The translations under genes were made by a program, and so were the position numbers. From assembly GCA_902634455.1 (NCBI GenBank), contig CACPKQ010000001.1, positions 124,001 through 188,000 of the forward strand: a DNA stretch of 64,000 nt, read 5' to 3'. The notes beneath the pieces are model-generated. The model did not search any database. It saw only the letters and a list, made by a program, of their open reading frames with translations, and was not told where the DNA came from. This stretch comes from an uncultured Pelagibacteraceae bacterium (GTDB lineage: Bacteria > Pseudomonadota > Alphaproteobacteria > Pelagibacterales > Pelagibacteraceae). Below, one piece after another: positions 1 to 64,000 of the stretch; position 1 is the stretch's first letter; every line of letters begins with the position of its first letter.

Positions 1-1
1 A

Positions 2-1558
2 CGACAAAGTGAAAAATTTAGGGTTCATTTACTCCAAGGAACCACTGGTTCTGGAAAAACAATTGTATATTTTAATGCAATCAAAAAAAAAATAGATCTT
101 GGATATCAGGGATTAATTTTATTACCTGAAATTGGTTTAACATCTGAATTTGAAAAAAAATTTCAAGAATATTTTGGATTTAATCCAGCTATTTGGCATT
201 CAGGAATATCAAAAAAAAGAAAAAAAATTATTTGGAGTGGTTTAGCATCAAAAAAAATCAAAGTTGTTATTGGTGCTCGTTCAGCACTATTTCTTCCATT
301 TAAAAAACTTGGAATAATAATAGTTGATGAGGAACACGATCAGTCTTTCAAACAGGATGAGGGAGTTATTTATAATGCAAGAGATATGGCTATATCTAGA
401 GCCTATTTTGAAAACATTCCAATAAATCTTATAACCGCAGTTCCTTCAATAGAATCATACGCAAATATTAAAAAAGAAAAATATTCTTTATCAAGATTAA
501 TTCATAGATATCAAAATGCAAAACTTCCCTCACATGAAATTATTAATTTACAAAAGTATAAACTTTCCAATCAATCTTGGATTTCTTCTAAAACATATGA
601 AAAAGTTAAATATCATTTGCAACGAGGAGATCAGATACTTTTTTTTCTTAACAGAAGAGGATTTTCTCCATATGTTTTATGCAAAAATTGTTTAAAAGTT
701 TATTCCTGTCCAAATTGTTCAATTAATTTAGTTTATCATAAAAATAAAAAAAATCTTTTATGTCATTATTGTGGCTTTAAAACTATTTTAAAAAGAGAAT
801 GCGAAAGAAATATAAGTGGAAGTTGTCAATTTGTATTTAGTGGACCAGGAGTAGAGAGAATTCAAGAAGAAGTGAATAAATTATTTCCTACATATAAATC
901 TATAATATTTTCAAGTGATACAATGAATAAAAAATCTTCTTCCGAAATTTTAAAAAAAATTTTTAATAATGAAATTAAAATTTTAATTGGTACTCAGCTT
1001 ATTTCTAAAGGTTTTCACTTTCCAAAATTAAATTGTATTGTCGTATTAGATATTGATTTTTCATCTTTGGGTCATGATTTAAGGGGAGGGGAAAAAAATC
1101 TGCAACTTTACCATCAGTTGTCAGGTAGAGCAGGTAGAACAGGAAGCCCTTCAACTGTATATTTTCAAACATATAATTTAAATCAAGAAGCTATATCTCA
1201 AATAACAAACGAAGATCCATTTAATTTTTTAGATCAAGAATTAAATTTAAGAAAAAAAAACAATCTACCTCCTTATGAAAGATTTGTTTCTTTAATTCTT
1301 ACATCTCCAAATGAAAAAAAATTAGAATCTGAAGCAATAAGATTAAGAGATTATTTGTTTAAAAAGTTAAATGGTAGAATTTTAGGACCAGTAAATGCAT
1401 CAATCTATAGAATAAAAAAACAATATAGAAATAGATTGCTTATCAGATCTAAAAAAACACCGAAAATTCAAAAATCACTTACTTTAGCTTTGAAAGATTT
1501 TAAATTAGGTTCAGGAATAAAACTGACAGTTGATGTTGATCCAATAAGCTTTAATTAG
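2..1558 (+). CDS. priA: Primosomal protein N' (PriA helicase), 5' truncated by the window edge
   Basis: Frame is open from base 2 (RQSEKFRVHLLQGTTGSGKT Walker A, VDEEHDQSF Walker B), upstream of the listed Met at 386; Cys-rich zinc region; GTQLISKGFHFPKL and LSGRAGRTG motifs. Confidence 0.93.
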   Translation, partial: RQSEKFRVHLLQGTTGSGKTIVYFNAIKKKIDLGYQGLILLPEIGLTSEFEKKFQEYFGFNPAIWHSGISKKRKKIIWSGLASKKIKVVIGARSALFLPFKKLGIIIVDEEHDQSFKQDEGVIYNARDMAISRAYFENIPINLITAVPSIESYANIKKEKYSLSRLIHRYQNAKLPSHEIINLQKYKLSNQSWISSKTYEKVKYHLQRGDQILFFLNRRGFSPYVLCKNCLKVYSCPNCSINLVYHKNKKNLLCHYCGFKTILKRECERNISGSCQFVFSGPGVERIQEEVNKLFPTYKSIIFSSDTMNKKSSSEILKKIFNNEIKILIGTQLISKGFHFPKLNCIVVLDIDFSSLGHDLRGGEKNLQLYHQLSGRAGRTGSPSTVYFQTYNLNQEAISQITNEDPFNFLDQELNLRKKNNLPPYERFVSLILTSPNEKKLESEAIRLRDYLFKKLNGRILGPVNASIYRIKKQYRNRLLIRSKKTPKIQKSLTLALKDFKLGSGIKLTVDVDPISFN

Positions 1559-1588
1559 TGTTGTAAAAATATCTATTTATGCCATTCT

Positions 1589-1605
1589 GTCGCTTGAAGA
1601 GCGAC
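1589..1605 (+). other. Small hairpin GTCGCT-TGAAG-AGCGAC between priA and atpH
   Basis: 6-bp perfect stem, 5-nt loop, no T-tract; function unknown. Confidence 0.4.
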
Positions 1606-1665
1606 TACTGTTATGCTAATTAAATTCAACTTTTTTAAATCTTCTTAAGTAATAAGGGTATTAAA

Positions 1666-2223
1666 TTGAGCGAAAAAAATAATTTTTCAGTAACAGTTGT
1701 AAACAGCTATTCTCAGGCATTGTATGAGTTAGCTACAGAAAATAAATCAATAGATTTAATTGAGACACAGGTTAATGCCGTTATAGAACTTATTACACAA
1801 AGTTCAGATTTTAGACTTTTAATTAAAGATCCAACGCATACAAAAGATACTCAAATAAATGTAGTTAATTTAATTGCCGAAAAATTTGAATTTAATGAAT
1901 TATTAAAAAAATTTATGAATTTTTTAATTATCAAAAGAAGGTTCTTTAATATTAAAAAAATACTTAAGGATTTTTTGGTTATTTGTTCAAATAAACGTGG
2001 AGAAATTCATGCAAAGCTTACAGTGGGAAAAAAACTAAATAATCAAGAAATTGAAAAAATTAAATCTGAATTAATTCAAAACTTTGGTTCAAATATAAAA
2101 CTAGAATACAAGTATGATCCTAATCTAATTGGTGGTTTAATTATTCAGATAGGTAGCATAATGATAGATACTTCAATAAAAAATAAATTACAAAAAATTG
2201 AAAATAAAATGATAGGTGCTTAA
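1666..2223 (+). CDS. atpH: F1 ATP synthase subunit delta (TTG start)
   Basis: Position directly before atpA; delta/OSCP-like C-terminus (GGLIIQIGSIMIDTSIKNKL). Confidence 0.93.
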   Translation: MSEKNNFSVTVVNSYSQALYELATENKSIDLIETQVNAVIELITQSSDFRLLIKDPTHTKDTQINVVNLIAEKFEFNELLKKFMNFLIIKRRFFNIKKILKDFLVICSNKRGEIHAKLTVGKKLNNQEIEKIKSELIQNFGSNIKLEYKYDPNLIGGLIIQIGSIMIDTSIKNKLQKIENKMIGA

Positions 2224-3759
2224 ATGGAAATAAATCCTTCTGAAGTAACAAAAATTTTAAAAGAGCAAATAAAAAAATTTGGCGATAAAGCCGAAGTTTC
2301 CGAAGTTGGTCAAGTTTTATCAGTAGGTGATGGTATAGCAAGAATTTATGGATTAGATAATGTACAAGCTGGAGAAATGGTAGAATTTTCTGATGGATCT
2401 AAAGGTATGGCTCTTAACTTAGAGAGTGATAATGTTGGTGTGGTAATATTTGGAGAAGATAGAGCTATAAAAGAAGGAGATATAGTTAAAAGAACAGGTG
2501 CTATAGTTGATACACCTGTAGGAAAGGAATTGCTTGGCAGAGTTGTTGACGGATTGGGAAACCCAATTGACGGAAAAGGTGCTTTGGATAAAGGAGTTAA
2601 AAGAAATAGAGTTGAGATAAAAGCTCCTGGAATCATTCCAAGAAAATCAGTTAGTGAGCCAATGCAAACAGGACTTAAGTCAGTTGATAGCCTTGTACCA
2701 ATTGGAAGAGGGCAACGAGAATTAATTATTGGTGATAGACAAACAGGAAAAACAGCTGTTGCAATTGATACAATAATAAATCAAAAAAAAATAAATGAAT
2801 CTAACGATGAAAAACAAAAATTATATTGTGTTTATGTAGCAATAGGTCAAAAAAGATCAACAGTAAGACAAATTGAAAAAACTTTAGAGGAAGCAGGAGC
2901 AATGGAATATACCACAATAGTTGCGGCTACAGCCTCAGATGCTGCTCCATTACAATTTTTAGCACCTTATACAGGATGTGCTATGGGAGAATATTTTAGG
3001 GATAATGGAATGCATGCTTTAATTATATATGATGATCTGTCTAAGCAGGCTGTAGCTTATAGACAAATGTCTCTATTATTAAGAAGACCTCCAGGAAGAG
3101 AGGCCTATCCTGGTGATGTTTTTTATTTACATAGCAGATTACTTGAAAGAGCAGCTAAGCTAAGCGATGAGCATGGAGGCGGATCTTTAACAGCACTTCC
3201 AATAATTGAAACACAAGGTGGTGATGTTTCTGCTTTTATACCTACAAATGTTATATCGATTACAGATGGTCAAATATTTCTTGAGACAAATTTATTTAAT
3301 CAAGGAATTAGACCTGCAATTAACGTGGGCCTGTCCGTATCTAGAGTTGGTTCATCAGCTCAAACTAAGGCTATGAAAAAAGTTTCAGGATCGATGAAAT
3401 TAGAACTTGCACAATATAGAGAAATGGCAGCATTTGCACAATTTGGTTCTGATTTAGATGCATCTACCCAAAAACTTTTGAATAGAGGCTCTAAATTAAC
3501 TGAACTTTTAAAGCAAAAACAATTTTCTCCAATGACTGTTTCCGAGCAAGTGATTTCAGTTTTTTGCGGAGTCAGAGGTTATTTAGATGATGTAGATCTA
3601 AATAAAATTGCGGAATTTGAGTTAAAAATTATTGAAAGATGCAAATCTACGAAACCTGAGATTTTAGAATCAATATCAAGCTCAGGAAAGCTCGAAGAAG
3701 ATACTGAAAAATTATTAGTTGAAATAATAACTGAATTTAAAAAAAATTTTAATTCTTAA
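2224..3759 (+). CDS. atpA: F1 ATP synthase subunit alpha
   Basis: GDRQTGKT P-loop, full-length family similarity. Confidence 0.99.
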
Positions 3760-3760
3760 A

Positions 3761-6059
<2,299 letters not shown>

Positions 6060-6060
<1 letters not shown>

Positions 6061-6458
6061 TGAGCGAAGAATTTAAGATAGAAATAGTAAATCCTGAAAA
6101 ATCTTTTTTATCTAAAGAAGATATTACAGAAGTTGTGATCCCAGCTTTTGAAGGTGAAATGGGAATACTAAAAGATCATATTTCTATTATTTCATTTCTA
6201 AAACCTGGGATAATTAAGATTTACTCAAAGTTGGGCGAAGATAAGTACTATGTTGAAGATGGTATTATAGAATTTAAGAATAACTGTTTGTCAATTTTAA
6301 CAAGTGATATTTTTGATATTAAAAAAATTGATAAAAATTTTATTAGTGAAAGTTTGTTAAAAGCTGAGAAAGAAACACAAAACAAAGATATTTCTGATCA
6401 AGCAAAATATTTAATAGATCAAAAAATCGAAGTTTTAAAATCTTTAAGTTTAAATTAG
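6060..6458 (+). CDS. atpC: F1 ATP synthase subunit epsilon
   Basis: Position after atpD; IVIPAFEGEMGILKDH-type N-terminal domain. Confidence 0.95.
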
Positions 6459-6931
6459 TATAATATTTTTTTTATTTCCTGTTTAAGTTTATTATAAACT
6501 TCAACTTTAAAATTTACAGCTATTTTTGGCAAATCTTCTAAATCAATCCATTTCCAATCTAAAAATTCAGGCTTAATAGTATTTATATTAATTTCGTTGT
6601 CATTACCTAAAAATCTCATTATGAACCATTTTTGTATTTGACCTTTAAATTTACCTTTCCAAATAATTCCTATTAAGTGATCTGGCAATATATATGTAAG
6701 TTTTTTGTCAATTTCTTTAATAAGCTCTACATTAACTATACTTGTTTCTTCTTTTAATTCTCTTAAAGCGGCTTGATAATAATTTTCTCCTTTATCGAGA
6801 CCTCCTTGTGGCATTTGCCAAAAGTTTTTTGGGTTGTCTATTCTTTTTGCTACAAATATTTTATTTTTATTATTTAACAATACTATTCCCACTCCACTTC
6901 TAAGTGGAAGATTCTTATGATTTTTTTTCAT
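6455..6931 (-). CDS. rppH: RNA pyrophosphohydrolase (NUDIX)
   Basis: RSGVGIVLLNNKNKIFVAKR and Nudix box GGLDKGENYYQAALRELKEET. Confidence 0.93.
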   Translation of the reverse strand: MKKNHKNLPLRSGVGIVLLNNKNKIFVAKRIDNPKNFWQMPQGGLDKGENYYQAALRELKEETSIVNVELIKEIDKKLTYILPDHLIGIIWKGKFKGQIQKWFIMRFLGNDNEININTIKPEFLDWKWIDLEDLPKIAVNFKVEVYNKLKQEIKKILY

Positions 6932-6933
6932 TA

Positions 6934-8076
6934 TTACCCGTTAAGTAGTTTAACTGCGAAATCTAATTGGTTATCCGTTTCAGTATTGATTCTAAATTCA
7001 TCAGAACTTTCTGCAACCTCTATATCAGGAGTTACACCTACCTCAGAAATTGATTTTCCAGATGGTAAATAATATTTCGATATAGTTAATCTTATTGCAC
7101 CATTATTTTTTAATGGAATTACTGACTGCACAGATCCTTTTCCATAGGAACTCTCTCCTATTAATATTGCTCTTTTGTGATCTTGCAAAGCACCGGCAAC
7201 TATTTCTGCTGCAGAAGCAGAGCCATAATTAATTAAAACAACTAAAGTTTTACCATCAATCAAGTCTCCATTTTTTGCAAACCACTTTCTGTTTTCTATA
7301 CTTTTCCTACCTTTAGTTGAAACTATTTCCCCATGATTTAAAAAAAAATCAGATATTTTAATTGCCTGTGATAATAATCCTCCCGGGTTATTTCTTAAAT
7401 CTAAAATATATTTATTTATTTTGTTTTCTTTTTTAAATTTATTAAGATTTTTTTTAATCTGATCTGAGCTATTTTCATTAAATGACGTTAGTCTAAGGTA
7501 ACCAACTTTATCATCAATGATTTTTGTTTTAACAGATTTTACTTCAATTATTTCTCTTGTGATATTAAAAACTATTGCTTTTTTTTTACCTATTCTTCTC
7601 ACAGTTATTTCAATATCGCTTCCAACTGGACCTCTCATTAAATCAACTGCTTCTGATAATGATTTGCCTTGGACTTGAGTATCATTAATTTTAACAATAT
7701 AATCTCCAGCTTTAACTCCCACTCTTTCAGCAGGAGAATTATCAATAGGAGAAATTACCTTTACTACTCCAGCCTCCATACTAACTTCTATTCCTAGTCC
7801 TCCAAATTTTCCACTAGTTTCAGTTTGCATTTCTTTAAAAATTTCTGGAGACATGTAGGCAGAATATGGATCTAAAGATTGTAGAACGCCATTAATAGCT
7901 GCATCCATAACATCGCTTTGGTTTATTTCTTCTACATATTCATTATTTATTTTATCTAAAACTTCTCCAAACAAATCAATTTTATCATATATATTTTTTT
8001 CATTTGCTAAAATTCCAAAACTACTAAAACAGAGAGTTGTTAAAGTTATAAAAATTATTTTAATTTTTTTAATCAT
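6934..8076 (-). CDS. ctpA: Carboxyl-terminal processing protease, S41 family, with PDZ domain
   Basis: PDZ region and GSASAAEIVAGALQDHKRA...GKGSVQ catalytic region. Confidence 0.95.
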   Translation of the reverse strand: MIKKIKIIFITLTTLCFSSFGILANEKNIYDKIDLFGEVLDKINNEYVEEINQSDVMDAAINGVLQSLDPYSAYMSPEIFKEMQTETSGKFGGLGIEVSMEAGVVKVISPIDNSPAERVGVKAGDYIVKINDTQVQGKSLSEAVDLMRGPVGSDIEITVRRIGKKKAIVFNITREIIEVKSVKTKIIDDKVGYLRLTSFNENSSDQIKKNLNKFKKENKINKYILDLRNNPGGLLSQAIKISDFFLNHGEIVSTKGRKSIENRKWFAKNGDLIDGKTLVVLINYGSASAAEIVAGALQDHKRAILIGESSYGKGSVQSVIPLKNNGAIRLTISKYYLPSGKSISEVGVTPDIEVAESSDEFRINTETDNQLDFAVKLLNG

Positions 8077-8423
8077 ATTATTAACTTTTCTTTAGGAATT
8101 AACTCCGACCACATTTTTTCTAATTCATAAAATTTTCTTTTTTGTGGATTAAAAATATGGACGATTAAATCTATACCATCTATTAATTTCCAATCATTAC
8201 TATTTTTACCTTCTATTTTTGAGTTAATAATGCCATTTTTTTTAAATTCCTCCAATACTTGCTCTGAAAGAGCCTGAATATGTCTTGATGAAGTACCACT
8301 TGCAATAATCATGTAATCTGCGACAGAAGATTTATTTGCAAGATCTATTGAAACTATATCAAGAGCTTTATTCGAATCCAGGGTATCAATAATTTTTTTT
8401 TTTAGATTCGCAATTTTATCCAT
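8073..8423 (-). CDS. rsfS: Ribosomal silencing factor RsfS
   Basis: DYMIIASGTSSRHIQALSE and DWKLIDGIDLIVHIF motifs. Confidence 0.92.
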   Translation of the reverse strand: MDKIANLKKKIIDTLDSNKALDIVSIDLANKSSVADYMIIASGTSSRHIQALSEQVLEEFKKNGIINSKIEGKNSNDWKLIDGIDLIVHIFNPQKRKFYELEKMWSELIPKEKLII

Positions 8424-8440
8424 TAATTATTTTAAGATTA

Positions 8441-8968
8441 TCAAATTTTTCTTAATTTAGAAGAAGAAATATTGACTTTTTTAAAAGTAATATATTTTAA
8501 TCTTTTCTTATTATATTTTTTGTAAGCTATTGATTTTAATGACTTAGCTTTATAATTTTTTCTATCAAAAACTAATATGTTACAATTTGATAAAATTTCT
8601 TTCCATCCAACCCACTTATGAAAATTGATTAGGTTATCTGCACCCATAATGAAATATATTTCTATATTTTTTTTCTTTTTTTTAATAAAATTTATAAGTT
8701 TAATTGTTTTATTTGATTTAATTTTATCTTCAAAGTAATCAACCTTAATAAATTTATTTTTGCAAGTTAATTTTTTTGCAAAACTTATTCTTTCTTTTAA
8801 ACTTAAGCTACTTTTATTTTTAAAAGGATTTTTTTTAGTAATAGCCCATATTATTTTTTTTAAATCAAATCTTTTTTTAGCTTCTTTAGAAATTTTTAGA
8901 TGTCCGATATGCGCTGGATCAAAAGTTCCACCCAAGATACCTATTTTATTTTTAATTATTTTACTCAA
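8441..8968 (-). CDS. nadD: Nicotinate-nucleotide adenylyltransferase
   Basis: GILGGTFDPAHIGHL nucleotidyltransferase motif; next to rsfS and proA. Confidence 0.93.
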   Translation of the reverse strand: MSKIIKNKIGILGGTFDPAHIGHLKISKEAKKRFDLKKIIWAITKKNPFKNKSSLSLKERISFAKKLTCKNKFIKVDYFEDKIKSNKTIKLINFIKKKKKNIEIYFIMGADNLINFHKWVGWKEILSNCNILVFDRKNYKAKSLKSIAYKKYNKKRLKYITFKKVNISSSKLRKI

Positions 8969-8969
8969 A

Positions 8970-10220
8970 CTATTTTCTAACCTGCCCTGATCCTAGTACT
9001 TCATATTTATATGTTACAAGTTGATTTAATCCAACAGGTCCTCTAGGAGGAAGTTTATTTGTTGAAATTCCAACCTCTCCTCCAAATCCAAACTCTCCTC
9101 CATCTGCAAATTGAGTAGAAGAATTGTGTATAGCAATGGAGCTTTTAACATTTTTTAAAAAGTATTGAGCGTTTTTTTTATTATTTGAAATAATTGCATC
9201 AGTGTGCATTGTACCATACTTATTAATATGCTTTACAGCTTCATCAACATTTTTTACTGATTTAACAGAAACCTTTGCCGATAAATATTCTGTTGACCAA
9301 TTTTTCTCGTTTGCATTTAAAGATTTACCGTTAAAAATTTTTTTGATTTTTTTATCTGCATAAATTATACAGTTGTTTGCATTAAGTTTTTTTAAAACAG
9401 GATTTACAAATTTTTTTAAAGATTTTTCATGAAATAAAATTGTTTCAGTTGCTCCACAAATGCTAGTATTTCTTAATTTTGCATTGTGAACAATTTTTTT
9501 GGCAAAATTTAAATTTGCATATTGGTCTATATAAGTATGACAAATGCCTTCCAAATGGCCAATAATTGGAACAACACTAATATTTTGTACTTTTTTAACT
9601 AAGTTTTTACCTCCCCTTGGTATAATTATATCAATATATTTTTTCATGCTTGAAAGCATTAAATCTACTAATTTTCTATTTTTATTTTCAATAAATTGAA
9701 CGTAATTTTGATCAACATTATTAATTTTAAGAGCTTTTCTAAATAAATCGGCAAGAATTTTATTTGAAAAATATGCTTCAGAACCACCTCTTAAAATAAC
9801 ACAATTTCCAGATTTAAAACATAAGCTTGAGATATCCGAGGTTACATTTGGTCTACTTTCGTAGATTACTCCTATAACACCAATTGGAATTGTTACTCTT
9901 TTAATTATTAATCCATTTGGACGTTTCCATTTACTTAGGGTAATATTTGTTGGGTCTTTTAATTTAATTATATTATTAATTGATTTAATGATTTGACTTA
10001 TTTTAGCATCACTTAACTGAAGTCTATCAATTAAGTTTTTTCTCAAACCTTTTTTTATTGCTAGATTAACATCTTTTTTATTTTGTTTAATAATTTGCAA
10101 TTTATTTTTTTTTATTAAATTTAAAAATTTTTTCAAAACTTTGTTTTTTGTTTTATAATTAATTTTATTATTAAGAGCTTTACTAGAATTTTTTCCAATA
10201 GATGCTAAATATTTTTTCAT
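8970..10220 (-). CDS. proA: Gamma-glutamyl phosphate reductase
   Basis: Family motifs (GVIYESRPNVT, ADGGEFGFGGEVGISTNKLPPRGPVG). Confidence 0.98.
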   Translation of the reverse strand: MKKYLASIGKNSSKALNNKINYKTKNKVLKKFLNLIKKNKLQIIKQNKKDVNLAIKKGLRKNLIDRLQLSDAKISQIIKSINNIIKLKDPTNITLSKWKRPNGLIIKRVTIPIGVIGVIYESRPNVTSDISSLCFKSGNCVILRGGSEAYFSNKILADLFRKALKINNVDQNYVQFIENKNRKLVDLMLSSMKKYIDIIIPRGGKNLVKKVQNISVVPIIGHLEGICHTYIDQYANLNFAKKIVHNAKLRNTSICGATETILFHEKSLKKFVNPVLKKLNANNCIIYADKKIKKIFNGKSLNANEKNWSTEYLSAKVSVKSVKNVDEAVKHINKYGTMHTDAIISNNKKNAQYFLKNVKSSIAIHNSSTQFADGGEFGFGGEVGISTNKLPPRGPVGLNQLVTYKYEVLGSGQVRK

Positions 10221-11327
10221 TTAAACCTCAACCATATCATCTTTATGTATAACTTCAGATTTAGTAATATATCCCAATAATTCACGAATTTTATTGGAAT
10301 GTTGTCCTTTGATTTTTGAAATTTCATCTGATGTAAAAGAACTTAATCCTCTAGCATATTCTTGCATATTTATGTCCATTACTTTTATATGATCTCCTTT
10401 ATTGAACTTTCCATTAACTTTTTTTATACCAGCCGCTAGTAAACTTTTGCCTTTTTTTAAAGCTTTTACTGCTCCATCATCGATTATTAATTCTCCTTTA
10501 GGTGCAATTGAACTTATTATCCATTTTTTTCTAGCATCTAATTTTGAAACTTTAGGTAAAAACCAAGTGCAATTATTTTTATCAAAAATTTTTTTTATAG
10601 GACGTATTGATAAACCATTTGCAATAGCCATAAAACACCCAGATATTTGACAAACTTTTGCAGCATCTATTTTAGTTTTCATTCCTCCAGTTCCATGTTC
10701 ACTTATACTTTTAGTAGCCACTTCTTCTATATTTGAATTTATATTTTTTATATGTCTTATTAATTTTGCGTCACTATAAACTTTTGGATTTTTTGTATAT
10801 AAGCCATTAACATCAGATAATAAAATTAGGCAATCAGCACTAGATATTTGCGCTACTCTAGATGCTAGTCGATCATTATCACCATATTTTATTTCAGTAG
10901 TAGCTATACTATCATTTTCATTTACTATGGGAACAAAACCTAATTTAAATAAATTTTCAAAAGTCCTTTTTGCATTTATTGCACGTCTTCTTTGTTCAGT
11001 ATCTTCTAATGTTAGTAAGATTTGAGATAGATTTATTTTTTTTGAACTAAAAGTTTTTATAAATAAATTCATTAGCTCTATTTGTCCTACTGAAGCAACA
11101 GCTTGGCTTTTATCTAACTTTAGATTTTTTTTATTTAAATTTAATTTTTTACAACCTAAAGCAATAGCTCCGGAGCTGACAATTATAACATTTTTTTTGT
11201 TGTCTAATAATCCTTTTATATCTTTACAAAATTCTGATAACCATTTTTTTCTAATAGTCTTTTTTTTATTAATAAGTAAAGAAGATCCTATTTTTATTAC
11301 AATTGTTTTAGAATTTTTAAGATACAT
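10221..11327 (-). CDS. proB: Glutamate 5-kinase with C-terminal PUA domain
   Basis: KIGSSLL, VSSGAIALG, NENDSIATTEIKYGDND motifs. Confidence 0.98.
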   Translation of the reverse strand: MYLKNSKTIVIKIGSSLLINKKKTIRKKWLSEFCKDIKGLLDNKKNVIIVSSGAIALGCKKLNLNKKNLKLDKSQAVASVGQIELMNLFIKTFSSKKINLSQILLTLEDTEQRRRAINAKRTFENLFKLGFVPIVNENDSIATTEIKYGDNDRLASRVAQISSADCLILLSDVNGLYTKNPKVYSDAKLIRHIKNINSNIEEVATKSISEHGTGGMKTKIDAAKVCQISGCFMAIANGLSIRPIKKIFDKNNCTWFLPKVSKLDARKKWIISSIAPKGELIIDDGAVKALKKGKSLLAAGIKKVNGKFNKGDHIKVMDINMQEYARGLSSFTSDEISKIKGQHSNKIRELLGYITKSEVIHKDDMVEV

Positions 11328-12300
11328 AATTTATTAATTTTGATTTAATTTGAGATACAGAAGATTTATTTATAGTTGATAGTATAAAAACTTTTTTTTT
11401 AATATTTTTTGTGAATTCATCTATTTTTTTCTTTAAAATTTTTTTATCAATCAAATCTATTTTATTAAAAACAATCAATTCCTTTTTTTTTAGTAATTCT
11501 TTGCTATATTTCCTTAATTCTTCTCTTACTTGCTTATAAGAACTAATTAAATCTTTTTCATTTACGTCAATTAGGTGTAGTAGAGTTTTACATCTTTCAA
11601 TATGTTTAAGAAATTTTGTTCCCAATCCAACCCCAGAGTGAGCTCCTTCAATTAATCCAGGAATATCTGCTAAAGTGATTTCTTTATTATCATAAGTAAC
11701 AACACCCAGATTAGGATTGATTGTTGTAAATTTATAATTTGCAATTTTTGGAGTGGCTCTTGTAGTAGAAGCCAATAAACTAGATTTTCCTGCATTAGGT
11801 AAACCAATAATTCCAATATCTGCAATTGTTTTTAACTGTAACCAAACCCAAAATTCTTCACCTTTAGAACCTTTGGTAAATTTTCTTGGAGCTCTATTTG
11901 TTGAAGATTTGAATCTTGTATTACCAATTCCTCCTTTGCCACCAATTGCAGCAACAAATTCATCATTTTGTATTTTGAAATCATAAATTAATGTTTTATT
12001 ATCCTCTTCAAATACTTGCGTACCTACTGGAACTTTTAAATAAAGATTCTTTCCGCCTTTACCTGTTTGTTTTTTACCTTTTCCGTCACCACCTCTTTCA
12101 GCTTTAAAATGTTGTTGATATCGAAAATCAATTAAAGTGTTTAAATTTCTTTCGGATTTAAAAACTATAGAACCACCACTTCCACCATCTCCACCATCTG
12201 GTCCACCAAATTCGACATATTTTTCTCTTCTAAAACTAGGTGAACCGGAACCACCATCACCTGCTTTAACCTTTATTTTAACTTGATCTAGAAATTTCAT
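11317..12300 (-). CDS. obgE: Obg family GTPase
   Basis: Gly-rich Obg fold and G1 motif GLPNAGKSSLL. Confidence 0.98.
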   Translation of the reverse strand: MKFLDQVKIKVKAGDGGSGSPSFRREKYVEFGGPDGGDGGSGGSIVFKSERNLNTLIDFRYQQHFKAERGGDGKGKKQTGKGGKNLYLKVPVGTQVFEEDNKTLIYDFKIQNDEFVAAIGGKGGIGNTRFKSSTNRAPRKFTKGSKGEEFWVWLQLKTIADIGIIGLPNAGKSSLLASTTRATPKIANYKFTTINPNLGVVTYDNKEITLADIPGLIEGAHSGVGLGTKFLKHIERCKTLLHLIDVNEKDLISSYKQVREELRKYSKELLKKKELIVFNKIDLIDKKILKKKIDEFTKNIKKKVFILSTINKSSVSQIKSKLINYVS

Positions 12301-12332
12301 GATACAACCAATTTTTTTGTTAGTTGTACTAA

Positions 12333-12587
12333 TTAATTGGGTTTTACAGAAACAAAAGTTCTATCAGACCTAGTTCTTTTAAACTCTACCCTTCCCTTAA
12401 CCAAGGAGAATATAGAGTGATCTTTACCCATTTTTACATGGTTTCCAGGAAATATTTTTGTACCTCTTTGTCTAACAATTATATTTCCAGGGTTTACGTA
12501 CTGGCCACCATACTTTTTTACACCAAGTCTTCTACCAGCACTATCTCTTCCGTTACGGGACGATCCACCTGCTTTTTTTGTTGCCAT
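12333..12587 (-). CDS. rpmA: 50S ribosomal protein L27
   Basis: [25 protein letters not shown]. Confidence 0.99.
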
Positions 12588-12597
12588 AATTTAATTT

Positions 12598-12984
12598 TTA
12601 TTTTTCCTTATCAATTTTTTTAGTTTCTTTTTTATCTATCTTTTTTGCTTCAGCAAATAAACCACCGTCTTTTGCAAAAATTTTGTTAATTTTAATTAAT
12701 GAATATTGTTGTCTATGTCCATTCTTTCTTCTAGAATTTTTTCTTCTTCTTTTTTTAAATACTAACACTGTTCTTTTTTTAGCATTTTTAATAAGTTCAG
12801 CTTCTACTTTTGCACCTTGAACTAAAGGAGATCCAACTTCAATATTTTTATCATCACCATAAGCTAAAACTTCCTTGAACTCTATTTTACTAGATGGTTT
12901 TTTATCTATTTTCTCAATTTTTAATATTTCACTAGTTTTTACTTTGTATTGTTTTCCACCAGTTTGAATTATAGCAAATGACAT
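12598..12984 (-). CDS. rplU: 50S ribosomal protein L21
   Basis: FAIIQTGGKQYKV start; KKRRRKNSRRKNGHRQQYSLIKI. Confidence 0.99.
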   Translation of the reverse strand: MSFAIIQTGGKQYKVKTSEILKIEKIDKKPSSKIEFKEVLAYGDDKNIEVGSPLVQGAKVEAELIKNAKKRTVLVFKKRRRKNSRRKNGHRQQYSLIKINKIFAKDGGLFAEAKKIDKKETKKIDKEK

Positions 12985-13005
12985 AAAATTTTTTATTTGA
13001 TCAGC

Positions 13006-13033
13006 AATATAATCTTAGGCTTTACTTAGTCAA
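13006..13033 (-). promoter_or_regulatory. Sigma70-type promoter for rplU-rpmA-obgE
   Basis: Minus strand TTGACT (13028-13033), 16-nt spacer, TATATT (13006-13011), just upstream of rplU. Confidence 0.6.
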
Positions 13034-13043
13034 GCTGAATAAG

Positions 13044-13775
13044 CTAAAAATTGTCCTTTAAATCTCTTAATTTTGAAAAGTTTTCAATAGAATCGCATCT
13101 CAGGAAAATATTTGTTTCTAGTTCTTCTTTTAAAGTTGAAGGTATGGTGGGTAAGTTTTTATTTAATTTTTTTTTGATTAAAAAAATTTTTTTTTTTAAT
13201 TTTAAGTTTTTTTTATCATGTAATAAACAAAAATTAGAATTATTTAAAGTATATTCATGACCACAATAAATCTTTGTTTCTAAAGCAAAAGATTTTATAA
13301 GATTTAATGAATTATACATTTGTTTATATGTTCCTTCAAAAATGCGTCCACATCCTAAAGAAAAAAGAGTATCGCCTGTAAATAGTAATTTTTCTTTAAA
13401 AAAATTAAAACACACATGACCCATTGTATGACCTGGAATATGAAAAATTTTAAATTCAAAATTTTTATGCTTCCATATTTCTCTATCTTTTAAACAAATA
13501 TCGATTTTAGGAATTCTATCTTTGTCTCCTTCAAATCCAATTACTTTAGAGTTATATTTTTTTTTTAAAACTTGATTTCCCCCAACGTGATCAAAATGAT
13601 GATGAGTGTTTAATATAAAGTCTAGTTTTATTTGATTTTTTTCTATAAAATTTATTATTGGTTTTGCTTCACTAGGATCAATTACACAAGCAGATTTGTT
13701 TTTTTCATCTATTACTAAATAGGAATAATTGTCTTTAAGACATTTGATTATTTCTACATTCATTTTATTTTTCAA
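13044..13775 (-). CDS. gloB: Hydroxyacylglutathione hydrolase (glyoxalase II)
   Basis: THHHFDHVGG metallo-beta-lactamase motif, FTGDTLFSLGCGR. Confidence 0.95.
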   Translation of the reverse strand: MKNKMNVEIIKCLKDNYSYLVIDEKNKSACVIDPSEAKPIINFIEKNQIKLDFILNTHHHFDHVGGNQVLKKKYNSKVIGFEGDKDRIPKIDICLKDREIWKHKNFEFKIFHIPGHTMGHVCFNFFKEKLLFTGDTLFSLGCGRIFEGTYKQMYNSLNLIKSFALETKIYCGHEYTLNNSNFCLLHDKKNLKLKKKIFLIKKKLNKNLPTIPSTLKEELETNIFLRCDSIENFSKLRDLKDNF

Positions 13776-14361
13776 TTAAAAAAATTCCTAATTCTGAAAG
13801 TAAGTTTTTAAAATTTAAGTTTTTTAAACTTATATTTGAAACTTTTTCTTCATGTAAAGCGAGTGATTTAAATAAATTTATATTTTTTTTTTTGCAAAAA
13901 TTAACAAAATCTTTGATTGTACACATATGTAAATTTGGCGTGTTGTACCATTCATTTGGAAGATGCTTAGTTATTGGCATTGTACCTTTAAAAAATAAAT
14001 GAAGCCTTACTTTCCAATAACCAAAGTTTGGAATAGTCACTATAGCTTTATTTGCAACTCTTAATAGATCTTCTATTACTTTTTCCGGATTATAAAAGGC
14101 CTGAAGGGTTTGACTTAAAATCACATAATCAAAAGATAAATTAGGAAATTGTTGTAAATCTTTTTCTGCATTTCCTTCAATAACCGATAAACCTTTTGAA
14201 ATACATATTTGAACATTTTCTTTTGAAATTTCTAAACCTCTGGTATCTACATTTTTATTATCTTTTAAATGTTTCATTAAAATTCCATCTCCACAACCTA
14301 CATCTAAAACTCTTTTATTTTCTTCGATTAATTCTGAAATTATTTGGAATTCTTTTTTCAT
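13765..14361 (-). CDS. metW: MetW-like methyltransferase domain protein
   Basis: RVLDVGCGDGILMKHL; adjacent to metX. Confidence 0.94.
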   Translation of the reverse strand: MKKEFQIISELIEENKRVLDVGCGDGILMKHLKDNKNVDTRGLEISKENVQICISKGLSVIEGNAEKDLQQFPNLSFDYVILSQTLQAFYNPEKVIEDLLRVANKAIVTIPNFGYWKVRLHLFFKGTMPITKHLPNEWYNTPNLHMCTIKDFVNFCKKKNINLFKSLALHEEKVSNISLKNLNFKNLLSELGIFLIEK

Positions 14362-14367
14362 AAATTT

Positions 14368-15477
14368 TTAATAATTTGCCTCTAAAAAGTTTTTTATAGA
14401 TTTTAAAAAATCTGGAACATCTAATAAAAAGGAATCATGTCCTTTATCACTTGTAATTTCTATAAAACCAACATCTGCACCAGCAGCATTTAAAGCAATA
14501 ACAATTTCTTTATTTTCGGCAGTTGGATATAACCAATCAGAAGTAAAAGAAATTATAAAAAATTTTACTTTTGAATCTTTAAAAGCATGAGAAAGATTTC
14601 CTTTATACTGTTTTATTAAATCAAAATAATCCATTGCTCTTGTTATATAAAGATAGCTATTTGCATCAAATCTATCAACAAATGCAGAACCTTGGTGTCT
14701 AAGATAGCTTTCAATTTGGAAATCTGCATCAAAACTAAATTTTAAGTCATCTCTTTCTTGAAGTTTTCTTCCAAACTTTTCTTGTAAACCTTTTTGAGAA
14801 AGATAAGTAATATGAGCTGCCATTCTAGCAACAGACAAACCTTTGTCTGGAGAATTTTCTAAATTTAAATAATCTCCTTTTTTCCAATTACTATCTGCCA
14901 TTATTGCTTGTCTACCCAACTCATTAAGAGCAATATTCTGCGCTGAATGACTAGCTGTGCAGGCTATGGGAATAGCAGTTTTAGTTTTCTTGGGATAGTT
15001 TGCAACAAACTGTAAAACTTGCATTCCTCCCATTGATCCTCCCATCACACTAAATAATTTTTCAATTTTAAAAAAATCTAATAAATTATATTGAGCATTA
15101 ACCATGTCATTGATCGTAATTACTGGAAAATTTGTACCAAGTCTTTTATTTGTTTTTAAATCAACACTACTTGGACCATAGGAACCCATACATCCGCCAA
15201 TTACATTTGCACATATCACAAAAAATTTGTTTGTATCAACTGCCTTATTAGGTCCTACTAAATATGACCACCAGCCGCTTTTATTAGTTATTGGATTTGT
15301 ACCTGTAACAAATTGGTCACCTGATAAAGCATGAAAAGCTAATATTGCATTATCCTTTTTTTCATTTAGCTTACCATATGTCTCATAAGCCATTGGATAA
15401 TTACTTATAGTTTTTCCACAATCGAGTTTAAGCGGTTTTTCTATAATTATTTTTTTTATATTTTCTATAGTATTCAT
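14368..15477 (-). CDS. metX: Homoserine O-acetyltransferase
   Basis: GGSMGGMQ nucleophile elbow; SDWLYPT and KGHDSFLLD. Confidence 0.97.
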   Translation of the reverse strand: MNTIENIKKIIIEKPLKLDCGKTISNYPMAYETYGKLNEKKDNAILAFHALSGDQFVTGTNPITNKSGWWSYLVGPNKAVDTNKFFVICANVIGGCMGSYGPSSVDLKTNKRLGTNFPVITINDMVNAQYNLLDFFKIEKLFSVMGGSMGGMQVLQFVANYPKKTKTAIPIACTASHSAQNIALNELGRQAIMADSNWKKGDYLNLENSPDKGLSVARMAAHITYLSQKGLQEKFGRKLQERDDLKFSFDADFQIESYLRHQGSAFVDRFDANSYLYITRAMDYFDLIKQYKGNLSHAFKDSKVKFFIISFTSDWLYPTAENKEIVIALNAAGADVGFIEITSDKGHDSFLLDVPDFLKSIKNFLEANY

Positions 15478-15509
15478 AGTTTAAAGCTGATTGTGAATTG
15501 TGAGAAAAA

Positions 15510-15565
15510 AAACTTATTTAGCGGTTTTTTTATAGCGCTCGCAATTCAGTTAAATCAGCGCAGTG
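15510..15565 (-). promoter_or_regulatory. SAM-II riboswitch in the metX leader
   Basis: Minus strand GCGCTGATTTAACTGAATTGCGAGCGCTATAAAAAAACCGCTAAATAAG; matches the SAM-II conserved segments GCTGATTTAAC, ATTGC, AGCGC, TAAA, GCTAAA in order. Confidence 0.9.
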
Positions 15566-15567
15566 GT

Positions 15568-15596
15568 TTATTACAATATACCTTTTTATATGTCAA
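15568..15596 (-). promoter_or_regulatory. Promoter for metX-metW
   Basis: Minus strand TTGACA (15591-15596), exactly 17 nt, TAATAA (15568-15573); predicted start is at the 5' end of the riboswitch. Confidence 0.75.
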
Positions 15597-15623
15597 TTTT
15601 TTATCTATAAGGTTAAAAAAATA

Positions 15624-16718
15624 TTGAAAATTATGACTTTGCCAACTTTTAAAAGAATAAAAATAGAAGCTTACAAGCCAGGAAGATCTTTTTTAAAAAA
15701 AGCGAGAAATATAATAAAACTATCTGCAAACGAATCTGCACTGGGTTTTAGTCCAAAAGTTAAAAAAGTTTTGCAAGGAAAGAATATCCAAATATCTAGG
15801 TATCCAGATAGTAAAGCTATAGAACTTAGAAAATTAATTTCAAAAAAATTTAAATGTGATTTTAATAAAACTATCTGTGGTTCAGGATCAGATGAAGTAA
15901 TCCAAATGTTATGTCAACTTTTTCTTAAACCTGGTGATGAGGTAATTGTTCCAGAATTTAGCTTTATAATGTATAGACTTTATTCATCTATAGTTGGTGC
16001 CAAGGTTGTTTTTTCTAAAGAAAAAAATTTTAAGATATCCGTCGATGAAATAATAAAAAAAGTTAATAGAAAAACTAAAATTGTTTTTATTGCCAATCCT
16101 AACAATCCAACAGGCACATATTTATATAAGAATGAATTAATTAATTTAAGAAAAAGATTAAACAGTAGAATTTTATTAGTAGTTGACGATGCATATAGTG
16201 AATATATGAAAGATAAAAAATATTCTTCTGGTCTGAGAATCTTTAAAAATGTTAAAAATGTATTTATTTTAAGAACCTTTTCAAAAGTTTATGGCTTAGC
16301 TTCTTTAAGAATTGGGTGGGGGTATGGAAATAAAAAAATTATTGATGCACTAAATGTTATTAAACCACCATTTAATGTTAATAGAATTGCACAATTATGT
16401 GCAATAGAGTCTTTAAAAGATAAAGAATTTATAAATAAATCAGTTAAGCACAATTTTTTTTGGAGTAAATTAATCAAAGACAATTTAAAAAAATATAGTA
16501 TTACTACAAACAAAGTAAGTGGAAATTTTCTTTTGTTAAATTTTAACAAATGCAAATTATCTGCGAATAACATTGAAAAAAAATTGGAAAAAAAAAGTTT
16601 AATATTAAGAGAAACAAGAACCTATGGTATTAAAAATTGCTTAAGGTTAACCATTGGAAATAATTTAGAAAATAAATTATTTTTAAAAGCTATAAATGGA
16701 ATTTTCAGAAATGTTTAA
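15624..16718 (+). CDS. hisC: Histidinol-phosphate aminotransferase family
   Basis: SANESALG, NPNNPTGTY, RTFSKVYGLASLRIGWG PLP motifs. Confidence 0.92.
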   Translation: MKIMTLPTFKRIKIEAYKPGRSFLKKARNIIKLSANESALGFSPKVKKVLQGKNIQISRYPDSKAIELRKLISKKFKCDFNKTICGSGSDEVIQMLCQLFLKPGDEVIVPEFSFIMYRLYSSIVGAKVVFSKEKNFKISVDEIIKKVNRKTKIVFIANPNNPTGTYLYKNELINLRKRLNSRILLVVDDAYSEYMKDKKYSSGLRIFKNVKNVFILRTFSKVYGLASLRIGWGYGNKKIIDALNVIKPPFNVNRIAQLCAIESLKDKEFINKSVKHNFFWSKLIKDNLKKYSITTNKVSGNFLLLNFNKCKLSANNIEKKLEKKSLILRETRTYGIKNCLRLTIGNNLENKLFLKAINGIFRNV

Positions 16719-17607
16719 AAAAACATTAATTATTGGATGTGGATTAATAGGTTCATCAATTCTAAGAGCTATACATAGTAAAAAATTATCTAAATCTATT
16801 ATAGTATTTGAAAAGTCTGCAAAAAATATCTCAAGGATAAAAAAAATTAAATCAAATATAAGATTTGTTAAAATTTTAAATAATCAAATATCCGATGTTG
16901 ATTTAGTTATTATTTGTACTCCAATGAGTGAATATAAAAAAATAATTTTAAAGCTAAATAAAAACCTAAAGTCAAAATGCTTGATAACCGATGTTGGATC
17001 AACCAAAACAAATATAATTAAATTAAAAAATAAATATTTAAATAAAAAGTTAATCTGGGTATCTAGTCATCCCATAGCAGGATCTGAAGTCAGTGGACCT
17101 GAATATGGTAGTAAAAATTTATTTTTAAATAAATGGTGCGTAATTATTAAAGAAAAAAGAAAAATTCCAAAAAAAATTAATTTGTTAAAAAAATTTTGGA
17201 AAAAACTTGGCTCTAAAGTGATTTTAATGGATTCAAATAATCACGATAAAATTTTTTCTATCACAAGTCACTTACCTCACTTGATTGCATATAATTTGAT
17301 TAAAACTGCGCAAGATTCACAAAAAATTCAAAGAAAAAACTTAATACAATACAGTGCGGGAGGTTTAAGGGATTTTTCAAGAATAGCAGCGTCAAATGAA
17401 ATTATGTGGAGAGATATATTTTTTAGCAATGATAATATTATTAATGCAATAAATTTATTTAGTAAAAATTTAAATTCATTTAAAAAAATTATTCAAAGTA
17501 AAAATAATAAAAAACTTTTATCAAAATTAGTTAATTCTAAAAAAGTAAGAAAACAAATAATTTTATCAAAACAAGATGTGGCAAAACCAGACTTTGGAAG
17601 AGAATAA
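16696..17607 (+). CDS. tyrA: Prephenate/arogenate dehydrogenase family
   Basis: GCGLIGSSILRAI, SSHPIAGSEVSGP, SHLPHLIAY. Confidence 0.92.
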   Translation: MEFSEMFKKTLIIGCGLIGSSILRAIHSKKLSKSIIVFEKSAKNISRIKKIKSNIRFVKILNNQISDVDLVIICTPMSEYKKIILKLNKNLKSKCLITDVGSTKTNIIKLKNKYLNKKLIWVSSHPIAGSEVSGPEYGSKNLFLNKWCVIIKEKRKIPKKINLLKKFWKKLGSKVILMDSNNHDKIFSITSHLPHLIAYNLIKTAQDSQKIQRKNLIQYSAGGLRDFSRIAASNEIMWRDIFFSNDNIINAINLFSKNLNSFKKIIQSKNNKKLLSKLVNSKKVRKQIILSKQDVAKPDFGRE

Positions 17608-17608
17608 T

Positions 17609-18337
17609 TTATATTTTACAAATTTTTCTAACTTTTAAATTAGCTGTTTTTTCTATTCTATTTATTGTTTCTTTTATTGGCATTACAATAACTTTTTTTT
17701 CTGGCCCATAAGCGTGAATTAATTTTTTTGAGTTAATACACATTGCAACATGACCTTTCCAATAAATAATATCTCCTTTTTTATATTTTTTTTTGTTTTT
17801 AATTCCATTTTTAAACTTAATTTGATCTATAGTATCTCTTGGAAAAAATTTATTGTTAAATTTATAAAATATTTGAATTAAAGCAGAACAATCAATTCCC
17901 TTAAAGGTTTTACCTCCCCATTTATATTTACAATTTGAGAATAAATTAAAAGTTTTACTGAAGTTTTTTTCTTTTTTATTAATAAAATATATATCTTTTT
18001 TTTTTATCCATTTATTTTTTTGAAACATTACATAATTCTTTTTTTTCTTTAAAATTTGAATTTCACTTGAAAATGGTAAAAAATTATTTGATTTATAAAT
18101 TCTAGTTTTTAAAACTTTTACTTTGTGTGTAGGATTAAATTTATTAATAAATTTTTTATTTTTAATATAACCATAATATCTATCGTAAAATGTTTTTATT
18201 TTTAAAAAATTTTTTGTTTTTTTTAAAACTTTAAATTTTTCACCATAGATGATTTGTGAGCTAATTTTAGAATTAATTGAAGGATGTTCGTATATATTTA
18301 TACAGGGATATATACAGTAATAATTATTTTGTGCCAA
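17609..18337 (-). CDS. SH3-like plus NlpC/P60 peptidoglycan hydrolase
   Basis: KWGGKTFKGIDCSALIQ catalytic Cys region, GHVAMCINSKKLIHA. Confidence 0.88.
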   Translation of the reverse strand: MAQNNYYCIYPCINIYEHPSINSKISSQIIYGEKFKVLKKTKNFLKIKTFYDRYYGYIKNKKFINKFNPTHKVKVLKTRIYKSNNFLPFSSEIQILKKKKNYVMFQKNKWIKKKDIYFINKKEKNFSKTFNLFSNCKYKWGGKTFKGIDCSALIQIFYKFNNKFFPRDTIDQIKFKNGIKNKKKYKKGDIIYWKGHVAMCINSKKLIHAYGPEKKVIVMPIKETINRIEKTANLKVRKICKI

Positions 18338-19712
18338 CTTTTAATTTATCTTTAATAATCCACAAACAAATTAATGAAGGAATTACCATTATTGTAGTTA
18401 AGATGAAAAAAGTTCCCCAATCTCCATTTAACCAATCGACAAGTGCTCCAGAAGATGATGCGAGAGTCGTTCTTCCCGCAGTTCCAATAGATGCAAGTAA
18501 TGCATATTGGGTTGCGGTATAGGTTCTATCAACTAGTAAAGAAATAAAAGCAACAAAAGCCACTGTAGCGAATGCGGCTGAAATATCATCAGCTATCACA
18601 GCAACTGCAAATAACCACTCAGACTTCCCTGTCCAAGCAAGAGCGGCAAACAAAAGATTTGTTGCTGCCATGAATGCTCCTGCAACAAACATTGTTTTTA
18701 CAGTTCCAGATCTCATTGCAAAGATTCCTCCTAGCAATGTAAATACAACTGTTGTTATCCATCCCAAGGTTTTAGAATAAATTGCTATTTGTCCTTTAGA
18801 AAAACCAATCTCTTTATAAAAAACAATCGACATTCGTCCTAGGAAAGCCTCTCCAATTTTGAATAAGAAAACAAAACCTAGAATTCCTACAGCAATATTG
18901 AATCCATTTTTTTTGAAAAAACTTATTATTGGTCCACCGATAGTACCTGTGATGTATGCAATAAAATTTGTTATAATATTGTTTGATCCAAGTTTCCCCT
19001 TTATCATTTGATCAGTTTCTCTTTGATTTGCCTCTCTATCTGTTTGAATTGGCTCATGTACAAACATTAAACCTATATTCATTAAAATTATTACAACTCC
19101 TAAAATTAAAAAAGTAGCTTGCCAGTAATCGACAATACCCATATTTTCAAAATATTCTGCTGAGAATAAAGCTATAACTCCTCCGAGTTTGTAACCAGTC
19201 CACCAACCAACTACCGCCATAGCAGCACCTGCTGCCATAGATTTTCCTTCATTTGCATTAATTTGTTCAATTCTTAAAGCATCTACAGTTATGTCTTGAG
19301 TGGCAGATGCTATTGCAATAACTAGACCTACAGTGATTAATAGAGCTAAGTTTTGTGTTGGGTTTATAACGCTCCAAATTACCAAACTAAATAAGATTAT
19401 AATTTGCATTAAAACTATCCATCCTCTTCTATGACCTAGTTTTTTTGTTAAAAATGGAATTTGAATTCTATCTATTATTGGTGCCCACAAATAATTAAAA
19501 GCATAAACACCAAAAATTAAACCTGCCCATCCAATTGTTGACCTGCTAAGGCCCTCTTCTTTTAACCAAAGACTTAAACTGCTAGCAATCAAGACCCATG
19601 GAAAACCACTTATTGCTCCTAGAAGTAATATTCTTAACATTCTAATGTCTTTGTAGACTAATAGGGAGCTTATCCAGGTTTGTTTTTTTTCTATCATTAA
19701 TATTTTCTCCAA
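18324..19712 (-). CDS. ampG: AmpG-like muropeptide MFS transporter
   Basis: Multi-TM MFS protein with AmpG-type N-terminus (GAISGFPWVLIASSLSLWLKEEGLSRSTIGWAGL). Confidence 0.88.
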   Translation of the reverse strand: MEKILMIEKKQTWISSLLVYKDIRMLRILLLGAISGFPWVLIASSLSLWLKEEGLSRSTIGWAGLIFGVYAFNYLWAPIIDRIQIPFLTKKLGHRRGWIVLMQIIILFSLVIWSVINPTQNLALLITVGLVIAIASATQDITVDALRIEQINANEGKSMAAGAAMAVVGWWTGYKLGGVIALFSAEYFENMGIVDYWQATFLILGVVIILMNIGLMFVHEPIQTDREANQRETDQMIKGKLGSNNIITNFIAYITGTIGGPIISFFKKNGFNIAVGILGFVFLFKIGEAFLGRMSIVFYKEIGFSKGQIAIYSKTLGWITTVVFTLLGGIFAMRSGTVKTMFVAGAFMAATNLLFAALAWTGKSEWLFAVAVIADDISAAFATVAFVAFISLLVDRTYTATQYALLASIGTAGRTTLASSSGALVDWLNGDWGTFFILTTIMVIPSLICLWIIKDKLKVGTK

Positions 19713-21145
19713 AACGATGGAACAAGTAATACTAATATAGCAAATAGTTCAAGTCTACCTAAAATCATTCCCATACTTAAAGCCCATTTAGATACATTTG
19801 AGAGTGTTGAGAAGTTACCTTCTGGGCCAATAATCTCACCAAGTCCAGGACCTACATTTGATATAGAGGTTGCAGCACCTGAAATTGAACTAACAAAATC
19901 TAAGCCACTAAGTGATAAAATTGAAGTAAGAATAAAAAATATAATTATATATAAATATATAAATGATATAACTGATGCCATAAATTTATCATCTATATTG
20001 CTATTATCATATTTAACTACAAAAACTCCTCTTGGGTATATTGTTTTTTTGATTTGATTGACTAAAAAAAGATACAATAATTGAACTCTAAAAATTTTAA
20101 TTCCACATGCAGTAGAACCAGCACATCCGCCAATAAACATTAAAATTAAAAAAAATACTAATGGAAAATTTCCCCATTGATTAAAATCTTTAGTTACATA
20201 GCCAGTTCCTGTTAATATTGAAATAACATTAAATGAAACAGTTCTGAGGTTAATTTCTATAAAACTTTTATTTTTAATAATTAAATAAATAAATAATAAA
20301 ATAATCGAAAAAGCTATAATTTTAAAAAAAGCTATAATTTGAGTGTCTGAAAAAAAAATTTTTCTATCTCCATTAAGAAATTTTATATAAGCTATAAAAG
20401 GTATGCTTCCTAACAAAATAAATACTATTGAAGTTGTTTCAATTGATGGACTATCAAAATATCCTATTGATTGATTATAATTTGAAAATCCTCCTGTAGC
20501 TATTGTTGTCATTGAATGTGTAAGGCTGTCAAAAAAATTCATACCAAAGATTTTATAAAAAAAAGCACAAAGGATTGTTAACGAAGAATATATAATTAAT
20601 AACCTAACACTAATCTGTTTAGATTTTGGTAATATTTTTTCTGCAGTATCATTACTTGATACTTTAAATAACTGCATACCACCAACTTTCATGATAGGCA
20701 TAAGTGTAATTGCCATTAAAATTATTCCAATTCCTCCAAGCCACTGCAAAATAGCTCTCCATAGTAAAATTGCTTTTGGAGCATCATTTAAATTAGTAAT
20801 AACTGTGGAGCCGGTAGTTGTAATACCAGACATACTTTCAAAAATTGAATCTGTTACACTTAACTCTAAACTTGAAAATATAAATGGCAATGACCCAAAC
20901 AATGCAATACCCATCCATGATAAAGTTGTTAACAAAAAAGCTTGAGGTAAATTAAGTTTTTTCTCATGATCTAAGTTCGATAAAAAAAATAGAACACCAA
21001 AAATAATACATATTATAGAAGGGCCAATAAATGAAGAATCTAAATCATTATAAATGTATTGAACAATAATAGGAATGGTCATTGACACGCCCAAAACTAT
21101 TTGCAGGATTCCTAATGTAAAAAAAACCGTTTTATAATTAGACAT
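19697..21145 (-). CDS. trkH: TrkH family potassium uptake protein
   Basis: TGSTVI, ATGGFSNY, GTGYVT, GGCAGSTACGIK selectivity-filter and gate motifs. Confidence 0.95.
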   Translation of the reverse strand: MSNYKTVFFTLGILQIVLGVSMTIPIIVQYIYNDLDSSFIGPSIICIIFGVLFFLSNLDHEKKLNLPQAFLLTTLSWMGIALFGSLPFIFSSLELSVTDSIFESMSGITTTGSTVITNLNDAPKAILLWRAILQWLGGIGIILMAITLMPIMKVGGMQLFKVSSNDTAEKILPKSKQISVRLLIIYSSLTILCAFFYKIFGMNFFDSLTHSMTTIATGGFSNYNQSIGYFDSPSIETTSIVFILLGSIPFIAYIKFLNGDRKIFFSDTQIIAFFKIIAFSIILLFIYLIIKNKSFIEINLRTVSFNVISILTGTGYVTKDFNQWGNFPLVFFLILMFIGGCAGSTACGIKIFRVQLLYLFLVNQIKKTIYPRGVFVVKYDNSNIDDKFMASVISFIYLYIIIFFILTSILSLSGLDFVSSISGAATSISNVGPGLGEIIGPEGNFSTLSNVSKWALSMGMILGRLELFAILVLLVPSFWRKY

Positions 21146-21235
21146 TTTGAATGAACATTATTTTATGGTAAATAAATTTCAACTCTATAAGAATTATTAA
21201 AATGCTATTTTTATAAGTTATTTTGATACTAAATT

Positions 21236-22798
21236 GTGATTGATAAAGCTAACATTGAAAAAACTAATGCCTGGCCCTTTGTTGAGGCAAAAAAAATTTT
21301 AAAAGACAGAAAAAAATATATTGATAAAAAGGGTAAAATAATTTTGCAAACAGGTTATGGACCTAGTGGACTACCTCATATAGGTACCTTCGGAGAAGTT
21401 GCCAGAACTTCTATGGTTGTTAATGCATTGAATCAATTAACAGATATACCTAAAGAGATAATTACTTTTTCAGATGATATGGACGGTCTTAGAAAAATTC
21501 CAGATAATGTTCCAAATAAAGATAAATTAAAAGAAAAACTACACCAACCTTTAACAAGTATTCCAGATCCATTTGGCAAGTATAAAAGTTATGGAGAACA
21601 TAATAATGAGATGCTTAAACAATTTTTGGACAAGTTTAATTTTCAATATATATTTAAAAGTTCAACTGAACTTTATAAATCAGGGTTTTTTAACTCAACA
21701 TTAGAATTAATTTTAAAACATTATAATGGAATAATGGATATAGTTGTTCCTACACTAGGAAAAGATAGACAAAAAACCTATTCTCCCTTTCTTCCAATTT
21801 GTCCAGAAACTGGAAATGTATTAGAAATTCCTGTTTTGGAAATTAATCAAAAAGAATTAAAAGTTGTATTTGATAATAACGGAAAAAAAATCGAAAAAAG
21901 TATTTTAAATGGAAATTGCAAACTTCAATGGAAAGTGGATTGGGCAATGAGATGGTATGCTATTGATGTAGACTTTGAAATGTACGGAAAAGATTTAATT
22001 GAAAGTGCAATTTTGTCTTCAAAGATAGTTAAGCTATTAGGAAAACCCAATCCCGCAGGATTTGCATATGAATTATTTTTAGACGAAAAGGGAGAAAAAA
22101 TATCAAAATCTAAAGGGAATGGTATTACTATTAATGAATGGTTAAATTACGCATCACCCGAGAGTCTATCATTATTTATGTACCAAAATCCAAAAAGAGC
22201 TAAAAAACTCTATAAAGAGATAGTTCCAAAGGCCGTAGATGATTATTTGGATTTTATAGAAAAAGGAAAAACTCAAAATGAACTTCAGCTACTTTTAAAT
22301 CCTGTATGGCACGTTCACAATGGTAAAATGCCAAAAGAAAAATTCATTATGAGTTTTTCAATGCTTTTAAACCTTGTTGAGGCTAGTAATTCAGATACTA
22401 AAAATATTTTATGGAAATTTATAAAAAAAAATAAATCTAATATTACTGAAAATGAATATCCTATATTTGATGGACTTATAGATTATGCAATTAAATTTTT
22501 TCAAGATATTATTAAGAAAGCAAAAAAATATAAGCAACCAAATGATAAAGAAAAAAAGGCCTTAGAAGCTTTATTAAAAGCTTTAGATAAATGTAGTGAC
22601 AGTATGGAGCCCGAAGAGATTCAAACTCAAATTTATACAGTTGGTAAGGAAAATGGATATAAAGAAGATCTAAGAGAATGGTTTAAATTGATTTATGAAG
22701 TAGTTTTTGGAGACATCAATGGCCCAAGAATGGGTTTCTTTATTAGTTTTTTTGGAGTTAAAGAAACAAAAGAGTTAATAAAAGGTAAAATTAATTAA
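21236..22798 (+). CDS. lysS: Lysyl-tRNA synthetase, class I (GTG start)
   Basis: HIGT variant (PHIGTFGE) and KISKSKGNG motifs. Confidence 0.95.
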   Translation: MIDKANIEKTNAWPFVEAKKILKDRKKYIDKKGKIILQTGYGPSGLPHIGTFGEVARTSMVVNALNQLTDIPKEIITFSDDMDGLRKIPDNVPNKDKLKEKLHQPLTSIPDPFGKYKSYGEHNNEMLKQFLDKFNFQYIFKSSTELYKSGFFNSTLELILKHYNGIMDIVVPTLGKDRQKTYSPFLPICPETGNVLEIPVLEINQKELKVVFDNNGKKIEKSILNGNCKLQWKVDWAMRWYAIDVDFEMYGKDLIESAILSSKIVKLLGKPNPAGFAYELFLDEKGEKISKSKGNGITINEWLNYASPESLSLFMYQNPKRAKKLYKEIVPKAVDDYLDFIEKGKTQNELQLLLNPVWHVHNGKMPKEKFIMSFSMLLNLVEASNSDTKNILWKFIKKNKSNITENEYPIFDGLIDYAIKFFQDIIKKAKKYKQPNDKEKKALEALLKALDKCSDSMEPEEIQTQIYTVGKENGYKEDLREWFKLIYEVVFGDINGPRMGFFISFFGVKETKELIKGKIN

Positions 22799-23844
22799 TG
22801 TTTTCAAAATTAAGATCTTTAATTTTTAAACTAGATCCAGAACTAGCCCATTCTTTAGCAATAAAAGCTTTAAAATTTAACTATTTTCCAATTAAAGGCG
22901 TTAAAAAAAACAATATCCTTGAATTAGAAATATTTGGAAAAAAATTACCTAATCCAATAGGTATTGCAGCCGGCTTTGATAAGGATGCCCAAGTATATAA
23001 TCCATTATTCAAGTTAGGATTTGGCTTTGTAGAAGTGGGAACGGTAACACCATATAAACAATATGGAAATCAAAAGCCAAGAGTATTTCGCCTTGAAGAA
23101 GATAGAGCTTTAATTAATCGTTTAGGTTTTAATAACTCTGGCGCAGAAAAAATCAGTTCAAGAATTAAATTAGATTTACCAAATGGATTATTAGGCATAA
23201 ATGTAGGGCCAAACAACAATAGTAAAAATAGAGTAGAAGACTATTTAATTTGTTTAAGAACTTTTCACGATCTAGCTGATTACTTAACGATAAATATTTC
23301 ATCACCAAATACTGAAAATTTAAGAAGCTTTCATGATCAAAACGAATTAGACGAATTATTAAATGAAATTGAGTTAGAAAAAGAAAAATTAAAAAGTAAT
23401 ATACCTATTGCTGTTAAAATTTCTCCCGATATTGAAATCAATAATATTGAAAAAATTTGTCAAGTACTCATTAAATATAAAATTGATTTAGTTATAATTT
23501 CTAATACGACAGAAAAAAATAGAGAAAGTTTAAAAAATATTCATAAGTTGGAAAAAGGAGGTTTATCAGGAAAACCCCTTGAAGATAAATCAAATTTTTT
23601 AATAAATAAATTTTATAAAATTTTAAAAAATAAAACAAAAATAGTTGGTGTTGGAGGAATTGATTCAGGTAAAAGTGCATATGCCAAAATAATAAATGGA
23701 GCTAGTTTGCTTCAGTTGTATACTGGGATGATCTATAAGGGTCCAGGTATTGTATTAAAAATTTGTGATGAATTAACTGATATTTTAAATTCTGAAGGAA
23801 TAAAAAAACTGGACGAAGCTGTTGGATCAAAATTATCAACTTGA
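22798..23844 (+). CDS. pyrD: Dihydroorotate dehydrogenase (quinone)
   Basis: IGIAAGFDKDA, FVEVGTVTPYKQYGN, NISSPNTENLR. Confidence 0.97.
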   Translation: MFSKLRSLIFKLDPELAHSLAIKALKFNYFPIKGVKKNNILELEIFGKKLPNPIGIAAGFDKDAQVYNPLFKLGFGFVEVGTVTPYKQYGNQKPRVFRLEEDRALINRLGFNNSGAEKISSRIKLDLPNGLLGINVGPNNNSKNRVEDYLICLRTFHDLADYLTINISSPNTENLRSFHDQNELDELLNEIELEKEKLKSNIPIAVKISPDIEINNIEKICQVLIKYKIDLVIISNTTEKNRESLKNIHKLEKGGLSGKPLEDKSNFLINKFYKILKNKTKIVGVGGIDSGKSAYAKIINGASLLQLYTGMIYKGPGIVLKICDELTDILNSEGIKKLDEAVGSKLST

Positions 23845-23869
23845 CGGTTTAATGATCAGAGCCTATACA
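23841..23869 (+). promoter_or_regulatory. Promoter for rpmB
   Basis: TTGACG (23841-23846), 17 nt, TATACA (23864-23869), straddling the pyrD stop codon; rpmB ATG at 23884. Confidence 0.65.
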
Positions 23870-23883
23870 GTCATGAAATTATT

Positions 23884-24165
23884 ATGTCTAAAAAATGTGA
23901 GCTAACTGGAAAAATTCCTCTTAAGGGTCATAAGGTTAGTCACGCTAATAACAAAACAAAAAGAAGATTTTTACCTAATCTTAAAAAAGTAAAATTTAAA
24001 AGTGATATATTAAATCGTACAATTAGACTGAAAGTATCTAATTCAGGAGTTAGATCAGTAGATAAAAAGGGTAGCTTTGATGAGTATATAATAAATACAA
24101 AATCAAAATATTTATCTTTAAGATTAAAAAAAATAAAAAAAACTTTATTATCTAAAACTGCTTAA
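23884..24165 (+). CDS. rpmB: 50S ribosomal protein L28
   Basis: CELTGKIPLKGHKVSHANNKTKRRFLPNL. Confidence 0.97.
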   Translation: MSKKCELTGKIPLKGHKVSHANNKTKRRFLPNLKKVKFKSDILNRTIRLKVSNSGVRSVDKKGSFDEYIINTKSKYLSLRLKKIKKTLLSKTA

Positions 24166-24713
24166 TGAATAAACTTTTTTTACTTCTCTCATTTATAATG
24201 GGAGCAGTTGTTCTTATTTCAAATTATTTAGTTCAATTTCCTTTTAAATATTATGGTTTACATGAAATATTAACTTACGGAGCATTTACTTATCCAATAG
24301 CTTTTTTAATCACTGACCTAAGTAATAGATGCTATGGTAAATATACAGCTAGAAAAGTTGTTTATGTAGGATTTTTTATAGGTGTTAGTTTCACACTATT
24401 TTTTTCAACAAATTTTACTGATTTAATTTCAGTCAGAATTGCAATTGGATCAGGTACAGCTTTTATAATTGCACAATTGATAGATGTACAAATTTTTGAC
24501 AAATTAAGAAATAAAAAATGGTTTATTGCTCCTATAACTTCTTCTTTAGCAGGATCTAGCCTTGATACTTTTTTATTTTTTTCAATTTCATTTTATGGAA
24601 CTGAAATGCCTTGGTTTACTTTATCATTGGGAGATTTGGCTGTTAAAATTTTTGTAGCTATAGTGATGTTAATACCTTTTAGGCTGCTATTAGGTACTTT
24701 GAAGGCAGCTTAA
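24165..24713 (+). CDS. VUT/YhhQ family (queuosine precursor) transporter
   Basis: YPIAFLITDLSNRCYGKYTARKVVYVGF; multi-TM. Confidence 0.85.
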   Translation: MNKLFLLLSFIMGAVVLISNYLVQFPFKYYGLHEILTYGAFTYPIAFLITDLSNRCYGKYTARKVVYVGFFIGVSFTLFFSTNFTDLISVRIAIGSGTAFIIAQLIDVQIFDKLRNKKWFIAPITSSLAGSSLDTFLFFSISFYGTEMPWFTLSLGDLAVKIFVAIVMLIPFRLLLGTLKAA

Positions 24714-24715
24714 AA

Positions 24716-25594
24716 TTATTTACATAAAAATTTATATGACAAAATTTTATAAGCTAGCTTAGCAGTCAAAAAGTTATAAGAATTAAATCCTTTAATAGGA
24801 GATAGTTCATTTATATCCGCACCAACAATATTTGAATTTTTTGATGCTATTTTTATAATTTTTAAAGTTTCATTCCAAAACAATCCACCCGGTTCTGGAG
24901 TACCAGTAGCAGGCATAATACTAGCATCGAAGCCATCTACATCAAATGTTAAATAAACATTTTTATTTTTAATTAATTTTCTAAATTTTTTTAAATTCCA
25001 ATTTGATTTATCTTTTGCCCAAAAAATATTAATTCTAGAAGAATTTTTATTTAGATAAGAAACTTCATTTTTTGAAATATTTCTTATTCCAAAGGAGATT
25101 ACAGAGACATTTTTATAATCAAGACATCTTCTAATCGCGGATGCATGAGAGAACTTTTCACCATTATAACTTTCTCTTAGATCTGCATGTGCATCAAAGT
25201 GTAATAAGCATAATTTTTTATACCTTTTAACAAATGGAGCAATACACCCTGGAGTAATAGAATGCTCTCCCCCGAAAGTTATTGGAAATAGTTTTTTCCG
25301 TAATATTTTTTCATTAATGTCAGACATTTTTTTAAGAGCTTTATTAATATTTTTATTAATTTTAAAAGGTTTTAATGTTTTGATTCCTATTTTTTTATAT
25401 GGTTCACAATGCAATTCTTCATCATATAATTCAACTTGATGGGAAGCTTTAATAATTTCTTTTGGACCATTTTTTGTTCCACTTCCATAACTAACTGTTT
25501 TTTCTAAACCGAAAGGAACAACTACTACTTTTTCTTTAAAATTAAATGTATTGTCAATTCCAAGAAAACCTATTTTATTTGATAAATATTTCAA
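24716..25594 (-). CDS. speB: Agmatinase/arginase family ureohydrolase
   Basis: GGEHSIT, LHFDAHADLRE, TFDVDGFDAS metal-binding motifs. Confidence 0.9.
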   Translation of the reverse strand: MKYLSNKIGFLGIDNTFNFKEKVVVVPFGLEKTVSYGSGTKNGPKEIIKASHQVELYDEELHCEPYKKIGIKTLKPFKINKNINKALKKMSDINEKILRKKLFPITFGGEHSITPGCIAPFVKRYKKLCLLHFDAHADLRESYNGEKFSHASAIRRCLDYKNVSVISFGIRNISKNEVSYLNKNSSRINIFWAKDKSNWNLKKFRKLIKNKNVYLTFDVDGFDASIMPATGTPEPGGLFWNETLKIIKIASKNSNIVGADINELSPIKGFNSYNFLTAKLAYKILSYKFLCK

Positions 25595-25597
25595 TCT

Positions 25598-26641
25598 TTA
25601 TCCAAATATCTTTGTAAGGTTTTTTTTATTTCTATTTTTCCAGTAGCCTTTATGGTAGGCATCACTTGCTATTAATGGTAAAATGCTAGTTGCTTCTGCA
25701 AAAACCATTTGTTCTTTAGTCACATCAACCTTTCCCCAAGAACTAGCTTCTTTTAAAGTAGAGCTACTACAAGCCCCATCTCTTGAGTCTGCAACTGTAA
25801 TTTGGATTGCATACTTATGCATATCAACTTTTTTTCCTAAAAGTTCAGCACAAATAACAGTATCTTGAATGAAATTTTTAGGAACACCTCCTCCAATCAT
25901 AAATAAACCAGATCCCTTTGATCTAATTTTTATTTCCGTAAGTTCACGAAATTCTCTTATTGAATCTATTGTTAAATGTTTTTTTTGATTTTTTTCTTGA
26001 TGCATAACTAATCCAAATCCAGCACTAGAGTCCGTAAAAGCTGGACAAAATATAGGAACTTCATTGTCATAAGCAGTTTCAATTAGAGAATTTTTTTTCT
26101 TTGCATTTTTTTTAAGATATTTGCCAATTTCATGAATAAATTCTCTAGATGTATAGCTTCTAGGTTTTAAATTATCTGCTATTTCACATATAATTTTATC
26201 ACACATTTGAAGTTCATCTTCATCTATGTAGGTGTCATAAATTCTATCAATATAATTTTTTCTTAATTCGCTATCGTCTTGAAATTGAGAACCTTGATAA
26301 TGTTTAAAACCAAGCGCTTCAAAAAAATCCATATCTATAATAGAAGCACCTGTTGCCACCACAGCATCAACCATATTGTATTTAATCATGTCTCTATATA
26401 TGTGCATACAGCCACCAGCAGATGTTGATCCAGCTAAAGTTAAAAAAATAGTGCATTCTTTATCTTTTATCATTTCATTAAATATATTTGATGCATTTGC
26501 TGTTTCCCTAGAAGCAAATGACATTTTTTCCATTGATGAAATTATTTTTCTTGCATCAAAAGAAGTTATATCGATATGTTCTACAGGCTTATTTAAAAAA
26601 TCTTTTTTACTATTGTGTCCAAGGTTTTTTTTATCTGGCAT
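25598..26641 (-). CDS. Deoxyhypusine synthase-like protein
   Basis: LAGSTSAGG, SSAGFG and ADSRDGACSSSTLKEASSWGKVD, matching the catalytic-Lys (WGK) region of the DHS family. Confidence 0.9.
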   Translation of the reverse strand: MPDKKNLGHNSKKDFLNKPVEHIDITSFDARKIISSMEKMSFASRETANASNIFNEMIKDKECTIFLTLAGSTSAGGCMHIYRDMIKYNMVDAVVATGASIIDMDFFEALGFKHYQGSQFQDDSELRKNYIDRIYDTYIDEDELQMCDKIICEIADNLKPRSYTSREFIHEIGKYLKKNAKKKNSLIETAYDNEVPIFCPAFTDSSAGFGLVMHQEKNQKKHLTIDSIREFRELTEIKIRSKGSGLFMIGGGVPKNFIQDTVICAELLGKKVDMHKYAIQITVADSRDGACSSSTLKEASSWGKVDVTKEQMVFAEATSILPLIASDAYHKGYWKNRNKKNLTKIFG

Positions 26642-27820
26642 TTAGGCAACAAGAAACTCGCTATCAGTCTCTTTGTTATACATCGACATAATTGGACTAT
26701 CTTCAACTTCATAAATACTATCAGAGAAAAACCCATTAAAATGAGTTCTGAAAGTTAATCCATATGCGCCTAGTTGACCTAATTCTATGTAATCATTTTC
26801 TTTAATATTATTTGGCAATACAAAAGGTCCTTTCATATAATCCATGCTGTCACAAGTTGGACCATAAAAATCAAAAGATGTCATTTTTTTTGATACTAAT
26901 CTACCATTTGTAATTAATTTTGAAGGGTAAACAATATTAGGAACTCCAGCATCAAAAAGCGTTCCATAAGTTCCATCGTTTATAAACAATTTTTGTTTTT
27001 TTCTTAAATTTACTTTAACTATTGTTGAACCACTTTCGGCAACTATTGCTCTACCAGGTTCACATATTATTTCAGGTTTTTTTTCAAGTTTTAAGCTTTC
27101 TAATTTTTTTTTAATCTCTTCAAAGTAGTTATCCAATGATTGTGGAATTAAATCAGGATATATTGTTGGGAAACCACCTCCTACATTAATATAGTCAGGA
27201 ATAATTTTAGTTTTATTAATAATTTTTCCAATTTCCAATATTCCTTTTGAATAAGAGATAGGATGCATGCATTGTGAACCTACATGAAAGCTTAATCCTG
27301 TTTTTTTAGCATAATTTTTTGTTAATCGAAATAATCCTATCGCTTCTGATGTTGGTGCTCCAAATTTTTTTGATAAATCTATTTCAGCATGTTCATTAGA
27401 TACCGAAACTCTAACAAACAATTCTAAATCTTTTGCTTGATTAGTACTTTCAATTATTTTTATTAATTCGTCTTTTGTGTCTAAAGAAAAAGTTTTAACT
27501 CCATGTTTAAAATAAGCATCTTTTATGCTGTGTCTATCTTTTATTGTATGCATATAAGAACATTTTGCTTTTGGACTAATTTTTTTAATTGTTTCAATTT
27601 CTTTAATGGACGCAACATCAAAGTTTCTTATGCCACTTTCAATTAAAGTTTTTAATATCTCAGGATGTGGATTTGTTTTAACAGCATACAAAACTTTTCC
27701 TGGAAACTTGTCTTGGAAGAACTTAGAAGCAACATTTATAGAATGCTTCCTTATACAATAAACCGGTTCATTTGGTTTCAGTTGATGTATTAACTCTTCA
27801 ACTGATTTAAATTTTTTCAT
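26642..27820 (-). CDS. Fold-type III PLP ornithine/lysine decarboxylase
   Basis: YAVKTNPHPEIL PLP-Lys motif, ICEPGRAIVAESG, GPTCDSMDYM. Confidence 0.93.
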   Translation of the reverse strand: MKKFKSVEELIHQLKPNEPVYCIRKHSINVASKFFQDKFPGKVLYAVKTNPHPEILKTLIESGIRNFDVASIKEIETIKKISPKAKCSYMHTIKDRHSIKDAYFKHGVKTFSLDTKDELIKIIESTNQAKDLELFVRVSVSNEHAEIDLSKKFGAPTSEAIGLFRLTKNYAKKTGLSFHVGSQCMHPISYSKGILEIGKIINKTKIIPDYINVGGGFPTIYPDLIPQSLDNYFEEIKKKLESLKLEKKPEIICEPGRAIVAESGSTIVKVNLRKKQKLFINDGTYGTLFDAGVPNIVYPSKLITNGRLVSKKMTSFDFYGPTCDSMDYMKGPFVLPNNIKENDYIELGQLGAYGLTFRTHFNGFFSDSIYEVEDSPIMSMYNKETDSEFLVA

Positions 27821-27851
27821 TTAAGCTCCACAAAAAAAATTTACTAAAAAA

Positions 27852-27878
27852 AAATTTGCATAACTGTTATGCAAATTT
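27852..27878 (-). other. 27-bp perfect palindrome followed on the minus strand by a T-tract; terminator-like hairpin in the ODC-like gene leader
   Basis: AAATTTGCATAAC-T-GTTATGCAAATTT; on the minus strand it is followed by TTTTTT then AG, about 32 nt before the ATG. Confidence 0.75.
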
Positions 27879-27940
27879 CATATTAAATCAGCATTTATGA
27901 GATATAGAAGTAAATGTAAAGAAAATATTACTATTGAATC

Positions 27941-28531
27941 TTGTTTATTCATAACCATATAAAGATCATGCTTGAAGTTAAAAAAATCAGAAAATTAAGT
28001 GAATTTAAGGACAATTCACTACTAATCGTAGATGACGACAATCCATTCAGGGAACGATTGGCGAGATCTATGGAAAAAAAGGGATTTAAAGTTTCACAAG
28101 CTGAAGGTGTAAAAACCGGGATTCTTGCAGTTAATAACAATAATCCAACATTTGCTGTCGTGGATTTAAGACTTAATGATGGTAATGGCCTGGAGGTTGT
28201 AAGAAAAATTCAAAGTTCTAACTCTAAAAGTAGGATAGTTATGCTAACAGGTTATGGAAACATACCTACTGCAGTTGCAGCTATAAAAGAAGGGGCAATA
28301 GATTATTTAGCAAAACCAGCAGACGCTGATGATGTAGAAAAAGCATTATTAGCTGGCCCAAATACAAAAGCAGACCCACCTGAAAATCCAATGTCAGCAG
28401 ACAGAGTTAAGTGGGAACATATTCATCGAGTTTTTGAACTATGTAATAGAAATGTTTCAGAAACAGCAAGAAGACTTAAGATGCATAGAAGGACTCTTCA
28501 AAGAATATTGTCGAAAAAATCTCCTAGATAA
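27941..28531 (+). CDS. RegA/ActR/PrrA-type response regulator with Fis-like HTH (probable start at 27968)
   Basis: LLIVDDDNPFRERLARSMEKKGF; C-terminal NVSETARRLKMHRRTLQRILSKKSPR. Confidence 0.93.
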   Translation: MFIHNHIKIMLEVKKIRKLSEFKDNSLLIVDDDNPFRERLARSMEKKGFKVSQAEGVKTGILAVNNNNPTFAVVDLRLNDGNGLEVVRKIQSSNSKSRIVMLTGYGNIPTAVAAIKEGAIDYLAKPADADDVEKALLAGPNTKADPPENPMSADRVKWEHIHRVFELCNRNVSETARRLKMHRRTLQRILSKKSPR

Positions 28532-28544
28532 AATAAAATTTAAA

Positions 28545-29474
28545 CTAATTTTTTGTTAATCTTACAAAAACATCTTCTAAGTCAGCATCTTCCGTCGATA
28601 TATCAGATATTTTTATTTTTTGTTTATTTATAAAATCTATAAGTTCGTTTATATGTAACTTACTTCTTTCATAAGATACTATCAACTTATCTGCACTATT
28701 GTATATAATGTTTAATGAGTTTAAAGATTTATCAAAAATATTAACTTTTCCATTTAATAAAAATGTTACAATTTTAGTTTGTATTTTTTTTAACAAATTT
28801 TCTGTGCTATCTAAAGCTACTAAATTTCCATTATTTAGTATTCCTATTCGATCACATATTTCTTCAGCCTCTAACAAATAATGTGTTGTTAAAATAATTG
28901 TTACACCTTGTTTATTTAGTGATTTTACACTTTCCCATAATTTTTTTCTAAGTTCTACATCTACACCAGCAGTAGGTTCATCCAAAATTACAATTGGAGG
29001 CTGATGAACTAATGCTTTCGCAACTAACAATCTTCTTTTCATACCTCCGGATAAGCTTCTGCTGTAACTATTAGCTTGATTTTTTAGAGAAACCAATTCT
29101 AAGATAGTATCTGTAATTCTATCTTTTTTTTTTACACCATATAATCCTGCTTGCAGTTCAAGTAATTTTCTAGGACTAAAAAAAGGGTCTACATTAATTT
29201 CTTGTGGAACTACTCCAATGGATGCTCTTACTTGTCTTGGATTTTTATCAAGATTAAAACCCCAAACATCAATTTCACCCGAAGATTTAACCGATGTACC
29301 TGCCAATATATTTATAAATGTACTTTTTCCTGCTCCATTTGGTCCCAATAATCCAAAAATTTCACCTTCTTTCACTTCTAAGTTTAGATTTTTTAATGCA
29401 TGAATAGTTTTTGATCTATTTTTATAATAAATTTTATTTAAGTTTTTTACATATAAAACGTTTTTTTTGATCAT
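28545..29474 (-). CDS. ABC transporter ATP-binding protein (ABC-2 type)
   Basis: GLLGPNGAGKST, LSGGMKRRLLVAKAL, VILDEPTAGVD. Confidence 0.93.
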   Translation of the reverse strand: MIKKNVLYVKNLNKIYYKNRSKTIHALKNLNLEVKEGEIFGLLGPNGAGKSTFINILAGTSVKSSGEIDVWGFNLDKNPRQVRASIGVVPQEINVDPFFSPRKLLELQAGLYGVKKKDRITDTILELVSLKNQANSYSRSLSGGMKRRLLVAKALVHQPPIVILDEPTAGVDVELRKKLWESVKSLNKQGVTIILTTHYLLEAEEICDRIGILNNGNLVALDSTENLLKKIQTKIVTFLLNGKVNIFDKSLNSLNIIYNSADKLIVSYERSKLHINELIDFINKQKIKISDISTEDADLEDVFVRLTKN

Positions 29475-29524
29475 AGATCGTTATACATTTATAACATTAG
29501 GTTAAATTAGTGTAAAATTATTAC

Positions 29525-32299
29525 ATGGATAAAATAAAAAAAACAGATCATTTTTATTTAATTGATGGGTCAGGTTATATCTTTAGAGCATATTATGCGC
29601 TACCTCCACTTAGTAGAAAAAGTGATGGAATGCCAACTGGCGCAGTTAGTGGTTTTTGTAATATGCTGTTTAAATTACTTGAAGACTCAAAGTCAAGCGA
29701 AAATAAGGAAAAAGCAACTCATTTTGCAGTTATTTTTGATTCTGCTAAAAAAAATTTTAGAAATGAAATTTATAAAGATTATAAAGCTAATAGATCAGAA
29801 GCACCAGAGGATCTAATTCCTCAGTTTGATTATATAAGAAAATCTGTAGAGGCATTTAATTTGCCATCTATAGAATTAATTAATTATGAGGCTGATGATT
29901 TGATAGCTACTTATTCAGAACAAATAATTAAAGAAGGAGCTAAAGTAACAATTGTTTCTTCAGATAAAGATTTAATGCAATTATATAGAAAGAATATCCG
30001 AATATATGATCCGATGAAAAATAAATTTATTTCTAATGAAGATATTATTGATAAGTTTGGCGTTATACCTGAGAAAGTAATTGATGTTCAGGCATTAGCA
30101 GGTGATAGCAGTGATAATGTGCCAGGTGTTCCAGGAATAGGTGTAAAAACCGCTGCCGAACTAATAAACCAATATGACAATTTAGACAATTTATTTAAAA
30201 ATCTTAATCAAATTAAACAAAACAAAAGAAGAGAAACATTATTAGAAAATAGAGGGAAGGCTATAATTAGTAAAAAATTAGTTACTTTAAAGAAAGATGT
30301 ACCCATTAAGAATAAAATTACTGAATTTGAATTAAAAAATATTAATAAAGAAAAACTTTACAACTTTTTAAGAGAGATGGAATTTAATAGATTGTTAAGT
30401 ACTACAATTTCAACTTATGGAAATATTAACTTTACTAAAGAAAATAAATTAACCAATAAAGATGAAAATATTTCAAAAATAAATAAAAAAAAATATAAAT
30501 TAATTGAAAACGAAGAGGATTTAGAAACTTGGATAAAAAAAGCTGAAGAAAATGGTGAATTAGCAATTGATACAGAAACAACTTCTTTAGATCCACATCA
30601 AGCAGATTTGGTAGGTATTTCTATTTCCACTAACATAGGAGAAGCTTGCTATATTCCAATTGGTCATACTAAAGGAAAAAATTTAAAAGAAAAAAATATT
30701 ATTAAAAAGCTTAAAATAATTTTGGAAGATACAACTGTAAAAAAAATTGGTCAAAATATTAAATTTGATTATATAATATTTTATCATCGAGGAATTGATA
30801 TGTCTCCTATGGAAGACACAATGTTAATGTCGTATACTTTAGATGCTGGAAAAAATAAACATAACATGGATATATTGGCAGAAATTCATTTAAATCATAA
30901 AACTATTTCCTTTAAAGAGTTAGTAGGAACGGGGAAAAAACAAATTAATTTTAGTGAAGTTCATATCGACAATGCCAAAGAATATGCCGCAGAAGATGCA
31001 GATATAACTTTTAGGTTATATAAAATTTTTTCTAAAAATTTAAAATCTGAAAAATTACTAAATATCTACGAAATTTTTGAAAAACCATTAATTAAAATAC
31101 TAGCTCATATGGAAATAAATGGGATTGAATTAGATACAAATATTCTCAAATCTCTTTCAGAAAAATTTGAAAAAAAAATTAAATCATTAGAAGATAAAAT
31201 ATTTAAAATTTCAAAAAAAGAATTTAAAATAGCATCTACTAAACAACTAGGGGAAATAATGTATAATGAGATGAAAATTTCATCTCTTAAAAAGACAAAA
31301 AAAGGAAGTTTTGCTACAAGTGCTGTAGTACTTGAGGATTTAGCCTTTAAAGGTCACAAATTACCAAAATTAGTTTTGGATTGGAGACAAGCTACAAAGC
31401 TAAAAAATACTTATTCAGACTCATTGTTAAAACATATTAATCCAAAAACAAAAAGAGTTCATACATCTTTTTTGTTAGCTGCCACTTCTACAGGACGTTT
31501 GGCATCAAGTGATCCAAATTTACAAAATATTCCAATTAAATCAGAAGATGGAAAAGATATTAGAAGAGCATTTATCTCAAAAGAAAATTTTAATTTAATT
31601 TCAGCAGATTATAATCAAATAGAAATGAGAATATTAGCAGATTTAGCAGATGTTAAAGAATTAAAAAAAGCATTTAAAAATAATGAAGACATTCATTCTT
31701 TAACTGCAAGTCAGGTTTTTAATATAAAAACTAATCAAGTAAAACCTGATATGAGAAGAAAAGCAAAAGCAATAAATTTCGGAATAATATACGGAATTTC
31801 CCAGTATGGTTTGGCAAAACAAATTGGCGTTTCTAATAATGAAGCAGAAGAATTTTTAAATGCATATTTCTTAAAATTTCCAGAAATAAAAAATTATATG
31901 AATTCAACAATTAAATTTTGTAGAAAAAATGGATATGTAAATAATGTATTTGGTAGAAGAACTTACATTACAGGAATTAATGATAAAAATTTTAATGTTA
32001 GAAATTTCCAAGAAAGAGCAGCAATAAATGCACCTATACAAGGTTCAGCATCTGAAATAATGAGATTATCTATGATTAGACTAAATAATAAATTTAATGA
32101 AATAAAAGATTTAAAATGTAAAATTTTACTTCAAATTCATGATGAATTAATTTTAGAAGTTGAAAAAAAAGAGGTTAAAAAATGCTCAAAAATTATTAAA
32201 GATGAAATGATGAGCGTTAAAGATACTGATATGCATTTATTTTCGGTACCACTTTCTGTTGATGTAAATATAGGTAATAATTGGGGAGATCTTCATTAA
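29525..32299 (+). CDS. polA: DNA polymerase I
   Basis: N-terminal 5'-3' exo, 3'-5' exo (AIDTETTSLD), polymerase motifs (SADYNQIEMRI, QIHDELILEV). Confidence 0.98.
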   Translation: MDKIKKTDHFYLIDGSGYIFRAYYALPPLSRKSDGMPTGAVSGFCNMLFKLLEDSKSSENKEKATHFAVIFDSAKKNFRNEIYKDYKANRSEAPEDLIPQFDYIRKSVEAFNLPSIELINYEADDLIATYSEQIIKEGAKVTIVSSDKDLMQLYRKNIRIYDPMKNKFISNEDIIDKFGVIPEKVIDVQALAGDSSDNVPGVPGIGVKTAAELINQYDNLDNLFKNLNQIKQNKRRETLLENRGKAIISKKLVTLKKDVPIKNKITEFELKNINKEKLYNFLREMEFNRLLSTTISTYGNINFTKENKLTNKDENISKINKKKYKLIENEEDLETWIKKAEENGELAIDTETTSLDPHQADLVGISISTNIGEACYIPIGHTKGKNLKEKNIIKKLKIILEDTTVKKIGQNIKFDYIIFYHRGIDMSPMEDTMLMSYTLDAGKNKHNMDILAEIHLNHKTISFKELVGTGKKQINFSEVHIDNAKEYAAEDADITFRLYKIFSKNLKSEKLLNIYEIFEKPLIKILAHMEINGIELDTNILKSLSEKFEKKIKSLEDKIFKISKKEFKIASTKQLGEIMYNEMKISSLKKTKKGSFATSAVVLEDLAFKGHKLPKLVLDWRQATKLKNTYSDSLLKHINPKTKRVHTSFLLAATSTGRLASSDPNLQNIPIKSEDGKDIRRAFISKENFNLISADYNQIEMRILADLADVKELKKAFKNNEDIHSLTASQVFNIKTNQVKPDMRRKAKAINFGIIYGISQYGLAKQIGVSNNEAEEFLNAYFLKFPEIKNYMNSTIKFCRKNGYVNNVFGRRTYITGINDKNFNVRNFQERAAINAPIQGSASEIMRLSMIRLNNKFNEIKDLKCKILLQIHDELILEVEKKEVKKCSKIIKDEMMSVKDTDMHLFSVPLSVDVNIGNNWGDLH

Positions 32300-32358
32300 T
32301 TTATTTTGTTAGTATTGCCCAAATTAGAACAATTTAGTATTTTTAAGTAGTCTAAGAA

Positions 32359-33060
32359 ATGAAACAAACAATAGCTTTAATAGATGATGATAGAAATATT
32401 TTGACTAGTCTTAGTATAGCACTTGAAAAAGAAGGATTTAAAGTTCAAACCTATTTAGATGGAGAAAGTGCACTTATTGGATTAGCTAGAACTCCACCAG
32501 ATCTAGCAGTAATAGATATTAAAATGCCAAAAATGGACGGTGAAGAATTATTAAAAAAACTTAGGAAAAAAACTTCTTTACCAGTAATTTTTTTAACTTC
32601 AAAAGACGAAGAAGTGGATGAGTTATTAGGTCTTAAACTAGGAGCTGACGATTTCGTAAAAAAATCAGGAGGTTTTTCAATAAAAGTTCTTATTGAAAGG
32701 ATTAGAGTTCAATTAAGAAAAAAAAATATAAATAATTTAGAAGATACAAAAAACATCATATCTCATGGAAAACTGAGATTAGACCCATCTCAATTAGAAT
32801 GCGAATGGAATGGCAAAACATTACCTGACAAACTTACAACCACTGAATTTTTAATTGTTCAGGAACTTGCAAAAAGGCCTGGAATCATTAAAGAAAGATC
32901 TCAATTAATGGATATTGCTTATAGAGAAGATACTGAGATAGAAGATAGAACTATAGACAGTCATGTAAAAAGAATAAGGAAAAAATTTAAGAAAATTGAT
33001 AGTAATTTTTCTGCAATTGAAACAAGATATGGAAGTGGATATAGGTGGAACGTTAATTAA
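32359..33060 (+). CDS. chvI: OmpR-family response regulator, ChvI-like
   Basis: Receiver domain (DIKMPKMDGEELLKKLR) plus winged helix; directly followed by a ChvG-like kinase. Confidence 0.9.
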   Translation: MKQTIALIDDDRNILTSLSIALEKEGFKVQTYLDGESALIGLARTPPDLAVIDIKMPKMDGEELLKKLRKKTSLPVIFLTSKDEEVDELLGLKLGADDFVKKSGGFSIKVLIERIRVQLRKKNINNLEDTKNIISHGKLRLDPSQLECEWNGKTLPDKLTTTEFLIVQELAKRPGIIKERSQLMDIAYREDTEIEDRTIDSHVKRIRKKFKKIDSNFSAIETRYGSGYRWNVN

Positions 33061-34589
33061 TGTTCAATAATTTTATTAAAAAATTATCAATACTGAAAAA
33101 ATTTTTATTTATTAATTTAATTATATTTATTGTAATAGGATGCTTAACTGTAGTTTATCTTAACACTATTCAACCTAATTTAATAAATAAAAAAACATCA
33201 AATCATATTAATATTATAAATAATACCATTGATCATATTAAAAGATTAAAAATTAATTTTAGTGAAAAAGATATAAGGAAATTTTTATTTTCTACCAGGT
33301 TTCTTTTTCAGAGTTTAGATAGAGTTATAATATTTGATAATAAACTTAATTTAATTGGAGATACAGATACTTTAGATCTTGATCCAAGAGCTTTTTCACA
33401 AAAATTGCAAGTTATAGAAATGGATATGTTAAACAATGAAAATGAAATTAATAATAAAAAAAAAGAGAAAATAAATAAAAAAAATAATAATTTAAATGAG
33501 ATTTTATTAAATTATTCAGAATCGTCTGAATTTGGAAAACCATTTACATTTACACAAGAAACTTATGATCAATTTCTTTTAACAACAATCAAAAATGTAA
33601 AATTTGGTGAGAAAAATATTGGTTATTTAGCAATAAGTGAAAATGCAAATGATATTAGAGCAGCTATTCAAGAAAGAAAAAATTTTATAATTAGAACTGC
33701 TATTTTAGTTACAATAGTTGTTTTAATTTTTTCATTTGTATTAAATAGATATTTTTTAAAACCGATAAAGAATTTGGTAAATTATACAAATATTATTAAG
33801 GATAAAAGTAGAGAGAAAACTAACATCGAATTTATAAAAAAAAGAAATGATGAATTAGGTATACTATCCCAATCATTAGATGAAATGACTCATGAATTAA
33901 ATAAAAGAATTGCTACTGCTGAAAATTTTTCTACTGATTTAGTTCATGAAATAAGAAATCCTCTTGCATCATTAAAAAGTGCATCAGAAATTATTTCTGA
34001 AACAGATAAAAAAGAACAAAGAGATAAACTCATTAATATTGTTACCCATGACGTCGAAAGGATTGAAAGATTAATTACTGATTATTCACAAATGTTAAAA
34101 GATGAAGCAGCTATATCATACGAAAAAATGAAAAAAATTGATTTAAAAACAATTACAAAATCTGTAGTTGATGATTTTAATGGAATTTATAATTCAAAAA
34201 GAAATATTTCAATTAAATTAAAAACTAACGGATCAAATGATTTATATATTTTAGGAATAGAAAATAGGATTGAGCAAATTCTTGCTAATCTTTTGGAAAA
34301 TTCAATTTCTTTTAGCAAAGATAATCAAGATATACATGTTGAATTAATTAAAGATATTAACAAAAAAATAAATTTAAAAGTTATTGATCAGGGATTAGGT
34401 TTTAAAGAAAAGGATACAAATAAAATATTTAATAGATTTTATAGTAATAGACCTGAAAAATTTGGAAAACACTCTGGATTGGGATTGAATATAGTAAAAA
34501 ATTTAGTTGAACTCCATAATGGCAGCATATCAGCTACAAATAATAAAAATAAAGGTGCAAAAATTGAAATAACCTTTCCTGCGGTTTAA
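33060..34589 (+). CDS. chvG: Sensor histidine kinase, ChvG-like
   Basis: H-box STDLVHEIRNPLASLKSASEII, N-box, GLGLNIVKNLVELHNG. Confidence 0.9.
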   Translation: MFNNFIKKLSILKKFLFINLIIFIVIGCLTVVYLNTIQPNLINKKTSNHINIINNTIDHIKRLKINFSEKDIRKFLFSTRFLFQSLDRVIIFDNKLNLIGDTDTLDLDPRAFSQKLQVIEMDMLNNENEINNKKKEKINKKNNNLNEILLNYSESSEFGKPFTFTQETYDQFLLTTIKNVKFGEKNIGYLAISENANDIRAAIQERKNFIIRTAILVTIVVLIFSFVLNRYFLKPIKNLVNYTNIIKDKSREKTNIEFIKKRNDELGILSQSLDEMTHELNKRIATAENFSTDLVHEIRNPLASLKSASEIISETDKKEQRDKLINIVTHDVERIERLITDYSQMLKDEAAISYEKMKKIDLKTITKSVVDDFNGIYNSKRNISIKLKTNGSNDLYILGIENRIEQILANLLENSISFSKDNQDIHVELIKDINKKINLKVIDQGLGFKEKDTNKIFNRFYSNRPEKFGKHSGLGLNIVKNLVELHNGSISATNNKNKGAKIEITFPAV

Positions 34590-34634
34590 TCACAAGTTGA
34601 TAAATATAAATAAAATTGTTAAAAGCGCGAGTTT

Positions 34635-35921
34635 ATGAATGATTATAAGGTAAAAGACATTAATCTGGCTGAATTTGGTAGAAAAGAAATTTCTTTAGCT
34701 GAAACTGAAATGCCTGGTCTTATGGCATTAAGGAAAGAATATAAAGGAAAATATCCTCTTAAAGGTGCAAGAATTTTAGGATGCCTTCATATGACAATTC
34801 AAACAGCAGTTTTAATTGAAACACTAGTTGCATTAGGTGCTGAAGTTAGATGGTCATCATGTAATATTTTTTCAACCCAAGATCATGCTGCTGCAGCAAT
34901 AGCAAAAGCAGGGATACCAGTTTTTGCATGGAAAGGTGAAACTGAAAAAGAGTATTGGTGGTGCGTAAAACAAACAATCGAAGGTAAAAAAGATTGGAAA
35001 CCTAACATGATACTCGATGATGGGGGAGATTTAACCGCACTAATGCATAAAGACTATAAAGAATTAATGAAATCAATTAAAGGTTTGTCAGAGGAAACTA
35101 CAACTGGAGTTTTGGCATTAAAAAAAATGCAATCAGAAGGAAAATTACTTGTTCCAGCAATTAATGTTAATGACTCTGTAACAAAATCTAAATTTGATAA
35201 TTTATATGGTTGCAGAGAGAGTCTAGTTGATGGAATTAAAAGAGCTACAGATGTTATGATGTCTGGAAAAGTAGCAATTGTTGCTGGATTTGGAGATGTT
35301 GGAAAAGGAAGTGCTGCATCTTTAAGACAAAGTGGAGCAAGAGTTATGGTAACAGAAACAGATCCAATCTGCGCACTCCAAGCAGCCATGGAGGGTTACG
35401 AAGTAGTTTTAATGGATGAAATGATTAAAGAGGCAGACATTGTGGTTACAGCAACAGGAAATAAAGATATAGTTACAGCAGATCATATGAGAGACATGAA
35501 AGATAGAGCGATACTTTGTAATATTGGACACTTTGATAATGAAATTCAAGTTGAAGCTTTAAAAAATTATAAATGGGATGAAATAAAGCCGCAAGTACAT
35601 GAGATAACATTTCCAGATAAAAAAAGAATTATATTATTAGCAGAAGGAAGATTGGTAAATTTAGGTTGTGCCACGGGACATCCAAGTTTTGTTATGAGTG
35701 CATCTTTTACAAATCAAGTAACAGCTCAAATAGAACTTTGGAATAATTCGGATAAGTATGAAAAAAAAGTATATGTGCTGCCAAAACATCTTGATGAAAA
35801 AGTAGCAAGATTACACTTAGACAAAGTAGGTGCAAAACTAACTAGACTATCTAAAGAACAGGCAGATTATATAAGTGTAAAACAAGAAGGACCTTTCAAA
35901 CCAGATGCATATCGCTACTAA
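34635..35921 (+). CDS. ahcY: Adenosylhomocysteinase
   Basis: [23 protein letters not shown]-terminal KPDAYRY. Confidence 0.99.
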
Positions 35922-36384
35922 AAGTAGCAAAATTGATATCACTTTAGAAAAAGATACAAAATCAATTTCGCAAAAAATTTCTAATTATTTAATAAAAGGA
36001 GATGTAATTTTTTTATATGGCGAGATTGGTATAGGAAAAACAACTTTTATTAGATATCTTATAAATTATTTACAAATAAAATCTAATGCAAAGGCAATTG
36101 AAGTTCCGAGTCCAACATTTAATATATTGCATGAATACAAAATTGATGAATTGATTATTCAGCATTATGATCTGTACAGAATAAAAAGTGAAATAGAATT
36201 GAAAAATATAGGTTTATTTGAAAATCAAAAAGACTTTATAACATTAGTAGAATGGCCAGAAGTAATAAAAGAAAAACCAAAAAAAATAATAGAATTAATC
36301 TTTAATTACGAAGAAAATTTAAGCAGAAGAAGTTTAATTATATCTAGTAATTATAAAAAAGAAATTTTTAATGAATTTAAATAA
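35905..36384 (+). CDS. tsaE: tRNA t6A biosynthesis ATPase
   Basis: [33 protein letters not shown]. Confidence 0.92.
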
Positions 36385-37324
36385 TTTAATTAAATTATCA
36401 GGAGATGCTTCATTTAGAAAATTTTATAGAAGTGATAAATCTGTTATAGTTTTTTGTCAAAAAGAAAAAAAAAGTAATTTACTAATTTACGATTCAGTAA
36501 ATAAATTATTAATAAAAAACAAAATAAAAGCTCCAAAATTATTAACTCAAAATTACAAAAAAAATTTTATAGAAATAGAGGATTTAGGAGATGTGTCTAT
36601 TTATAATAAAATAAAAAATAAAAAAATTAACAAATTAAAATATTATAAAAAAATTATTTTACTACTATGTAAATTGCAGAAAATTAAAACTAAAAAAATT
36701 AAAACATTCAATAATACTAATTACATTATTCCAAAATATTCAGAGGATAAACTTTTTAAAGAGTCTGAACTATTTTTAAATTGGTATGTCACAAAAGTAA
36801 TTAAGAAAGAAAATCAAAAAATGATTAAAAATAAACTAAAAAATATTATTCAAACTTTATTAAAAAAAATAAAAAATAAAAATAATATATTTGTGCATAG
36901 AGATTTTCATGTATCTAACTTAATGGAGTATAGAAAAACAATAGCTCTTATAGATAATCAAGATGCCTTGTATGGTAATCGCGCCTATGATCTAGCTTCA
37001 TTAATAGATGATGTGAGGTTTAAAACACCAAATTCTTTAAAAGAAAAAATTTTCAAATATTTTTTAACGCAAAATAAATTTATAAATAAAAAAGATTTTA
37101 AAAATGATTTTGATGTATTATCTGTTTTAAGAAATATAAAAATAATTGGAATATTTACCAGGTTATCTTCCAGGGATAAAAAATATTACTACTTAAAATT
37201 AATACCAAATGCATGGAAACTAATTGAATATAGAGTAAACAATAATGCAGTATTTAAAGATTTAAAATTACTTTTAGATAAAAACTTTTCAAAAAAAATA
37301 AGACAAAAAAAATGGAAAAAATAA
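36371..37324 (+). CDS. amgK: Aminoglycoside phosphotransferase-family kinase, AmgK-like
   Basis: SGDASFRKFYR, FVHRDFHVSNLM, IDNQDALYGNRAYDLASLIDD; between tsaE and murU-like gene. Confidence 0.85.
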   Translation: MNLNNLIKLSGDASFRKFYRSDKSVIVFCQKEKKSNLLIYDSVNKLLIKNKIKAPKLLTQNYKKNFIEIEDLGDVSIYNKIKNKKINKLKYYKKIILLLCKLQKIKTKKIKTFNNTNYIIPKYSEDKLFKESELFLNWYVTKVIKKENQKMIKNKLKNIIQTLLKKIKNKNNIFVHRDFHVSNLMEYRKTIALIDNQDALYGNRAYDLASLIDDVRFKTPNSLKEKIFKYFLTQNKFINKKDFKNDFDVLSVLRNIKIIGIFTRLSSRDKKYYYLKLIPNAWKLIEYRVNNNAVFKDLKLLLDKNFSKKIRQKKWKK

Positions 37325-38004
37325 ATACCGCATTAATACTTTGTGCTGGTTATGGCAAAAGATTAAATCCTCTAACATTAAAAACACCAAAACCTTTATT
37401 AAAATTAAATAATATAAGTTTGCTAGAAAATACTATTAATTTGATTAATGACTTTGGGATAAAAAATATTTTAATTAATACCTATTATCTAAAAGAACAA
37501 ATTGAAGAATTTATTAATAAAAAAAATTTTAATTGTAAAATTAATCTCATAGAGGATGGCAATTCAATTTTAGACACTGGTGGCGGTATTTTAAATTTAA
37601 TAAAAAAATCAGAAAGCGAAAATTTTTTTGTTTTTAATCCTGATACAATCTGGAGCAAGCAATATATCGCAATAATTAGAAAAATGGAAATTTTTTACTT
37701 TGAAAATAAAATCCAGAATATTTTATTAGTGGTTAATAAATCTAAAAGTTTTGATAAAAATCTTAAAGGTGATTTTAATTTAGAATCAAAAAATATTTTA
37801 AATTATAAAGAAAAAAATTTCATTTATACTGGTTGTCAAATAATTAATAAAAAAGTTTTTTCAATAATTAATAAAAAATCATTTTCCATTGATGAAATAT
37901 GGAACAAACTAGTTAATGAAAATAAGCTATATGGATTTGAAAGTTTAAACGATTTTGTACATGTTACTGATATAGAAATATTTAAAAAGCTTTCAAAAAA
38001 CTAA
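37312..38004 (+). CDS. murU: Sugar-1-phosphate nucleotidyltransferase, MurU-like
   Basis: ALILCAGYGKRLNPLTLKTPKPLLKL, FNPDTIW. Confidence 0.85.
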   Translation: MEKINTALILCAGYGKRLNPLTLKTPKPLLKLNNISLLENTINLINDFGIKNILINTYYLKEQIEEFINKKNFNCKINLIEDGNSILDTGGGILNLIKKSESENFFVFNPDTIWSKQYIAIIRKMEIFYFENKIQNILLVVNKSKSFDKNLKGDFNLESKNILNYKEKNFIYTGCQIINKKVFSIINKKSFSIDEIWNKLVNENKLYGFESLNDFVHVTDIEIFKKLSKN

Positions 38005-38703
38005 TAAATCTTTAGCTCTATCTTTGTCTAGGTATTTTGCGTTTACTAACTTTTTATTTTCAAAATTTAAAGTTAATGGATTTCCGGTAGGAATTTCTAA
38101 TCGTGATATTTTAGCATCATCTATTTCAAATAAATATTTACATAGTGAACGAATAGAATTGCCATGAGCAGCAATAATTATATTTTCATCAATTAAAGGA
38201 AGTATATTTTTTTTGTAATAAGGAACTACTCTTTCATAGGTATCTTTTAGAGACTCTGTATCTGGAATCATATTTTTGGGTATATCTTTATATGCATTAA
38301 TATTTAAAGGATGGTAAGGATTATTTTTGTCAAGTGGTTCTGGAGCAATATTCCATGATCTTCTGAATTCATGAACTTTTTTTTCGCCCAAAGTTTTTTT
38401 CATTTCTTCTTTATTTAAACCAGTTAAAATTCCATAATTTCTTTCATTTAACTGCCAAGCTTTTTTTACATTATCTTTTTTTATTCTTAGTGTATTTAAA
38501 ATTAAACTTAATGTTTCAATAGCTCTTTTTTGGTAAGAGCAAAAAAAATGATCCAAATTCAATTTTAAATTTTTTATTAATTCTCCAGCTTTGCAAGCTT
38601 CAAGTTTTCCTTGTGGAGTTAATTCAACATCAACCCACCCGGTAAATCTTTTTTCCAAGTTCCACACGCTTTGACCATGGCGTACTAAAATTAAATGACT
38701 CAT
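37993..38703 (-). CDS. gpmA: 2,3-bisphosphoglycerate-dependent phosphoglycerate mutase
   Basis: LVRHGQSVWNLEKRFTGWVDVELTPQG, LNERNYG. Confidence 0.96.
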   Translation of the reverse strand: MSHLILVRHGQSVWNLEKRFTGWVDVELTPQGKLEACKAGELIKNLKLNLDHFFCSYQKRAIETLSLILNTLRIKKDNVKKAWQLNERNYGILTGLNKEEMKKTLGEKKVHEFRRSWNIAPEPLDKNNPYHPLNINAYKDIPKNMIPDTESLKDTYERVVPYYKKNILPLIDENIIIAAHGNSIRSLCKYLFEIDDAKISRLEIPTGNPLTLNFENKKLVNAKYLDKDRAKDLLVF

Positions 38704-38729
38704 TAATAATTTTTCAATATAAGATAATT

Positions 38730-39116
38730 ATGCAAAAGACAAAAATATTATTTAATATTATTAATGTAATTTTTATTGTTTTATATGTATATCCAGGGAG
38801 TATTTTGGGTTTTCTAATTTATGGAGAATTTCATAAACAACCACAAATTACCCAAGATTTTTTATCAATATCGTCAAATCACTTATATGCATTTTTTGTA
38901 TTGTCATTGATGGGGTTAATTGCCTATTACAAAAGCAAAAAAAAACTTATTATTACTTATTTAATATTAAGCTCAATAATTCTCGAGATTTTACATATAG
39001 TGATACCAAACAGATCATTTCAATACGATGACTTGTTTGGTAATATTGTTGGAGTTTTAATGTCAATTTTTTTATTTAGTATATTTAATTTTTGGAGAAA
39101 AGATGAGCACATTTGA
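38730..39116 (+). CDS. VanZ-like membrane protein
   Basis: TM segments; PNRSFQYDDLFGNIVGVLMS resembles the VanZ signature. Confidence 0.7.
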   Translation: MQKTKILFNIINVIFIVLYVYPGSILGFLIYGEFHKQPQITQDFLSISSNHLYAFFVLSLMGLIAYYKSKKKLIITYLILSSIILEILHIVIPNRSFQYDDLFGNIVGVLMSIFLFSIFNFWRKDEHI

Positions 39117-39411
39117 TGAAAGAAAAAAAAGTTTTGAAAAAAAATTTGCACATGATGAAGAATTACAATTTAAAGTTAGTGCCCGAAGAAATAAATATAT
39201 TGGTCAATGGGTTTCACAAATTTTAGGCTATAATCCTGATCAAGAAAAAGATTACATCCAAGCAGTTATAAAGGCAGATTTTGCCGAGGTAGGGGATGAA
39301 GATGTTTTTAGAAAAGTAAAAGCTGACCTAAAAGATCATAAAATTTCAGACGAAGAAATAAGAAAAAAAATGGATGAGCTTAATGAAAAAGCTAAGTCTG
39401 AATTTAAGTAG
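39103..39411 (+). CDS. F1Fo-ATPase inhibitor zeta subunit family (DUF1476)
   Basis: FDERKKSFEKKFAHDEELQFKVSARRNKYIGQW. Confidence 0.9.
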   Translation: MSTFDERKKSFEKKFAHDEELQFKVSARRNKYIGQWVSQILGYNPDQEKDYIQAVIKADFAEVGDEDVFRKVKADLKDHKISDEEIRKKMDELNEKAKSEFK

Positions 39412-39904
39412 ACTTATAATTATAACTATATTTTCTATTTCATTTTCTTATAGCAATGAGAAGAATATCACCAAAGGAAAATCCATTGTCATGGATGGAG
39501 ATACTATAAAGATTAATGGTGAACGAATTCGTTTCAGTGGAATTGATGCTCCGGAAAGCTATTTCAGGGGTAGAAAGCAAACTTGTATCGAAGATAATAA
39601 AAAAGTTTTTTGTGGAGAAATCTCCAAGGAGAAATTGATAGAAAAAATTGGAAATAATTCTGTAAATTGTAAAATTGAAAAAAATAAAGACAAATATAAA
39701 AGATCAGTGGGCGAATGTTTTATAAAAGAGGAAAGCTTATCTGTTTTTATGGTGAGAAATGGTTACGCTTTTGATTGGCCTTATTATTCAAAAGGAAAAT
39801 TTGCAAACGATCAAGAATATGCAAGGATGAACAAGCTAGGTTTTTGGAATACGAAGTTTGAGTACCCTTGGATATGGAGAGAAAAAATTAGAAAAAACAA
39901 ATGA
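39374..39904 (+). CDS. Secreted thermonuclease/SNase-like nuclease (start may be 39383)
   Basis: DGDTIKINGERIRFSGIDAPE, MVRNGYAFDWPYYSKGKFANDQEYARMNKLGFW. Confidence 0.88.
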   Translation: MSLMKKLSLNLSRLIIITIFSISFSYSNEKNITKGKSIVMDGDTIKINGERIRFSGIDAPESYFRGRKQTCIEDNKKVFCGEISKEKLIEKIGNNSVNCKIEKNKDKYKRSVGECFIKEESLSVFMVRNGYAFDWPYYSKGKFANDQEYARMNKLGFWNTKFEYPWIWREKIRKNK

Positions 39905-40491
39905 AAAAATTATTATTACTTATATTTTTTTTCTTTATATCTGCTTGTTCTTCTATTCCTAAAAATACTGCTGATGGTTGTTCAATATTTTCTGAAAGAT
40001 ATCTTTGGTATAAACATGCAAAAAAAACTGAGAAAAAATGGGGAACTCCTATTTATTTACAACTAGCAATCATAAAAATGGAATCAGATTTTGACTGGTT
40101 GGCAAAGCCTAAAAGACAGAAAATTTTTAAAGTAATACCCTACAAAAGACCTTCAAGCTCTTTTGGTTATTCACAAGCTGTTAAAGGAACATGGAAACAA
40201 TATAAGGAAGAAACTGGCAATAAATTAGCTACAAGAACTAGATTTAAAGATAGTGTAGACTTTATAGGCTGGTATACAAGTAAAACAGAAAAAATTTTAA
40301 AAATATCAAAGACAGATGCATTTAGACAGTATATTGCCTATCATGAAGGATGGGGAAATTACAAAAATTATAAAAAAAAAGAAAAAGTAATTTTGTTAGC
40401 TAAAAAAGTTCAAAATCAATCAAATAAATATAGAAGCCAGCTTGAGAAATGTAAAAGTTCTTTAAATAAAAAAAGATATATAATTTTTTAA
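39901..40491 (+). CDS. Lipoprotein with lytic transglycosylase (SLT-like) domain
   Basis: Lipobox FISACSS; KMESDFDWLAKP, SSFGYSQAVKGTWKQY. Confidence 0.8.
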   Translation: MKKLLLLIFFFFISACSSIPKNTADGCSIFSERYLWYKHAKKTEKKWGTPIYLQLAIIKMESDFDWLAKPKRQKIFKVIPYKRPSSSFGYSQAVKGTWKQYKEETGNKLATRTRFKDSVDFIGWYTSKTEKILKISKTDAFRQYIAYHEGWGNYKNYKKKEKVILLAKKVQNQSNKYRSQLEKCKSSLNKKRYIIF

Positions 40492-43400
40492 CGAAGTTGT
40501 TTTTTTAGCTCTATATCAATAGCATCAATTCTTTTTGTATTTTTAGCTAACGTTGAGTACATCGTTGGAGTTACATACAATGTAAAAAATGTCGAAATTA
40601 CCATTCCACCTAATATTGTAGCTCCAACAGCTAATCTAGATCCTTCGCCTGCTCCAGGTCCTATATTTCCTACAATAAGTGGTATCATTGCAATCATAGT
40701 ACTCAAAGAAGTCATTATTATAGGTCTAAATCTTAATTCACATGCCTCTTTAATAGAGCTCTCAATATTTTTTCCAGTTGCTCTTAATTGATTGGCATAA
40801 TCAACAATTAAAATACTATTTTTCGTTGAAATACCAATAAGAATTACAAGTGCAATTTGAGAGAAAATATTTATTGAGCTATTTAAAAATAAAATAAATA
40901 CTAAGCCTCCAAATACTGCTAACGGAACAGTGAGCACAATAATAAAAGGGTGTACAAATGAATTAAATGTTGCTGCCATCACTAAATATGCAGTTAAAAG
41001 AGCCAATGCAAAAATGATATATAATTCATTGCTAGTTTCCTTTAATTCTTCTGATTTGCCTTTCCATGTTATTTGTTTTTCAGGCGCAACCTCAGACATA
41101 GTTTTTTCTAAATATTTCATTGCTTCCGTTAAAGTGTAACTTTCATTTATATTTGCTGATATAGTAACTGCTCTTTGCCTATTATATCTAGATAATTTGT
41201 TTGCAGAACCTTCTTCTTTAAAATTAACTATATTTGCTAAAGAAATCAATTTACCAGTATTTTCTGATCTGATAAAAATCTTACTTAGGCCTTCTTTGTC
41301 TTTTCTATCTTTCAGGTATTGTTGTAATATGATTGGATATTCTTTTCCAAGTTTATTAAATTTTGTAACAGTTTTGCCTCCATAAAGAGTTTCAAGTGTT
41401 TGACCAATGGATTGAGTTGAAACTCCTAAATCTTTAGCTTTATTCTTATTTATAATTAATTTTATTTCAGGTTTATTTCTTGAATAATCAGATTCTATTC
41501 TTGATAAATTTACATTTCTTCTCATTAAATTAATGACTTGAGATTGTACATTTTCTAACTCTTCATAATTATTGCCCAAAATAACCATTTGAACTGGTTT
41601 ATTGTAATTTGAAACTCTTATAGCTTGTGGAGAAATTGGAAAAGCTAAAGTTTGAGGAACTGTAACAATTTTTCCAATTGCTTTTCTCATAACAATTTGA
41701 GAATTTTCACTTCTGTTTTTCCAGTGATTTAGTAAAGCAATAATTAAAAAACTATTATCTGATCCAAACCCAGGAACTATCATTAGAAATCTATTGTAAG
41801 GACTATCTTCTGTTTTTAGAAGTGGAATAAGTCTTTGCTCTACATCTTCTGCTCTTTTCTGGGTATATTGAAAAGAACTACCTTCATCAGTAAAACCTAT
41901 TACTAAATAAGCCCCCCTATCTTCTAATGGTAAAAGTTCTTTTTTTGCAAAATTATATAAAATTGCCGATCCAAAAATAATTAATATTAGGAATGTGATA
42001 ATTGTTTTTTTTTTATCCAACCAAAACCTTAGGGTATCTTGATAGAATCCTGAAAAACCTTTAAAAAATTTATCAAATTTAACAACAAAAAAATTCGATT
42101 TTGTTTTTTTATTTAAAAATTTACTACCTAGCATTGGTGACAAAGTAAGAGCAACAAAAGATGAAACAACAATAGCAAAAGATAGCGCAATAGCCGTTTC
42201 TTTAAATAAGGTTCCTGCTATTCCTTGTATAAAAATTAGAGGTAAAAAAACTGCGACTAAAATTAATGTAGTTGCAATAATTGCAAAAGTTATTTGCTTT
42301 GAACCTTTGTAAGCTGCCACTAAAGGAGTTTCGCCATTTTCTATTCTTCTATAAATTGCATCAGTCATTATCACCGAGTCGTCAGTAATTATTCCTATTG
42401 CTAAAATAAAACTTAGTAGAACAAAAATATTAATTGATAATCCAAATAAATAGATTCCTAAAAAAGTGGCAATTAGACTTACAGGTAGGGCTATAGCTGG
42501 TACAATAACTGCTTTTAAGTTTCCAAGAAATAAATAAATAATTGCAACGACTAATACAAAAGCAATTATTAAAGTTTTATATACTTCATTAATTGCTGCA
42601 CCAATATAAGTGGCTCTGTTAAAGGCAATTTCAAGATTTAACCCTTCTGGCAGATTTTTTTTTACTTCTTTGATTTTTTTTTTTATTTCTTTTGAAAGCT
42701 CAACTGTTGATGCACCAGTTCTAGCATAAATACCAATTCCTACAGTTTTCAGATTTAAAGCATCTTTACTTTGTGCTCTAAACAAAGCTTTTTCAGAAAC
42801 TGGTCCAAATTCTATATTGGCAACATCTTCTAACCTAACTAAATTGCCTTTGGTTTTTCTTATTGGTAGTTGTTTTAATTTTTCAAGATCGTTGTAAGAT
42901 TTATCTAAATTTATTGTTAAATCTATATTGTTTGACTCTAACGTCCCAGCTGGCAAACTAACATTTTCATTTCTTAGAGAATTTTCAACTTCTTGAATGG
43001 TTAAATCGTTAGCAGCTAATTTTATGGGATCTATCCATACTCTAACACTAAGTTCTCTTAGTCCTCCTACTAAAATTCTTCCAACATTTTTAACACTTGA
43101 AAATTGATCTACCAAATATCTTTCAGCATAATCTCCAAGCTCTAAGTCGCTCCATGTAGACGAAGATAAAGCTAACCACATCGTAGTTGTAAAACCAGCT
43201 GCTTGCTTAAGAATTTGAGGAGGTTTAGACTCCGATGGTAGTGCATCAACTACTCTTGCAACTCTTTCTCTAATATCATTTGCGGCATCATCTAAGTCAA
43301 TTTCAGTTTCAAATTCTACATTTATAGTGCTTTTTCCATTTTCAGATTTTGAATCAATATTTTTAATTCCTTCAGCTCCACCAATTACATCCTCAATTAC

Positions 43401-43598
43401 TTGAGTTACTTCTTCATCGATTATTGGAGCTGACGCAGAACTGTATTCAACTTTAATTTGTACAACAGGTGGTTGCAACCCGGAGGGAAGTTCTCTTACA
43501 GGCAATTTCCAAAAAACAAAAATACCAAATACAATTAAAATCAATGAAAAAACCCATGCAACAGCTGGTCTTCTTATGCTTACATCAGTTATATACAT
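40488..43598 (-). CDS. RND efflux transporter, AcrB-type
   Basis: 1036 aa; GIITDDSVIMTDAI, GGMVISTFFTLYVTPTMY. Confidence 0.95.
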   Translation of the reverse strand: MYITDVSIRRPAVAWVFSLILIVFGIFVFWKLPVRELPSGLQPPVVQIKVEYSSASAPIIDEEVTQVIEDVIGGAEGIKNIDSKSENGKSTINVEFETEIDLDDAANDIRERVARVVDALPSESKPPQILKQAAGFTTTMWLALSSSTWSDLELGDYAERYLVDQFSSVKNVGRILVGGLRELSVRVWIDPIKLAANDLTIQEVENSLRNENVSLPAGTLESNNIDLTINLDKSYNDLEKLKQLPIRKTKGNLVRLEDVANIEFGPVSEKALFRAQSKDALNLKTVGIGIYARTGASTVELSKEIKKKIKEVKKNLPEGLNLEIAFNRATYIGAAINEVYKTLIIAFVLVVAIIYLFLGNLKAVIVPAIALPVSLIATFLGIYLFGLSINIFVLLSFILAIGIITDDSVIMTDAIYRRIENGETPLVAAYKGSKQITFAIIATTLILVAVFLPLIFIQGIAGTLFKETAIALSFAIVVSSFVALTLSPMLGSKFLNKKTKSNFFVVKFDKFFKGFSGFYQDTLRFWLDKKKTIITFLILIIFGSAILYNFAKKELLPLEDRGAYLVIGFTDEGSSFQYTQKRAEDVEQRLIPLLKTEDSPYNRFLMIVPGFGSDNSFLIIALLNHWKNRSENSQIVMRKAIGKIVTVPQTLAFPISPQAIRVSNYNKPVQMVILGNNYEELENVQSQVINLMRRNVNLSRIESDYSRNKPEIKLIINKNKAKDLGVSTQSIGQTLETLYGGKTVTKFNKLGKEYPIILQQYLKDRKDKEGLSKIFIRSENTGKLISLANIVNFKEEGSANKLSRYNRQRAVTISANINESYTLTEAMKYLEKTMSEVAPEKQITWKGKSEELKETSNELYIIFALALLTAYLVMAATFNSFVHPFIIVLTVPLAVFGGLVFILFLNSSINIFSQIALVILIGISTKNSILIVDYANQLRATGKNIESSIKEACELRFRPIIMTSLSTMIAMIPLIVGNIGPGAGEGSRLAVGATILGGMVISTFFTLYVTPTMYSTLAKNTKRIDAIDIELKKQLR

Positions 43599-43600
43599 TT

Positions 43601-44476
43601 TTATTTTTTTATAGGTTTAATTTGTCCCCTTGGTCTAACTTTTTTTAAACCTTCAGCAACAATTAGATCACCCTCAACTAAGCCAGATAAAACTTCTACA
43701 TTTCCTTTGCTTCTTGATCCAATAATAATTTCAGCTCTATTAGTAATATTTTCAGTAGAGACTTTATAAACATATGCTTTATTTCCTTCTAGCATGATGC
43801 TTGTATCGGGAACACTTAAAGAGTTTCTTTCATTATATTTAACTGTTACTTCAAGAAGGGATCCAGGAATTAATTCAAAGTTTTTGTTTTCAATTTTAAT
43901 TCTTGTTAACAAACTTCTTGTGTCCGCATTTATCCTACTAGATACAGTATCAATCTCTCCATTATAAATTTTGTTTTTATAGCCTGAAAATTTAGCCTCA
44001 ATTGGTAACCCTTTTTTGATAGCTACTGCAAAAGTTTCTGGAATTTTGATATCACAAAAAATAATTGAGCTGTCATCTAAAGTTAATATTATTAGATTTT
44101 CAGATCCTAATACATCTTCAGACAAACCTCTTTTTCCAATTATTCCATCAAAGGGAGCTATGATATTTCCACTTTTAACCTTTATAATTTTTTCGCCTTT
44201 TTTCACGTATTTATTAATTTCTAAATCTGCAATTAATTCACTTTTTTTTATTCTAAATGATTTTGTTTTTCTTGGAACTGCTGTGCCAAAGCTTTGTATT
44301 TTTTCATAAAACTTATTTGTAGCTACTTCTGCAACAATTATACCAGGAGGTGGTCTTTTACTGAATTTTTTTTGGAAATGCATTCCAATCATTGTTCTTG
44401 CAATTATTACTCCTGCTATAATTAAAAAGAATACAGTTATTATTGAAATAATTTTAGTTGATCTTTTCATTTTCAT
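43601..44476 (-). CDS. RND periplasmic adaptor (membrane fusion protein)
   Basis: FDGIIGKRGL lipoyl-like segment; directly upstream of the RND pump. Confidence 0.9.
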   Translation of the reverse strand: MKMKRSTKIISIITVFFLIIAGVIIARTMIGMHFQKKFSKRPPPGIIVAEVATNKFYEKIQSFGTAVPRKTKSFRIKKSELIADLEINKYVKKGEKIIKVKSGNIIAPFDGIIGKRGLSEDVLGSENLIILTLDDSSIIFCDIKIPETFAVAIKKGLPIEAKFSGYKNKIYNGEIDTVSSRINADTRSLLTRIKIENKNFELIPGSLLEVTVKYNERNSLSVPDTSIMLEGNKAYVYKVSTENITNRAEIIIGSRSKGNVEVLSGLVEGDLIVAEGLKKVRPRGQIKPIKK

Positions 44477-45288
44477 TTTTTTCCATATTCTGCCCAGGAA
44501 CCATCATAAATAATTGGAACATATTTATTATTAATTAAAGAATAAGCAAGCGCTAAAACAGTTGCTGTAATTCCTGAACCACATGAAAAAACTACATGTT
44601 TTGGTAATTTTGGTCCAAAAATATTATTAAATTTTTTTTTAATTTCTCTTTTATCTTTAAAAGTATGATTTTCATTAATTAATTCTTTAAATGGAAGGCA
44701 AAAGGAACTTGGTATGGATCCACTTTTAACATCGTTTCTAGGCTCAGGTTCTTTTCCTTCAAATCTTTCTTTGCTTCTTGCGTCAACTAACTCAAAATTT
44801 TTATTTAAAATATTATTTTCAACTTGTTTTTTATTAATTACTAAATTTATTTTTTCTTCAGTAGTATATTTTGAGGCATAAATTTTGGTATACTTATTTG
44901 TTGTGGGTTTTTTCTCTCTTTTCCAATTTTTTAACCCTCCATCAAGAACATGTACAAGATTTTGTTTATGGCCAAAATAAATAAAGCTATACCAAAGCCT
45001 ACAGGAACTAATTAATTCTGAATTATCATATATTACGATTTCATCGTTGTTTGTAATTCCAAGTAATGAAATAATTTTTTCCCAGGCATTTTTATCTGGC
45101 AACATATGAGGAAGGTTTGTATTTTGTTCAGAATTTTTATCTAAATCAAAAAAAATAGCATTTGTAATATGTTCTTGGGTGTATTCATTATAAGGATCTC
45201 TATTTACATTTGGCAAGTGCCAAGAACAATCTAATATTTTAACTTTATTTATATTTTTTTCTAACCATTCAGATGAAACTAAAGACAT
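44473..45288 (-). CDS. sseA: 3-mercaptopyruvate/thiosulfate sulfurtransferase
   Basis: Two rhodanese domains; active site VFSCGSGITATVLALA. Confidence 0.9.
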   Translation of the reverse strand: MSLVSSEWLEKNINKVKILDCSWHLPNVNRDPYNEYTQEHITNAIFFDLDKNSEQNTNLPHMLPDKNAWEKIISLLGITNNDEIVIYDNSELISSCRLWYSFIYFGHKQNLVHVLDGGLKNWKREKKPTTNKYTKIYASKYTTEEKINLVINKKQVENNILNKNFELVDARSKERFEGKEPEPRNDVKSGSIPSSFCLPFKELINENHTFKDKREIKKKFNNIFGPKLPKHVVFSCGSGITATVLALAYSLINNKYVPIIYDGSWAEYGKK

Positions 45289-45734
45289 TAAAATTTTTTT
45301 TCTAAATATTTTTGATGATAATCTTCTGCTTTACAATAATTTTTTAATTTAGAAATTGTTGTAACTATTTTTCCATCAAATTTTTTGTCATAATGTTTTA
45401 AAACATTTGTAGCAATTTTTTTTTGATTTTCACTTAAGTAGAATATTTCACTTCTATATTGTGTTCCTATATCGGGGCCTTGTTTATTTAAAGTAGTTGG
45501 ATTATGAATTTCAAAAAAATGATTTAAAATTTTTTCATAAGAAATTTTTGAGTTATCAAACTCTATTTTTACAACTTCTGCATGATTGGTTTTTCCAGAA
45601 CAAACTTCTTTGTAGTTTGTTTCGTCCGAGTTACCACCACAATATCCAACTTCAGTACGAACAACTCCATTTAATTTACTGAATTTAATTTCAGGTCCCC
45701 AAAAACATCCAAGAGCTAATACTGCTATTTCCAT
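45288..45734 (-). CDS. msrA: Peptide methionine sulfoxide reductase A
   Basis: GCFWGPEIKF catalytic motif, TEVGYCGG. Confidence 0.95.
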   Translation of the reverse strand: MEIAVLALGCFWGPEIKFSKLNGVVRTEVGYCGGNSDETNYKEVCSGKTNHAEVVKIEFDNSKISYEKILNHFFEIHNPTTLNKQGPDIGTQYRSEIFYLSENQKKIATNVLKHYDKKFDGKIVTTISKLKNYCKAEDYHQKYLEKKF

Positions 45735-45767
45735 TGATTATTGTTTTATTTAATTTAAGTTAATATC

Positions 45768-46649
45768 ATGCTTTCCAAAAATCAATTGGGCTTTTTGTAC
45801 ATGTTTATATCTATATGTGCATTTTCTGTAATGGATTTAATTGTCAAATGGTCAGAAAATTATCCTGTTGGAGAAGTATTATTTTTTAGAGGTTTATTTG
45901 GAATGATTACAATTTTTTTTATAATTCCGAGGGAAAAATTTTTAAGTTTTTATAAAACAAATAGACCTATGTTGCATTTTAAAAGATGTATAGCTGGTTT
46001 AATTGCAATAGTAGCTATTTTTATTGCTTTAAGAAATCTTCCTTTGGCTACAGTTGTAAGCATTTCATTTGCTGCACCAATTTTTACTACGATTATGTCT
46101 ATATTTTTTTTAAGTGAAAAAGTTGGATTATATAGATGGATAGCAGTAGTTGTTGGATTTATTGGAATATTAATAATTTCACAACCAGGATTTAGTTCAT
46201 TTAATATTTACTACATTTATCCAGTTATTTTTTGTTTTGGTCTTTCGTATGTGGCAATTGCAATAAAAAAACTATCTTCAACCGAACCGGTTTGGCTCAT
46301 AGGTTTTTACTTTTCTTTTTCAATAATGATTTTAAGTTTTTTTACTTTGCAACATGGATGGATATTTCCAGATTTATTAGATTTATTTTTGTTATCTATG
46401 GTTGGAATTTTAGGAGGTTTGGCAAATTTGTGGTTAACTCAATCATATAAATATTCTGATGTTTCTCTTGTTACACCTATTAAATATTTAGCATTAGTTT
46501 TTGCAATAATATTTGGATATATATTTTGGGAGGAAATACCTACGATTAAAACTTTAATTGGAGCTTTTTTGGTTGTTGTATCTTCAGTGATAATCTTCAG
46601 AAGAGAAATTTATCATAATAAACAAGTGTCCATAGCACGTCATGAGTAG
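45768..46649 (+). CDS. EamA/DMT-superfamily transporter
   Basis: Two EamA-like repeats, about 10 TM segments. Confidence 0.88.
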   Translation: MLSKNQLGFLYMFISICAFSVMDLIVKWSENYPVGEVLFFRGLFGMITIFFIIPREKFLSFYKTNRPMLHFKRCIAGLIAIVAIFIALRNLPLATVVSISFAAPIFTTIMSIFFLSEKVGLYRWIAVVVGFIGILIISQPGFSSFNIYYIYPVIFCFGLSYVAIAIKKLSSTEPVWLIGFYFSFSIMILSFFTLQHGWIFPDLLDLFLLSMVGILGGLANLWLTQSYKYSDVSLVTPIKYLALVFAIIFGYIFWEEIPTIKTLIGAFLVVVSSVIIFRREIYHNKQVSIARHE

Positions 46650-47268
46650 CCCTCCAAAATATTGGTATAAAGCAAAAAAAATACTTTCTAAAAATGATCC
46701 TGTATTAAAAAAAATTATTAAGAAATTTAATAAAGGATTTTTAAAAACTAGAAATAATCCTTTTTTTTCACTTTGTAGGACAATAGTGGGACAACAAATA
46801 TCTACAAAAGCTGCGGACTCAATATGGATTAAATTTGAAAAAAAATGTAAAAAAAAAATAGCTCCTAAAATAGTTTTAAAATTATCAAGAACTACATTAA
46901 GAAGTGTAGGGCTATCTAAGCAAAAAATAGGCTATTTAAAAAATGTAGCTCTAAGCTTTAAAAATAAATCCTTTAAAATTAAAGAACTAAAGAAAATGGA
47001 AGATGATTCGGCCATTGAATATATTACCCAATTGAAAGGACTAGGCGTCTGGAGTGCGCAAATGTTTTTAATGTTTAATTTAAATAGACCAGACATATTT
47101 CCTGTTAAAGATATAGGTTTAATAAGAGCAATATCAAAAAACTATAATGTTTCGTATCCTCCAAGTAAGAGATTTTTGGATAAAATTTCAAAGTTACATT
47201 CGGGTTATAGGAGTGTTTTTACCTGGTATATGTGGAGAAGCATAGATCCTGTTGATGTTGAATATTAA
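46642..47268 (+). CDS. DNA-3-methyladenine glycosylase II (HhH-GPD)
   Basis: TIVGQQISTKAADSIW, TQLKGLGVWSAQMFLMF. Confidence 0.9.
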   Translation: MSSPPKYWYKAKKILSKNDPVLKKIIKKFNKGFLKTRNNPFFSLCRTIVGQQISTKAADSIWIKFEKKCKKKIAPKIVLKLSRTTLRSVGLSKQKIGYLKNVALSFKNKSFKIKELKKMEDDSAIEYITQLKGLGVWSAQMFLMFNLNRPDIFPVKDIGLIRAISKNYNVSYPPSKRFLDKISKLHSGYRSVFTWYMWRSIDPVDVEY

Positions 47269-47552
47269 GCGCCTTCAATAATTTGATAATTTCTCTTTGC
47301 TGTATCTCCAAGTATTTTTTTTGCTTCTTGATATTCTTTTGAATGATAAAATTTTTTTGCCATATCAACACTTGAAAATTCTAAAATAACTGTTCTTGGG
47401 GATGATGATCCTTCAATACATTCACTTTTTCCACCTCTAACTAAAATTTTTCCAGAATATTTTTTTACTGCGATTCCTGCTTTTTCTGCATATTCCTTTA
47501 AAATTTTATTATCATTTATTTTTTCATATACAGCAATAATATATCCTTTCAT
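47265..47552 (-). CDS. DUF1330 family protein
   Basis: YAEKAGIAVKKYSGKILVRGG, VILEFSSVDMAKKFYHSKEYQ. Confidence 0.88.
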   Translation of the reverse strand: MKGYIIAVYEKINDNKILKEYAEKAGIAVKKYSGKILVRGGKSECIEGSSSPRTVILEFSSVDMAKKFYHSKEYQEAKKILGDTAKRNYQIIEGA

Positions 47553-47553
47553 A

Positions 47554-48444
47554 TTAATCTAACCATCTTTCAAACTTTTTTTTATTTTCCAAAATATATT
47601 TTGGTAGTTTTTCAAAGTCTAATCTTTCTAATTTACTACCCTTTCCAATTTTATTTATTTTTTTATCAACTTTTAAATCATATATTGCTTGCTTATTTTT
47701 TATAATTTCTGCTATATCTTCCTCAGATAATTTTTGAATGTCAAACTCTCTGTGATGTAGATAAGACTTTAGTTTATGTTGAATTTCTTTAGGAGATTTT
47801 ATATTTGAAAAATGCCAGCCACCTTTTTCAATAAATTTAATATTATTGTATTTTTTTTTTGAGAATAGTAAGTCAAGTCTAAATATAGAATATTTTTTAT
47901 CTCTAACATTTCTTAACCATTGTGGACTAAGTAAATTTTTTTTTCTACATGCTTTGGTTCCTATCCATTCAAAATTGGGAACTTTTAAATTAAATTTGTA
48001 GTGAAACATATCTTGCCTAAACATAATTATTTTTTCATTAATATTATTAAAATTAATATTTGAAATATTAGGTATTTCATCAACGTCGGAAATTAATATA
48101 ATGTCATTGTCTTTTGCAGTTTCCAAACCTTTAATAATAAAATTTCTTTGTCCATTTTCTCTTTTTCCAGCATTTAAAATGTACTTTAATGATTTTGTTC
48201 CGTGATCGTCTTTTTCGTTAACCAATCTAATTCCATCGGGTTCATTTTGATATATTAAATAAATAATTTTATTTTTAAATTTTTCAAATTTTTTTGGATT
48301 AAATTTTAAATTTCTTTTATCTCCTTTATGAGTAAAACTACTTTCGACAATAACAAAATGATCTACATACTTATCTAAAGTATTTAACCTTACGTCTAAA
48401 ACTACTTCTTCATCAAAATACATAAAACAATCAAATATTTTCAT
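47554..48444 (-). CDS. Glycosyltransferase family 17 protein
   Basis: FDCFMYFDEEVVLDVRLNTL, VIVESSFTHKGDKR, ILISDVDEIPN, GWHFSN. Confidence 0.88.
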   Translation of the reverse strand: MKIFDCFMYFDEEVVLDVRLNTLDKYVDHFVIVESSFTHKGDKRNLKFNPKKFEKFKNKIIYLIYQNEPDGIRLVNEKDDHGTKSLKYILNAGKRENGQRNFIIKGLETAKDNDIILISDVDEIPNISNINFNNINEKIIMFRQDMFHYKFNLKVPNFEWIGTKACRKKNLLSPQWLRNVRDKKYSIFRLDLLFSKKKYNNIKFIEKGGWHFSNIKSPKEIQHKLKSYLHHREFDIQKLSEEDIAEIIKNKQAIYDLKVDKKINKIGKGSKLERLDFEKLPKYILENKKKFERWLD

Positions 48445-48943
48445 AAAATTTTTGTAAAATTTGGTTGATTCTAATAGTAGCTATTTTTTTTACTTGTACT
48501 ATTGCTTCATTAAACTCATTTTCAAAATTATTTTTTATTCTATTTTTAAAAATATCTAATATTTGTTTTTTATCTAAGCCAGCTACAGCAACAATAAAAG
48601 TAAAATTAAATTTTTTTTTATAATCATTATTTAATTTTATAAATTCATTAAGCTCTTCTTTTGTACAAGAGTTTAATTTTGAACCAATCTGTTCTTTCTT
48701 TGAATGAATAGTCATTATTTTTTCAATAGCTAACTGAGGATGTGAATTAAAAATCTCTAAATGTTGTTTGTTATTACAATTATTATAAATAGATATGAAT
48801 TTTTTTTTTATATCATTAGAATCTAAAAAAGGTTTTAAGTTATATGCTTTTTCAGCTATCCAATTAGTCTTTTCAAAAACATTTCCAAATATAGATATAA
48901 AATCAGATTTACTTAAATTGTTTATTTTATTAACCGAATTCAT
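48431..48943 (-). CDS. uraD: 2-oxo-4-hydroxy-4-carboxy-5-ureidoimidazoline decarboxylase
   Basis: NSHPQLA, SKKEQIGSKLN, NFTFIVAVAG. Confidence 0.9.
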   Translation of the reverse strand: MNSVNKINNLSKSDFISIFGNVFEKTNWIAEKAYNLKPFLDSNDIKKKFISIYNNCNNKQHLEIFNSHPQLAIEKIMTIHSKKEQIGSKLNSCTKEELNEFIKLNNDYKKKFNFTFIVAVAGLDKKQILDIFKNRIKNNFENEFNEAIVQVKKIATIRINQILQKFYENI

Positions 48944-48977
48944 GTATTGCTTTTATTATCTTTGTTTTATTATTTTA

Positions 48978-48998
48978 ATTATACAATTATTGTATAAT
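48978..48998. promoter_or_regulatory. 21-bp palindrome containing outward-facing -10 hexamers between uraD and uraH
   Basis: ATTATACAATTATTGTATAAT; TATAAT on + at 48993-48998 and on - at 48978-48983. Confidence 0.6.
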
Positions 48999-49012
48999 AT
49001 ATAGACAACTAT

Positions 49013-49363
49013 ATGACAAAATTAACTACACATGTGCTAGATATTTATTCGGGCAGACCAGGCAAAGGAATTAAAGTTGATCTGTATTTTGTAGAAAATA
49101 ATGAAAGAAAGAAGATTAGTAGTACAAAATTAAATGAGGATGGTAGAGCTAGCAAACCTTTAGTTGAGGGTGAAAATTTTAAAGAAGGAAAATATGAGCT
49201 TGTTTTTTTTGTTGGAGATTATTTTAAGAATATAACTAAAACATCAAAAATTTCATTCTTAGATGATGTGGTAATAAAGTTTGGAATATCTAATTCAAAA
49301 GAACATTATCACGTACCTTTATTGGTTTCACCTTGGAGCTATTCAACATATAGAGGAAGTTAA
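49013..49363 (+). CDS. uraH: 5-hydroxyisourate hydrolase
   Basis: LTTHVLDIYSGRPGKGI start, HYHVPLLVSPWSYSTYRGS C-terminus. Confidence 0.97.
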   Translation: MTKLTTHVLDIYSGRPGKGIKVDLYFVENNERKKISSTKLNEDGRASKPLVEGENFKEGKYELVFFVGDYFKNITKTSKISFLDDVVIKFGISNSKEHYHVPLLVSPWSYSTYRGS

Positions 49364-50800
49364 ATGACTTCCAATATATTAAAGTTTATTTATAAAAACA
49401 AAATTTTAGAAATTAAAAATCCTGACACTAATGAAACGATACTTAATTACGTTAGAACAAAATTAAAAAAAACAGGAACCAAAGAAGGTTGTGCCGAAGG
49501 AGGATGCGGTGCTTGCAGTGTAGTAATAGGAGAATTAGAAGAAAATAATATAAAATATAAGGCTATTAATTCTTGTATATCTTTTCTTCCAAGTTTGGAA
49601 GGTAAACAACTTATTTTAGTTGAAGATTTAATCAATAACGGTGAACTACATCCTGTTCAAAAGGCTATGGTTAATTATCATGGGTCGCAGTGTGGTTTTT
49701 GTACTCCAGGATTTGTAATGTCTTTATTTGCAATGTATAAAAATTATTCTTCTTACAAAGAAGAGGTTATTAAAGATTCAATTCAAGGAAATCTTTGCCG
49801 TTGTACTGGCTACAGACCCATTGTTGAAGCAGCTAAAAGTTTAAATAAAGATAAAAAGAGAGATTTCTTTGCAAAAGATAAAAAAAATACCTTAAAGCTT
49901 TTAAAAAAAATAAAAAACCGAAGTATTAAAATTATTGATAATAATAAAAAATATTTTGCACCCAAGTTTGTTAATGAATTAAACAAAATTCTTAGATCAG
50001 AACCCAATTCTAAATTAATAAGCGGAGGTACAGATGTATCTTTAATTGTTACTAAAGAGCTAAAAGATTTAAATTCTTTAATTTATCTTAATTCAATTGA
50101 TGAATTAAATTATATAAAAGAAAATAATAAATTTATTGAAGTTGGGGCTTCGACACCACTAATAAAATTTGAATCCTTTATAAAAAAATACTTTCCAGAC
50201 TTTTCAGAAGTTTTAAAAAGATATGGATCTGTTCAAATTAGAAATGTTTGTACTATTGCTGGAAACATAGCAACGGCAAGTCCAATTGGAGACACATTAC
50301 CTTTATTATTGGCACTGGATAGCCAAATTATTGTTAAGGGCCAAAACAAAACTCAAATACTACCAATTAATGGTTTCTTTACGAACTATCGTAAAACGAA
50401 ACTTAAAAAAGGACAATTTATCCATTCAATAAGAATTCCATTTTTAAAGCAAAATATATTTAAAGCCTATAAAATATCAAAAAGAATTGATGATGACATT
50501 TCATCTGTTTGTGCTTCTTTTAATATTGAAATTAATAAAGATAAAATAAAAAAAATAAAAATAGCTTATGGTGGAATGTCTAATACTCCAAAGAGAGCTT
50601 TTAATTGTGAAAAAGTATTAGTTAATTCTAATCTATCATACAAAACAATTAGTAAAGCAAAAAAGTTATTAGAAAAAGACTTCAAGCCCATTACCGACAC
50701 TAGAGCAACACAAAAGTATCGTATGGAGGTAGCAAAAAATTTACTAGAGAAATGCTTTTTAGAAGTTAAGCAGAAAAAAAATATAAGGATAAATGGATAA
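49364..50800 (+). CDS. xdhA: Xanthine dehydrogenase small subunit (2Fe-2S plus FAD)
   Basis: CAEGGCGACSVV, CGFCTPGF, GNLCRCTGYRPI; FAD-domain TIAGNIATASPIGD. Confidence 0.97.
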   Translation: MTSNILKFIYKNKILEIKNPDTNETILNYVRTKLKKTGTKEGCAEGGCGACSVVIGELEENNIKYKAINSCISFLPSLEGKQLILVEDLINNGELHPVQKAMVNYHGSQCGFCTPGFVMSLFAMYKNYSSYKEEVIKDSIQGNLCRCTGYRPIVEAAKSLNKDKKRDFFAKDKKNTLKLLKKIKNRSIKIIDNNKKYFAPKFVNELNKILRSEPNSKLISGGTDVSLIVTKELKDLNSLIYLNSIDELNYIKENNKFIEVGASTPLIKFESFIKKYFPDFSEVLKRYGSVQIRNVCTIAGNIATASPIGDTLPLLLALDSQIIVKGQNKTQILPINGFFTNYRKTKLKKGQFIHSIRIPFLKQNIFKAYKISKRIDDDISSVCASFNIEINKDKIKKIKIAYGGMSNTPKRAFNCEKVLVNSNLSYKTISKAKKLLEKDFKPITDTRATQKYRMEVAKNLLEKCFLEVKQKKNIRING

Positions 50801-53102
50801 TATAAACACTACTATTATTGAACAAATAAGACCTCACGAAAGCGGAATAAAACATGTTAGCGGATATGCTAAATATATTGACGATATCGTTGAACCTAAG
50901 GGAACATTACATGGTGCAATTGGCTACAGTAAAAGAGCCCATGCAATTATTACTAAATTAGATTTAAAGGATGTAAGTAAAAGTGAAGGAGTTATTTCAG
51001 TAGTTACTTCAAAAGATATTCCTGGAAGAAATGATGTTGGAGCAGTGTATGATGGAGATCCAATTTTTACAAAAAAAGTAGAATATTTTGGTCAACCACT
51101 TTTTGCAGTAGCAGCAACTACAACTGAACTTGCTAGAAAAGCTGTTTTAAAGGCAAAAATAACTTACAAAACATTAAAACCAGTTGTCGATGTTAGGGAA
51201 GCATTAAAAAAAAAACTATTTGTTTTAAAAGGTAAAAAAATTAAAAGAGGCAATCCTATAAAAAAAATAAAGAAATCAAAAAATTATATTAAGGGATCAT
51301 TCGAACTAGGAAGTCAGGAACACTTTTATCTTGAGGGTCAAATTGCTTTTGTGATTCCACAAGAAGATAATGATTTTAAAGTTTATTCAAGTACTCAGCA
51401 TCCAAGCGAAACACAACAGATAATTGCAAAAATGCTCAACCAAAAAAATAATACTATACATGTCGATGTAAGAAGAATTGGAGGAGGATTTGGAGGAAAG
51501 GAAACTCAAAGTTTTATTTTTGCAGCAATATGTACTTTGTTATCAAAGAAAACAAAACGTCCAATTAAACTGAGAATGGATCGTGATGATGATATATTGA
51601 TTACAGGTAAGCGACATAATTTTTATTCTGATTATGAAGTAGGATTTAATGACAAAGGAATCATTGAAGGTGTAAAAATAAAATTACTATCCAGATGTGG
51701 AATCTCACCCGATTTATCAGGAGCCATTAATGGTAGAGCTTTATTACATATTGATAACGCTTACTATCTTTCTAATATACAAGTAGAAAATTATCTTTGT
51801 AAGACAAATACTTCTTCTTCTACTGCTTTTAGAGGTTTTGGTGGAAATCAAGGTATGATGATTATAGAAAATATTATAGATAATGTTGCAAAATATTTAA
51901 GCAAAGACTCTGCAGAAGTAAGAAAATTAAATTTTTATCAAAAAAATAAAAAAAATATCACTCACTATGGAATGAAAATTAAAGACAATGTTATTAATGA
52001 AATTTTTAATAAGTTGATTAAGTCTTCAGATTATAAAAAAAGAAGGTTAAAAATAAAAAAATTTAATTCAAAAAACAAATATTTAAAAAAAGGAATAGCA
52101 ATCACCCCCGTTAAATTTGGAATCTCTTTTACAACAACTCATCTTAATCAAGCTGGAGCTTTAGTCCATATTTACTATGCAGACGGCAGTGTTCACGTAT
52201 CAACCGGGGCAATTGAAATGGGTCAAGGTACATATACAAAAATTGCACAATTGGTTTCTAATGAATTAGGTTTAAATTTTAACAAAATAAAAGTTTCTTC
52301 TACTCGTACTGATAAGATTCCAAATACTTCAGCTTCAGCAGCAAGCACAACAACTGATTTAAATGGAGCAGCTGCAATCAATGCAGTAAATAAAATAAAG
52401 AAAAATTTAGCTTTATTTGTGAAAAAAAAATATAAATTAAATAGTGATAAAGCTATTTATAAAAATGGGATGATTAAATTTAAGGGAAAAACATTTTCAT
52501 TTAATTCTTTGGTAAAAGAAGCTTATTTAAATAGAATTTCATTGTCATCTTCAGGATTTTACTCTACCCCAAAAATATTTTTCAATAATAAAACTTTTAA
52601 AGGAAGGCCGTTTCTTTATTTTTGTTATGGAGCTGCAGTTTCAGAAGTTTTAATTGACACTTTAACAGGTGAAAATAAAATTTTAAGGACAGATATTCTT
52701 CATGATCATGGTAGAGCAATTAATCCAGCAATTGAAAAAGGTCAAATCGAAGGAGGATTTGTTCAGGGCGCTGGTTGGCTTACAATAGAAGAGGTGAAAT
52801 GGAAATTAAATGGAGAGCTTACTACACATTCCCCATCTACTTATAAAATACCAGCTGTAAATGATATGCCGGAACAGCTTATTGTGAAAAATTTTAGAAA
52901 TTTGAATAAAGAAAATGTTGTAAATAAATCTAAAACAACGGGAGAACCACCATTAATGTTAGGAATGTCAGTTTTTTTTGCTATTAAAGATGCAATTTCA
53001 TCGACAAGAAACTATCAAGTTATTCCAAACCTTAATGCTCCAGCTACTCCCGAAGCAATTTTATTAAGTATAAATGATATAAAGAAAAAATATGAAAAAT
53101 AA
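50793..53102 (+). CDS. xdhB: Xanthine dehydrogenase molybdopterin subunit
   Basis: GGGFGGKET, AFRGFGGNQGM, TGEPPLMLG. Confidence 0.97.
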   Translation: MDNINTTIIEQIRPHESGIKHVSGYAKYIDDIVEPKGTLHGAIGYSKRAHAIITKLDLKDVSKSEGVISVVTSKDIPGRNDVGAVYDGDPIFTKKVEYFGQPLFAVAATTTELARKAVLKAKITYKTLKPVVDVREALKKKLFVLKGKKIKRGNPIKKIKKSKNYIKGSFELGSQEHFYLEGQIAFVIPQEDNDFKVYSSTQHPSETQQIIAKMLNQKNNTIHVDVRRIGGGFGGKETQSFIFAAICTLLSKKTKRPIKLRMDRDDDILITGKRHNFYSDYEVGFNDKGIIEGVKIKLLSRCGISPDLSGAINGRALLHIDNAYYLSNIQVENYLCKTNTSSSTAFRGFGGNQGMMIIENIIDNVAKYLSKDSAEVRKLNFYQKNKKNITHYGMKIKDNVINEIFNKLIKSSDYKKRRLKIKKFNSKNKYLKKGIAITPVKFGISFTTTHLNQAGALVHIYYADGSVHVSTGAIEMGQGTYTKIAQLVSNELGLNFNKIKVSSTRTDKIPNTSASAASTTTDLNGAAAINAVNKIKKNLALFVKKKYKLNSDKAIYKNGMIKFKGKTFSFNSLVKEAYLNRISLSSSGFYSTPKIFFNNKTFKGRPFLYFCYGAAVSEVLIDTLTGENKILRTDILHDHGRAINPAIEKGQIEGGFVQGAGWLTIEEVKWKLNGELTTHSPSTYKIPAVNDMPEQLIVKNFRNLNKENVVNKSKTTGEPPLMLGMSVFFAIKDAISSTRNYQVIPNLNAPATPEAILLSINDIKKKYEK

Positions 53103-53556
53103 GTTTATGAAAAGGGCAATTGAGCTTTCCAAAGAAAGTATTAATAGTGGAGGAGGTCCATTTGGTTCAGTAATTGTGCAAAATGATAAAATTATTTCAG
53201 AAGGCATAAATAGAGTTACTGTTAATAATGATCCAACAGCACATGGTGAAATTGTAGCTATAAGGAATGCCTGCAAGGAGCTTAACACTTTTAATCTTTC
53301 CAATTGTTCGTTGTATTCAAGTTGTGAACCTTGTCCTATGTGTATGTCAGCTATTTATTGGTCACGTATTGGAAAAGTATTTTATGCTAACACTAGAGAT
53401 GATGCAAAAAAAATAGAATTTGATGATTCATTTATATATTCGGAAATTTCAAAAAAAAATAAAGATAGATCAATTTTGATGGAACAAATTTTAAGAGATG
53501 AAGCCCTTGAAGCTTTTGAAATTTGGAAAAATAAAACAGATAAAACAAAGTATTAA
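53092..53556 (+). CDS. guaD: Guanine deaminase (CDA-superfamily type)
   Basis: AHGEIVAIRNACK and PCPMCMSAIYWSRIGKVFYAN zinc motifs; in purine cluster. Confidence 0.88.
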   Translation: MKNKFMKRAIELSKESINSGGGPFGSVIVQNDKIISEGINRVTVNNDPTAHGEIVAIRNACKELNTFNLSNCSLYSSCEPCPMCMSAIYWSRIGKVFYANTRDDAKKIEFDDSFIYSEISKKNKDRSILMEQILRDEALEAFEIWKNKTDKTKY

Positions 53557-53559
53557 TTT

Positions 53560-54471
53560 ATGGATTTTTTACCCTATACAATTAAGTGGTTAGAAATGAT
53601 TTTGAGGTGGGGTCATGTATTATTTGCTATTTTATGGGTTGGAAATAGTTTTCTATTTAATTATTTAGACAACAAACTTAATAAAAATATTTCAAGCGAA
53701 GATATTGATGGAGAAGGCTATTTAATGCACTCAGGGTATTACTATAAATTAACTAGGTTAAAAAAATCTCCACCCATTCAGTATCTAGGCAATTTAGTAA
53801 TTTTTAAATGGCAGAGTTATTTAACATTTGTAACTGGAATTCTTCTACTGATTATCGTTTATTACTATAATTCAGCTATACTAATGGTAGATAAAAGAGT
53901 TTTACAAATATCTCCTTTTTATGCAATTTTAATATCTATTTTTTCTCTTATAATATTTTGGTTTATTTATGATTTATTATGTAAATCTAAACTGATTAAT
54001 AATAATACTTTATTTTCATTAATCATTTTTATTTTATTAATAATTATATCTTTTATGTTTACAAAAATATTTGGTCCAAAATTTGCATTTTTAAGCGTTG
54101 GTTTAATTATTGGTACAAATATGTTTGGAAATGTTTTTACAGTAATTATTCCAAACCAAAACAATATAATCAACAGTAGTAAAAGAAAGGAAAAGTTTGA
54201 TTTAAGTTTATCTTTGGCAGCAAAACAAAGATCAATCCATAATAATTATTCTACATTCTTAGTGCTATTCATTATGCTCTCTGGCCATTATAGCTTTGTA
54301 GTTTATCACAAATATAACTGGTTAATTTTATGTTTAATTGCATTAATATCAGTAGCTGCAAGACATTATTTTAATTTAAGAGGAAGAAACATTCATAGGT
54401 TGTATATTTTAATTAGTTCGATTTTATCTCTAATTGTTCTTGCAGTTTTGCTTTTAATTTTCAAAAATTAA
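53560..54471 (+). CDS. puuD: PuuD-type membrane urate oxidase, membrane domain only
   Basis: WLEMILRWGHVLFAILWVGNSFLFNYLD start; no CXXCH motif in the ORF. Confidence 0.85.
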   Translation: MDFLPYTIKWLEMILRWGHVLFAILWVGNSFLFNYLDNKLNKNISSEDIDGEGYLMHSGYYYKLTRLKKSPPIQYLGNLVIFKWQSYLTFVTGILLLIIVYYYNSAILMVDKRVLQISPFYAILISIFSLIIFWFIYDLLCKSKLINNNTLFSLIIFILLIIISFMFTKIFGPKFAFLSVGLIIGTNMFGNVFTVIIPNQNNIINSSKRKEKFDLSLSLAAKQRSIHNNYSTFLVLFIMLSGHYSFVVYHKYNWLILCLIALISVAARHYFNLRGRNIHRLYILISSILSLIVLAVLLLIFKN

Positions 54472-54488
54472 TATAATAGAAATAATAT

Positions 54489-55013
54489 ATGTCTGAAAAA
54501 TTAATTGTAAGTTGGGATGAATATAATAAAACCGTTGAGAAACTTGCGATCCAAATAGATAAAAGTGGATATAAACCAACAATATTAGTAGGTATAATGC
54601 GAGGAGCCGCTCCTATGATTGATGTTTTGAGTAGAGTTTTTAAACTGAAATGTGCATATTTAGCAGTAGAGTCTTATAGTGGTAAAGGGATTGAAGATGA
54701 ACAAGGAGACATTGTTTTTTCAAGAGAGATGAGTTCAATTGCCCCAAATATGGGTGGAAAGATTTTACTTTGTGATGATTTATCCGATACTGGTATTACT
54801 TTTAACAAAAGCATAGATTGGTTAAAAAAATATGAGCCAATTAAAAATAAAATAGAAGACATTAAAACAGCTACACTTTGGAAAAAAAAGAAATCTACTT
54901 TTGAGCCTGATTTTTGTGCTGTAAAATTGGAATCCAATCCTTGGATTGTGCAACCTTTTGAAGTCTACGAAGAAATAAGAATAGAAGATATACTAAAAAA
55001 ACACACAAAATAA
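54489..55013 (+). CDS. Purine phosphoribosyltransferase (xanthine/hypoxanthine type)
   Basis: LVGIMRGAAPMIDVLSR and PRPP motif ILLCDDLSDTGITF. Confidence 0.88.
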   Translation: MSEKLIVSWDEYNKTVEKLAIQIDKSGYKPTILVGIMRGAAPMIDVLSRVFKLKCAYLAVESYSGKGIEDEQGDIVFSREMSSIAPNMGGKILLCDDLSDTGITFNKSIDWLKKYEPIKNKIEDIKTATLWKKKKSTFEPDFCAVKLESNPWIVQPFEVYEEIRIEDILKKHTK

Positions 55014-55041
55014 AAAAGGCGACCTAAAAAGATCGCCTTTT
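55014..55041. terminator. Bidirectional rho-independent terminator
   Basis: AAAAGGCGA-CCTAAAAAGA-TCGCCTTTT between convergent PRTase and AzgA-like genes. Confidence 0.85.
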
Positions 55042-55063
55042 AAAATTAATTAAATATTTTTTG

Positions 55064-56350
55064 CTAAGCTACTGCAAAGCTAATTACACTTAATAGAGCA
55101 ATTACCCAAATAGCTGGATTAACATCAACTTTACCAGTCAGTATTTTAATTGCTGCATATGAAATAAATGCCAATGCTATTCCATGTGAAATAGAATAAG
55201 TAAATGGCATTGCAATCATAGCAAGTACTGCTGGCCCTGATTCAGCGATATCATCCCACTCTATATCAACAATATTTCTTACGAATAACGTTGCAATATA
55301 AATCAAAGCTGCACCATCAATTTCTTTTGGCAAGCTTGTAGCTAACGGGCTGAAGAAAAGACATAATAGGAACAAAACACCTATCACTAAAGATGTCATT
55401 CCAGTTTTTCCACCAGCTTTCACTCCAGCAGCCGATTCAACGTAAGTCGTTACAGTTGAAGTACCCATAAATGCTCCAGCAACAGTTGATGCACTATCAG
55501 AAAGCATAGCTTTATCAATGTCTTGTATTTTACCGTCTTTACCAATTTTACCTGCTACATTGGCTACACTAGTTAGTGTTCCAGCTGTATCAAAAAAGTC
55601 GATAAAGAATAAAGTAAATATTACAGTTACCATTGAAGCAGATAATGCTGCACCTAGATCAAATTTAAATAGGTAAGTCATTGGTGGTGGTGGTGAGACC
55701 ACACCATTGAACTTAGCTAAACCTGTGATCCAAGCAATGATACTGAAAGCAATAATTCCAATTATAATATTTCCTTTGATACCTTTTTTTTCCATTACAA
55801 TCATGGAAACAAAAGCACCAGCACCTAATAGTAGAAGTGGATTAGATACGTCACCTAGCTGAACTAAAGTTACAGGATTGTCTGCAGTTAATCCCATAAT
55901 TTCGAATCCAATAATTGCCAGGAATAGTCCTATTCCAGCTCCAATACCAAGTTTTAAACTTTTTGGAATTGAGTTAATTAACCAAGCTCTGATTGGTGTT
56001 AGTGAAATAATCAAGAACACTACACCAGCAACTAATACAGCTCCTAAAGCTTCTTCAGGAGTGTACTTCATTCCAAGACAAACACCGTAAGCAATAAATG
56101 CATTTATTCCCATTCCAGGTGCTAGCCCAACAGGCCAAGTTTTTGCGTAAAAGGCAGCTATAAAACAAGCTAGTGCCGTCGCACATGCTGTTGCGGTGAA
56201 AACACCGCCAAAGTCAAAGCCACCATCAGATAATATGACTGGATTTAAAAACATTATGTATGCCATCGTCAAAAAAGTCGATACGCCTGCAACAACCTCA
56301 GTTTTAAAATCTGTCCTATGTTTTTTGTAGTTAAAGTAGTTATCTAACAT
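55064..56350 (-). CDS. AzgA-type NCS2 purine permease
   Basis: TEVVAGVSTFLTMAYIMFLNP, GMGINAFIAYGV, FFIDFFDTAGTL. Confidence 0.92.
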   Translation of the reverse strand: MLDNYFNYKKHRTDFKTEVVAGVSTFLTMAYIMFLNPVILSDGGFDFGGVFTATACATALACFIAAFYAKTWPVGLAPGMGINAFIAYGVCLGMKYTPEEALGAVLVAGVVFLIISLTPIRAWLINSIPKSLKLGIGAGIGLFLAIIGFEIMGLTADNPVTLVQLGDVSNPLLLLGAGAFVSMIVMEKKGIKGNIIIGIIAFSIIAWITGLAKFNGVVSPPPPMTYLFKFDLGAALSASMVTVIFTLFFIDFFDTAGTLTSVANVAGKIGKDGKIQDIDKAMLSDSASTVAGAFMGTSTVTTYVESAAGVKAGGKTGMTSLVIGVLFLLCLFFSPLATSLPKEIDGAALIYIATLFVRNIVDIEWDDIAESGPAVLAMIAMPFTYSISHGIALAFISYAAIKILTGKVDVNPAIWVIALLSVISFAVA

Positions 56351-56375
56351 TAGACCTCCAATGTTTTTGACAGTA

Positions 56376-56391
56376 TTTGATTCGAATCAAA
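56376..56391. promoter_or_regulatory. 16-bp perfect palindrome TTTGATTCGAATCAAA upstream of the AzgA-like gene
   Basis: Exact palindrome, 26 bp from the permease start codon. Confidence 0.6.
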
Positions 56392-56416
56392 AAATCTTAA
56401 TGAATATGTAAATAAG

Positions 56417-56473
56417 TGACCAATATGTTATTAAAGTTGCATTTTATACAACTATTAAGTTAGTATTTGGTCA
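56417..56473. repeat. Imperfect inverted repeat spanning 57 bp in a divergent intergenic region
   Basis: TGACCAA...AGTTG-N9-CAACT...TTGGTCA. Confidence 0.65.
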
Positions 56474-56496
56474 TAATTCAGTGTTAAATTAAATCA

Positions 56497-56799
56497 ATGA
56501 AAATAAAAATAATAATTATTTTTCTTTCGATTTTGTTTTTTTCGTCAAGCTGTCAAACGATAAAGAAAAAATCCGATAAGATTGCTGAGAAAGAAAATGA
56601 AAGATTTGGTCTATTTTTAGGTAAACAAGTTTCAGAATTAAAAATGGAGTTGGGAGCTCCTACCGATGATTATATAAATGAAGCAGGAAATGAAACTTTA
56701 GTTTACAAAACTAAAAAGTATGGAATTCCTTGTGAAAGGAAATTTGAGATTAATGCAAACGGTACAATAATTAAATTTTCTTCAAGTGGCTGTATATAA
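56497..56799 (+). CDS. Small lipoprotein, SmpA/OmlA-like
   Basis: Lipobox FFSSSCQ; GKQVSELKMELGAPTDDY... Confidence 0.7.
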   Translation: MKIKIIIIFLSILFFSSSCQTIKKKSDKIAEKENERFGLFLGKQVSELKMELGAPTDDYINEAGNETLVYKTKKYGIPCERKFEINANGTIIKFSSSGCI

Positions 56800-56911
56800 T
56801 CAAAAATTAAAGCATTTTTTTCTAATTTTTCATTAAAAACGTCTTAAATTTATATATCAATTAAGTTTTATTTAAATTAATATTCTTTCAATTTAATATA
56901 AGGGAGGATAT

Positions 56912-58228
56912 ATGGCGAGAAAAAGAGTTAAAAGTTCAGGCGCTACTAACAAAAAGCTTCCACTAAATCAATCTATACCCTTAGGTATTCAGCATGTGTT
57001 TGCAATGTTTGCTGGGAACATCACAGTTCCATTGATTGTTGCTGGCGTTTTTGGAGTAACAACTGGAGAAAAAATTTTTTTAATTCAAATGGCCTTGTTT
57101 GCCGCAGGTGTGGCAACGATTATACAAACAGTAGGTTATAAAGATATAGGTTCAAGGCTACCGATTATTCAAGGAACAAGTTTTGCTTTTATTCCAATAA
57201 TGCTTCCTTTCAAAGCATTTGGCCTAGGAGCAATATTTACAGCTGCATTTATAGGAGGAATTTTTCAAATATGGATTGGTAAAATGTTAAAGCCAATTCG
57301 ACATATGTTTCCTCCATTAGTAACTGGAATAGTTGTTTTGATGATAGGAATTAGTTTGCTTAAAGTTGGATTTAAATATGCTGGTGGTGGAGTGTGGTTA
57401 ATGAATAATAAACCGGAAATTTTTGCCAATTGGCATCATTTAACTATAGCTGGAACTGTTTTAATAGTTGCGCTTTTAACAAACTTAAAAGGAAAAGGAA
57501 TGGTATCCGCAGCTTCAATTCTAATTGGAATAATTGCTGGGTTTATAGTTGCAGCTCTATTTGGAGAAGTTAGATGGGCAAAAATCGCTGCTGCTGGTTG
57601 GTTTGCATTTCCAATGCCTTTGCAATATGGAATAGACTTTGTTTGGGGTGCTGTAATATTGATGTTGTTCATGTCTATTGTAACGACAATTGAAACCATC
57701 GGAGATATTAGCGCAACAACAATGGGTGGTGCAAATAGAGAGGCTACCAATAAAGAACTTTCAGGTGGTATAATGGCTGATGGAGTTGGGACGGCTTTCG
57801 CATCAATATTTAATGCTATGCCTAATACTTCTTACTCACAAAATGCAGGTCTAGTTGCATTTACAGGAGTAATTAGTAGACATGTAGGAACAGTTGCTGG
57901 TGTTATTTTAATTTTACTAGGTTTGTTTCCAAAACTTGGTGGAGTTATTGCTGCTATGCCAGATTCAGTAATTGGCGGTGCCGCTATTATTATGTTCGGA
58001 TTAATTGCTGGAGCAGGAATAAAACTAATTTCCAAAGCAGAAATGAGCCAAAGAAATATTTTAATATTGTCTTTATCTCTTTCTTTCGGAATTGGATTAT
58101 ATGCATTTCCAGAGTTCGTCGCTCATGTACCAGATCTTGGAATTAAATTAGGATTGCTATTAACAACTGGTTTAATACCTGCTGGATTACTGGCATTTAT
58201 ATTAAATGCTATATTGCCTAAAAAATAA
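56912..58228 (+). CDS. NCS2 uracil/xanthine permease
   Basis: LGIQHVFAMFAGNITVPLIV, QGTSFAFIPIM, NTSYSQNAGLVAFTGVISR. Confidence 0.93.
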   Translation: MARKRVKSSGATNKKLPLNQSIPLGIQHVFAMFAGNITVPLIVAGVFGVTTGEKIFLIQMALFAAGVATIIQTVGYKDIGSRLPIIQGTSFAFIPIMLPFKAFGLGAIFTAAFIGGIFQIWIGKMLKPIRHMFPPLVTGIVVLMIGISLLKVGFKYAGGGVWLMNNKPEIFANWHHLTIAGTVLIVALLTNLKGKGMVSAASILIGIIAGFIVAALFGEVRWAKIAAAGWFAFPMPLQYGIDFVWGAVILMLFMSIVTTIETIGDISATTMGGANREATNKELSGGIMADGVGTAFASIFNAMPNTSYSQNAGLVAFTGVISRHVGTVAGVILILLGLFPKLGGVIAAMPDSVIGGAAIIMFGLIAGAGIKLISKAEMSQRNILILSLSLSFGIGLYAFPEFVAHVPDLGIKLGLLLTTGLIPAGLLAFILNAILPKK

Positions 58229-58241
58229 ATAATTTTTGAAA

Positions 58242-58266
58242 CTTGTGGGGAAAATATCCCCACAAG
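58242..58266. terminator. Bidirectional terminator hairpin
   Basis: CTTGTGGGG-AAAATAT-CCCCACAAG, 9-bp stem between convergent permease and hsp20 genes. Confidence 0.75.
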
Positions 58267-58279
58267 CAAGGTTTAAAAT

Positions 58280-58726
58280 TTATTTAATTTCAATAAGTTT
58301 TTTCTTCTTATATTCTGGTATAATTCTTTCACAAGCTATTGTTAAAAGACCATCTTTTAATTCTGCACCACCTACTTTTACATCATCTGCAATTGTAAAT
58401 GTTCTAGCAAATTGTCTTTGTGAAATACCTTTGTGAATAATTTCACCATCTTCATTTTTATTTTCAGATTTATTAACTTGTTTTGTTCTTACAGTTAATA
58501 AATTGTCTTCAAACTCAACTTCCACATCATTTTTGTTAAAACCAGCCAAAGCAACTTCGATAGAGTATTTATTTTTTCCAGTTTTTCTTATGTTGTATGG
58601 TGGATAGTTTGATTGCATACTCAAAGCTCCATTTCCCAACATATTTTCAAATTGGTCAAACATATCGTCAAAACCAATTGAAAAAGGTTTTAGTGAGTTA
58701 AATATAGATAGATCCTTACTTGTCAT
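58280..58726 (-). CDS. Hsp20/IbpA small heat-shock protein
   Basis: NYPPYNIRKTGKNKYSIEVALAGFNKNDVEVE, GISQRQFARTFTIADDV. Confidence 0.97.
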   Translation of the reverse strand: MTSKDLSIFNSLKPFSIGFDDMFDQFENMLGNGALSMQSNYPPYNIRKTGKNKYSIEVALAGFNKNDVEVEFEDNLLTVRTKQVNKSENKNEDGEIIHKGISQRQFARTFTIADDVKVGGAELKDGLLTIACERIIPEYKKKKLIEIK

Positions 58727-58732
58727 AATTGT

Positions 58733-58749
58733 CCTCCTTTTTTAGCAAG
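58733..58749 (-). promoter_or_regulatory. ROSE-like anti-Shine-Dalgarno hairpin, candidate RNA thermometer
   Basis: Minus strand CUUGCU-AAAAA-AGGAGG; pairs C-G, U-G, U-A, G.G, C-G, U-A. Confidence 0.5.
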
Positions 58750-58788
58750 GTTATTTTTTATAAGCCCCATTAGGCGACCTACATTTTT

Positions 58789-58817
58789 TATATGGTTATT
58801 ATTTTTATGTTTTCAAG
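58789..58817 (-). promoter_or_regulatory. Sigma32-like promoter for hsp20
   Basis: Minus strand CTTGAAA (58811-58817), 15 nt, CCATATA (58789-58795). Confidence 0.55.
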
Positions 58818-58827
58818 ATTTAAAAAT

Positions 58828-60903
58828 TTATATTTTATTTGAAATTTTTAATGCAAACGCATAATCAAAAGCTATCTCTTCTATAGCTCCATCTCTACCA
58901 GATTTTCCACCGTGCCCAGCGTTCATTTCTGTTTTTAGTAAAAGCAAATTGTTATCAGTTTTAAAATCCCTTAATTTTGCAGTAAATTTTGCAGGCTCAT
59001 CAAACAAAACTCTATTATCACTTAAACTAGTTGTAATTAATATATGTGGATAATCCATTTTTTTAATATTGTGATATGGAGCGTATGAATAAATATAATC
59101 GAAATGTTCTTTATTTTCTTTTCCATTTCCAAATTCATCAAATTCTCCAACTGTTAATGGTAGTGAGTGATCTAGATTTGTAGTAAGAGAGTCGACAAAG
59201 GGAACCGCCATTATTATTCCTAAAAATAATTCTGGGGCTTTATTTAATACTGCTCCCATCAATAGCCCTCCTGCCGATCCGCCCATTCCGATTATCTTTC
59301 CTTGAGAGGTATATTTTTTATCAATTAAATATTTACCTACAGCTATATAATCATTGAAAGTATTTTTTTTATTAAGTAGTTTTCCTTCTTTCCACCACTT
59401 CATTCCTTTTTCCAATCCACCTCTAATATGAGCTGTTACCCATATAATATCTCTATTGATTAAACTTAATCTTGTTGATGAAAAACTCGGTGACATTGAG
59501 CTTCCATATGATCCATACCCATATAATAATAATTTAGCAGAACCATCTATTTTTGTTTTTTTGTGTCTTGTTATTGTTATTGGAACCATTCTTCCATCAT
59601 TCGAAGAACATTCATGTCTTTCAACAATATAATCTTGAGAATTGTGACCCGATGGAATTTCTTGTTCTTTAACTAATTTTTTTTCCTTTGTTTTTAAATT
59701 ATATAAAAAAGTTTTTGACTGAGTTTTTGGAGACGAATATGATAAATAAACAAGATCTGTATTTTTATTTCTTTGAGTTAATGAAATTCCCGGAACTATA
59801 ACCTTTTCATCAACAAAATTTAACTCTTCTTCAATATTTGTTTTTACATTTTTTACAAAAAGCTTACCAAGTGCATTTGAAATTTCAGATCTTAAAATCC
59901 AGTCGTTTAAAAAAATTAATCCACCGATTAAAACCTCATTTTTTGCTAAAATGTATGTTTTCCAGTTTTGATTATTTAAATCCTCACATTTTTCAATTTT
60001 AAAATCTTCAGCATCTTCATTTGTGTGATTATAAAAATAACCCCTCCATGAATCAACTGAATAAAGAATTCCTTTTTTTCTTTTTTTTATTAGTTTTGGT
60101 TTGGGTTGATCTTCGTCAACAGAAAAATAATATTGTTCAGAAGTGTTATGGTCTGAAGTTGTAATAAAATAATATTTTTCATCTGAGCTTAAGCCTATTC
60201 CAACTGTAAACGCTTCACTTTTTTCTTCAAAAATTAATTGATCTTGTGAAGTCGAGGTTCCTATTTTATGCCTAAATATTTTTCTAGGTCGATGAAATTT
60301 ATCTAGTTTTGAATAAAAAAAATATTTGTCATCGATACTAAAAGTAATTCCACCACTTGTATCTTCTATTTTTTCTGTTACCAGTTTGTTAGTTAAAATT
60401 TCTCTAACATAAATTGTATAATATTCTGAACCTTTTAAATCTAAAGAATAGCCCAACAATTGGTCGTTAAAACTAACTGATAAATCACCAACTCCAAAAT
60501 ATTCTGTTTTTAATTTTTCTTTTTCTTCATCTCCATTCCAAATTTGTTCAATTTTATCAGTGCCTATTTTTTTTCTTAATTTAATTGAGTAATTACCTTT
60601 AGCTGTTGTTTTGGTCCAGTACTCATACTTTTTATCTTTATACGGAAGTGATTCATCATCTAATTTTATTCTTCCTTTAATTTCATCAAATAATTTTTTT
60701 TGAAATTCTTTAGTGTCTTTCATGTGATATTCTGTATATGAATTTTCTTCTTCCAAATACTTTCTAACTTCTGGAAGCAGTTTTGAACTATCTTTTAAGA
60801 CTTCTAGAATGTTTTTTTGGTGTATCCAGCTATAATTATCTTCCCAGCTTATATTGTGACATGTTTTTAGTTCAGATTTTTTCTCAAGCTGTGGTATTTT
60901 CAT
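58828..60903 (-). CDS. ptrB: Oligopeptidase B (prolyl oligopeptidase family, S9)
   Basis: GMGGSAGGLLMGAV nucleophile, YGYGSYGSSMSPSFSS, AGHGGKSGR His region. Confidence 0.93.
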   Translation of the reverse strand: MKIPQLEKKSELKTCHNISWEDNYSWIHQKNILEVLKDSSKLLPEVRKYLEEENSYTEYHMKDTKEFQKKLFDEIKGRIKLDDESLPYKDKKYEYWTKTTAKGNYSIKLRKKIGTDKIEQIWNGDEEKEKLKTEYFGVGDLSVSFNDQLLGYSLDLKGSEYYTIYVREILTNKLVTEKIEDTSGGITFSIDDKYFFYSKLDKFHRPRKIFRHKIGTSTSQDQLIFEEKSEAFTVGIGLSSDEKYYFITTSDHNTSEQYYFSVDEDQPKPKLIKKRKKGILYSVDSWRGYFYNHTNEDAEDFKIEKCEDLNNQNWKTYILAKNEVLIGGLIFLNDWILRSEISNALGKLFVKNVKTNIEEELNFVDEKVIVPGISLTQRNKNTDLVYLSYSSPKTQSKTFLYNLKTKEKKLVKEQEIPSGHNSQDYIVERHECSSNDGRMVPITITRHKKTKIDGSAKLLLYGYGSYGSSMSPSFSSTRLSLINRDIIWVTAHIRGGLEKGMKWWKEGKLLNKKNTFNDYIAVGKYLIDKKYTSQGKIIGMGGSAGGLLMGAVLNKAPELFLGIIMAVPFVDSLTTNLDHSLPLTVGEFDEFGNGKENKEHFDYIYSYAPYHNIKKMDYPHILITTSLSDNRVLFDEPAKFTAKLRDFKTDNNLLLLKTEMNAGHGGKSGRDGAIEEIAFDYAFALKISNKI

Positions 60904-60921
60904 ATAATTATAATTTAATAC

Positions 60922-61431
60922 ATGAATATTTTTTTCTTAACACTTATTATTTTTGTCATAGTGTATTTTTTGCTTAATTGGTTTGTTAAAACCTCCAGTA
61001 AAAAAATTTCTAATGGAATTAGAACAATAACTATTATTCTATCAGTAATATTGGCTATAACAATGGCCTATGCTGGAAGATTTTTATTTTCTTTACCTTT
61101 TTTATTAATGGTACTTCCTTTGGTAAAAACTAAATTAGGTTTGTCTTTATTTCAATTTCTAAGAATATGGGGATTATTAAGAGTACTTAGAAATTCAGGA
61201 AGATTTAATTTTAATAATATTCATCAAAATCAAAATACACAAAATATTTCCCTTGATGAGGCTTACAAAATTTTAAATTTAGATCCAAAAAAAAAATATA
61301 CAAAACAAGAAATATTAAGCTCTTATAAAAAAATAATGAAAAAAATACATCCAGATATAAGTCCTGAACTTTCTCGTTTAGCTTCAATTGTTAATGAAGC
61401 AAAAGATATTGTGTTAAAGAATCTTGGTTAA
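60922..61431 (+). CDS. Membrane protein with C-terminal J domain
   Basis: N-terminal TM segments; SLDEAYKILNLDPKKKYTKQEILSSYKKIMKKIHPDISPE. Confidence 0.82.
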   Translation: MNIFFLTLIIFVIVYFLLNWFVKTSSKKISNGIRTITIILSVILAITMAYAGRFLFSLPFLLMVLPLVKTKLGLSLFQFLRIWGLLRVLRNSGRFNFNNIHQNQNTQNISLDEAYKILNLDPKKKYTKQEILSSYKKIMKKIHPDISPELSRLASIVNEAKDIVLKNLG

Positions 61432-62387
61432 TTTAAAATATTTTTGAGTTTATTAAAAATTTTCTCTGGATTTATTTTTTCTTTTCCTAAAGTGTTATGA
61501 GTAACAGTTGTTTCACCGTCAGGTATGATAGGATGCATTTTTGAACTGTAGTTTCCGTACAATAGGGGTGTATCTGTCATTAGCACAATTGTTTCAACAC
61601 CTAATGCTGCAGATAGGTGACTAAAACTAGAATCGTTACATATTGCTATTTGACAATTTTTTATTATTGGAAGTGTATCCTTCAGCTTTATTTGATCTAA
61701 AGGAATACATCTGTCTTTGTGAATAGATTGAAGTATCTGTTTTAGTATAACTTGCTCTTCTTCATTTTTGCCAGTAGCTAAAAAAAATTTACAATTATAG
61801 TTTTTTATGGCCATTTCCATAAATTCAATATATTTTTTTGCAGGTACTCTTTTTGTGCTTCCTGATCCACCTATTCCAAGTAAAATATTAATTTCGTTAT
61901 TATCGATTTTAAAATTTTTTTTGGCAGAATCTATTAATTTATTTTCTAACTGTATAATGGGTTGGCTTTCTACATTTATATCCAATTGACTTTTGATAAA
62001 GTTTTGCGCGGTTTTAATAATATGTTGATTTTTTTTTGTAAACAAAGGGTATTGATATATTTCTTTAATACCTGAAAACTTTGAAATTAAATTAAATCTT
62101 AAAGATGAATTAAAAATAAATACTTTTTCAAAGTTAAATTTTTTTAAATCTTTTATGAGCTTAATAGATCCAAGTAAACCATCGTGAGAACCTGATTTAT
62201 TATCTCTATCTAAAATAATTATATTATTTATATATTTATTATTATCTAGGTATTCAGATGCTTTAGAATTTGCCTTTACAAGAATACTTACTGGTGAGTT
62301 ATATTTTTTGGAAATAGCCTCAATAAATGGTAAAAAAATTACCATATCTCCTATTCCCATCCTATTTTGAACTACTAAAATTTTCAT
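61428..62387 (-). CDS. Glycosyltransferase family 9 (heptosyltransferase-like)
   Basis: VQNRMGIGDMVIFLPF, LGIGGSGSTKRVP, ICNDSSFSHLSAALGV. Confidence 0.87.
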   Translation of the reverse strand: MKILVVQNRMGIGDMVIFLPFIEAISKKYNSPVSILVKANSKASEYLDNNKYINNIIILDRDNKSGSHDGLLGSIKLIKDLKKFNFEKVFIFNSSLRFNLISKFSGIKEIYQYPLFTKKNQHIIKTAQNFIKSQLDINVESQPIIQLENKLIDSAKKNFKIDNNEINILLGIGGSGSTKRVPAKKYIEFMEMAIKNYNCKFFLATGKNEEEQVILKQILQSIHKDRCIPLDQIKLKDTLPIIKNCQIAICNDSSFSHLSAALGVETIVLMTDTPLLYGNYSSKMHPIIPDGETTVTHNTLGKEKINPEKIFNKLKNILN

Positions 62388-62437
62388 GTCTATTTATATA
62401 TTCTTTACTAAAATTTTTTTTTATATAAGTTTTATTT

Positions 62438-63322
62438 ATGACTGAAATTAAAGGCATTTATGCGGCCTCACTATCTATTTTAGATAATAATTTAGCTTTA
62501 AATGTTGATAAAACAATACAACATGCCGAAAATCTTATTGATATGGGCTGCCATGGTGTAGCAGTTTTTGGAAGCACAGGACAATCTCAGCTAATTTCTG
62601 TAAGTGAAAAAATTCAACTTATAAATAGTTTATCAAAAAGCAATCATAAAGATAAGTACTTAATAGGAACGGGACTTAATTCATTAAGTGAGACAATAAA
62701 TTTTATCAAGATCTCAAAATCATTAAATTTTTATAAATTTTTAATTATGCCTCCAGCTTATTATAAATATAGAGATGAAGATGTAATTAACTATTATTCA
62801 AGAATAGTAGAAGAAGTAAATGATTGTAAAATTGTATTATATAATTTTGAAAAACTTTGTGGCTACAAATTTAGCAAGGAGTGCGTTGAAGAATTGGTAA
62901 AAAAATTTCCAAAACAAATTGTAGGTGTGAAAGATAGCTCCTATAATTTGTTTGAAGTATTAAAAATTAAAAACTTTTCTGTTCTTCCAGGATCAGAAGT
63001 TAAGTTACTCACCGGTTTGGAGTTAGGCTGCTCTGGAATAATTACTGCAACATGTAATGTTACTGCACCTCTAGCCAGAAAAGTTTATGACGATTTTCAC
63101 GAAGGCAAAAATCAGACTGTAAATGAAAAATTATGTAATGTTAGAAAAGTTTTTGACCAATTTAATCTTATTGCAGGTCTACACACTTTTCTTTCGAAAA
63201 AAGACAGTTCTTATAAAAATATTTTACCAATACTCAGTTTGCTAAGTAAAAATGATGAAAAAAAATTGTTTGAAGATTTGAGTAAATTAGATTTTAATAT
63301 AAATAAATTTAAAGTAGCTTAA
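62438..63322 (+). CDS. DapA/NanA-family class I aldolase (substrate uncertain)
   Basis: GVAVFGSTGQSQLIS, VLYNF Tyr, GVKDSS Schiff-base Lys. Confidence 0.87.
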   Translation: MTEIKGIYAASLSILDNNLALNVDKTIQHAENLIDMGCHGVAVFGSTGQSQLISVSEKIQLINSLSKSNHKDKYLIGTGLNSLSETINFIKISKSLNFYKFLIMPPAYYKYRDEDVINYYSRIVEEVNDCKIVLYNFEKLCGYKFSKECVEELVKKFPKQIVGVKDSSYNLFEVLKIKNFSVLPGSEVKLLTGLELGCSGIITATCNVTAPLARKVYDDFHEGKNQTVNEKLCNVRKVFDQFNLIAGLHTFLSKKDSSYKNILPILSLLSKNDEKKLFEDLSKLDFNINKFKVA

Positions 63323-64000
63323 ATGAACCTAACAAAATTTTTAAAAAATCTATTCAAAGAAGATGGTTTCGTATTAATTGATGCAAATTTTAAAGAACAT
63401 ATGATTGGAAAACCAAAAAAACAAAATCCAATTAAGATAAGATTGTTAGATAAAACTTTACACTATAAATTGCTTTTACTACCTGATTTGTATCTTGGAG
63501 AGGCATATACGGATGGATCTCTTGTCATTGAAAATGGAACTCTAACGGAATTTTTGGATCTTGTAATGAAAAATATTGGAAGGAGTGAAACAAATATTTA
63601 TTCTAGAATTATAAACAAAATTTTGGGTAGCTTAAGATATTTAACAAACTTTAATTTAATAACTAAATCGAAAAGTAATGTTGCACATCATTACGACATT
63701 TCAGAAAAACTTTATGATTTATTTTTAGATAGTAATAGACAATATTCTTGTGCATATTTTAAAAGTGAAAATGATTCTTTAGAAATTGCCCAAAATAATA
63801 AGATGCAACATATAATTAAAAAGTTAAACCTTAAATCTAATCAAAAAGTTTTAGATATTGGATCTGGCTGGGGTACTTTAGCAATTGAAATTGCAAAAAA
63901 AACTCAATGTGAGGTTTTGGGCATTACTCTTTCAGAAAATCAATTAGAATACAGTCTTAATAAGGTAAAAGAACTAAATCTTGAAAATCAAGTGAGATTT
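63323..64000 (+). CDS. Cyclopropane-fatty-acid synthase family methyltransferase, 3' truncated
   Basis: ATG at 63323, open to window end; NVAHHYDISEKLYDLFLDSNRQYSCAYF, KVLDIGSGWGTLAIEIAKKT. Confidence 0.92.
   Translation, partial: MNLTKFLKNLFKEDGFVLIDANFKEHMIGKPKKQNPIKIRLLDKTLHYKLLLLPDLYLGEAYTDGSLVIENGTLTEFLDLVMKNIGRSETNIYSRIINKILGSLRYLTNFNLITKSKSNVAHHYDISEKLYDLFLDSNRQYSCAYFKSENDSLEIAQNNKMQHIIKKLNLKSNQKVLDIGSGWGTLAIEIAKKTQCEVLGITLSENQLEYSLNKVKELNLENQVRF

Follow-up and report, generated by a model that had tools for sequence, protein, structure and literature searches.

In a Pelagibacteraceae genome, the mRNA leader of a polyamine operon that starts with a decarboxylase gene almost certainly forms a real RNA hairpin, P1, as judged from its pairing pattern among relatives. 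Both the hairpin and the T-tract behind it are conserved, with compensatory changes in the stem, and we therefore regard them as an RNA element belonging to the leader of this operon. How the element acts is stated here with more reserve: our preferred but tentative reading is a cis-acting 5′ element of the operon which, in the Pelagibacter genus, works as a promoter-proximal intrinsic terminator and does so without a leader peptide. The initial annotation of the window (the whole stretch of DNA analyzed, 64,000 nucleotides) had proposed that a terminator-shaped hairpin lies in the decarboxylase's own leader and that attenuation is coupled to the translation of a 26-codon upstream open reading frame (uORF). 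The former part holds, the latter is not supported.

Results

The operon is encoded on the minus strand. Its first gene (26642..27820, ATG at 27820, Shine-Dalgarno sequence GGAG at 27826..27829) codes for an AR-fold basic amino acid decarboxylase (speC, ornithine/lysine decarboxylase-like; Pfam PF02784 and PF00278), whose best match among solved structures is the lysine/ornithine decarboxylase 5gjm (E = 7.5e-36); we take the enterobacterial speF enzyme to have another fold. The second gene (25598..26641) is deoxyhypusine-synthase-like (dys2) and reaches 574 bits, against a cut-off of 500, with NCBIfam NF002699, a model of 1,9-bis(guanidino)-5-aza-nonane (caldomycin) synthase. The third (24716..25594) is agmatinase-like (TIGR01230, 206 bits against a cut-off of 174). 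Noell et al. (PMC8437039) used the names speC, dys2 and speB for such SAR11 genes. In Thermus, an enzyme of the deoxyhypusine synthase type joins two agmatines to form caldomycin, en route to homospermidine (PMC10981699). Given the caldomycin-synthase-like and agmatinase-like genes, agmatine/arginine chemistry is as plausible as ornithine chemistry, and the label “ODC-like” for the decarboxylase should be held loosely. The second and third genes together (24716-26641, minus strand) suggest homospermidine via agmatine; discussions of SAR11 dys2 usually treat it as a putrescine/spermidine enzyme. On the opposite strand, a response regulator gene of the regA/actR/prrA type (27968..28531, plus strand, ATG at 27968; NF033791, 304 bits against 250) is divergent from the decarboxylase gene, as annotated initially, and this arrangement is found in 157 of 158 relatives.

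P1 (27852..27878, minus strand) reads AAATTTGCATAA-CAG-TTATGCAAATTT from 27878 to 27852, i.e., a 12-bp stem with the loop CAG; the palindrome, its hairpin and the T run had been located correctly. No other perfect inverted repeat of at least 12 bp (loop 3-8) exists in the 64 kb. Six first-order Markov simulations yielded 0-2 such repeats each, none of them with a T run, and the expectation for the pattern, allowing up to 3 mismatches, is 0.14 per window. The folding energy of P1 alone is about −15 kcal/mol at 20 °C, and the 191-nt region around it has a fold z of −2.2. P1 ranks second among the intergenic hairpins of the window that are attached to a T run, behind a strong hairpin of the ordinary intrinsic-terminator-like type at 55017 (minus strand; AAAAGGCGATCTTTTTAGGTCGCCTTTT), the sole clearly stronger one of this kind.

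The upstream regions of 158 loci were compared, with MAFFT used for the alignment; counts from this set are inflated by genome relatedness. The stem is present at the same position, after the promoter-like element and before the Shine-Dalgarno sequence, in 90 distinct Pelagibacter-genus sequences, with a mean of 10.9 of 12 pairs formed, and its sequence is wholly different between clades (e.g., AAATTTGCATA/TATGCAAATTT, AAAGTTTTTTAG/CTAAAATGCTTT and GGAAGTTACAAA/TTTGTAACTTTT). When the 3′ arms were swapped among 11 dissimilar stems, the observed pairing was never reached in 10,000 permutations. Unprompted, RNAalifold (39 sequences) returned exactly the P1 helix and nothing else, and in 8 of 11 pairs both partners have changed; the compensatory changes that the initial annotation had suggested looking for are thus present in the Pelagibacter genus. 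No conserved loop, aptamer or competing antiterminator was seen. The covariation score of P1 is 0.556, against 0.234 (sd 0.019) in shuffles, which ignore relatedness, and 0.061-0.197 with a slid partner, a control which does not; sliding by 1-3 columns also lowers the share of paired cells from 92% to 33.7-66.2%. Non-Watson-Crick cells comprise 38 G-U and 3 A-C, which identifies the RNA as that of the decarboxylase (minus) strand. At 20 °C, stems of the genus mostly range from about −6 to −18 kcal/mol, and the weak ones of several members (−6 to −9 kcal/mol) are not better than intragenic T-run hairpins.

A palindrome of perfect symmetry between divergent promoters might also be a DNA operator for a transcription factor, and the half-site TTGCATA/TATGCAA is indeed common to many genus members. 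However, we find this improbable. Unrelated stems occupy the same place in other clades and remain joined to the T run. That pairing survives this turnover of the stem sequence, with G-U tolerated on one strand only, speaks against an operator in the DNA; binding by a protein would call for a conserved motif.

Upstream of P1, a promoter-like element is conserved. The −35-like hexamer TTTACA (27915..27920, minus strand) takes the form T-T-(T/G)-A-C-(A/T) in all 108 distinct family sequences, across all genera, flanked by a conserved C and TT, and is followed after 16 nt by the −10-like hexamer ATAAAT (27893..27898, minus strand), conserved as (T/A)TAA(A/T)T at the same spacing. Transcription is predicted to start at about 27887-27885, approximately 7-9 nt before P1, which would make P1 nearly the first RNA made. 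L142-L146 and their relatives have two copies of AAAAAAACCTT, one covering the −10 region and the other within the 3′ arm of P1, and the inverse AAGGTTTTTTTT lies between them; in these loci, therefore, promoter DNA and leader RNA share repeats.

The promoter-like element also bears on the uORF (27878..27958, minus strand; translation MVMNKQDSIVIFSLHLLLYLINADLI), whose reported coordinates and reading are accurate and which was supposed to decide, by being translated, whether P1 forms. In the window this frame does end exactly at P1, its TGA stop (27880-27878) reaching one base into the palindrome, and a 26-codon frame from the same ATG recurs in 5 of 126 distinct sequences; the others stop elsewhere or have no ATG. 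Codon-level conservation was searched for and not found in this set: the ATG is kept in most relatives, within a block adjoining the regA start, stop positions vary widely, and a comparison with L099, a relative that shares both start and stop, gives 1 synonymous and 14 nonsynonymous codon changes. The residues that are shared follow from the promoter DNA. The ATG of the uORF lies 38 nt before the −35-like hexamer, so the predicted transcript would not contain its start codon. The caution originally attached to the uORF was justified, since an ORF of at least 26 codons arises on one strand in 19% of simulated 147-nt regions with the same dinucleotide make-up and no clear Shine-Dalgarno sequence precedes the frame. 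Taking together the lack of conservation, the nonsynonymous changes and the start before the promoter, we judge this to be a chance ORF over a promoter and attenuation by its peptide to be very improbable, the least credible of all readings considered here. In the window, a mini-ORF at the foot of P1 reads ATG AAA TTT GCA TAA, and some relatives have a longer version; we dropped it as well, because its ATG is missing from a large clade (L011 type).

The first U-tract (27846..27854, minus strand) has 9 U and overlaps the 3′ arm of P1, giving it the shape of an intrinsic terminator. A T7-9 run follows the stem directly in nearly all Pelagibacter-genus sequences, so that the conservation of hairpin plus T-tract anticipated earlier is borne out for this genus; in sister genera the run is absent from this place. 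Behind it, on the minus strand, come AG, TAAA, T8 (27839-27832), GGAG and the ATG at 27820. The element UAAAUUUUUUUU (27832..27843, minus strand) belongs to a genus consensus U8-(A/G)UUAAA-U8 that is near-invariant in the genus. The 10 bases at its beginning (27843-27834) complement decarboxylase codons 2-5, the strand UUAAAUUUUU matching AAAAAUUUAA, and this 10-nt complementarity is the longest between leader and start region among 65 genes of the window. At the start of the coding region, 27808..27817 (minus strand) reads AAAAAAUUUA, a possible partner of the UAAAUUUUUU strand in a putative stem, P2. Synonymous sites within the complementarity are fixed (F4 is TTT in 143 of 143 sequences and K3 is AAA in 143 of 144), and K5, with its third base immediately beyond the complementarity, is AAG in 38%. 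Because the strand hardly varies, P2 is beyond a covariation test. Outside the Pelagibacter genus, this match to the start region is weak in g5 and otherwise does not exceed chance; a family-wide start-region stem was accordingly discarded, its support being confined to this genus.

From these features we propose a mechanism in which transcription would start approximately 7-9 nt upstream of P1 and the hairpin would form almost at once. Running into U8, it would cause intrinsic termination around +40 with partial read-through, and this read-through would set the level of the polyamine operon with no leader peptide involved. The UUAAAUUUUU strand may additionally base-pair with the beginning of the coding sequence and dampen translation. 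We thus take the element to act once transcription has begun. Partial premature termination would be the likeliest direct effect of P1 in the Pelagibacter genus, and perhaps its main action, although we hold this only tentatively; protection of the 5′ end or control of translation comes close behind.

Sister genera were found by searches of the order and its genera. In each one examined, apart from weak cases in g3, a hairpin sits near the point where transcription is predicted to begin. Compensatory stem variants occur in g5 and g6 (AAGG/CCTT, AGGG/CCCT, AAGAG/CTCTT and AAGC/GCTT), and the g4 stem is GGCT/AGCC. In none of these sister genera does a U-tract follow the 5′ hairpin, and its role across the family therefore cannot be termination. 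The 5′ hairpin of g5 encloses the string U8-AUUAAA-U6, so this string must serve for something other than termination.

The start region of these relatives is also distinctive. An AUG stands exactly at −5, creating a tandem AUG-NN-AUG, in 33 of 34 cases in g5, 4 of 4 in g4, and the single cases in g2 (1/1) and g6 (1/1), and almost never at other offsets from −3 to −30. In the Pelagibacter genus a start at −5 is found in 23 of 100 (20 AUG and three TTG). Tandem starts are carried by loci L140-L146, L149-L153 and L186-L221, plus part of the Pelagibacter-genus loci. The first AUG opens an ORF of 11-12 codons (18 in g2/g4), e.g., MKCENLKQLTN; the conserved stop of the 11-codon overlapping ORF is not evidence, because the main frame dictates it. 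The window has CTT at −5 (27825-27823), with TGA in that frame, and no tandem start. Immediately before the decarboxylase start, 35 of 36 g5 loci (L186-L215, L141-L146) have their Shine-Dalgarno sequence within an invariant TGTGT..ACACATG hairpin, a candidate translation-control element.

It is quite possible that P1 is a 5′-terminal protective hairpin and/or part of a translation-control leader, and that the U-tracts are not a terminator. P1 would guard the 5′ end against pyrophosphohydrolase and decay of the RNase E type, or shape the start region, and the U-tracts would serve as single-stranded spacer, ribosome-binding or pairing sequence. The sister-genus hairpins with their compensatory variants, the restriction of the U-tract to one genus and the conservation of start-proximal features (the g5 Shine-Dalgarno hairpin and the common tandem starts) all speak for it. 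Protective hairpins usually leave a 5′ single-stranded stretch shorter than about 7-9 nt; the predicted stretch of roughly that length is longer than usual, though within prediction error. Without termination, it is hard to see why the stem should join U8 so exactly in the Pelagibacter genus.

The terminator shape could alternatively serve the other neighbor. The ABC-transporter gene at 28545-29474 is convergent with regA, 13 bp separate the two ends, and no terminator-like site was seen at the junction (28531-28545). P1, at which the transporter gene points, might end antisense transcripts that run through regA. We regard this as highly unlikely: lying downstream of the promoter-like element, P1 would cut the operon's own transcript, and sister genera keep the hairpin without the U-tract.

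The leader appears to be specific to this operon. R1, a covariance model of the leader, had matches in 15 of 15 genus genomes searched, where the strong match was mostly the decarboxylase leader; leaders with weaker AAAG-type stems (e.g., G012, G082, G135 and G156) scored near the R1 background. The other R1 matches inspected were all inside open frames, and P1 leaders are thus not a general SAR11 feature. Genome-wide searches for more copies, with the U8-RTTAAA-U8 string and with R1, gave in addition to this site only places that proved on inspection to be within open frames or to lack a plausible gene start after them. When the window, the site and nine relatives were scanned with Rfam, only sub-threshold chance matches were returned. 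The main texts of Meyer 2009 (PMC2704228) and Stav 2019 (PMC6429828) describe no decarboxylase or polyamine leader, and their supplements may hold it as an unnamed entry.

Discussion

Among known systems, the rimP-leader (Naville and Gautheret 2010, PMC2965389) resembles the P1 leader in having a hairpin and U-tract between a promoter (a predicted one for P1) and the first gene, and no competing structure seen. However, the rimP-leader stem is conserved in sequence, which suggests a protein (PMC2965389), whereas the P1 stem is free in sequence and only its pairing and place are kept; termination, a feature of attenuators of the rimP-leader type, is a tentative proposal for P1. In the manner of attenuators, P1 has its stem-loop directly before a U-tract. 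RNAalifold returned no alternative antiterminator, a structure that protein-controlled attenuators do not require. The 5′-stabilizing stem-loops of ompA and papA mRNA (references in PMC3997798) are near the mRNA 5′ end, as P1 is predicted to be, but U8 is fused to the P1 stem in the Pelagibacter genus.

The leaders of other decarboxylase genes offer further comparisons. The alphaproteobacterial speF element (RF00518) is also the 5′ leader RNA of an alphaproteobacterial COG0019 decarboxylase; it spans approximately 400 nt with extensive sequence conservation and, as is predicted for the P1 leader, starts near a putative transcription start (PMC1273637). Kinship with this RNA, raised initially as a parallel, found no backing, since RF00518 gave no match at the gathering score or at E up to 10. 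SpeFL (orf34) of enterobacterial speF, again in the leader of an ornithine decarboxylase gene, is a conserved translated peptide with two arginine codons and involves Rho-dependent termination (PMC6386406), while the SAR11 leader has no conserved peptide.

The odc1 (uORF-25-1) motif of alphaproteobacteria is defined by UUG-NN-UUG, the first UUG opening an 11-aa ORF, by an RBS inside the right shoulder of its P1, by a pseudoknot and by conserved nucleotides (PMC8632094). It is likewise the leader RNA of an ornithine decarboxylase-type gene, and many SAR11 relatives share the two-nt spacing of the starts; two class-level orthologues (L267, L268) have TTG-AA-TTG. The window is not an odc1 member, as it has no upstream start and its P1 has no RBS. 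Rfam scans gave no odc1 match even for L267 and L268, and since odc1 is apparently absent from the release scanned, this non-match is uninformative. We can conceive of the leader as a divergent, very AT-rich odc1 relative, in which the hairpin, U8-UUAAA-U8 (the strand that would close the start region) and the tandem AUG-NN-AUG form a polyamine-responsive switch, the Pelagibacter genus having gained a terminator tail and some clades, including that of the window, having lost the tandem start; this is an unlikely history.

Few known organisms are as abundant as SAR11 bacteria, and the number of their regulators is believed to be small. They use polyamines as a source of nitrogen (PMC8437039). 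If our interpretation is true, this apparently unlisted leader RNA would be one of the few cis-regulatory RNAs known in SAR11, placed before a polyamine operon and testable in cultured strains. The tandem starts of its relatives, moreover, connect it with odc1, a motif of other alphaproteobacteria that is itself unexplained.
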